From Bacteriovoracaceae bacterium (GTDB lineage: Bacteria; Bdellovibrionota; Bacteriovoracia; Bacteriovoracales; Bacteriovoracaceae): a stretch of 35,946 bases of DNA. Both the position numbers and the translations under genes were made by a program. Location of the stretch: positions 1 through 35,946 of the forward strand of contig JADHTQ010000047.1 of NCBI GenBank assembly GCA_016784965.1, read 5' to 3'. The notes under the pieces were generated by a model. That model worked only from the letters and a program-made list of their open reading frames with translations, had not been told where the DNA came from and made no database searches. Below are positions 1 through 35,946 of the stretch, piece by piece. Numbering within the stretch: position 1 is the stretch's first letter; every line of letters begins with the position of its first letter.

Positions 1-75
1 TCAGCAAAGCAACTTTCTAGTTACATCGACCCTAACAAAACATACTCTTAGGTTCTTTCTCATCTTCTCTGGTTT

Positions 76-103
76 TGTTACATCCTCGTAAAAAAATGTA
101 ACA
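76..103. other. inverted repeat in the tRNA-distal flank (1-146)
   Basis: TGTTACAT (76-83) and ATGTAACA (96-103) form an 8-bp perfect dyad with a 12-nt loop. A further GTTACATC lies at 20-27. On the minus strand the hairpin is not followed by a T-run, so it is a poor intrinsic terminator; it could be a processing or protein-binding site. I see nothing else in 1-146 and no coding potential. Confidence 0.3.
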
Positions 104-146
104 TAAACTCTTCGTTCTTTATTCAATTTTTAATGAGCACAACTTG

Positions 147-222
147 TGGTGGAGATGACAGGAGTCGAACCTGCGACCCCCTGCGTGCAAAGCAGGTGCT
201 CTCCCAACTGAGCTACACCCCC
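147..222 (-). tRNA. tRNA-Ala (anticodon UGC)
   Basis: Read on the minus strand this is a 76-nt cloverleaf. The acceptor arm GGGGGTG pairs with CATCTCC (two G-U pairs), the D arm is GCTC/GAGC, the anticodon stem CCTGC/GCAGG encloses loop TTTGCAC with anticodon TGC, and the T arm carries GGTTCGACTCC. Discriminator A is followed by an encoded CCA. It stands alone: no 16S rRNA lies between it and its promoter, so it is not in a 16S-tRNA-23S spacer of the usual order. Genes beyond the left edge could be co-transcribed. Confidence 0.96.
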
Positions 223-274
223 TCTCTTTATTCACGGAGTATATCCATAAACCAACAAACACAAGCTGAGGTGC

Positions 275-303
275 AATCTATTCGAGTTGCTTATTAATGT
301 CAA
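275..303 (-). promoter_or_regulatory. sigma70-like promoter of tRNA-Ala
   Basis: On the minus strand a perfect -35 box TTGACA (298-303) is separated by 17 nt from TAGATT (275-280). Transcription would start near 268, giving a leader of about 45 nt before the tRNA. The position, spacing and box quality fit a strong stable-RNA promoter. Confidence 0.7.
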
Positions 304-329
304 CCATTATTAATTTTTTTTCGATTATC

Positions 330-358
330 TTTCCAAATGTCTAACACAAATATATAAT
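330..358 (+). promoter_or_regulatory. sigma70-like promoter of the cyclophilin gene
   Basis: A perfect -10 box TATAAT (353-358) lies 17 nt downstream of TTTCCA (330-335, four of six matches to TTGACA). A start near 365 leaves a leader of about 38 nt before the ATG at 403. Confidence 0.45.
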
Positions 359-402
359 ACTTAAGTACTTAGCTAACTAGTTGTTTATAAAAAGATATAA
401 AA

Positions 403-1005
403 ATGAGAATATTCCCCCGTTTCAATATAGTTATTGTAACCTGTTTTTTGTTCGTTGCGGTATTGTCGTGCCAAAAAAAATCTGCAGACCTAAGTGATTT
501 AAACGAAGGCCAAAAAGTTATTACGCCGACTCAAACCCTCAAAGCTTCCGATCTTCAAATTGATTCTACAGGGCTTTCACGCGTTAAGGGCGTGATTAAG
601 ACGGCTTACGGAAATATTACATTAAGATTTTACCCCAAACACGCCCCAAATACTGTGACTCGTATTTTAGAACTTGTGCAACAAGGCTTCTACGACGGGC
701 TGACCTTTCACAGAGTAATCCCTAACTTTGTTATTCAAACTGGAGACCCCACAAATTCAGGCACCGGTGGAACTGGGATAAGATTGAGAGCGGAGTTTAG
801 CAATATACAGCATATAAAGGGAACAATTGCAATGGCCCGTGGCGAAAGCAATGATAGTGCAGACTCACAATTTTATATTACCCTAACCACCTCTCCACAT
901 TTAGATAAAAAATATACTGTCTTTGCACAAGTTAGTGACGGATTAAGTGTGTTAGATAAAATTACAAAGGGTGACAAAATTCTCTCCTTCTCTATCATTA
1001 GATAA
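403..1005 (+). CDS. lipoprotein cyclophilin-type peptidyl-prolyl isomerase
   Basis: A 200-residue cyclophilin catalysing cis-trans isomerisation of Xaa-Pro bonds. Residues 1-22 are a lipoprotein signal peptide with lipobox LSC, and Cys23 should be lipidated, so the enzyme acts in the periplasm attached to a membrane. The cyclophilin fold spans about 60-195, with recognisable stretches YGNITLRFYP, APNTV, FHRVIPNFVIQTGDP, GTIAMARG and SQFYI. The core is of the short bacterial PpiA/PpiB type, with an extra linker of about 35 residues after the lipidated Cys. It is the only gene behind its promoter and is followed by a 131-bp gap before the sigma factor gene. Family assignment is firm; the clients are unknown. 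Confidence 0.93.
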   Translation: MRIFPRFNIVIVTCFLFVAVLSCQKKSADLSDLNEGQKVITPTQTLKASDLQIDSTGLSRVKGVIKTAYGNITLRFYPKHAPNTVTRILELVQQGFYDGLTFHRVIPNFVIQTGDPTNSGTGGTGIRLRAEFSNIQHIKGTIAMARGESNDSADSQFYITLTTSPHLDKKYTVFAQVSDGLSVLDKITKGDKILSFSIIR

Positions 1006-1066
1006 AACACTTCACATATTTAAATTATTAAAATTATTGGTATATTGTATTAATATTTATTCTGAT

Positions 1067-1094
1067 GCAACCAATTCTATGTTCAAATCGTTAT
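1067..1094 (+). promoter_or_regulatory. candidate ECF-sigma autoregulatory promoter
   Basis: GCAACC (1067-1072) is followed after 16 nt by CGTTAT (1089-1094), an arrangement like the AAC...CGT pattern of many ECF-sigma promoters, 42 bp upstream of the sigma gene. A sigma70 alternative overlaps it (TTCTAT 1075-1080, 16 nt, TATTAT 1097-1102). Both are by-eye calls. Confidence 0.25.
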
Positions 1095-1136
1095 AGTATT
1101 ATAGCTCAATTATTTTACTAAAAGAGATAACTTGAA

Positions 1137-1619
1137 ATGATAGAAAATTTAAAAGAAGTATATTTGCTCTACCACAAAAATATTTTAGCTCTTAGCTATC
1201 ATTATATAGGCAATGTGCAAGAGGCAGAAGAAATCACTCAAGAAGTGTTTGTTAAGTATTCAAAAGTGTTGAGAAGTAATGACGAAATACCACATATTAA
1301 AGCATGGCTGTATCGAGTAACAATTAATCTATGTTTGGATCAAAAACGTCATTATAAAGTAGCAATAAAATATGTAAAAAATTTAATATCTCGTGGAGAA
1401 GTCGTAGACAATGCATATAACAAATTTGAGCTTAATGAGACGATAAAAGAGTTGCTAAAGGATCTCGATGAAAAAAGTAAAATGATTTTAATATTGCGGT
1501 ACTTAGAAGATATGGATTACGGCCAAATAAGTGAACTAATGGACACTCCTATTGGCACCTTAAAATCAATTTGCAATCGAGCAAAATTGAAAATAAAAAA
1601 GGACATGAGAGATGAATGA
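1137..1619 (+). CDS. ECF-family RNA polymerase sigma factor
   Basis: A 160-residue sigma70-family group IV protein. Region 2 (about 5-75) includes LLYHKNILALSYHYIGN, the EAEEITQEVFVKYSK segment and the -10 recognition helix around HIKAWLYRVTINLCLDQKR. Region 4 (about 100-158) contains LDEKSKMILILRYLEDMDYGQ and a helix-turn-helix ending GTLKSICNRAKLKIKK. Region 3 is absent, as usual for ECF factors. The stop overlaps the start of the next gene by 8 bp, so translation with the anti-sigma candidate is coupled. The likely role is envelope-signal-responsive transcription of its own operon. It does not match a named ECF group by eye. Confidence 0.93.
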   Translation: MIENLKEVYLLYHKNILALSYHYIGNVQEAEEITQEVFVKYSKVLRSNDEIPHIKAWLYRVTINLCLDQKRHYKVAIKYVKNLISRGEVVDNAYNKFELNETIKELLKDLDEKSKMILILRYLEDMDYGQISELMDTPIGTLKSICNRAKLKIKKDMRDE

Positions 1620-1989
1620 GTCACTTAAAAAAATATTTCATAACTCAAAAAAGTTGTTTCTAAAAGATTGGGAAAGATCGGATGAGTTGTGGAGACAAAT
1701 TGAGGTAAAAGCAAACAAAAGCAGCAAGAGAACTCTTTTTTCAAAACATACTGCAGCAGCAGTAAGCTTAACACTTACAGTTTTATTTATAATCTTTTTT
1801 AGTGTCGACACCAAGCTTTTTAACTCCATTAAACAAAAACAAATTCTAGCAAATGAAAATAGCTTTTTTATATCAGATTATTATTTTGATGATGATGAAT
1901 ATGATGAAGAGGTTATAGCAGATAACGGTACTGAAGACTATTTAGATGAAATTGATGGCTATTTTGATTCATATGAAAACATTTTTTAA
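1612..1989 (+). CDS. putative single-pass anti-sigma factor with acidic periplasmic tail
   Basis: A 125-residue protein encoded directly after and overlapping the ECF sigma gene. It has a basic N-terminal cytoplasmic part of about 46 residues, one hydrophobic segment (about 48-65, AAAVSLTLTVLFIIFFSV) and a periplasmic part of about 60 residues. The last 35 residues are very acidic (runs such as DDDEYDEEV). No zinc-binding ZAS motif (HxxxCxxC) is present. Topology, size and position fit a short membrane anti-sigma of the CnrY kind; this is inference from context, since no sequence family is recognised. It precedes the Spy-like gene by 13 bp. Confidence 0.6.
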   Translation: MNESLKKIFHNSKKLFLKDWERSDELWRQIEVKANKSSKRTLFSKHTAAAVSLTLTVLFIIFFSVDTKLFNSIKQKQILANENSFFISDYYFDDDEYDEEVIADNGTEDYLDEIDGYFDSYENIF

Positions 1990-2002
1990 AAGGGAGGACA
2001 TC

Positions 2003-2533
2003 ATGAAAAAAATAACTTTAATATTTGTATCACTTCTTTCAACCAACCTTATCTTTGCACAACCAGGCGGCAAAGGCAAAAGCGATGAACAAATCAAAGA
2101 AGGTTTTAAGGGTAAAGGCGGTGTCTGCAAACAACTACTGCAACAACAGCTAGGCCTTACAAATGCACAAAGAGACAAACTATTTGAGGTTAAAAAAAGT
2201 CACCGCAAGACCATGCATACTGTAAAAAAAGCAGGCATGGACTTACGTTTTGAGTTGCGCTCTTTGCTGCTAGAAGAAAAATTAAATGAAGCTAAAATTG
2301 AGGGGTTGATTAAAAAAGTTGGGGAAAACGTACAAGCCAGGCTTAATGCAAGATACCAGCTTGTAAAGCAAATAAAAGCAAACCTAAAACCTGAACAAAT
2401 CAAAAACCTAGACTTAGATACTCTATGGAGAGGTCGACGTGGAGGAATGGGTAAGGGAAGAGGAAGAGGAAGAGGAAGAGGAAAAGGCATGGGCATGGGT
2501 CAAAAACAAGGTAGGCAAGGTAGGGGTCAGTAG
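2003..2533 (+). CDS. Spy/CpxP-like periplasmic protein with Gly/Arg-rich tail
   Basis: The ATG at 2003 is preferred over an in-frame upstream start at 1946, because it follows a good Shine-Dalgarno (AGGGAGGACATC) and begins a signal peptide (cleavage near LIFA-Q). The mature protein is helical, with two LTxxQ-type segments (GLTNAQRDKLFEVKK about 51-65 and NLKPEQIKNL about 128-137), as in the Spy/CpxP/ZraP/CnrX superfamily of periplasmic chaperones and metal or stress sensors. The last 30 residues are basic and Gly-rich, encoded by a hexanucleotide repeat. Being third in a sigma/anti-sigma operon, it is a candidate sensor or feedback regulator. The tail is unusual for this family. Confidence 0.75.
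   Translation: MKKITLIFVSLLSTNLIFAQPGGKGKSDEQIKEGFKGKGGVCKQLLQQQLGLTNAQRDKLFEVKKSHRKTMHTVKKAGMDLRFELRSLLLEEKLNEAKIEGLIKKVGENVQARLNARYQLVKQIKANLKPEQIKNLDLDTLWRGRRGGMGKGRGRGRGRGKGMGMGQKQGRQGRGQ
2456..2479 (+). repeat. hexanucleotide tandem repeat (GGAAGA)x4
   Basis: Four perfect copies of GGAAGA, followed by a degenerate fifth, encode the Gly-Arg repeats in the tail of the Spy-like protein. Because the unit is 6 bp, slippage would change tail length without changing frame. Confidence 0.85.
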
Positions 2534-2599
2534 CAGCCTATGGCTGTATAATGAATACACGTGGTGATTAAAAAAATGCTCAATAAACGACATCACAAA

Positions 2600-3745
2600 T
2601 TAATTTATCCAATCTAAATTGCGATATGAACGTATTCCAAGTATGGTAGCAAGCAAGGTTGGCAAAAAAACTGCCACATAGCTTGGAATAAGCCCCTTTC
2701 TTGCAAAAGCAATTCCTGCAAACAAAAGAACATAGTAAAGCGTGATGGTAAGTAGCGCCCAAGAACTTACATTTCTAGAGCTGCCACGACCTTTTTTAAC
2801 TCCAAAAACAAAACCCAAAAGTATAAACACAATACATTGTAGTGGTGTATTATGTCTTGTCCAAAGTTCCAGCTCACTTTTAACTAAGCCTCTATTAAAC
2901 TCTCCGGGTCTTAACTTCAACTTTTGTTTGTACATTTTATCTAAAAGTTCCGCCGTAGTTCTCATCCCATCTTTGGTCACATAGTGAATGGATAACCTGT
3001 TGGGTCTAGCTGGAAAATTGTACTCTTTGAAAAATATCTTCTCTACGTCACTTTCTTTACCTTTTTGCCTCGAGAGGTTGATTATATTCCCATTTTTTAA
3101 ATGAAATTTTACTACTGGAAACTCTAGCTCTTTTGGTTTTTGCTTAATAAGCTCACCTGATGAAGCAAAAATAATTCTTTCAGTCCCCTCACTGTTGTTT
3201 TTATTCTTAGAAAGAATAAAAACATTTTTTAACTCCTTTCCTTTATTTGAAACCTTCTCTGCAAATAAAATTATTGATGGGATCTGTGTAAAGAATTTTT
3301 CAGACCTTATGTCTCTTAGCATGCTAGCAGACCCTAAACGAATTATTCCTTTTCTGAATTCTCCATTTGAACGTGGTACAATGTTTCTATTTAATGAAAA
3401 AATGGCAATCGCAATAAAGATACCTATCATTAAAAATGGAAAGAATAATTTAAACTTTGAAACTCCAAAGGAGCGCATAGCAATTATTTCTGAATCCTCA
3501 CTTAATTTATTTAGAGTATAAATCATCGCTAAAATTAGTGCCAGCGGTACAGCTACTGGTGTAAATGATACTGAAATGTGCAACATTAACTCGAGCACTG
3601 TCTGCACCTCAACGCTTTTACTAGCAATAAAACGTATAATTCTAAATAGTTGAAAGGTGACTAAAAACACTACAAAAAAAGTGAGGCTTATTATAAAAGG
3701 GGGCAAAAAACTTGCCGCCAAATATCTTTGAAGTATTCGTAACAT
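2600..3745 (-). CDS. LptF/LptG-family lipopolysaccharide export permease
   Basis: A 381-residue YjgP/YjgQ-family protein, the inner-membrane part of the LptB2FG transporter that extracts LPS and passes it to LptC. Membrane segments occur at about 10-35, 55-80 and 100-120 and in a C-terminal group of three (about 295-370), separated by a large periplasmic beta domain (about 125-280), which is the family layout. The segment SEDSEIIAMRSFG after the second helix is the conserved cytoplasmic coupling region. Length is normal. The LptF versus LptG choice is not safe by eye, and the partner gene is not in this window. It diverges from pepA with 65 bp between starts. Confidence 0.92.
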   Translation of the reverse strand: MLRILQRYLAASFLPPFIISLTFFVVFLVTFQLFRIIRFIASKSVEVQTVLELMLHISVSFTPVAVPLALILAMIYTLNKLSEDSEIIAMRSFGVSKFKLFFPFLMIGIFIAIAIFSLNRNIVPRSNGEFRKGIIRLGSASMLRDIRSEKFFTQIPSIILFAEKVSNKGKELKNVFILSKNKNNSEGTERIIFASSGELIKQKPKELEFPVVKFHLKNGNIINLSRQKGKESDVEKIFFKEYNFPARPNRLSIHYVTKDGMRTTAELLDKMYKQKLKLRPGEFNRGLVKSELELWTRHNTPLQCIVFILLGFVFGVKKGRGSSRNVSSWALLTITLYYVLLFAGIAFARKGLIPSYVAVFLPTLLATILGIRSYRNLDWIN

Positions 3746-3810
3746 TATGTTAGTTTAACTGTTCGTTACCGAATTCTCAAGTTACACAAATGAAACGCGG
3801 AGTTTAAGCC

Positions 3811-5358
3811 ATGAAGACAACCTTAATTTTGAATACTTCCAAGCACCCAAATTCCTATATGTTTGTTCTACCAATCTTCACCAAGAGCACTTCAGGTAAA
3901 AAAACCGGGCAAAAAAAAGTACCCGCAGCCCTGGATTTGTCGCACTGGTCCAAGGATCTAAAAAATGAGTTTAAGGCAATAAATGCATCTAAGCATTTTA
4001 AAGGAAATAACGGTGATACCTTAACTTTCACCAAAGGGAAAAATACATACTTGGGTTTTGGACTCGGTGATGCAAAACAAATTGATGGTGAGACCTTTAG
4101 AAGAGAAATTTCTAAATTATATAAGGCCATTAAAAATAAATATGATGACGCTGTACTTTTATTAGATGGTGTTTTGGATAAAACAAATTTAAATATCGAT
4201 GAGATCGTTTATACTACCTCAGAAAGTATAAGTCTTACCTGTTATGGATTTGAAAAATATAAATCAGTTGAAGCTAAATCAAAAGATGTTTTGCAACATA
4301 TTATATTGTCATTTTCAAAGGTTGATAAATCACAACAGTCTTTGGCCAAAAATGCGCTAAAGCGTGCAGACATTATTAGTAGTAGTGTTAATCTTGCTCG
4401 CGACTTTGTTTTTGAAGCACCAAACATTTTAGATTCAGAAAATTTTGCAAAAGAAGTTGCTAGTGATGCTAAAAAGATTAAGGGAGTCAAGGTTAAGGTT
4501 CTCAAAAAGGAGCATTTAAAAAAGGAAAAAATGAAGTTATTTTTATCTGTAAATGCAGGGTCTAGTAAGGACCCCAACCTAGTTCATTTATCCTATGTAC
4601 CTAGCAAGGTAACTAGAAATACTCCACATATTGCATTAGTTGGAAAAGGTTTAACTTTTGATTCTGGTGGGTATTCTCTTAAACCACCAGCTTCCCAGGT
4701 AGGTATGAAAGGGGATATGGCCGGCGCCGCAACCGTTTATGGTGCATTTAAGGCCGCCGTTTTATTAAATCCCAATGCCAAAATATCCTGTTTTTTAGGA
4801 ATGACTGATAATGCAATTTCAAAAACTGCAACTTTCCCTGACTCTGTAATTAAGGCCAGAAATGGAAAAACTGTGGAAATTTTAAATACAGATGCCGAAG
4901 GTAGATTGGTTTTGGCCGATGTTTTAAGCTATGCTTGTGATCAAAAGCCAGACGTAGTAATAGACTGTGCCACTTTGACAGGAGCCATTTCAGTGGCGCT
5001 GGGTAACCAGATATGTGGTCTTCTAAGTAACAACGATAAATTATGTGAAAACCTTAAGGTTTCGGCTAACAATATACGTGAATATATTTGGCGTCTTCCA
5101 ATCATAGATGAGTTTAGAGATAGTGTGAAATCAGAGATTGCAGATCTTAAAAACGTTGGAAAAAACCGTTATGGTGGATCATGTACTGCAGCTGCTTTTT
5201 TAGAAAACTTTGTCAGCAAAGATGTTGCTTGGGCCCATTTAGACATTGCAGGGATTGCTACTGACCAAACGCACTTACCTTATTGCCCTTCAAAAGGGGC
5301 ATCTGGCTTAATGGTACGAACACTGGTTCACTTTCTTACTAGTTATGAAAAACAATAG
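3811..5358 (+). CDS. pepA: cytosolic leucyl aminopeptidase (M17)
   Basis: A 515-residue dimetallo-aminopeptidase removing N-terminal residues from peptides. The N-terminal regulatory domain is about 1-165 and the M17 catalytic domain about 180-510. Metal and catalytic residues are visible: K279 and D284 in GKGLTFDSGG, followed by GMKGDMAGAA, and the family signature NTDAEGRLVLAD with D361, E363 and R365. AHLDIAG near the C-terminus is also typical. Length is normal. A Shine-Dalgarno GCGGAG precedes the ATG. trmL begins inside its 3' end (14-bp overlap), so the two are co-transcribed. PepA in E. coli also binds DNA; nothing here tests that. Confidence 0.95.
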   Translation: MKTTLILNTSKHPNSYMFVLPIFTKSTSGKKTGQKKVPAALDLSHWSKDLKNEFKAINASKHFKGNNGDTLTFTKGKNTYLGFGLGDAKQIDGETFRREISKLYKAIKNKYDDAVLLLDGVLDKTNLNIDEIVYTTSESISLTCYGFEKYKSVEAKSKDVLQHIILSFSKVDKSQQSLAKNALKRADIISSSVNLARDFVFEAPNILDSENFAKEVASDAKKIKGVKVKVLKKEHLKKEKMKLFLSVNAGSSKDPNLVHLSYVPSKVTRNTPHIALVGKGLTFDSGGYSLKPPASQVGMKGDMAGAATVYGAFKAAVLLNPNAKISCFLGMTDNAISKTATFPDSVIKARNGKTVEILNTDAEGRLVLADVLSYACDQKPDVVIDCATLTGAISVALGNQICGLLSNNDKLCENLKVSANNIREYIWRLPIIDEFRDSVKSEIADLKNVGKNRYGGSCTAAAFLENFVSKDVAWAHLDIAGIATDQTHLPYCPSKGASGLMVRTLVHFLTSYEKQ

Positions 5359-5827
5359 CAGCGACCCGCCGTTTAAAATTGTACTATATGCACCAGTTAT
5401 CCCAGGCAATACTGGAAGTATTGGGCGAACGTGTGTAGGCCTTAATGCAGAATTGATATTGATTAAACCATATGGTTTTGATCTTAGTGAAAAGTCGGTG
5501 CGCCGTGCGGGTCTTGATTATTGGAAATATGTACAACTTAAAGAGTTTGACAGCTTTGATCACTTCTTAAAGGTTGAAAATCCTTTGCCTAATAATCTAT
5601 TTTTTTTTAGTAAAAGTAGTACTTCTACCTATTATCAGGCAAACTTTCAAAGGGGGTGTTATTTAATTTTTGGCTCTGAGACAACTGGATTACCAAGTGA
5701 TCTTTTCAGTCAATACAAAACTAATTTTTTTAAAATTCCCATGTACAGTGATAAAATTAGATCCCTTAATCTGGCAAATGCTGCAACAACTGTTTCTTAT
5801 GAGGCATTAAGGCAAATAGATTTTTAA
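5345..5827 (+). CDS. trmL: tRNA (cytidine/uridine-34 2'-O)-methyltransferase, TrmL type
   Basis: A 160-residue SPOUT methyltransferase (SpoU family) of the minimal single-domain TrmL size, which methylates the ribose of the wobble base in tRNA-Leu isoacceptors in E. coli. Signatures are YAPVIPGNTGSIGRTC (motif 1, about 12-27), LIFGSETTGLP (motif 2, about 107-117) and IPMYSDKIRSLNLANAATTV (motif 3, about 133-152), the last forming the SAM-binding knot. It overlaps the pepA 3' end by 14 bp. Its stop codon overlaps that of the convergent barrel gene by 3-4 bp. Confidence 0.93.
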   Translation: MKNNSSDPPFKIVLYAPVIPGNTGSIGRTCVGLNAELILIKPYGFDLSEKSVRRAGLDYWKYVQLKEFDSFDHFLKVENPLPNNLFFFSKSSTSTYYQANFQRGCYLIFGSETTGLPSDLFSQYKTNFFKIPMYSDKIRSLNLANAATTVSYEALRQIDF

Positions 5828-6858
5828 AACCAATAATTTAGAGACAACCTGAATGCCTTATCTATGATTCCTTCTACTCTAACAGCTCCAAATTTTAGTG
5901 TAACACCTGCTGCGACCTCTGTACTCTCACCGATTGACTTGAGCTTATCTGCAATATTTAAAACTGATCCAAATATATACTGCTTGATTGAACCCCTAAT
6001 TGATAACCATGAATTTACATCTGCTTCAAAAGCAACATTTATAGGTAAGACATTTGCAGCAGAATCATAACTTCCTTTAAGCTTGGTCCTTTGATGCCGA
6101 TACATAATATCAGAAAACATCCTCATTCCCTTTTTCATTTCATAAATCTTACCCAATCCCACAGTATACATTATGTCACTGTATTCATTAGTAGTGCTAC
6201 CAACACTAGAGGTATATCCAAGCTTAGAGTACTCAGCAAAAATTTTGAGGTCAGAAATAACGTATGCCCCTCCTACTTGAATACCGATATCTCCATTCCA
6301 CTTATCAGTGCCCGTAGCTGAACCTTCAGCGCTATCTTTTAAATTAAAATTAGTATAGAGTTCAGCATCTTTCACTACAACTCCCAACCCCAAACCAACT
6401 GCTAAAAATTTCCTTCTCGCTACACTTTGATCGTCTTTACCAAAGGCAAAATTTGTTCTGATTCCCCATTCTATTCCGGCATCTCCTGCAAAAAATAGAT
6501 CTACTCTGTTGTCTGCAGTTAAAAAACCTTGGGCCAATTTTTCGTCAAAATAATAGCCCTCCATATCACTACCTAAGTAAATCCCATATAAAAAATAACC
6601 TACCTCTTTAAAAACACCGCCTTCGGCGTTTGACTCATAATCCTTACCGGGTATCGGCTCCCCCACCTCGGTTACAATATAATCTTTAATAAAGTTTAAA
6701 TATGCAGAGTTTACAAAAACCGATCTTGTATCATTGATGTAGTAAGATCTATTACCACCATCTTGGCCTAGAGCAAACAACCTTGCCTTAGAAGCATATA
6801 GCTTGCTTGTAGTAGCAATACATAAGGAAAAAAATAATATTTTTAATTTAAAGCGCAT
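5824..6858 (-). CDS. putative outer-membrane beta-barrel protein
   Basis: The ATG at 6858 has a GAGG Shine-Dalgarno seven bases upstream and is preferred to a TTG four codons earlier; the product is 344 residues. Residues 1-22 form a Sec signal peptide (cleavage near LYA-S). The mature chain alternates polar and hydrophobic residues throughout, with many Gly/Tyr/Phe-rich strands, and ends in NYWF, the C-terminal Phe recognised by the BAM machinery. No named family is recognised. It is the last gene of a minus-strand run after the lytic transglycosylase and the 369-residue gene, 30 bp behind the latter. Confidence 0.7.
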   Translation of the reverse strand: MRFKLKILFFSLCIATTSKLYASKARLFALGQDGGNRSYYINDTRSVFVNSAYLNFIKDYIVTEVGEPIPGKDYESNAEGGVFKEVGYFLYGIYLGSDMEGYYFDEKLAQGFLTADNRVDLFFAGDAGIEWGIRTNFAFGKDDQSVARRKFLAVGLGLGVVVKDAELYTNFNLKDSAEGSATGTDKWNGDIGIQVGGAYVISDLKIFAEYSKLGYTSSVGSTTNEYSDIMYTVGLGKIYEMKKGMRMFSDIMYRHQRTKLKGSYDSAANVLPINVAFEADVNSWLSIRGSIKQYIFGSVLNIADKLKSIGESTEVAAGVTLKFGAVRVEGIIDKAFRLSLNYWF

Positions 6859-6888
6859 ACCAAACCTCAAGCTTTTAAAGGTTACTTT

Positions 6889-7998
6889 TTAAAATTTAAG
6901 TTCTTTTTGGGAATTATTTATACTTACTACTGCCCTAACAAAATGGCTAAGACCATTTTGATGTGGACCCAATGGAGCATTGACACCTATAAAGTGAGGA
7001 GTCTTGGCACTACATAAGGTTTTATCAAACTCATCATTTGATGGTTTGCCATTGGAGTATAGCTCACTCAAACAAATGAATTCATCCTTAAGGGACTTAC
7101 TAAAGTTTGGAAAAATTTTCTCCATATTTCTTCTTAGAGTTTTAATCTTTTTTGAAATCTCATCTTCTGTGGTCTGGTCTGAGTCTATAAAATGTAGAAA
7201 TTCAATCTGTTGCCCTGCCTCATATGGCATCAGTTCTCCAATAAAGTGTCCCCATTGATGAGTTACACTTAGAGGTATAAACATAGTGGACTGATTATCT
7301 GAAATTGGCTCATTAAAAATATACTTAACAAACAAGACATCTTTTGAAGTTGCTTTTGCACACATTTGATAAAAGTTATCATCAAATAGTTTAACAGACT
7401 TTAATGAATCAATAAATTTTGAAGGATCTTCTCCCCAGATTAAGTAAGGTGATTCGATTAAATCACCCGTTGAACATTGAACTCTCCACAAATCTTCATC
7501 ATTTTTAACAAAAGAATCAACTGAGGTGTAATTTAAGACTAAGCAATTATCTCTAAGTTGATCTAAAAACTTTTCATCCTTTAAAAAAAGAAAAACATCT
7601 TCTAAAGAGAAATCCACTCTACTCTCAATGAAAAACTCTTCTTCAGGGGTAGTCTTTCCTGGTTTGCTTCTTCCGCCAAAGAAGTGAAACTTTTGGTCTT
7701 TGTAAAATGAAGACTTTTCTTCACATTTTTTTAAACTCACTCCGGGATTCTGTAAAATGAACTCCCCAATATTTCTATCACCTCTGACAGTACTTGGTCC
7801 GCGAATAGTTAAATCATCTACTGTAATTTCACTCGGACTAAGAAGAATAACTTCGCTTTCTTCTACTGATTGGCTTATATAATAGTACATAGCAATTGAG
7901 AACAGATCATTGCCAACCACTAAGTAACGTGGTGTATGCACATTCACATCATTTGTACTTGAAATTTTTTTTAAGTCTTGTAGCTGCATAACAGGCAT
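6889..7998 (-). CDS. unrecognised protein, degenerate dinucleotide-binding (FAD/NAD) look
   Basis: A 369-residue soluble protein without signal peptide. The N-terminal stretch PRYLVVGNDLFSIAMYYYI followed by EVILLSP looks like a Rossmann beta-alpha-beta unit, but the GxGxxG loop is reduced to VGNDLF. The C-terminal part (GVNAPLGPHQNGLSHFVRAV) sits where FAD-dependent amine-oxidase-like proteins close the cofactor site. This is resemblance only, and FAD binding is doubtful. The gene begins 4 bp after the stop of the lytic transglycosylase and is followed by the barrel gene, so its job is probably envelope-related. A second in-frame ATG lies three codons in. Confidence 0.5.
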   Translation of the reverse strand: MPVMQLQDLKKISSTNDVNVHTPRYLVVGNDLFSIAMYYYISQSVEESEVILLSPSEITVDDLTIRGPSTVRGDRNIGEFILQNPGVSLKKCEEKSSFYKDQKFHFFGGRSKPGKTTPEEEFFIESRVDFSLEDVFLFLKDEKFLDQLRDNCLVLNYTSVDSFVKNDEDLWRVQCSTGDLIESPYLIWGEDPSKFIDSLKSVKLFDDNFYQMCAKATSKDVLFVKYIFNEPISDNQSTMFIPLSVTHQWGHFIGELMPYEAGQQIEFLHFIDSDQTTEDEISKKIKTLRRNMEKIFPNFSKSLKDEFICLSELYSNGKPSNDEFDKTLCSAKTPHFIGVNAPLGPHQNGLSHFVRAVVSINNSQKELKF

Positions 7999-8002
7999 AC
8001 TA

Positions 8003-9550
8003 CTATCTTATGGCCAATTTGTCACCAACTCGAATCATTCTTGATTTGACTAGACGTAGATTTGATAAAATCAAAGTGTCAAGAGATGTTCCAGTCCTTT
8101 TTGCTACTCTCCAAAGAGTATCACCTTTTTTAACTGTGTAAAAAACAGTAGGATTATATATTTTTTTGCCTCTGCGCCTTGCTAAGTTTATACGCCTTCT
8201 GTATCTCCTTCTTCGCAAAACACTTTTTCGCGGTTTTTCGTATAAATCAGCATACATTTGATCCTTTCTACTCTGACCTTGTCTAAAAGGTAAGACAACG
8301 GTTGTACCTTTTGCTAAACGCTTCTTTGTTTTAATATTATTGAATTCTCGCAAAATTTTGGGTTTTAATTTGAATTTCTTTGCTACATCATACAAAGTAG
8401 ACCTTCGTCCTCGGACTTTATAGATTTGGAAAGATTTTGCCTTTAAGTCTTGTGTCTTTATTACATCCTTCCAAACAACAGCAAAGCCTATTGGGATTCT
8501 CAGTTTATAATTTTGAACATTGGGGGGTGTATACCAACGCAAAATTTCTGGGTTGAGTCTTTGAATCTCTTCGAAGGGAATGCCTATCATCCGAGATAAA
8601 ATCATCAAATCGGTAAATGGAGGTACATCTACTTCATCAAAATCTAGGGGCTCATGAAAATCAATGTCCTCAAACCCAAACGACTTCAAATTCTTACCCA
8701 ATATTGCTAAGGCCATAATTTTTGGTACATAATTTTTTGTCTCAGATTTTAAATACCTTCCTTTTCTTAGATCCCAAAAATTTTCAGTTTTATAGCGCCT
8801 AATAGCTCGTGACATTTTACCTTCGCCTGCATTATAAGCAGCCGCCGCTAGCTCCCAAGCACCAAATTCTTTATACAATTTTTTTAAATATCTACTTGCT
8901 GCAATGGTTGCCTTGATCGGATCACGTCGTTCATCAATATACCAACTGACCCTAAGGCCGTATCTTCTTCCGGTATAAGGCATGAACTGCCAAGGCCCCA
9001 CTGCCTTGGCCCAGGATTTCGCATTATTTTGAAAACCTGACTCTGCCATAGCAAGAAAAATTAAATCACGTGGCAAACCGTGATCTTCTAAAATCAAACC
9101 CAAAATAGGTGCATATCTTCCTGCCCTTGCACTATACCGTTCAAAGAAGCCTCTTCCCCTATTTAAAAAGTAATTAATCCACTTTTTTACAGCAGGGTTA
9201 TAGACAACCGGAATATCAAAATAGTAGTTATCTAATTTTAAATGTTCAGCTCCATATAGAAAATATGTCTTTCCGTGGTGACTGTGTGGTTGTTGTATTT
9301 TTGAACTTCCTACGATCCTTTTTGGTGGTGTAGTTTGATAGTATACCGGTTTATCGCCATTTTTATCTTTTTTACTACGGGCCAAGGCAATTGCACTAGA
9401 GCTTCTAGCCACACTAACGCTATCTTGCTTTGAGCGTTTGGTGCTGCCCTCGACAGAGTCAACCCCAGAACATGAGACCACAATCATTGTGAAGAGCATT
9501 ACAATCACATATACCCCTTTTGCTCTTAATGTTACATGCAACTCTATCAT
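8003..9550 (-). CDS. mltD: membrane-bound lytic murein transglycosylase D-like lipoprotein with LysM
   Basis: A 515-residue family 1 (SLT-type) lytic transglycosylase that cleaves MurNAc-GlcNAc bonds to form 1,6-anhydroMurNAc. A lipoprotein signal ends in lipobox VVSC with Cys27. The catalytic domain spans about 140-290, with MAESGFQNNA carrying the catalytic Glu170, then AVGPWQFMPYTGRRYGL and AAAAYNAGEGKMSRAI. A divergent LysM-like unit (about 365-415) and a canonical C-terminal LysM (about 471-515, YTVKKGDTLWRVAKRTG) bind peptidoglycan, separated by a very Arg/Lys-rich linker (about 440-465). Size and layout match MltD. It leads an apparent operon with the two genes downstream. Confidence 0.93.
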   Translation of the reverse strand: MIELHVTLRAKGVYVIVMLFTMIVVSCSGVDSVEGSTKRSKQDSVSVARSSSAIALARSKKDKNGDKPVYYQTTPPKRIVGSSKIQQPHSHHGKTYFLYGAEHLKLDNYYFDIPVVYNPAVKKWINYFLNRGRGFFERYSARAGRYAPILGLILEDHGLPRDLIFLAMAESGFQNNAKSWAKAVGPWQFMPYTGRRYGLRVSWYIDERRDPIKATIAASRYLKKLYKEFGAWELAAAAYNAGEGKMSRAIRRYKTENFWDLRKGRYLKSETKNYVPKIMALAILGKNLKSFGFEDIDFHEPLDFDEVDVPPFTDLMILSRMIGIPFEEIQRLNPEILRWYTPPNVQNYKLRIPIGFAVVWKDVIKTQDLKAKSFQIYKVRGRRSTLYDVAKKFKLKPKILREFNNIKTKKRLAKGTTVVLPFRQGQSRKDQMYADLYEKPRKSVLRRRRYRRRINLARRRGKKIYNPTVFYTVKKGDTLWRVAKRTGTSLDTLILSNLRLVKSRMIRVGDKLAIR

Positions 9551-9734
9551 CCGAATGCTATCTCATTATCTTAAAATAATAATATTTAGCTTAAGATATT
9601 AAAATAGCATCTATAGTATTCTCACGCAAGGACACAATTAAAGTCAAACTACAGCAAAAAGATTCCCTTAATTTCAAATCGGTCTATTGATGCCCCCTCT
9701 AGCAATTATTACTAAACAAAGATAAAATCTAAAT

Positions 9735-10280
9735 GTGAAAAAAAGATTAAACCAACTTACAATTTACATACTTTTTGTTTACTGCTTTTTACCCTTATCC
9801 CTATATTCAAAAGTAGACCCTCCAAACTATGATTTTAGTTTAGATAGTATGAAACTTTTTGCTCCCGGGACAAATCTACAAGATATCAAACAAAAATATG
9901 GCAAAGGCGAAGTTATGGGAGGCAAGGGTGATACCAGCATTATGAAATACGATGTCATTCATTTGCGCTATAAATTCCCCATCTTCATCCAACTTTACGA
10001 GGATAAGGTTTTAGACTTCTTTATGACTCTACCTACATATTTTTTACACGACATTTTTCATCAATCACTCATTAACCGATTGGGGCCACAAGATAAGTAC
10101 TTGTTAAAAGATAGAACGGCCATTTATACCTGGAATAGCAAATCGGGATTTAGCCACTACTACAGAGGGGCATGCACCATAGTCTGTTTCCCAATGTACT
10201 ATTCAGGAGTAACTACTTCTCCACCAGAAGAATTGAATAAGTACTCCCCATTAATGATCCAATTTGGTGTAGAACGCTAA
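9735..10280 (+). CDS. small secreted protein of unknown function
   Basis: A 181-residue product starting at GTG (no in-frame ATG nearby). Residues 1-25 are a signal peptide (hydrophobic YILFVYCFLPLSLYS). The segment FAPGTNLQDIKQKYGKGEVM resembles the helix-turn of BamE/SmpA-like domains, where a pattern like G-T-x-x-x-D-I/V-x-x-x-Y/F-G recurs, but the rest does not match clearly. Two Cys in ACTIVCFP could form a disulfide. It diverges from mltD across 184 bp and overlaps the stop of lgt tail-to-tail by 4 bp. Function unknown. Confidence 0.7.
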   Translation: MKKRLNQLTIYILFVYCFLPLSLYSKVDPPNYDFSLDSMKLFAPGTNLQDIKQKYGKGEVMGGKGDTSIMKYDVIHLRYKFPIFIQLYEDKVLDFFMTLPTYFLHDIFHQSLINRLGPQDKYLLKDRTAIYTWNSKSGFSHYYRGACTIVCFPMYYSGVTTSPPEELNKYSPLMIQFGVER

Positions 10281-11074
10281 GAAAGTTTTTGAATAGGTCC
10301 AAATTTTCTTTTAATTGATAGATATAAAAAGACAAATCCTGAGCAAATCATTATTAAGCACAAGATTTGGCCCATAGTTGTAGTTCCAGCAAAATAATAA
10401 CCAAGTTGTGAGTCAGGTTCTCGAAAAAATTCAATTGAGTACCTAAAAATACCATACCCCAGTAGGTATAATGCCGAATGAAAGCCACAAATTTGAAGTT
10501 TTTTCCTTGTAAGCCATAAAATTAAAAATAAAATTAATCCTTCAAAAAGTGCTTCGTAGAGTTGGGAAGGATGTCTAGGGTAAGGTCCACCGTGCTTAAA
10601 TACTAATCCCCAAGATACATCTGTTACCCGACCATATAACTCACCATTAATGAAGTTGCCAAGCCTGCCCCATAGAACTCCCTGAGATCCAGCAACAGCT
10701 AACACATCAAACACATGAACGGGATGTAACTTATTTTTTTTGGCAAAGATGGTTAGACCAATGATCATACCTATAACGGCGCCATGATAGCTAAGTCCTC
10801 CACGCCAAACAGATAAAATTTCAGAAAGGTGACTGGAATAGTATTGCCAATTATATATAAAAACATAGATAAGCCGGGCGCCTAAAAACATTCCAATAAT
10901 CGCATGGGTAACATATGAGTCAACTTTATCGCGCGAGACTTTAAAGAGATCTTCACTTACAAGTTTTCTAAGAAAGACACCAGAGAGGACAAAGCCTAAC
11001 ACGTACATTAAACCATACCAACGTACTTGTAAGGGCCCAAGAGCAAAAATCACTGGATCAATATCAACAACCAT
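10277..11074 (-). CDS. lgt: prolipoprotein diacylglyceryl transferase
   Basis: A 265-residue integral membrane enzyme that transfers diacylglycerol from phosphatidylglycerol to the lipobox Cys of prolipoproteins, the first step of lipoprotein maturation. About seven membrane segments are visible. Family landmarks are GPLQVRWYGLMYVLGF near the N-terminus, GGLSYHGAVIG with the essential His, the Lgt signature RLGNFINGELYGR and HPSQLYEALFEG. Length is typical. It lies 26 bp downstream of the unrecognised 308-residue gene on the same strand, so the two are probably co-transcribed. It would modify the lipoproteins encoded in this window. Confidence 0.97.
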   Translation of the reverse strand: MVVDIDPVIFALGPLQVRWYGLMYVLGFVLSGVFLRKLVSEDLFKVSRDKVDSYVTHAIIGMFLGARLIYVFIYNWQYYSSHLSEILSVWRGGLSYHGAVIGMIIGLTIFAKKNKLHPVHVFDVLAVAGSQGVLWGRLGNFINGELYGRVTDVSWGLVFKHGGPYPRHPSQLYEALFEGLILFLILWLTRKKLQICGFHSALYLLGYGIFRYSIEFFREPDSQLGYYFAGTTTMGQILCLIMICSGFVFLYLSIKRKFGPIQKLS

Positions 11075-11100
11075 ATTCTAACAGCTTACACTAAAGAAAA

Positions 11101-12027
11101 TTACAATGACAAGTTCGTTCTTTGCCGAACAATTTCTTGAAACAATACCTTACCCTGAGTAATTTTAGAAAGAGTTTGAATTATCTGTCTGATTGGAACA
11201 CTCAATCCCTCATAGTCAAAATAGGTGCAGTGAGTACTTAAAAAGCTTAACAGTTCCTCCCGTGACATAGTTATACCACGGTCACCATTTGCACTTAATC
11301 TTACTGAGCTAGACCGTATAAATAAAAAGCGTTCTCCAATTTTTTTAACTCCCTCCTGAGTAAATACTTTGTTATTTACAATATCGATATAGACTGCCTT
11401 CCCCTGGGCATCATTTTGCCTTTGGACATAAAAGCCATTTTCAATTGCCTCACCCCAAAATCCAATAATCCCAAGTTGAGCCAAAGACCATCCAAGAAAT
11501 CTAGCAATTATCGATCTACTTTCAAATAGCTTCTCTTGTGATCCAAAGTCAGAATAGGTACCAAGCTCCCATCTTTTAGAAGAAATCGAATAAATCATTA
11601 TGCCCTGTTTTTTGAAACGATATATTTTATGCCCAGGTTTTGGTACTATACTTTCTGCATTATATTTATCACTATCTCTGGCCAATTCGATCTGTCTTGA
11701 AATTGCTGGAGTTGCATTTACCATAGAGAGAATTCGTACATTTGATGATTCTTCAATTTGTTCTTCAATATCCTTGACTTCATTTTCTTCAAGTTTGGTG
11801 AATCGACATTCCTCAAGAAAGCTCTCCAGTGATTCATTAAATAACTCAAGGTCACACTTGATATATATCTGACCATTACATTCGGCATTAAATTGAAAAT
11901 ACGTTAATTCTTCAGACATTTGGAGGTACCTCGCAAGTATTCTCTTAATATCATTTTCGGTTTTATTGAACAAAACCTTAACAAGCCACGCGCTGTCATA
12001 ACTTATTGATTTTGCTAGATGCTGCAC
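11101..12027 (-). CDS. unrecognised protein upstream of lgt, divergent from the NRPS/PKS operon
   Basis: A 308-residue soluble protein with no signal peptide, membrane segment or motif I recognise. Two starts are possible: GTG at 12027 (308 residues, no Shine-Dalgarno) or ATG at 11919 (272 residues, with GAGG nine bases upstream). The extra 36 residues look coding (amphipathic NKTENDIKRILARYLQ), so the choice is open. The mid-part has an acidic helix (EENEVKDIEEQIEESS). There is no visible helix-turn-helix, so a regulatory role for the adjacent biosynthetic operon is unsupported. It is probably co-transcribed with lgt. The repeat array at 12029-12093 abuts its upstream start. Confidence 0.6.
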   Translation of the reverse strand: MQHLAKSISYDSAWLVKVLFNKTENDIKRILARYLQMSEELTYFQFNAECNGQIYIKCDLELFNESLESFLEECRFTKLEENEVKDIEEQIEESSNVRILSMVNATPAISRQIELARDSDKYNAESIVPKPGHKIYRFKKQGIMIYSISSKRWELGTYSDFGSQEKLFESRSIIARFLGWSLAQLGIIGFWGEAIENGFYVQRQNDAQGKAVYIDIVNNKVFTQEGVKKIGERFLFIRSSSVRLSANGDRGITMSREELLSFLSTHCTYFDYEGLSVPIRQIIQTLSKITQGKVLFQEIVRQRTNLSL

Positions 12028-12028
12028 C

Positions 12029-12093
12029 GTGTAATTTTTACATTTGGTTCATTCTGTGGTTGTGTAATTTTGACACATTGTGTAATATATACA
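12029..12093. promoter_or_regulatory. triple-repeat operator array upstream of the NRPS/PKS operon
   Basis: Three 14-bp repeats of the form GTGTAATNNNNACA lie at 12029-12042, 12062-12075 and 12080-12093. Each contains dyad symmetry (TGTAA-N3-TTACA is perfect in the first copy and one base off in the second). The second copy extends to TGTGT-N7-ACACA (12061-12077), and ACACA-T-TGTGT (12073-12083) bridges copies two and three. Copies start 33 and 18 bp apart. They sit between two divergent genes and overlap the candidate promoter, so a dimeric regulator binding here is likely; which one is unknown. Confidence 0.55.
12060..12088 (+). promoter_or_regulatory. candidate sigma70-like promoter of the NRPS/PKS operon
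   Basis: TTGTGT (12060-12065), 17 nt, then TAATAT (12083-12088) predicts a start near 12095 and a leader of about 30 nt. A better -35 (TTGACA, 12070-12075) exists but has no -10 at proper spacing, which could suit an activator-dependent promoter. Shine-Dalgarno AGAGGA precedes the ATG at 12126. Confidence 0.4.
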
Positions 12094-12125
12094 GCAATTC
12101 ATAACTTATAGATAGAGGATAATAA

Positions 12126-15100
12126 ATGAAACATTCCAGCCTGGATTCATCAGAAAACTTTCTTTTACATAAGGTATTTACAAGTGTGGCCAAAAAATTT
12201 CCTCACAAATTGGCAATCAAACACAACCAAACACAGATAACTTATCAAAAACTTGACGAATTATCTGATCAAATGGCCAAAAATTTAATTCAACAAGGAG
12301 TTAAAGGTAACTCTTTAGTTGGAGTATGTTTAAATCGCAGCCCAGAGATGATTGCATCTCTACTGGGCATTTTTAAGGCCTCATGTGCTTATCTTCCTCT
12401 AGATCCAGATTACCCTCTTGAGCGACTCCACTATATGGCAAATGATTCAGAGATTAAACATGTTATTGTGGACAAAACTACTGATACTTTATTTGATGAT
12501 AAAAATTTATCCTGTACTGCCCTATCTATGGACAGCTTACTGGAGCAAAATAATGAATTTGAAGGCAGTTTACCTGAGCCAGAAGAAAATCCAATGGCAT
12601 ATGTCATCTATACATCTGGTTCAACGGGAAATCCAAAGGGAGTCTGTGTTAGACATCAAAGCTCTAGATTACTGCTAAAGTGGAATATTACTTCAACTAG
12701 ATTGCTAGAATGTGACACAACTTTGCAGTACTTCCCGCTTAGTTTTGATCCTTCATTTATGGAAATTTTTAGTACTTTTTTTACAGCTAAGACATTGGTG
12801 CTAATTGGAACACAAGAGAGAAAAGATCCTGCCATTTTATTAAAAACGATAATTGATGAAAAGATTAACCGCTTATCCGTTCCAATTGTCGTTTTAAATA
12901 CATTAGTTGATGAAATAAACGCCAGTGGAAAAATGCCAGCAAGCCTTTTAGAGGTTAACTGTGCTGGTGATACCATGAAAATCAACAAAACTTTGGTTGA
13001 GTTTTTCTCTCAACTCGACAATGTTCACTTAAACAATCAATATGGCCCGACCGAAGGTTGCGTAATCGTTACCAACATGAATATGCAGGGTGATCCTACC
13101 TTGTGGAGTGAGTTGCCTCCAATCGGACAACCATTAACGGGCGCCACTATCCATATTCTAGATGAGTCAATGAAGCCAGTTGCTCTTGGAGAAAAAGGTG
13201 AACTTCATATATCTGGGCCTTGTCTGGCAGTTGGCTATTGGAAAAGAGAAAAGTTAACTGCTGAGCGTTTTGTGACTGCACCTATTGATGGGGTAGATAC
13301 TAGACTCTATAAAACAGGAGACCTCGCCTCATATGATAGTGAGGGCAATGTTTTATTCCATGGAAGAATTGACCAGCAAGTTAAGATGAATGGCTTTAGA
13401 ATTGAGCTAGGTGAAATTGAAGCGACAATTATCAAACATCCAAATATTAGTGATGCTGCTGTAAAATTGATTGAAGTTAATGGTATTAAACTTTTGGCGG
13501 CTTACTATATAGGCGATACTGATTCAAAAAATTTAAGAGAGTTTTTAAAGGAGAAATTGCCAGCAAATATTCTTCCACATCGCTACAAGAAAATGGATAC
13601 ATTTCCTCTTTCTCCAAATGGCAAAGTTGATAAAAGGGCCTTTCCTGAAATCGAAGAAAGTGGTACCGGCAAAAAAGTTGATCCAATTGATCAAGCTGAG
13701 GAGAAAATTCTAAACTTATGGGAAGAGACACTAAAAATTGGGGGCATTGGCACTGAGGATAACTTTTTTGAAATCGGTGGAAACTCACTACTTGCTATTA
13801 AACTAATAGCAAAAATTAACAAAGAGCTCTCTTCCAGTATCTCTGTGGCTGAGTTTTTTCAATACCCAAATGTTTCTAAACTTGCAAAGTTTATTGGTAA
13901 TAAAATTGAAACTAAAAGAAAAAAAGCAAAAAAGAAAAATATTAGTCAAGATATTGCAGTTGTAGGACTTGCGGCAAGATTGCCAGGTGCAAGTAACGTC
14001 AGTGAATTTTGGAAAATGATCTGTGACAAAACAGAAGGTATATCATTTTTTAAAGATGATGAGATTGACTCTGCAGTTCCTGTAGAAGAGCGCAATGATC
14101 CAAACTATATAAAAGCACGTGGAATACTTGAAAATGTCGATCAATTCGATGGTAGCTTTTTTGGTCTATCTCCTAGAGTATGTGAGCTTATGGACCCACA
14201 ACTGCGCATAATGATGGAAACATCTCATCAGGCCTTAGAAAATGCGGGCATTGCTCCTACTAAGTTTGATGGCAAAATCGGTGTATTTGCTGGAATGTCA
14301 GCAAATACTTATTATAAAAACAATATCGCAAACGCTCCACAAAAGATAAAGTCTGTGGGAGAGTGGACTGTTACAACATTTAATGAAAAAGATTACATCT
14401 CTACCCAGATTGCTCATAAACTAAACCTCAATGGTCCAGCACTAAGCATTCATACCGCCTGTTCAACATCTCTTGTTGCCATAGCTTCAGCTGTTCGCTC
14501 TTTACAAGCAGGAGACTGCGAAGCTGCAATAGCAGGTGGGGTAAACGTTGAAGTTCCATCTAAAGCTGGCCACCTTTTTCAAGAAGGTGGAATTCGTACT
14601 AAAGACGGACATTGTAGACCATTTGACCATAAAAGTAGTGGCACCTTATTTTGTGACGGTGCCGGAGTTGTCGTACTTAGACCACTTGAGGATGCAATTG
14701 CTGATGGTGATACAATTTATGGTGTCATTAAAGGTGTTGGTGTAAATAATGATGGCAATGATAAGGTAAGCTTTTCAGCTCCAAGTGTAAATGGCCAGCG
14801 TGGCGCCATTGAAATGGCCCTAAATGAGGCAAACATTGATCCATCTACCATAGAATTAATGGAAGCTCATGGTACTGCTACACCAGTAGGAGACCCAATA
14901 GAGGTTGAGGCATTAACTCAAGCTTGGAATAATAAAGAGAAAAAGACTACTTACTGTGCCCTAGGTTCAGTCAAATCTAATATCGGTCATACCGTAGCAG
15001 CTGCAGGTGTTGCTGGTTTTATTAAAGCTGTATTGTCTTTAAAAAATGAAGTAATTCCTCCAAGTGCTAACTTTACTAAAGAAAATCCAGCAATTGATTT

Positions 15101-18100
15101 TGCAAGCACTCCTTTTTATGTGAGCAAAGACTTAAAAAAGTGGCAATCAAGTAAGCACCCAAGAAGAGCAGCTGTTTCTTCATTTGGTATCGGCGGTACA
15201 AACGCCCATGTTGTACTTGAAGAGTCACCTGTAAAAATAGAAAGTGACAATAAAGAAACAGAATCAACATTACCTCTTATTTTCCCTCTTTCTGCCAAAA
15301 ACTCAAATTCCCTAAATGCTTCACTCAAGCAATTAGAGGCCTTCATACAAGACAAAGAAGATAGTGATCTTCTGGACATCAGCCATACCTTAAGAGAGGG
15401 GCGTGAAAATTTTGATTTTCGTACTTCAGTTGTTGCTTCGACAAAAGATGAACTTTTAAAATCTCTTAACTCAAGTATAACTGCTGCCCTCAAATATAAT
15501 AAAGCTAGTAGAGATGATGTGATTTTTGCATTTCCTGGCCAAGGGGCCCAATACTTGGGCATGGGCGAGAGTTTATACACAAACTATAGTGTATTTCAAG
15601 AAAGTGTTGATAAATGTGCAAGCATACTAAACAAATATCTCGACTGTGATATCAGAGACATCATTTTTGGGAAAGTTGGTGATGATGATACACGGCTAAA
15701 AAATACATATTATACTCAACCATCAATATTTGTCATTGAGTACTCTCTAGCTCAACTTTATCTATCATTTGGTATCAGACCATCTGGCTTAATTGGCCAT
15801 AGTGTGGGTGAATTTGCAGCTGCTACCATTTCTGGTGTTATGAAGTTAGAAGATGCTTGTATGCTAATAGCCAAAAGAGGAACTCTAATGAGAGATCTTC
15901 CTGGCGGAAGTATGTTGAGTATCAGAGCGGCCCAAGCAGACATCCAAAAGTACCTTACAAAAAAGGTTCAGCTGGCTGCAGTTAATGGACCAAAACTTTG
16001 TGTAGTAGCAGGAGCAGATGAGCACATTGATGAGGCCATTTTAAAACTGCAAGCAGATGGTATCGCTTGCAAAAAGCTTCACACATCTCACGCATTTCAT
16101 AGCTCAATGATGGAACCAATTGTTGATCAATATACAAAAATTGTGAGTACTGTTTCTTTTAAAAGTCCAAGTATTCCTATCTTATCTACACTTACTTCTG
16201 ATTGGATAAGCAGTGAAATGGAAGATCCAAGTTACTGGGGTCGGCATGTAAGAGAGACAGTTTTATTTAACCCTGCGATTAAAAAGATAATTGACAGGAA
16301 AAAATCTGTACTACTAGAAATTGGTCCAAGAAACACTCTGGCTACACTTACTGCACAAGAAGCTAGAGTAAGCAAAGGTAGTCTTGTGTCAGTCGCCTCA
16401 ATGGAGGGTAATCCTGGAGCAGCTGAGTTGCAGGCATTCATATTATCTCTTGGCAAACTTTGGAGTCAGGGGATCGCTTTTAAGTGGAGTGACACCCATG
16501 CCGCAGCTGGCAGCAGAGTACCAATTCCTACCTACTGCTTTCAAAGAAAGAGTTTTTGGATTAGTGGTAAAAATGAAAAAGTAATTAAAAAGGCACAAAT
16601 AAAAATCAAGCGCAATAAAGGAACAGATGTGAACCAGGTATTGAATAATTTGACCAGTGATTTAAGTATTATCTTACAAGATGCTTCGGGTTTTTCTGCT
16701 GAAGAATTATCTCCAGATCAAACATTTTTAGAAATGGGGTTTGATTCACTGCTACTCACTCAAGTGGCCCTAGAGCTTGGTAGAAAATTTGAGTGCAAGC
16801 TCACTTTTAGACAACTTTTGGATGAGTTTTCAACCATCAGTTCTTTGGCATTTTTTTTGGTGAATAATGCGCCAAAAAGCATTATTATGACTTATGAGTC
16901 AAATGAAGAAGTACAAGTTGACGAAGAAGAGTTAGAAGTAAATCAGTTACAAGATCAGGATCAAATTATGGAGGAGCAGGTCCAAGTATCCCTACCACAA
17001 CCATCGGTAAGTTCTGTACCACTTGCTGATGCAAATGGCCTAGAAGCTGTTGTGGCCAAACAATTAGAGCTTATGGAAAAACAACTCCTTCTTCTACAGG
17101 GTAGATCTGTTGCGACTGCACCTACTACAACTGTAGCTAAAAAAGTAGTTAAACAAGCTGCTAAGCAAGTTGTTGTAAAAAAGACACCTGCCCAAGAAGA
17201 AAAAATTGAATCTGTTAAAGCTACAGTGGACACTTCAAAGTCTGCTTTTGGTGCACAAGCTAGAATCAACACAAAACAGGTTTCTGAGCTAGAAGCAAAA
17301 CAAATTAAAAGCCTACATAATTTCATGGATAGTTATATAGAAAAAACAAATAAATCTAAAGAATTCACGCAAAAATATCGCAAAAAAAATGCTGACCCAC
17401 GCGTCGTAACAGGGTTTAGACCTGAGATAAAAGAAATTGTTTACCCACTAGTTGTCAATAAGTCTAAAGCACAACACCTATGGGATATTGACGGAAATGA
17501 GTATGTCGATATTACTTGTGGTTTTGGATCAAACTTCTTTGGAAATCAGAACCCAAGGATTACTAAGGCACTTCACGACCAAGTTGACCGCGGATTTGAA
17601 ATTGGACCTCAACATGAATTAGTTGGTGAGTGCGCAGAACTTATTTGTGAATTCACTAAAATGGAAAGAGCTGCATTTTGCAACACAGGATCTGAGGCAG
17701 TTTTAGGAGCAATTAGAATTGCTAGAACTATATCTGGCCGCTCTAAAGTTGTTGTGTTCAAAGGCTCATATCACGGCATCAACGATGAAGTAATCGTAAG
17801 AGGTCTAAAAGATGGCAGAGCAATGCCAGCTGCAGCAGGTATCACGAAGTCTTCTGTGTCTGACATGATCGTCTTAGAATATGGTTCCGATGAAGCTTTA
17901 GAAGTTATCGAAAAAGAAGCTGCAAATATTGCGGCAGTAATAGTTGAGCCAGTCCAAAGTAGAAGAACTGAATTTAGACCTGTTGAGTTTTTAAAGAAAG
18001 TCAGAACATTGACCAGTAACCAAGATATTGCTTTTATCTTCGACGAAGTTATTACAGGCTTTAGAATTGCTCCAGGTGGTGCCCAAGAATACTTCGGTAT

Positions 18101-18779
18101 CCAAGCAGATCTTGCTACCTATGGCAAAATTATCGGTGGCGGACTCTCAATTGGAGTTATCGCTGGTGATAGTAAGTATATGGACGCTCTTGATGGAGGC
18201 GACTGGCAATTTGGTGATCAATCATCACCAACAGTTGGTGTGACATATTTTGCTGGAACTTTTGTTAGACACCCACTTGCTCTTCGAGCCATGAGGGAAG
18301 CACTTTTAATTTTAAAAGAAGAAGGACCACAACTATATGATAGAATTAACAAAAGAAGTGATGAGTTTGTTCAAGAACTAAACCTCTTTAGCTCCTCTGT
18401 AGGAGCACCTATTAAGATTAATCACTTTGGAAGTGTGTTGAAGCCTAAATTTACTGATAGTGGTGCAAACAATGATGTCTTCTTTGCTTATATGAGACAT
18501 AATGGTGTACATGTCTGGGATGGTTTTCCATGGTTTATTACTATGGCACATACTGAAGAGGACTTGCAGCAGGTAATTGCCATGTTTAAAAAGAGTGTGG
18601 CCCAAATGCAAGAAGCGGGACTATTTCCTACAAACTATAGTCAAACCTACACTGACTCTAAAGATTTTATCACTCCACCAGTAATTGGAGCAAGGCTTGG
18701 TAAGGACCAAAATGGTTCACCAGCTTGGTTTATAGAAGATAAAGAAAATGCAGGTCAATATCTGCAAGTTGAAAATTAG
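12126..18779 (+). CDS. hybrid NRPS-PKS synthetase A-PCP-KS-AT-ACP-aminotransferase
   Basis: A 2217-residue synthetase. Domains in order: adenylation (about 10-510; YTSGSTGNPKG about 162-172, QYGPTE about 305-310, YKTGDL about 395, C-terminal NGKVD with the catalytic Lys); carrier 1 (Ser554 in GGNS); ketosynthase (about 607-1035; Cys779, His915, His955 all present); acyltransferase (about 1130-1430; Ser1226 in GHSVGE, HAFH at 1322-1325, the malonyl-CoA pattern); carrier 2 (Ser1541 in FDSL); a Lys/Ala/Val-rich linker; and a class III PLP aminotransferase related to glutamate-1-semialdehyde aminomutase (about 1760-2165; Asp1973, PLP-Lys2001 in YGKIIGGG). There is no KR, DH or ER, so the beta-keto group should be transaminated directly, as the AMT of mycosubtilin/iturin synthetases does. 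Pocket residues read by eye are D-P-M-S-N-A-Q-V-I-K: an alpha-amino acid substrate, identity unknown. The gene ends 13 bp before its partner. Confidence 0.96.
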   Translation: MKHSSLDSSENFLLHKVFTSVAKKFPHKLAIKHNQTQITYQKLDELSDQMAKNLIQQGVKGNSLVGVCLNRSPEMIASLLGIFKASCAYLPLDPDYPLERLHYMANDSEIKHVIVDKTTDTLFDDKNLSCTALSMDSLLEQNNEFEGSLPEPEENPMAYVIYTSGSTGNPKGVCVRHQSSRLLLKWNITSTRLLECDTTLQYFPLSFDPSFMEIFSTFFTAKTLVLIGTQERKDPAILLKTIIDEKINRLSVPIVVLNTLVDEINASGKMPASLLEVNCAGDTMKINKTLVEFFSQLDNVHLNNQYGPTEGCVIVTNMNMQGDPTLWSELPPIGQPLTGATIHILDESMKPVALGEKGELHISGPCLAVGYWKREKLTAERFVTAPIDGVDTRLYKTGDLASYDSEGNVLFHGRIDQQVKMNGFRIELGEIEATIIKHPNISDAAVKLIEVNGIKLLAAYYIGDTDSKNLREFLKEKLPANILPHRYKKMDTFPLSPNGKVDKRAFPEIEESGTGKKVDPIDQAEEKILNLWEETLKIGGIGTEDNFFEIGGNSLLAIKLIAKINKELSSSISVAEFFQYPNVSKLAKFIGNKIETKRKKAKKKNISQDIAVVGLAARLPGASNVSEFWKMICDKTEGISFFKDDEIDSAVPVEERNDPNYIKARGILENVDQFDGSFFGLSPRVCELMDPQLRIMMETSHQALENAGIAPTKFDGKIGVFAGMSANTYYKNNIANAPQKIKSVGEWTVTTFNEKDYISTQIAHKLNLNGPALSIHTACSTSLVAIASAVRSLQAGDCEAAIAGGVNVEVPSKAGHLFQEGGIRTKDGHCRPFDHKSSGTLFCDGAGVVVLRPLEDAIADGDTIYGVIKGVGVNNDGNDKVSFSAPSVNGQRGAIEMALNEANIDPSTIELMEAHGTATPVGDPIEVEALTQAWNNKEKKTTYCALGSVKSNIGHTVAAAGVAGFIKAVLSLKNEVIPPSANFTKENPAIDFASTPFYVSKDLKKWQSSKHPRRAAVSSFGIGGTNAHVVLEESPVKIESDNKETESTLPLIFPLSAKNSNSLNASLKQLEAFIQDKEDSDLLDISHTLREGRENFDFRTSVVASTKDELLKSLNSSITAALKYNKASRDDVIFAFPGQGAQYLGMGESLYTNYSVFQESVDKCASILNKYLDCDIRDIIFGKVGDDDTRLKNTYYTQPSIFVIEYSLAQLYLSFGIRPSGLIGHSVGEFAAATISGVMKLEDACMLIAKRGTLMRDLPGGSMLSIRAAQADIQKYLTKKVQLAAVNGPKLCVVAGADEHIDEAILKLQADGIACKKLHTSHAFHSSMMEPIVDQYTKIVSTVSFKSPSIPILSTLTSDWISSEMEDPSYWGRHVRETVLFNPAIKKIIDRKKSVLLEIGPRNTLATLTAQEARVSKGSLVSVASMEGNPGAAELQAFILSLGKLWSQGIAFKWSDTHAAAGSRVPIPTYCFQRKSFWISGKNEKVIKKAQIKIKRNKGTDVNQVLNNLTSDLSIILQDASGFSAEELSPDQTFLEMGFDSLLLTQVALELGRKFECKLTFRQLLDEFSTISSLAFFLVNNAPKSIIMTYESNEEVQVDEEELEVNQLQDQDQIMEEQVQVSLPQPSVSSVPLADANGLEAVVAKQLELMEKQLLLLQGRSVATAPTTTVAKKVVKQAAKQVVVKKTPAQEEKIESVKATVDTSKSAFGAQARINTKQVSELEAKQIKSLHNFMDSYIEKTNKSKEFTQKYRKKNADPRVVTGFRPEIKEIVYPLVVNKSKAQHLWDIDGNEYVDITCGFGSNFFGNQNPRITKALHDQVDRGFEIGPQHELVGECAELICEFTKMERAAFCNTGSEAVLGAIRIARTISGRSKVVVFKGSYHGINDEVIVRGLKDGRAMPAAAGITKSSVSDMIVLEYGSDEALEVIEKEAANIAAVIVEPVQSRRTEFRPVEFLKKVRTLTSNQDIAFIFDEVITGFRIAPGGAQEYFGIQADLATYGKIIGGGLSIGVIAGDSKYMDALDGGDWQFGDQSSPTVGVTYFAGTFVRHPLALRAMREALLILKEEGPQLYDRINKRSDEFVQELNLFSSSVGAPIKINHFGSVLKPKFTDSGANNDVFFAYMRHNGVHVWDGFPWFITMAHTEEDLQQVIAMFKKSVAQMQEAGLFPTNYSQTYTDSKDFITPPVIGARLGKDQNGSPAWFIEDKENAGQYLQVEN

Positions 18780-18792
18780 TGGGAGTTAACAA

Positions 18793-21700
18793 TTGAGCTT
18801 TAAACATGTGAATTACAACCCGTTTGCAGGCAACAATGAACTACAAGTAGCCGTCTCTACCACCGAATCCCAAAAAGAAATATGGAATAGTATTTTACTG
18901 GATGAAAGTGCCACTGGTGCTTTTAATGAGTCGATGACCATTAAGCTTGAGGGGCCGATAAATGTTATGTCCTTAGAGCAAGCAATTTCAAAAACTATTA
19001 ACCGCCACGGGGCTTTAAAGACAACCTTTACCCCTGATGGCAAAAACATGATGGTGGATTTAGTATCCTCTGTTGACCTTGAAAGGATTAATTTAACCAA
19101 CGTTTCTGATGATGAAAGGCAAGAGCTGTTTGAAAAAATCATAGACGATGAAACAAAAATTAATTTTGATCTTATAAATGGACCTGTTTTTCGGTGCAAA
19201 CTTATATCTTTTCATGGTGACCTACATTATCTTGTAGCCTCAGCTCATCACATTATCTGTGACGGTTGGTCCTGGGCCATAGTTATGCATGATTTGGGGC
19301 AATTTTATAATGCCTCACTCACACATCAAGATTTTTCACCTGAGTCACCTTACCAGCTATGGCAATTTTCACAGGATCAAATCAAGCGTCAGGAAAATAT
19401 AGATGAGCATAAAAAATACTGGATAGAGTTGTTTAAAGATGGTGGTCCCATTATGGATTTACCAATTGATTTTGATCGACCAGAGTTTAGAACCTATAAT
19501 TCTAAGCGCATAGACTTTGAGTTATCTTCTGATCTAGTAAAAAAACTAAAACGTCTTAGTGCAAAAAATGGTGTTAGTTTTTACCATACAATTTATGGAT
19601 CATTTACCTTACTCCTGCACAAGCTGAGCGAACAAAACGACTTAGTAGTAGGTATTTCTGCTGCTGCCCAATCAATTCTAGGTAAAGATGAACTGGTTGG
19701 ACATTGTGTAAATTTACTACCCATTAGAAATAGTGTTGATCCAAACAGTACTGTTAAGTCTCATATAATAAATACAAAAGAAGCGGTTCTATCTGCTTAT
19801 GATAACCAAGAATTTACTTTTGGAAGCCTATTAAAGGTAATTCCACTAAAGCGAGATGTTAGTAGAATTCCTCTAGTGTCAGTCATTTTTAATATCGATC
19901 AGCAACCTATAGGACAAGGCCTTGATTTCAAAGGGCTCAATTGTTCATATAAAACTAATCCCAGGCATTTTGAAAACTTTGAAATATTTGTCAATGCTAC
20001 CGTTTGCGGTGACCACGTTGTACTAGAGACTCAATATAATACTGACCTCTTTAGCTCTGACTCAATCAATAAGTGGTTGAGCTCCCTTAACCAATTACTC
20101 AACATAGTCTCAGAAAATATTGATATTCAAATTGATAAGCTTCCACTGGACCTTACACGAAAAGTTGCTGCTGCTAAGAAAGTTGCAAAGCGCCCTATTG
20201 CCGACGCCCCACAAGCCACCGTCAATCAACAGACCGTTGATAAACTTAAGACCATCTGGACTGGCTTACTTGGCGACAGGGTTATTAAAGAAGAAGACAA
20301 TTTTTTTGCACTAGGCGGCCACTCTTTGCTTGCAAGTGAGATGATGTTAAAAATTGATGAGGAATTTGAGGTAAAGATTGGTTTAAGAGATATTTTTCGT
20401 GCAAAATCATTTGCTGATATCTGTTGCAAAATTGAAGATAAGTTAAAAACTACCACCACCACTTATGAACATAAAATTAAAAGTGTTAAACATAGTGGCC
20501 CTATTGAACTATCTCTACAGCAGTTTCGAGCATGGTATGTACAAACCCTTGCACCTGACACTACTCTATTTAACCTTCCAGCAGCATACCACTACACTGG
20601 AAATTTTGACCTAAATGCATATAAGCAAGCATTAAATACTTTTATTGCACGACACGAAGCCACTAGAACTGTCATAAAAAAATCAAAAAGTGGACCCCTC
20701 ATGGAAATTCTTCCCTCTATGACGTTAGACTTGGAAGTAGAAACCGTAAGTGGTAAATCACTTAATTCTAAACTAAATAATTTACTCACAATTTTAAAGA
20801 AAAAGGCATCAACAACTATCCAACTAGAGGAAGAATCTCTTTTTAAAGTCAAACTTTTTAAACTTGATGACAACAATTTTGTCTGCTTCACTCTAATTCA
20901 TCATATAATTTGGGATGGATGGTGCTACGATATATTTAGAGATGAAATGGCAAAACTCTACCAAGGCTTTAAAAGTGGACAGGAAAACATACTCGATAAT
21001 CTTCCAAGTATTACTTACCGCGATTATTGTCTCTGGCAAAAAGAATTCCTCTCAGGAGATGAGTATACAAGACAGATGAATTTTTGGAAAAGCAAACTAT
21101 CTGGAGAACTGCCGGTACTACAGCTTCCACTTGATCGCCCAAGACCTAAAATCTTAAATTATCGCGGTAGCGGTACCCTTTTAAAATGGAGCGAAGATGA
21201 GATTGTTCCTTTGGAGATAATTGCAAAAAAAAATGGGACCACTCTTTTTAACCTGCTCTTGCTGGGATATAAAATTTTACTTCTTCGTTATAGCAGCCAA
21301 CATGATCAAATTGTCGGTACTCCTGTTAGAGGAAGAAATCACAGCGGGCTAGATAAACTTATTGGCTTTTTTGTCAATAACTTGGCAATTCGAACCAAAC
21401 TCGATTCAAATAAAAGTGTTCTTGATAATCTCAGCTTAGTAAGTGGTAGTACTGCTGACTCATTTGAAAATGCCGAGGTAGGATTTGATGATATTGTAAA
21501 CGCACTAAATGTTGCAAGAAACCCTTCTATTACACCGATTTATCAGACTTTTTTCATGTTTCAAGATGCTACTAATCGAAAAGAGGGATTTGTAGACATG
21601 GAGTTTTCTTCTTATCCTCTACAAAGAGGGGCCTCCCATACTGACCTGGATTTTTGGGCCAGAAGAGATAGAAATGGAATGACAGGCGGCTTAGACTTTA

Positions 21701-24408
21701 TGAGCGATCTTTTCGATCCACAAACAGTAGAAAGAATGGGAGATGATTTAAAATTTATTCTATCCTCCTTTATAGGAAATGAATCGATAAAGCTTGCTGA
21801 TCTTCCATCACTTCATCCACAGAATAGAAAGTTACTAATAGATGGCTGGAACCAAACTGAAGTTGCCCTGCCAAAGCAAGTTGGCCTTCACAATTTAATT
21901 GAAGTGCAAGTTGATAAGGTTCCAAATAAAGTTTGTTTTGAGTATGAGGATCAGACCATTACTTATCAAGAGCTTGATATACGAGCAAATCAAGTAGCAC
22001 ACTATTTACTAAAATGTGGCGCTAAAAAGGGTGAGCTGATAGGAATCGCTATTGACCGTTCTATAGATATGATCGTTGGGATTTTAGGTATCCTTAAATC
22101 GGGTGCTGGCTATGTACCCCTTGATCCAGATTTTCCAAGTGAAAGACTTGAATATATGTTAGAACACTCAAAGTGTCGCTATGTTTTGACTAATGAGCAA
22201 AACAAGCAACTATCAGTCTTTAGTAATGTTTCTATCATATCAATTGACGGAGATAAACAACCAATCTCTGTGATGCCCACGACAAGAACTAACATCGACT
22301 TGTCGCCTGATGATCCATGCTATGTAATATACACCTCTGGATCAACAGGTAAACCAAAAGGGGTACAGATTCCTCATAGTAGTGCAATTAACTTTTTGAT
22401 GGCCATGCAAAAAAGACCAGGCATGAGTTCTGATGATGTCTTTTGTGCTGTTACCACACTTAGTTTTGATATAGCCGTTTTAGAGTTATACCTACCTTTA
22501 ATATCAGGAGCTAAAGTGGTTATCGTCTCAAGAGAGACTGCACTTTTTGGTGAGCAACTTAAGGCCATTTTAGAAAACAAAAAAGTAACAATTATGCAAG
22601 CAACCCCTGCTAGTTGGCGCTTACTCATACATGCAGGCTGGAAGGGCAGTGACGATTTCAAATCTCTATGTGGAGGTGAGCCTTTTCCAAAAGATCTCGC
22701 ATCTGATCTAATTGATAGAGTTTGTGAAGTATGGAATATGTATGGACCGACTGAGACTACTGTTTGGTCAACATGTAAACGGATCGAACACACTAATGGA
22801 CCAATTCTGATAGGTAAGCCTATCGACAATACTACGATCTATATTTTTGATGACGATATGAATTTATGTCCTATTGGCGTACCAGGAGAACTCTATATTG
22901 GTGGAGCGGGTCTTGCTACAGGGTATCTATTTAGAGAAGATCTAACTCGCGAGCGCTTCATTAAAAACCCTCTAGATCCAAGTAAACTAATTTATAAAAC
23001 TGGTGATTTGGCCAGATATCATCAAAATGGTGATTTAGAGTGCCTGGGCAGAAATGATGGTCAGGTAAAAGTTAGAGGCTATCGAATCGAGTTAGGAGAG
23101 ATTGAATCAGTCCTTGCAAGTCACAGCCACGTCAAACAACAAGTAGTAATTGTGCGCGAGGATCGCCCAGGTGATGTTCGTATCGTTGCTTACTATATCA
23201 GCAGTACCGGAAGTGAGATACCTGAAAGTGAGCTGCGCGAACACTTAAAAGATAAATTACCTGCATATATGATCCCTGCACATTTTGTGAGATTATATAA
23301 ATTCCCAATGACACTAAATGAGAAAATTGATCGCAAAGAGCTACCACCACCTTTTGGTGAAAAAACCATATCCGAAGATGATCACTTCATTGCTCCTTCA
23401 AGTAAAACTGAAATCGCCCTTGCAAAAATTTGGTCCGAGGAAATTGGAGTAGAAAGGATAGGAAAAGATGATGACTTTTTTAATCTTGGAGGTCACTCGC
23501 TACTGTCTGTGCGAGTTTTTAATCGAATTCACGACGAATTGGGAGCTGACATTCAGCTAAGTGTTCTTTTTGAATCGTCAACTCTTAGTGAATTGGCCAA
23601 TGAAATAGATAAAATAGACTCTAAAGATACAGCTGCTGTTAGGTCAAATATAAATATACCTTCTGACTGGAAATCACTTGTCGGAATTAGACCTTCTGGA
23701 AAAAATGCGCCGTTATTTTTCATTCACGGTGTTGGAGGGAATGTTCTAAATTACCGAAAATTGTTAAAGCATATCGACCCAAATACTCCTATATTTGGTT
23801 TGCAATCTCCTGGAGTAGATGGGAAAACAGAGCTAGCGGAATCAATTCACGACATGGCCTCAATTTATGCAGAAGAAATTTGTATGATTGATCCTATAGG
23901 ACCATACACCATAGTTGGTGGTTCTATGGGCGGTTTGTTGGCATTAGAGGTTGCCAGAATATTAAAAGAACAAAACCGTGAAGTTAAACAGCTTATAATG
24001 TTTGATACTTTTGGTCCAAAATATGACGTCAGACGCTTTGGGGAGCAAGATAGAAATTTCATTCAAAATGTTAAAACCTCCCTATACTATCGAATTAAAA
24101 CATTTCTCTATGGTTTGCAATATATGATTTTAACAATGTTTGGGATTCCAATCCCTCACAAAATTCGTTATTTCAATATTGAGATGAACAACTACCGACT
24201 TCTTTGGAAACACAAAACCTCAACTTATGATGGAGATATAGAACTGATTCGGGCGCCAATCAAGGATAAAGGATGGTATGCCGATCCACAGCTTGGATGG
24301 TCAGAGACCATTAAAGGTAAAATTAATACCTATCAAGTAGATTCCGGACATCATGACTTTGTAGAAAGTGAAGAAGTAGGAAAGGTTTTCAAAGAAATTA
24401 TTCAGTAA
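18793..24408 (+). CDS. nonribosomal peptide synthetase C-PCP-C-A-PCP-TE
   Basis: An 1871-residue NRPS. The start is TTG at 18793, chosen because GGGAG lies just upstream and the condensation domain begins at once. Domains: C1 (about 15-450; HHIICDG at 152-158; GHCVNLLPIR, as in condensation domains that follow PKS modules); carrier 1 (Ser511 in GGHSLL); C2 (about 570-1010; HHIIWDG at 703-709; GFFVNNLAIR, LCL-like); adenylation (about 1030-1530; YTSGSTGKPKG about 1180, MYGPTETT, YKTGDL, NEKID); carrier 2 (Ser1569 in GGHSLL); thioesterase (about 1640-1871; Ser1711 in GGSMGG, His1853 or His1854 in SGHHDF). The first module has no adenylation domain. The A pocket D-I-L-Q-L-G-M-V-W-K (Asp1226 first) is close to the known glycine code. 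The 3' end overlaps the convergent deacetylase gene by 7 bp. Confidence 0.96.
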   Translation: MSFKHVNYNPFAGNNELQVAVSTTESQKEIWNSILLDESATGAFNESMTIKLEGPINVMSLEQAISKTINRHGALKTTFTPDGKNMMVDLVSSVDLERINLTNVSDDERQELFEKIIDDETKINFDLINGPVFRCKLISFHGDLHYLVASAHHIICDGWSWAIVMHDLGQFYNASLTHQDFSPESPYQLWQFSQDQIKRQENIDEHKKYWIELFKDGGPIMDLPIDFDRPEFRTYNSKRIDFELSSDLVKKLKRLSAKNGVSFYHTIYGSFTLLLHKLSEQNDLVVGISAAAQSILGKDELVGHCVNLLPIRNSVDPNSTVKSHIINTKEAVLSAYDNQEFTFGSLLKVIPLKRDVSRIPLVSVIFNIDQQPIGQGLDFKGLNCSYKTNPRHFENFEIFVNATVCGDHVVLETQYNTDLFSSDSINKWLSSLNQLLNIVSENIDIQIDKLPLDLTRKVAAAKKVAKRPIADAPQATVNQQTVDKLKTIWTGLLGDRVIKEEDNFFALGGHSLLASEMMLKIDEEFEVKIGLRDIFRAKSFADICCKIEDKLKTTTTTYEHKIKSVKHSGPIELSLQQFRAWYVQTLAPDTTLFNLPAAYHYTGNFDLNAYKQALNTFIARHEATRTVIKKSKSGPLMEILPSMTLDLEVETVSGKSLNSKLNNLLTILKKKASTTIQLEEESLFKVKLFKLDDNNFVCFTLIHHIIWDGWCYDIFRDEMAKLYQGFKSGQENILDNLPSITYRDYCLWQKEFLSGDEYTRQMNFWKSKLSGELPVLQLPLDRPRPKILNYRGSGTLLKWSEDEIVPLEIIAKKNGTTLFNLLLLGYKILLLRYSSQHDQIVGTPVRGRNHSGLDKLIGFFVNNLAIRTKLDSNKSVLDNLSLVSGSTADSFENAEVGFDDIVNALNVARNPSITPIYQTFFMFQDATNRKEGFVDMEFSSYPLQRGASHTDLDFWARRDRNGMTGGLDFMSDLFDPQTVERMGDDLKFILSSFIGNESIKLADLPSLHPQNRKLLIDGWNQTEVALPKQVGLHNLIEVQVDKVPNKVCFEYEDQTITYQELDIRANQVAHYLLKCGAKKGELIGIAIDRSIDMIVGILGILKSGAGYVPLDPDFPSERLEYMLEHSKCRYVLTNEQNKQLSVFSNVSIISIDGDKQPISVMPTTRTNIDLSPDDPCYVIYTSGSTGKPKGVQIPHSSAINFLMAMQKRPGMSSDDVFCAVTTLSFDIAVLELYLPLISGAKVVIVSRETALFGEQLKAILENKKVTIMQATPASWRLLIHAGWKGSDDFKSLCGGEPFPKDLASDLIDRVCEVWNMYGPTETTVWSTCKRIEHTNGPILIGKPIDNTTIYIFDDDMNLCPIGVPGELYIGGAGLATGYLFREDLTRERFIKNPLDPSKLIYKTGDLARYHQNGDLECLGRNDGQVKVRGYRIELGEIESVLASHSHVKQQVVIVREDRPGDVRIVAYYISSTGSEIPESELREHLKDKLPAYMIPAHFVRLYKFPMTLNEKIDRKELPPPFGEKTISEDDHFIAPSSKTEIALAKIWSEEIGVERIGKDDDFFNLGGHSLLSVRVFNRIHDELGADIQLSVLFESSTLSELANEIDKIDSKDTAAVRSNINIPSDWKSLVGIRPSGKNAPLFFIHGVGGNVLNYRKLLKHIDPNTPIFGLQSPGVDGKTELAESIHDMASIYAEEICMIDPIGPYTIVGGSMGGLLALEVARILKEQNREVKQLIMFDTFGPKYDVRRFGEQDRNFIQNVKTSLYYRIKTFLYGLQYMILTMFGIPIPHKIRYFNIEMNNYRLLWKHKTSTYDGDIELIRAPIKDKGWYADPQLGWSETIKGKINTYQVDSGHHDFVESEEVGKVFKEIIQ

Positions 24409-25439
24409 AATTTGTGAAATAATCTTTTAAAATTTAGAATTATATCCGTTACACCACAGATATCTGCTTCAAATTCAATCTGTTTTTTTTCTTCACTGTC
24501 TAAATATCTCTTGAGTGCTAAACTGTTGGTATCTTTCTTATTAATTCCTGGGTCACACGTTGTAGCAGTGGAAACTTTCACAGTCCGCAAACATGCAAAA
24601 TGATCTGGTGACCAGATGCCACTGGGATAACACATATGATTCAACTTTTTATCCATAATCTTCTCTAATATAGCTTTATTACTCTCGACCTCTCCGTTAC
24701 ACTCTTTGGGGTTTTCAGGAAGCCTGTGTCTATGTGTGTGAAGTTGAATATCAACACCATCAGATTGAGAATCTTTTAACACCTGATCAGTTGCCAGCAT
24801 CATTAATTTGGGTGCAAAATTATCAGAAATTGCAATTTTCAAGCTCTTTTGCAGCTTTTTTGTAAGTTCCAATCGTTGATACTCTTGTAACTCTTGCTCA
24901 GCAAAGTCGATCAACTTCCAGCAAATTGTTGACTTGTCATCTGTAGTAGACAAGGGATAACTTCCTTCAAATGGCAAAGAATATCCTTTTAGGTCTAGTA
25001 AATCACACTGAGTTCTCCAAAAAAAATACTGAACTATTAAGCGAAAAATGGGATTTTGTTTCTGCTGATAGTAAGTTGTTACATAAACTGTCGATGGATA
25101 ACTAAATTGCTTCAAAATGGGAATGCCCAATTCAAAAGTACTAACAAATCCATCATCAAAAGTTATAACAACTGTTGGCCTTTTTAACTCTCCTGCAAAT
25201 AATTTATTGACCGCATCTTCTAGTGGTAATACATCAAGGCCCAAGGCATTGATGGCATCAATGCGCATTTTAAAGGTATCAGGGGTCATAAAAAGCCCCG
25301 GTGAAAAACGGTGTTCATCTCGATAAGATAGACCATGATAACAAAGAATACGTAATTTTTTTCTATTTAAAAATAATAGTATTTTAAAAAAACCAATGTG
25401 TTTTAAGATATATAGCACATATAATTTGAATGTTCTCAT
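24402..25439 (-). CDS. polysaccharide deacetylase (NodB/CE4 family)
   Basis: A 345-residue CE4-type metal-dependent deacetylase acting on N-acetyl or O-acetyl groups of glycans. Motif 1 is VITFDDG with Asp95 and Asp96; His35 in ILCYHG is a commonly conserved N-terminal residue; motif 2 is HTHRH with the metal ligands His234 and His238. The N-terminal 25 residues are hydrophobic and basic, without a clear cleavage site, suggesting membrane association. The gene follows the large NlpC/P60-like gene by 15 bp on the same strand, so both probably act on the same polymer (peptidoglycan or exopolysaccharide). Substrate cannot be fixed from sequence. It is convergent with the NRPS gene, making involvement in that pathway less likely. 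Confidence 0.85.
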   Translation of the reverse strand: MRTFKLYVLYILKHIGFFKILLFLNRKKLRILCYHGLSYRDEHRFSPGLFMTPDTFKMRIDAINALGLDVLPLEDAVNKLFAGELKRPTVVITFDDGFVSTFELGIPILKQFSYPSTVYVTTYYQQKQNPIFRLIVQYFFWRTQCDLLDLKGYSLPFEGSYPLSTTDDKSTICWKLIDFAEQELQEYQRLELTKKLQKSLKIAISDNFAPKLMMLATDQVLKDSQSDGVDIQLHTHRHRLPENPKECNGEVESNKAILEKIMDKKLNHMCYPSGIWSPDHFACLRTVKVSTATTCDPGINKKDTNSLALKRYLDSEEKKQIEFEADICGVTDIILNFKRLFHKFY

Positions 25440-25454
25440 GGCTTAATTATGAGT

Positions 25455-28400
25455 CTACTCTTGCGTTTTTTCAAGTACCCAAGTGGCCATTTCAGTTCCT
25501 GTTTCGATTAATATACCTGAGTTAACTTCTGTGTTAGCAAAACGGTCGGCCCAAATCTTGGCCTCTCTGCTATTGTTGAAACGATTAGTGTATAGAGAAA
25601 ATTTCGGTATAAATTCACTTCCAAATTCTGTATCACGGGCCAGCGCAATTCCACCAAATCCTGCAAAATCACCATGACCATTATTGAATCTCCAAATGGG
25701 CATTGACTTTAGTGGTGAAAGAACCGAACTCGAATTTCCAAATTTAATATAAATCATCTCTGGCAAATATCTCTTTTTACTTGTCTCAATATCAATCATA
25801 AAAGTAGCTTCTTCACTACTTGCAACGACATTACTGCCATTTAATGCCAGTGGTTTTGCATTGGTACCCAAATCTGATTTTTGAACACTTTCTGCATCGG
25901 CTAAAAATAGTTGATGTAGTGGATACATGTCCCAATTATCTCTATCTGCCATTAATAATAAAGACTTTTGACCTATCTGTGATGCTTCAAGAAAAATATT
26001 TCCGATAAATTTGCCTCTTTGAAGTAGGTCACCAGATACTGTGCTGTAGTAAAATTTATTGAAATCATCATTTAAACCAAACTTCCAAACAGCAGCTCCG
26101 CTAATTTGATTTACCCATACTAGATAAGATTTTTGGTCACCAATATGGGAAATCTGTTTACTACCTGTATTTACTAACACTGGAAAATAGCGATCTTCAT
26201 CTTTGTGTCTATAGTTGCCAACAATTGTTGAGTTTACAACCCACTTAAGATCAAGTGCCATTATGTCTAGATCTCCAAATGAGATATCTTGATGTAAATC
26301 TCCAGTTTTTAAGTCAACAATAACCCCTTTATCCTCACCAACCTTATAAATCAAAAAACGCTCATTGAATTTGTGAGCAAAACTAGTAGGCTTTTCAAAC
26401 CAGAGGGCCATTTGCTCCAATTTAGTATCAACTCTATAAAAAAGCTCCTTTTGTGTTGCTTTGTCTATAAAATTCACCACAATATCATTTGATGCTCTAA
26501 AATAAGTTTTGTACTTACCCTGAAACTGTTGTTTTTCAAAAATCATTTTCCAATTTAGGGCCTTGAGTAAGTAGAGTCTTGTACTTTTTTGAGAATCAAC
26601 CGTTAAGGCAACAATATGCCCCTGTTTACCCATAAATAATTTCTTCAAATCTCTAGGCATGCTTAAGAAGCTATTTGACTTAAGGTCTAAAATTTTATTG
26701 TTATTGATAATTGCTAGGTTATCTTTGGAGATCTGGATACTATCAAATGGGTTTAAGTGAACTACAAAGTGATCAGAATAATTACCCCACCTATTGGCTT
26801 GGCCAGCACGTGGATCAGAATTAAAAATAGGCACTCTGTCCATCCACTCTTTAATAGTCAACGCTTGCTCACCAATTTCTAGTATACCTTGTGATACACG
26901 TGACTTTTGAACTTCACAGTCTTCAAATGGCAAGTAATAACAATAAGACCTATATATATGGTTTAACTCCAAGAGACTATAATCTAGCTTATAAGTATTT
27001 TGGTCCCACCAACCACCTCTGCGTGGAGAACAATCTGTCACACATCCTTGGGAATAATATGCTAGTTTTTTCTGCCGTTTAAGTAATCCATCTTCAAGTT
27101 TTTTGGAAATATTGACAAAAACATCTTCAGCTGAAAAACCCCATCTATTTTTTATGCTTACAGATGGGTCAGATGAATATAGTTTTTGCTCCCAAAGATA
27201 GCGTATCCCTCTTAAACTAATTTCGCTACCATCTATTAGCACTTTAGAGTCTGAAAGGGCATTTAACCATTCATTAAAAATTTCTGGACTAATATTTTCA
27301 GCATCTAAAACCATCTTTTCAAGTGCTATAAATTTTTTCTCAATCTTGGAATCTCTACTGGGTGTACTCCAATCGTCCCAATTAGAAGTACCTTCAGAAC
27401 AGTCGTTACTCTGGCAATATTTAAAGCCATCTGCAACTATTTTAATTCTAAGCTTGATGTAGTCAGAAATATCTTTAATCCCTTCTTGAACTAATTTGTC
27501 TGGAGCAAACTCTTGTCTCACTCTTGAGATAATGAAATTTACAAAATTGGGGTTTGTGGCCTTTAGATTCTCATCAAATTGTTCGGGTGAATAATTAAAG
27601 TGAGATTCAGAGCTCTTTAACACCCATCCTCTTCTAGTTCTTTGAGGCCACCTAAATGATAGCAATTCCTTATCTTTTTTATAGGGCCACCCTTCATCAC
27701 TGAAAATCTCTCGGCCTAGACTTCTTACTTGCCTTGGGCTTGTGGATGCAAGGGTAAAAATTGGAACTCCAGATTCACCTTTATAATAAACTTCTGAAAT
27801 GATACGTACATGACCAGAACCATTATTTTTTGATAGTATATAAACTCCTGGGACCAGACCCTTTTGGTCTAAAGTAATTGGGTACCCATCATGGATTATA
27901 GTCCTCGTGCTAGTCATACCCATTAAGTAATCTAGCGCTCTCATAAAAAGCTGATCATTATACCATTTATCAGCGGTTGTTAATCTTCTCCATTTTCTAA
28001 GAACATCACTTTGCGAAAATAAATCTCCCGTTCCTGCTAAGTGACTTGCAGCTGGCAGACCATTGTTTCTAGCAAATATCCATCTCAGGCCAACAATTAC
28101 ATCTGCACAATCGATTCTTACACCGTGTCTTTTAAAAATATCAATATCTACCTCATTTTGAAGCCAGTTTGAGTATTTTTTCTCCCACTCCTGACTCCAA
28201 TTATTTATAACCTTCCAAATTTCTTTATTTCTTCTTACTCTTTTTCTAATTGGAGGGTCATATTCAAAGGTTTCTTCGCTGTAGCCAAAATTTGTCATTT
28301 CAAAACCAAATACCGAAGTGTCATACTCGACCTCAGCTCTGGCCATATTCAAATTAACTATTTTGTATCCGCTTAATAAATCTGGAAAATTTTTGTTTTG

Positions 28401-28640
28401 ATAAGCTAATAGGTTCTCTTTGCTGGTAAAACTTCTACTATGAATCTTTTTTTGAAACTCATCTGTCTGTTGCTCAAAAACCTCGAAAATCCACTTTCCA
28501 TCCTCCGGGTATCCAAGAGCAAAGGTTTGAGTATCGTTGTTAAATTTTCCCCAGCTCAATTCATTATGGAATGCGTAGAGGTTAAATGATAAAACTGAAA
28601 GGATTGATATTATTAGAACACTTAGTAAATAATTTCTCAT
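25455..28640 (-). CDS. large secreted protein with NlpC/P60-like cysteine-His domain and beta-propeller-like C-terminal half
   Basis: A 1061-residue product. ATG at 28640 is preferred to a TTG four codons upstream because GGGA lies at proper distance and the signal peptide (residues 1-23, ending NLYA) starts there. Residues about 170-285 resemble a papain-like NlpC/P60/CHAP fold: RIDCADVIVGLRW has the candidate nucleophile Cys178 at a helix start, and GSGHVRIISEV has the candidate His277 at a strand start. The Cys-His gap is longer than usual. The second half (about 640-1060) has repeating hydrophobic strands with W/G/D turns, like a propeller or beta-sandwich array. Catalysis is inferred, not proven. 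It heads an operon with the deacetylase. Confidence 0.6.
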   Translation of the reverse strand: MRNYLLSVLIISILSVLSFNLYAFHNELSWGKFNNDTQTFALGYPEDGKWIFEVFEQQTDEFQKKIHSRSFTSKENLLAYQNKNFPDLLSGYKIVNLNMARAEVEYDTSVFGFEMTNFGYSEETFEYDPPIRKRVRRNKEIWKVINNWSQEWEKKYSNWLQNEVDIDIFKRHGVRIDCADVIVGLRWIFARNNGLPAASHLAGTGDLFSQSDVLRKWRRLTTADKWYNDQLFMRALDYLMGMTSTRTIIHDGYPITLDQKGLVPGVYILSKNNGSGHVRIISEVYYKGESGVPIFTLASTSPRQVRSLGREIFSDEGWPYKKDKELLSFRWPQRTRRGWVLKSSESHFNYSPEQFDENLKATNPNFVNFIISRVRQEFAPDKLVQEGIKDISDYIKLRIKIVADGFKYCQSNDCSEGTSNWDDWSTPSRDSKIEKKFIALEKMVLDAENISPEIFNEWLNALSDSKVLIDGSEISLRGIRYLWEQKLYSSDPSVSIKNRWGFSAEDVFVNISKKLEDGLLKRQKKLAYYSQGCVTDCSPRRGGWWDQNTYKLDYSLLELNHIYRSYCYYLPFEDCEVQKSRVSQGILEIGEQALTIKEWMDRVPIFNSDPRAGQANRWGNYSDHFVVHLNPFDSIQISKDNLAIINNNKILDLKSNSFLSMPRDLKKLFMGKQGHIVALTVDSQKSTRLYLLKALNWKMIFEKQQFQGKYKTYFRASNDIVVNFIDKATQKELFYRVDTKLEQMALWFEKPTSFAHKFNERFLIYKVGEDKGVIVDLKTGDLHQDISFGDLDIMALDLKWVVNSTIVGNYRHKDEDRYFPVLVNTGSKQISHIGDQKSYLVWVNQISGAAVWKFGLNDDFNKFYYSTVSGDLLQRGKFIGNIFLEASQIGQKSLLLMADRDNWDMYPLHQLFLADAESVQKSDLGTNAKPLALNGSNVVASSEEATFMIDIETSKKRYLPEMIYIKFGNSSSVLSPLKSMPIWRFNNGHGDFAGFGGIALARDTEFGSEFIPKFSLYTNRFNNSREAKIWADRFANTEVNSGILIETGTEMATWVLEKTQE

Positions 28641-28844
28641 ATTTAATCCCAATGATATGTGTAAAAACTATTTATAACCCAATGCGTTACCCTTCTCAAG
28701 GACAATGCTTAATTTTATAAATATTACATATCGTTAGTAAAAATATTGCAGTTTGGCAATTTAAAAAATTGGGTCACTATTTCAGCCTAGAACTAACTTT
28801 TTTAAGTCTCACAGTAACGTAACCCACTATAATTAAAAGTGAAA

Positions 28845-28873
28845 CAGACATTTATGTAAAACTGGGCTATACT
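28845..28873 (+). promoter_or_regulatory. candidate promoter giving a leaderless mRNA
   Basis: CAGACA (28845-28850), 17 nt, TATACT (28868-28873). A start 7 nt downstream coincides with the A of ATG at 28880. No Shine-Dalgarno precedes this ATG or the in-frame-shifted ATG at 28876, which fits leaderless translation. The -35 is weak. Confidence 0.35.
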
Positions 28874-28879
28874 CTATGG

Positions 28880-31800
28880 ATGAATTATTTTACATGGTTA
28901 TTCACATTACTGGTCCCAATACTTGCTTTTTCTAAGGCAACTATTTACGACGATTTATCTCAAAATAACTGGCACCGTTGGGGATCTGCAAAGTCTACTT
29001 ATACGACCAAAATCGGGAACAAATCTACGGGGGCGCTTTCCATTTCGGCCATGCTTGGCCAGGAGGGAACCTACTATAGAAAGTTTACTGGTCTAAGACC
29101 TGGTTTTTACAAGGTATCGGCTTGGATAAAGGGCGATAGAATTCAAGAAGGAGAGTGGGAGACTAGCTTTTGGCACTTCTATGCTTCAGCAGGCCCTGAG
29201 AAATCACCCTTTCGAAATATCCACGGAAGTTTTTCCTGGAGCAAGTTGTCCTATACTGCCAAAGTAGTTGATGGCTCGCTGGAGTTGTGGTTTCGATTAA
29301 AGTCACCGGGTAAGGTTTGGATCGATGATATTAAAATTGAAGCCGTCTCAAAAGACTCAAAAAAGTTAGAATTTACTCCAAACAAGATTAAAAAACAGAG
29401 TAAAAATCTAATCACCACCAATAAAGCTTGCTTTGGTGACCGCTTAAAAAAAGTTTTGACCCTCTATAATTTCGATAACAAAGACCCTGGTCCCTTTGAC
29501 CGAATTAAGAATAAAAAGGCCGTTTTTTCATCCCACAAATACTATCATTTTGATAGCTCCATCTTTGAGAAAATCAATTCAAAAAAATACGATTATTTAG
29601 AAATTGATGTCTACTATCCTCGTAAAAAAAGCAACTCTCCCATGCCTATATACATCGTCTTTGCAGATGATTTAACCAACGGTTATTGGAGCCAATTAAA
29701 TTTTACTTCTACTTTGGCACCAGGTAAAAACCACTTAAGCCTCCCCCTTAACCGAAATGTAGGAGAAAGAGGGTCCTTTAAAGTTAAACGCAAAATCAAC
29801 TATAAAAATCTTGAAAAATTCTGGCTAATCGTAGATCCAGATCGCCTGGTGAAGGCAACAGTAAAACTTCAGATTGATAATATAAAATTAACGACTAAAT
29901 CTCACGTTAAATTTTTTAAAGGGCTAAAAGCATTTGATTTTGCCACCGACCAAGACTCTGCATTTTCTTGTTTCACCCCAGTAACAAGTCAAAATACTTA
30001 TATTCGCGGAGATGAATATGGGTTTATGGGTGCAAAATTTTGGCGCTCTCACAACTCAAAGTACGCTGATGGCCTAAATAAAGACACCATTATCGTTACC
30101 GAAGGAGTATTCAGAGTACATCTTCCAAACGGCGATTATAAAATGCTTTTAAACTGGAACATGTTGGGATACTGGGATGTTCCTTTTTGGAAAAAAAGAA
30201 TCCTGTACATCCAAGGCAAGCCAGCGGTTGGTGAGTTGAGGTCATCGGCCAGCGATTACTTAATGGACTTTTTGCGCTTTGAAAACATTGAGCCAACTCC
30301 AGATGATCACCCCTGGCAGCTATATTTAAAACAGCTTTTTACTCCCATTGAAAAAGATTTTACCGTCACAAAGGGCTACTTAGACTTAGGATTTGAAGGT
30401 GATCCCACCGGTATTGCCCTAAATTGGCTTTTAATTTGGCCCAAGGACAAAGATAAAAATATTGCTAAATTTACAAGACAACTTGAGCACTCAACTTCTG
30501 AGGATTTTGATAGACACATCAGATTTGTAAAACTCGACGACTCCAAACAAAACATAAAGTCTGATATTGTTAAATTGTCAGACACACTTACAAGAGTCTC
30601 TCCCAGTCAAAATAATTTAAAATCAATTAAAAAACTAAAGCTTCGGGGTCTAAAAGAAATGACCTTAAATGCCCAGTTGATAATTAGAACCAAAGAAGAA
30701 AGTAGTGCAAATATAAAAATTGCACCTTTTAAAAGTAAAAAAGGTACCACACTGAAAATTGTGCCCAAGCTTTTTAAAGGACAATACCAATATATGTCCT
30801 ACGATCGAAATCACGAAACCTACACCCTTGCTACCAGGCAGTTGCGTCCAATCGGACTTTCGGGCATCAACACTAGAAAAAACATAAATGAGCAAATACT
30901 CCTGCAGTTTAAATTACCTGCAAATGCCAAACCTGGTCTCTACCACTCAAAGTTACAAGTGTCCCTTAAAAGCAAATCATGGAGCTTTCCCATCTCAGTC
31001 CAGTTATTTAAAGGAACTCTTCCCAAAGTTGATTTGTCGGTAGGATTTTTAGGTCTAAACCCAGTACAGTTTAGTTACTATGAAGGGCCTGAGATTGATA
31101 GAGAAAAAAGATTGTGGCGAACTAAGGCGCTCAAAGAGCTAACTACCAGGGGATTCAACACATGGAGTGGTATCCCCAAGTTAAAAGTAAAAAGCGAACA
31201 AAACAGTTGGAGCTTCACAAGTGAAGACATAGATGACCTCTTTGGGGTCGCAAAAAACCAAGGCATCAAGGGACCAATTTTTTCCTACGGAGGTGATTTT
31301 TTACAAGAGACTATTTCTGATTTAGATTCAAAGCAGTTGCAAAATTTTTCCGACATGCTTAAAACATTCATAGCAAAAAAGAACTGGCCACCAATTGTTC
31401 TTGATTTTTCCGATGAGGCACTAGGATATAGCGATACTTTAGAGCGCGATATAAAAAAGGGAAAAACTCTAAAAAAATATTTCCCCTTTTTCAAAAGAGG
31501 TGGCTTCTCCCATATGAGCTCAAATATGGGATCTGGTAAAAAGCTCCACGACCTCTTTACAAATGGCTCTTACTCAAACTATCACTCCAAAGAGGCCCGC
31601 CGTATCCAAAAACGTGGCAACTCATGGGGACTCTACAACCAAGCAAGCGCACCTTTTGATAACCCAACACATGCATTTGGAGCCGCCTTATTCAAGGCAA
31701 GTCAATTTGGTGCCAGTCACCTTTTAGGGTGGCATTTTTCGGGGATTCATAACTATCCCTACTACGATTTAGATGGCCGTGAAAATGATGCCTCCATGAT

Positions 31801-32017
31801 CTACCCCAACTCATCTGGCGAATTTTACAGCACAATCAAATTTGAGCAAGCACATCTTGGCCTGCAAACTTATCGCCTCTTGCTTCTTTTAAACAAAAGA
31901 ATAAAAAAGTCTAAAAATAATAAGAAGAGAGAAATTGCAATGCGATGGTTAAAGGGTCGCTACCTAAAAGAGCAAAATATTCAGTTTAAGATTTTCGAGC
32001 TTCTTAAAAATCTTTAA
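28880..32017 (+). CDS. large secreted carbohydrate-active protein, GH123/DUF4091-like with N-terminal jelly-roll domain
   Basis: A 1045-residue protein with a signal peptide (about 1-19, cleavage near AFS-K). Residues about 20-155 look like a carbohydrate-binding jelly roll (LRPGFYKVSAWIKGD, then KVWIDDIKIE, the usual closing strand of CBM4/9-like domains). A second such domain may span about 190-335, also closing with LQIDNIKL. The C-terminal part (about 720-1030) resembles a TIM barrel of the GH123/DUF4091 type: VLDFSDEALGYSD carries the adjacent acids Asp845-Glu846, and near the end LLGWHFSGIHNYPYYD, a YP turn and FEQAHLGLQTYRLLLLL mimic the family ending. The gene divergently neighbours the NlpC/P60-like gene. 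Substrate unknown; the family call is by eye. Confidence 0.6.
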   Translation: MNYFTWLFTLLVPILAFSKATIYDDLSQNNWHRWGSAKSTYTTKIGNKSTGALSISAMLGQEGTYYRKFTGLRPGFYKVSAWIKGDRIQEGEWETSFWHFYASAGPEKSPFRNIHGSFSWSKLSYTAKVVDGSLELWFRLKSPGKVWIDDIKIEAVSKDSKKLEFTPNKIKKQSKNLITTNKACFGDRLKKVLTLYNFDNKDPGPFDRIKNKKAVFSSHKYYHFDSSIFEKINSKKYDYLEIDVYYPRKKSNSPMPIYIVFADDLTNGYWSQLNFTSTLAPGKNHLSLPLNRNVGERGSFKVKRKINYKNLEKFWLIVDPDRLVKATVKLQIDNIKLTTKSHVKFFKGLKAFDFATDQDSAFSCFTPVTSQNTYIRGDEYGFMGAKFWRSHNSKYADGLNKDTIIVTEGVFRVHLPNGDYKMLLNWNMLGYWDVPFWKKRILYIQGKPAVGELRSSASDYLMDFLRFENIEPTPDDHPWQLYLKQLFTPIEKDFTVTKGYLDLGFEGDPTGIALNWLLIWPKDKDKNIAKFTRQLEHSTSEDFDRHIRFVKLDDSKQNIKSDIVKLSDTLTRVSPSQNNLKSIKKLKLRGLKEMTLNAQLIIRTKEESSANIKIAPFKSKKGTTLKIVPKLFKGQYQYMSYDRNHETYTLATRQLRPIGLSGINTRKNINEQILLQFKLPANAKPGLYHSKLQVSLKSKSWSFPISVQLFKGTLPKVDLSVGFLGLNPVQFSYYEGPEIDREKRLWRTKALKELTTRGFNTWSGIPKLKVKSEQNSWSFTSEDIDDLFGVAKNQGIKGPIFSYGGDFLQETISDLDSKQLQNFSDMLKTFIAKKNWPPIVLDFSDEALGYSDTLERDIKKGKTLKKYFPFFKRGGFSHMSSNMGSGKKLHDLFTNGSYSNYHSKEARRIQKRGNSWGLYNQASAPFDNPTHAFGAALFKASQFGASHLLGWHFSGIHNYPYYDLDGRENDASMIYPNSSGEFYSTIKFEQAHLGLQTYRLLLLLNKRIKKSKNNKKREIAMRWLKGRYLKEQNIQFKIFELLKNL

Positions 32018-32057
32018 CCGCTATACCCCTGTTATTACATTGATTTATGAGTTATGT

Positions 32058-32148
32058 TTAGCCGTTTGTTCATTAACTAACATGTAAACGGCTAAATTAT
32101 TGTCCACAAGTTAGCCGTTTGGTGATATAATTACATGCAAACGGCTAA
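32058..32148. repeat. pair of 38-bp palindromic elements upstream of the ATPase gene
   Basis: Each copy has the arms TTAGCCGTTT and AAACGGCTAA separated by 18 nt: copy 1 at 32058-32095, copy 2 at 32111-32148. Arms are identical between copies; spacers differ except for a shared ACATG next to the right arm. No further copy was found downstream of the ATPase gene. Arms of 10 bp (11 in copy 2) and the position suggest an operator pair for a dimeric protein, or recognition sites used by the ATPase itself. Confidence 0.85.
32103..32131 (+). promoter_or_regulatory. promoter of the ATPase gene inside palindrome copy 2
   Basis: A perfect TATAAT (32126-32131) sits in the spacer of the second palindrome, 17 nt after TCCACA (32103-32108, four of six matches). 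A start near 32138 gives a 37-nt leader to ATG 32175, which has AGAGG about ten bases upstream. A protein bound to the palindrome would cover the -10 box. Confidence 0.5.
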
Positions 32149-32174
32149 GCAATGTAAACAAGAGGCATTCAGCA

Positions 32175-33668
32175 ATGAGAGGATTGAAGATAGCAGTAAA
32201 CAGACAATTTGTCGGCAGAGTTAGAGAAATTAACAAGTTAAAGGAGATTGATCAAAACAGTGACGCTCAAGCAATTTTTATATATGGCAGAAGAAGAGTG
32301 GGGAAAACGGAGTTGATCGAGCAGTTTTTCAGAAAAAAAAATATCATAAAATTCGAAGGTTTACAGGTAGACCCAAGTGTAAGATTTGATTTTTTAAAAG
32401 ATCAGCAAAGACAAATAAGCGAGTCACTACGTAGATTGGCCATCTATACAAATGATTCAAAGATTCCAAGATCCGTAGATACTTGGTCTCACTTTTTTGA
32501 ACTTTTAAGGATTCATATTCGTGAAAGTGACGTTTTATATTTTGAAGAGGTGCAATGGTTATCTTCATATAGATCAGAATTTTTTTCGCGACTTAAGGTT
32601 TTTTGGGATGATTTTTTTAAGCATATCCCAAAACTTAGAATTATAATCTGTGGTTCTTCACCGTCATTTATTTCAAATGAAATCGCTTCCAATCAAGCAT
32701 TTTACAATCGCTCCTCCAGTGAAATAAATCTATCACCATTTAACATTACTGAAATAAAGCAATATTTAGGAGCAGGATTTGGTGCAAGAGAAATATTAAT
32801 GGCAACACTCACAGTAGGTGGTATCTGTGGATATCTCGAGCATTTTAAAAAAAGCGAGTCATCAATATTTCAAACCCTATGTAAATTATCAGCAGTAAAA
32901 GATGGTGCCTTAAAGACCGAATTTAAAAAAATTTTTATTAATAGCATGTCCTCTAATAAGCACTACAAGAATATTATAAATTATTTATCAAAAAAAAAAT
33001 TTGCCTCAAAAATCCAAATTGCAGACCATCTAAGGCTAAAAACACCAGGAGGGAACCTCACAAAAATATTGCAGGATTTAGACGAATGTAATTTTATTGA
33101 TGCATATACACCAATCCTAAATGAAAATGCACGAAACATTAAAAGATATTGTATCTCTGATGAGTATTTAAATTTTTATAACCGCTTCATTCTGCCAGAG
33201 CTTCGAAATATCAATTCAAATATGTATGATGACTCTCCAATGATGTTTATTGATGAACAGAAGCTACAAATTTCTATGGGATTTATTTTTGAAAAATGGT
33301 GCCGCAAAAACCATAAATTACTTGCAGAGATTATGATGTTTAACCAAGTCAAGTATAATGCTGGAGCCTTTTTTAGTAAAAAGACGGATCAAATAGATAG
33401 AGGATTTCAGATCGACCTCATGTATATTAGAAAGGATAGTCGAATCGTAATCTGTGAGATAAAAAACTACCATGAAACTTTAGATGATCAACAAATTATC
33501 AAGAGTATAAAAGATAAAAGAGATCTATTTATCAAACAGAATCCCAAATTTAAACATTACACATATGAGTTAACTCTAATCGCACCAGAGGGTGTAAGTG
33601 AGAAGATACGCACTGATGGTGTAATTAAACATGTTATAACATTTGATGATATATTTAATCATACTTAG
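32175..33668 (+). CDS. archaeal-type P-loop ATPase with C-terminal DUF234/PD-(D/E)XK-like domain
   Basis: A 497-residue member of the STAND-like ATPase_2 group common in archaea and patchily present in bacteria. The Walker A motif is GRRRVGKT (38-45). The Walker B position reads LYFEEVQWL, with Glu where Asp is usual, and sensor 1 is IIICGSSPSF. A winged-helix segment follows (about 270-320, KIQIADHLRLKTPGGNLTKIL). The C-terminus (about 410-440) has QIDLMYIRKDSRIVICEIKNY, an Asp...Glu-x-Lys pattern of restriction-endonuclease-like folds. No transmembrane segment. The function of the family is not established. Its palindrome-embedded promoter and lack of operon partners suggest a self-contained, perhaps mobile or autoregulated unit. 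Confidence 0.82.
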   Translation: MRGLKIAVNRQFVGRVREINKLKEIDQNSDAQAIFIYGRRRVGKTELIEQFFRKKNIIKFEGLQVDPSVRFDFLKDQQRQISESLRRLAIYTNDSKIPRSVDTWSHFFELLRIHIRESDVLYFEEVQWLSSYRSEFFSRLKVFWDDFFKHIPKLRIIICGSSPSFISNEIASNQAFYNRSSSEINLSPFNITEIKQYLGAGFGAREILMATLTVGGICGYLEHFKKSESSIFQTLCKLSAVKDGALKTEFKKIFINSMSSNKHYKNIINYLSKKKFASKIQIADHLRLKTPGGNLTKILQDLDECNFIDAYTPILNENARNIKRYCISDEYLNFYNRFILPELRNINSNMYDDSPMMFIDEQKLQISMGFIFEKWCRKNHKLLAEIMMFNQVKYNAGAFFSKKTDQIDRGFQIDLMYIRKDSRIVICEIKNYHETLDDQQIIKSIKDKRDLFIKQNPKFKHYTYELTLIAPEGVSEKIRTDGVIKHVITFDDIFNHT

Positions 33669-33744
33669 TCTGCATTGCTCATTGTTTTAAGCATAGAGCA
33701 ATTTACTTGTCGCTAAATGGTCAAATGGCTGCTATAGGTTCATC

Positions 33745-35130
33745 ATGAATGAAAAATTTGAAAAACTTCCATTAAAGCAGGACTTGATTAAGAATTTGGC
33801 AGAATTACAATTTGATTCCATGACACCAATTCAGGCCAGTAGCCTTTTAGAGGTGTTAGGGGGGGTTGATGTCATAGCCCAGGCCAAAACTGGTAGCGGG
33901 AAAACGGCAGTCTTTGGTTTAGGTATTCTAAATTCATTAGATATTCAAGGTATGAACCTTCAAGCGCTAATTCTTTGTCCTACTAGAGAATTGGCCGAAC
34001 AGGTGGCAAAAGAAATTAGAAAACTTGCCCGAATGTTAAAAGATGTAAAAATTCTAACCCTTTGTGGAGGGACAGCAGAATATCATCAGGAAAGATCTCT
34101 TTTTCATGGGGCACATGTCATTGTGGGAACGCCAGGGAGAGTGCTACGACTTTTAAAAAAAGGTTCATTGAGAGTTCCCAGAATTAAAACTTTTGTTTTA
34201 GATGAAGCTGATCGCATGTTAGATATGGGATTTCACGATGATATTATGGCCATTGTTGCTCATCTACCTAGGGTACGGCAATCTTTACTGTTTTCTGCTA
34301 CCTTTCCAGATGAAATAGTGGAGTTAGGTAAAAGCGTACAAAGAGATGCTACATATGTGAAAGTTGATACTCAACACGCCCCCAATGCAATCAACCAAAT
34401 ATTTTATGAGCTTGAAAGCCATAAAGAAAAAAATGAGACGCTTCTAAAAATTCTAGCAAAGTACAAACTAGGACGAACAATAGTCTTTTGTAAAACAAAA
34501 CAAATTACTAATGATGTGGCCAAGTTTCTAAATAAAAATAGTATCTTTGCAGAAGCTATCCACGGCGATCTTATGCAAAATGAGCGAACTTCTGTTTTGA
34601 CCAAGTTTTCTAATCACAGTTTGTCTGTTTTAGTGGCCACCGATGTAGCGGCCCGCGGGCTTGATATCACTGAGTTGCCTGCAGTGATTAATTTTGATCT
34701 ACCGACAGATGCCCAAGTATATATTCATCGGATTGGTCGAACTGGTCGAGCCGGAAAGACAGGCCAGGTCTTTAGCTTGTTTCTTAAAAAAAGTAGTCAT
34801 CTTTTAGACAAGATTGAAGATGTCACTCACACTCCATGTGAGGTAGAAGATATCACCAATTTTTGTTTAACTGAATCAAATCTCTATGACTTAGTTCCTC
34901 CTATGAAGACCATGTATATAGGAGGCGGGAAGAGAAATAATCTAAGGCCAGGAGATATCCTAGGAGCTCTTACGGGTGATGTGAATCTGAACTTTAGTGA
35001 TGTGGGAGAAATCTCTATTTACAATATTGTAAGTTATGTTGCTATTAAGCGCGATCACATCGATCATGCCGTCAAAAAACTGCAAGACGGCAAGATAAAA
35101 AATAGAAAATTCAAAGTTGGTCTTCTTTAG
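33745..35130 (+). CDS. dbpA: DEAD-box ATP-dependent RNA helicase DbpA
   Basis: A 461-residue RNA helicase; DbpA remodels helix 92 of 23S rRNA during 50S subunit assembly in E. coli. All motifs are present in order: Q motif MTPIQ, AKTGSGKT (I), PTRELAEQ (Ia), TPGR (Ib), DEAD (II), SAT (III), ARGLD (V) and HRIGRTGRAG (VI). The C-terminal 70 residues (about 390-461; LRPGDILGALTG, then IGxIxIxxxxSYVA-like GEISIYNIVSYVAI) form the RRM-like DbpA RNA-binding domain that confers rRNA specificity, which separates it from other DEAD-box proteins. Length matches the family (about 460). It is convergent with the FKBP gene across 21 bp. Confidence 0.94.
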   Translation: MNEKFEKLPLKQDLIKNLAELQFDSMTPIQASSLLEVLGGVDVIAQAKTGSGKTAVFGLGILNSLDIQGMNLQALILCPTRELAEQVAKEIRKLARMLKDVKILTLCGGTAEYHQERSLFHGAHVIVGTPGRVLRLLKKGSLRVPRIKTFVLDEADRMLDMGFHDDIMAIVAHLPRVRQSLLFSATFPDEIVELGKSVQRDATYVKVDTQHAPNAINQIFYELESHKEKNETLLKILAKYKLGRTIVFCKTKQITNDVAKFLNKNSIFAEAIHGDLMQNERTSVLTKFSNHSLSVLVATDVAARGLDITELPAVINFDLPTDAQVYIHRIGRTGRAGKTGQVFSLFLKKSSHLLDKIEDVTHTPCEVEDITNFCLTESNLYDLVPPMKTMYIGGGKRNNLRPGDILGALTGDVNLNFSDVGEISIYNIVSYVAIKRDHIDHAVKKLQDGKIKNRKFKVGLL

Positions 35131-35151
35131 GGTTACTAACTGGTAGGACCA

Positions 35152-35766
35152 TTATTTTACAGCAATAAGCTCAATCTTAAATAGAAGTGTGGCATTTGGG
35201 CCAATATCAGCGCCAGCTCCATTTGCACCATATGCAAGACCAGAAGGAATGCATAGTTCCCACACAGCACCTTCTTTCATGAGTTGTAAGGCCTCTGTCC
35301 AGCCAGGAATCACACCATTTACTGGAAAGGTCGCGGTTTGCCCTCTTTTGTACGATGAGTCAAAGATTGTCCCGTTGATAAGAGTACCTTCATAATGTGT
35401 TTCGACAGTACTGGTTGCTGATGGAGTGTTTCCTGATCCCTCTTTAATAACCTTATATTGCAATCCAGAAGTCAACTCAACAACACCCTCAACTTCACGG
35501 TTTTTTGCCAAAAATTCAGCACCTTCTTTTAAATTAACTTCACCCAAAGCCCCGGCCGCTGCTTGGGCCTGCTCCTGCATCTTTTGTTGAAAACCTTCCA
35601 TTACAGTTTTTGCTTCGTCATTTGAAAGCTTGCTGGCTTCACCTAAAAAAGCTGATCTTAGGCCATCTGTGAACATATCCACCTGTAAGGCAATACCTTG
35701 TGTTTTAAAATCCTCACCTATTTGACGCCCTATAAGATAACTTACTTTTTCTTGATTCGTTTCCAT
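35152..35766 (-). CDS. fklB: FKBP-type peptidyl-prolyl isomerase, FklB-like
   Basis: A 204-residue two-domain FKBP. The N-terminal helical dimerisation domain (about 1-75; VSYLIGRQIGEDFKTQGI, then a Gln/Ala-rich helix) matches the FKBP_N family. The catalytic domain spans about 100-204 with VETHYEGTLINGTIFDSSY, FPVNGVIPGWTEALQLMKEG, IPSGLAYGANGAG and LLFKIELIAV. There is no signal peptide, and the length fits cytosolic FklB (about 206) rather than FkpA or Mip. Shine-Dalgarno AAGGAAT precedes the ATG. The 180 bp between its start and the window edge show no gene, and no promoter I would defend. Confidence 0.92.
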   Translation of the reverse strand: METNQEKVSYLIGRQIGEDFKTQGIALQVDMFTDGLRSAFLGEASKLSNDEAKTVMEGFQQKMQEQAQAAAGALGEVNLKEGAEFLAKNREVEGVVELTSGLQYKVIKEGSGNTPSATSTVETHYEGTLINGTIFDSSYKRGQTATFPVNGVIPGWTEALQLMKEGAVWELCIPSGLAYGANGAGADIGPNATLLFKIELIAVK

Positions 35767-35946
35767 CTACAATTCCTTATCGATACAGTTCTAATTAGAG
35801 TCAACACTATACCTGAATTTTTCATCCTAAACTTGATCTGATCTTCAAATACCTGTCCTGGTCATTGACATGGTCATTTTTACGATATTTTTCCTTAAGC
35901 AGTCTGCAAACAATAAATGTTGGCCTATTATACAAAGAAAAGTATG

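What the first reader, a model, noticed from the sequence alone, without database searches (positions are those of the whole stretch)
32058..32148. Twin 38-bp palindromes, one enclosing the -10 box, ahead of an archaeal-type ATPase gene
Identical arms TTAGCCGTTT/AAACGGCTAA occur twice, 53 bp apart, and TATAAT lies in the spacer of the second. The ATPase has a winged-helix-like segment and a nuclease-like C-terminus, so it could bind these sites itself. That would be a self-regulated unit, or a selfish element whose sites mark its insertion or defence function. The role of this ATPase family is not known.
Basis: partly seen in the sequence, partly recalled or inferred. Interest (0 to 1): 0.62.

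Follow-up and report, generated by a model that had tools for sequence, protein, structure and literature searches.

The report
ATPase-nuclease gene with private operator array
The two palindromes are one member of a rule seen in hundreds of related single-gene "ATPase plus nuclease" units: each gene carries, over its own promoter, an array of inverted DNA sites whose sequence differs from gene to gene, which its own protein most likely reads to control itself and which is inherited and transferred with it.

Summary
Confirmed and much larger than reported. The window has four alternating half-sites (TTAGCCGTTT > < > <) with an extended -10 (TGATATAAT) inside. The array is unique in its genome. 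The gene is a STAND/Orc-like ATPase with a winged helix and an intact-looking PD-(D/E)xK motif (Pfam ATPase_2, weak DUF234; PADLOC candidate PDC-S27). In 297 relatives from many phyla, 227 have a significant inverted repeat within 150 bp upstream (194 strong; 2.8 expected). Half-site sequences differ from gene to gene, yet the array repeats every 54-55 bp (181 of 216 with a clear repeat at 50-58 bp; window 53). Half-site similarity tracks residues 283-300, the start of the modelled recognition helix, more than any other part of the protein. This is strong over all pairs, but only nominally significant in phylogenetically independent pairs. In 120 of 131 close gene pairs only array plus gene is shared, not the flanks. 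Best reading: a self-contained cassette whose protein binds its own array and autoregulates. The repression sign and a defence role are inferred. No paper found describes this.

The parts
32058..32067 (+). half-site 1 (>) TTAGCCGTTT
32086..32095 (-). half-site 2 (<) AAACGGCTAA
32111..32120 (+). half-site 3 (>), 53 bp from half-site 1
32139..32148 (-). half-site 4 (<), 53 bp from half-site 2
32123..32131 (+). extended -10 element TGATATAAT between half-sites 3 and 4; transcription start expected near 32138
   Evidence: 10 of 12 promoter matches with TG; start position is inference
32162..32166 (+). likely ribosome-binding site AGAGG, 8 bases before the ATG
   Evidence: read from the sequence
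32175..33668 (+). 497-aa ATPase - winged helix - PD-(D/E)xK protein
   Evidence: Pfam ATPase_2 51.1 bits, AAA_14 37.3 bits, DUF234 sub-threshold; PADLOC PDC-S27 279 bits; AF2 pLDDT 91.3, pTM 0.89
32958..33155 (+). winged-helix domain, residues 262-327: helices 262-272, 279-285, 293-304 (recognition helix) and wing strands 308-311/324-327
   Evidence: covariation peak at residues 283-300, best column N294
33408..33464 (+). PD-(D/E)xK active-site region (Q412, D414, E428, K430), invariant in 34 relatives

Best explanation
This is a single-gene, self-contained cassette: a private operator array plus one gene for a STAND/Orc-like ATPase with a winged helix and a nuclease-type C-terminus. The protein binds its own array through the recognition helix of the winged helix (supported by covariation, not shown directly). 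It does so as an oligomer of fixed geometry, so that half-sites repeat every 54-55 bp while their sequence is free to diverge (the spacing is shown; the oligomer is inferred). Because the array spans the -10 and the expected start of transcription, binding most likely represses the gene's own promoter and keeps a potentially harmful nuclease low (inferred). A trigger acting through the ATPase, such as phage or other foreign DNA, would release or re-arm the protein for nuclease attack (inferred from PADLOC status, patchy distribution and fold). Private sites would let 5-20 paralogues coexist in one cell with little cross-talk (inferred).
For: Array unique in the genome, also for two paralogues tested. 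Of 210 genes, 164 have a significant upstream inverted repeat, against 13% downstream, 7% far upstream and 3% inside the gene. Of 297 genes, 227, with 194 strong against 2.8 expected. Direct-repeat lag 50-58 bp in 181 of 216, with 0 shuffled genes at lags 50-59 in the 210-gene set. -10-like boxes inside or overlapping the array span in 96 of 125 genes. In a partial regression only winged-helix identity predicts half-site similarity (beta 0.213, permutation sd 0.034; AAA 0.065, nuclease -0.053). A whole-protein scan peaks at 283-291/286-294 (z 7-9), which is where the model puts the recognition helix. In independent pairs this window has partial rho 0.26, nominal p 0.0044, n=105. Array plus ORF is the only shared DNA in 120 of 131 close pairs. 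No recurring partner gene.
Against: No binding or expression data. In independent pairs the recognition-helix window is top in all four expanded-set selections, but the p corrected over the whole protein is 0.23-0.53, so the covariation rests partly on related pairs. About a quarter of members show no significant array. Haloarchaeal members mostly lack it. The sign of regulation (repression or activation) cannot be told from sequence. A winged helix in STAND proteins can be purely structural.
Confidence: 0.74

Rival explanations
1. The array is the 5' end or recombination site of a single-gene mobile element, and regulation is secondary. The nuclease acts on the array to mobilise the unit.
For: In close pairs homology begins at about the outermost half-site (median -76) and ends at the stop codon (median -9) with unrelated flanks. 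L039/L042 homology starts at the palindrome edge. Patchy distribution with many copies per genome. Relatives sit in phage contigs, including Wolbachia phage WO.
Against: Only 6 exact half-sites in 144 downstream regions, so no terminal pair. No target duplication seen by eye. -10 boxes lie in the array.
Confidence: 0.15
2. The palindromes are bound by another host regulator or nucleoid protein.
For: Inverted repeats at promoters are commonly bound by separate regulators (general knowledge).
Against: Each paralogue in one genome has a different site and tested arrays are unique. No conserved neighbour encodes a partner. Sites travel with the gene across phyla and covary with its winged helix.
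Confidence: 0.05
3. The repeats act as RNA hairpins, such as an attenuator or a leader structure.
For: They are inverted repeats near a start codon.
Against: In the window the first palindrome lies upstream of the -10. All half-sites in an array share the same sequence and a 54-bp repeat, which hairpins do not need. No Rfam match and no terminator-like site.
Confidence: 0.03
4. The protein binds its own array, but as an activator or as a sequestration or self-marking site that restrains the nuclease, rather than as a simple repressor.
For: Arrays often extend to -118 and beyond. STAND ATPases such as MalT are activators (general knowledge; a MalT-system structure is among the Foldseek matches).
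Against: The array usually overlaps the core promoter.
Confidence: 0.2

Closest known systems
PDC-S27 (PADLOC defence candidate; ATPase_2/DUF234, COG1672-like)
   Same: Same protein family: HMM over almost the whole length, 279 bits. Described in PMC12988326 as an ATPase fused to a PD-(D/E)xK-superfamily domain, a single-gene candidate abundant in archaea and bacteria.
   Different: Neither paper found mentions operator arrays in the passages read, and the system has not been validated experimentally.
Archaeal ATPases SSO1545 (2FNA) and PABY2304 (2QEN)
   Same: AAA plus winged-helix fold, Z 18.6 and 19.9 over about 300 residues.
   Different: The 350-residue structures do not cover the C-terminal nuclease-type domain, and sequence identity is about 20%.
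STAND ATPases (plant NLRs, CED-4, Apaf-1) and Orc1/Cdc6
   Same: Same NTPase plus winged-helix arrangement. Orc1/Cdc6 also uses a winged helix to read inverted DNA sites (general knowledge).
   Different: No origin or immune-receptor function is implied. The covariation here is with a private promoter array.
RepA of repABC plasmids (PMC4492784)
   Same: Works alike: paralogous ATPases each specifically autorepress their own operon in one cell (title and abstract).
   Different: ParA family, partition function, three-gene operon, no nuclease domain.
Defence regulators such as RptR (PMC12255303) and CapK/CapS (PMC13373217)
   Same: Transcriptional control of defence genes (abstracts).
   Different: The regulator is a separate protein, whereas here effector and regulator would be one polypeptide.

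Membership tests
ATPase_2/DUF234 protein family (PDC-S27) | Full-length match to the family HMM | tested here: met
   PDLC04984 residues 11-494, 279 bits; ATPase_2 51.1 bits over cut-off 33.2
ATPase_2/DUF234 protein family (PDC-S27) | Walker A motif | tested here: met
   G38-R-R-R-x-G43-K44 invariant in 34 relatives
ATPase_2/DUF234 protein family (PDC-S27) | Pfam DUF234 domain at gathering threshold | tested here: inconclusive
   19.9 bits against a cut-off of 22.5
ATPase_2/DUF234 protein family (PDC-S27) | PD-(D/E)xK catalytic residues | tested here: met
   D414, E428, K430 (and Q412) invariant in 34 relatives; strand arrangement 411-419/423-429 in the model
ATPase_2/DUF234 protein family (PDC-S27) | Anti-phage activity | not testable with these tools
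   Candidate only; validation pending for most PDCs (PMC12988326)
STAND/Orc-like ATPase with winged helix | NTPase followed by winged helix | tested here: met
   AF2 model pLDDT 91.3; Z 14-20 to 2QEN, 2FNA, NLRs, CED-4, Orc1
Transposon / insertion sequence | Terminal inverted repeats at both ends | tested here: not met
   Half-sites only on the 5' side; 6 exact half-sites in 144 downstream regions
Transposon / insertion sequence | Target-site duplication | tested here: inconclusive
   None seen by eye at the ends of aligned cassettes; no empty site available
Private autorepressor (RepA-like) | Protein binds and represses its own promoter only | not testable with these tools
   Computational support only:

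The most novel reading that the evidence does not exclude
A very large, cross-phylum class of single-gene elements in which one polypeptide is sensor ATPase, private-site DNA reader and nuclease. The array serves as operator, self-mark and mobile-unit boundary at once: array occupancy would restrain the nuclease, and a diversifying reader-site code would keep many copies compatible in one cell.
Probability: 0.2. Interest if true: 0.92.

Novelty: new variant of a known kind. Interest (0 to 1): 0.74.

Why it matters
Thousands of these genes are counted as defence systems, but nobody knows how they are controlled or what they sense. A regular, computable operator (54-55 bp repeat, private half-sites, reader helix at residues 283-300) gives each one a predicted binding site and a direct test. 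It also suggests a natural set of hundreds of reader-site pairs for deriving a recognition code, and a way to annotate the family by its DNA as well as by its protein.

Tried and rejected
Genome-wide repeat: rejected, the pattern is unique. Sites as targets in viruses: one exact match in IMG/VR, next to what looks like a tRNA gene and with no ATPase, about what chance gives. RNA families: none. Empty-site test through the 1045-aa neighbour: orthologues found, but DbpA is not beside them, so no empty site can be read. The first genome contigs and viral-contig scans with the single protein found nothing; an alignment did. One search treated minus-strand genes wrongly and is superseded. Selection against shared sites between paralogues of one genome: no clear depletion against matched pairs. 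Residue-to-base mutual information put N294 first of all pairs, but the margin over other columns is small.

Full report
OBSERVATION. TGATATAAT, an extended -10, lies at 32123-32131 inside the second spacer. Because half-sites 2 and 3 also pair, the feature is best described as four alternating half-sites, > < > <. The pattern occurs nowhere else in the 4.59-Mb genome.

THE GENE. The 497-aa product matches Pfam ATPase_2 and AAA_14, and DUF234 below threshold. It matches PADLOC candidate PDC-S27 over its whole length. In 34 relatives the Walker A and the PD-(D/E)xK residues (D414, E428, K430) are invariant. An AlphaFold2 model (pLDDT 91.3, pTM 0.89) shows NTPase, then a winged helix (helices 262-272, 279-285, 293-304, wing 308-327), then a nuclease-type domain. 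The first two domains match the archaeal ATPases 2QEN and 2FNA, then NLR/CED-4 and Orc1/Cdc6.

DISTRIBUTION. The genome holds 9 such genes and two relatives 14 and 16, but only 7 of 129 genomes of the family have any. In the order of a chlamydial genome 109 of 234 genomes have them. Relatives occur in Aminicenantes, Nitrospira, Chlamydiae, Rickettsiales, Legionellales, Verrucomicrobia, Planctomycetes, Acidimicrobiales and other records, and in phage contigs. Two relatives can be named through contig length: G025 is JADFZW01 and G019 is JADGAN01, both Oligoflexia MAGs, so the window is probably from a related bacterium (inference).

EACH GENE HAS ITS OWN ARRAY. In the first set 29 of 38 upstream regions had an inverted repeat beyond 95% of shuffles. 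In 80 GTDB loci 58 did, with 49 strong against about 1 expected and 2 of 80 inside genes. In 210 distinct genes it was 164, against 13% downstream, 7% far upstream and 3% inside genes. In 297 it was 227, with 194 strong against 2.8 expected. Half-site sequences differ (TATCCGCAA, ATCACCAAA, ATGCTCAAA, TATCTCCAA, TTGCCGATC and so on), with a loose common form nnnnCnCcAAA. Arrays tested for two other paralogues are unique in the genome, and no two paralogues of one genome in the covariation set had closely matching half-sites; the two G019 copies L039/L042 (97% aa) do share theirs.

A FIXED SPACING. Without using half-site calls, the best direct-repeat lag upstream was 54 (46 genes), 55 (31), 53 (15) or 56 (12) in the 210-gene set, with none in shuffles at these lags. 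In the 297-gene set 181 of the 216 genes with a clear repeat lie at 50-58 bp. Sequence changes and spacing does not, which fits a protein assembly of fixed geometry (inference). The window has 53.

WHO READS IT. Over pairs of genes, half-site similarity rises with protein identity. In a partial regression only winged-helix identity (residues 256-330) contributes (beta 0.213, permutation sd 0.034). A scan of the whole protein with no prior choice peaks at residues 283-300, best column N294, the turn and start of the modelled recognition helix. Caution: with each gene used once, this window is again the top one, but only nominally significant (rho 0.26, p 0.0044, n=105). Corrected over all windows p is 0.23-0.53. 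The label permutations for the all-pairs result do not preserve phylogeny.

THE UNIT. In 131 close gene pairs (at least 75% DNA identity), 120 share only array plus gene: homology starts at median -76 and ends at median -9 relative to the stop codon. Examples at 88-89% identity are the Wolbachia/Rickettsiales loci L051, L158 and L170, and L039/L042 starts at the palindrome edge. For the less similar pairs erosion of flanks could contribute; for those at 84-92% it should not. The pairs are not independent, since a few clades supply many of them. No recurring neighbour was found, no half-site pair at the 3' end and no obvious target duplication.

MECHANISM. Shown by computation: array, spacing, privacy, co-transfer, promoter overlap (-10-like box inside or overlapping the array span in 96 of 125). 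Supported: reading by the gene's own winged helix. Inferred: oligomer on DNA, repression, trigger sensing, nuclease attack on foreign DNA. I put self-binding at about 0.85, autorepression at 0.7, defence at 0.5.

KNOWN WORK. Eight literature searches found the family only as an uncharacterised candidate (PMC12988326; PMC13356809). None describes an upstream array. The library lacks most subscription papers, so novelty is provisional. RepA proteins of repABC plasmids show the same logic, each specifically autorepressing its own operon (PMC4492784).

Noticed in passing
L322-L351 (e.g. L328, L335, L341), upstream of DUF4143/AAA_14 genes: The sister family (PDC-S01-like) lacks the 54-bp inverted array, but 9 of 18 usable upstream regions have their best direct-repeat lag at 31-33 bp, so it may carry a different kind of private array.
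   Followed up: partly
L353-L360, L191: Haloarchaeal members mostly lack the inverted array; three show short direct repeats such as TCATTATC before the start codon. M. jannaschii has a short ATTATCAT array.
   Followed up: partly
L048 compared with L054: Two related IMG/VR contigs (93% and 88% identical flanks) differ in the stretch between the flanks, each with a different ATPase of this family: a possible exchange hot spot.
   Followed up: no
L192, L046, L260: Wolbachia phage WO and relatives carry a member with a repeated ACCGCGGTATATAATGCTAACATACGCCGCGGT array before it.
   Followed up: no
window residues about 124-126 of the ATPase: The window protein and its three nearest relatives have FEE where nearly all others have FDE/LDE in the Walker B motif.
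   Followed up: no
L042 1428-2591 against L039: A second copy of one cassette in G019, 93% identical in DNA, is cut off inside the gene near a contig end: a broken copy or an assembly edge.
   Followed up: no
window 12126-18779 and 18793-24408: Two very large neighbouring ORFs (2217 and 1871 aa), not examined.
   Followed up: no
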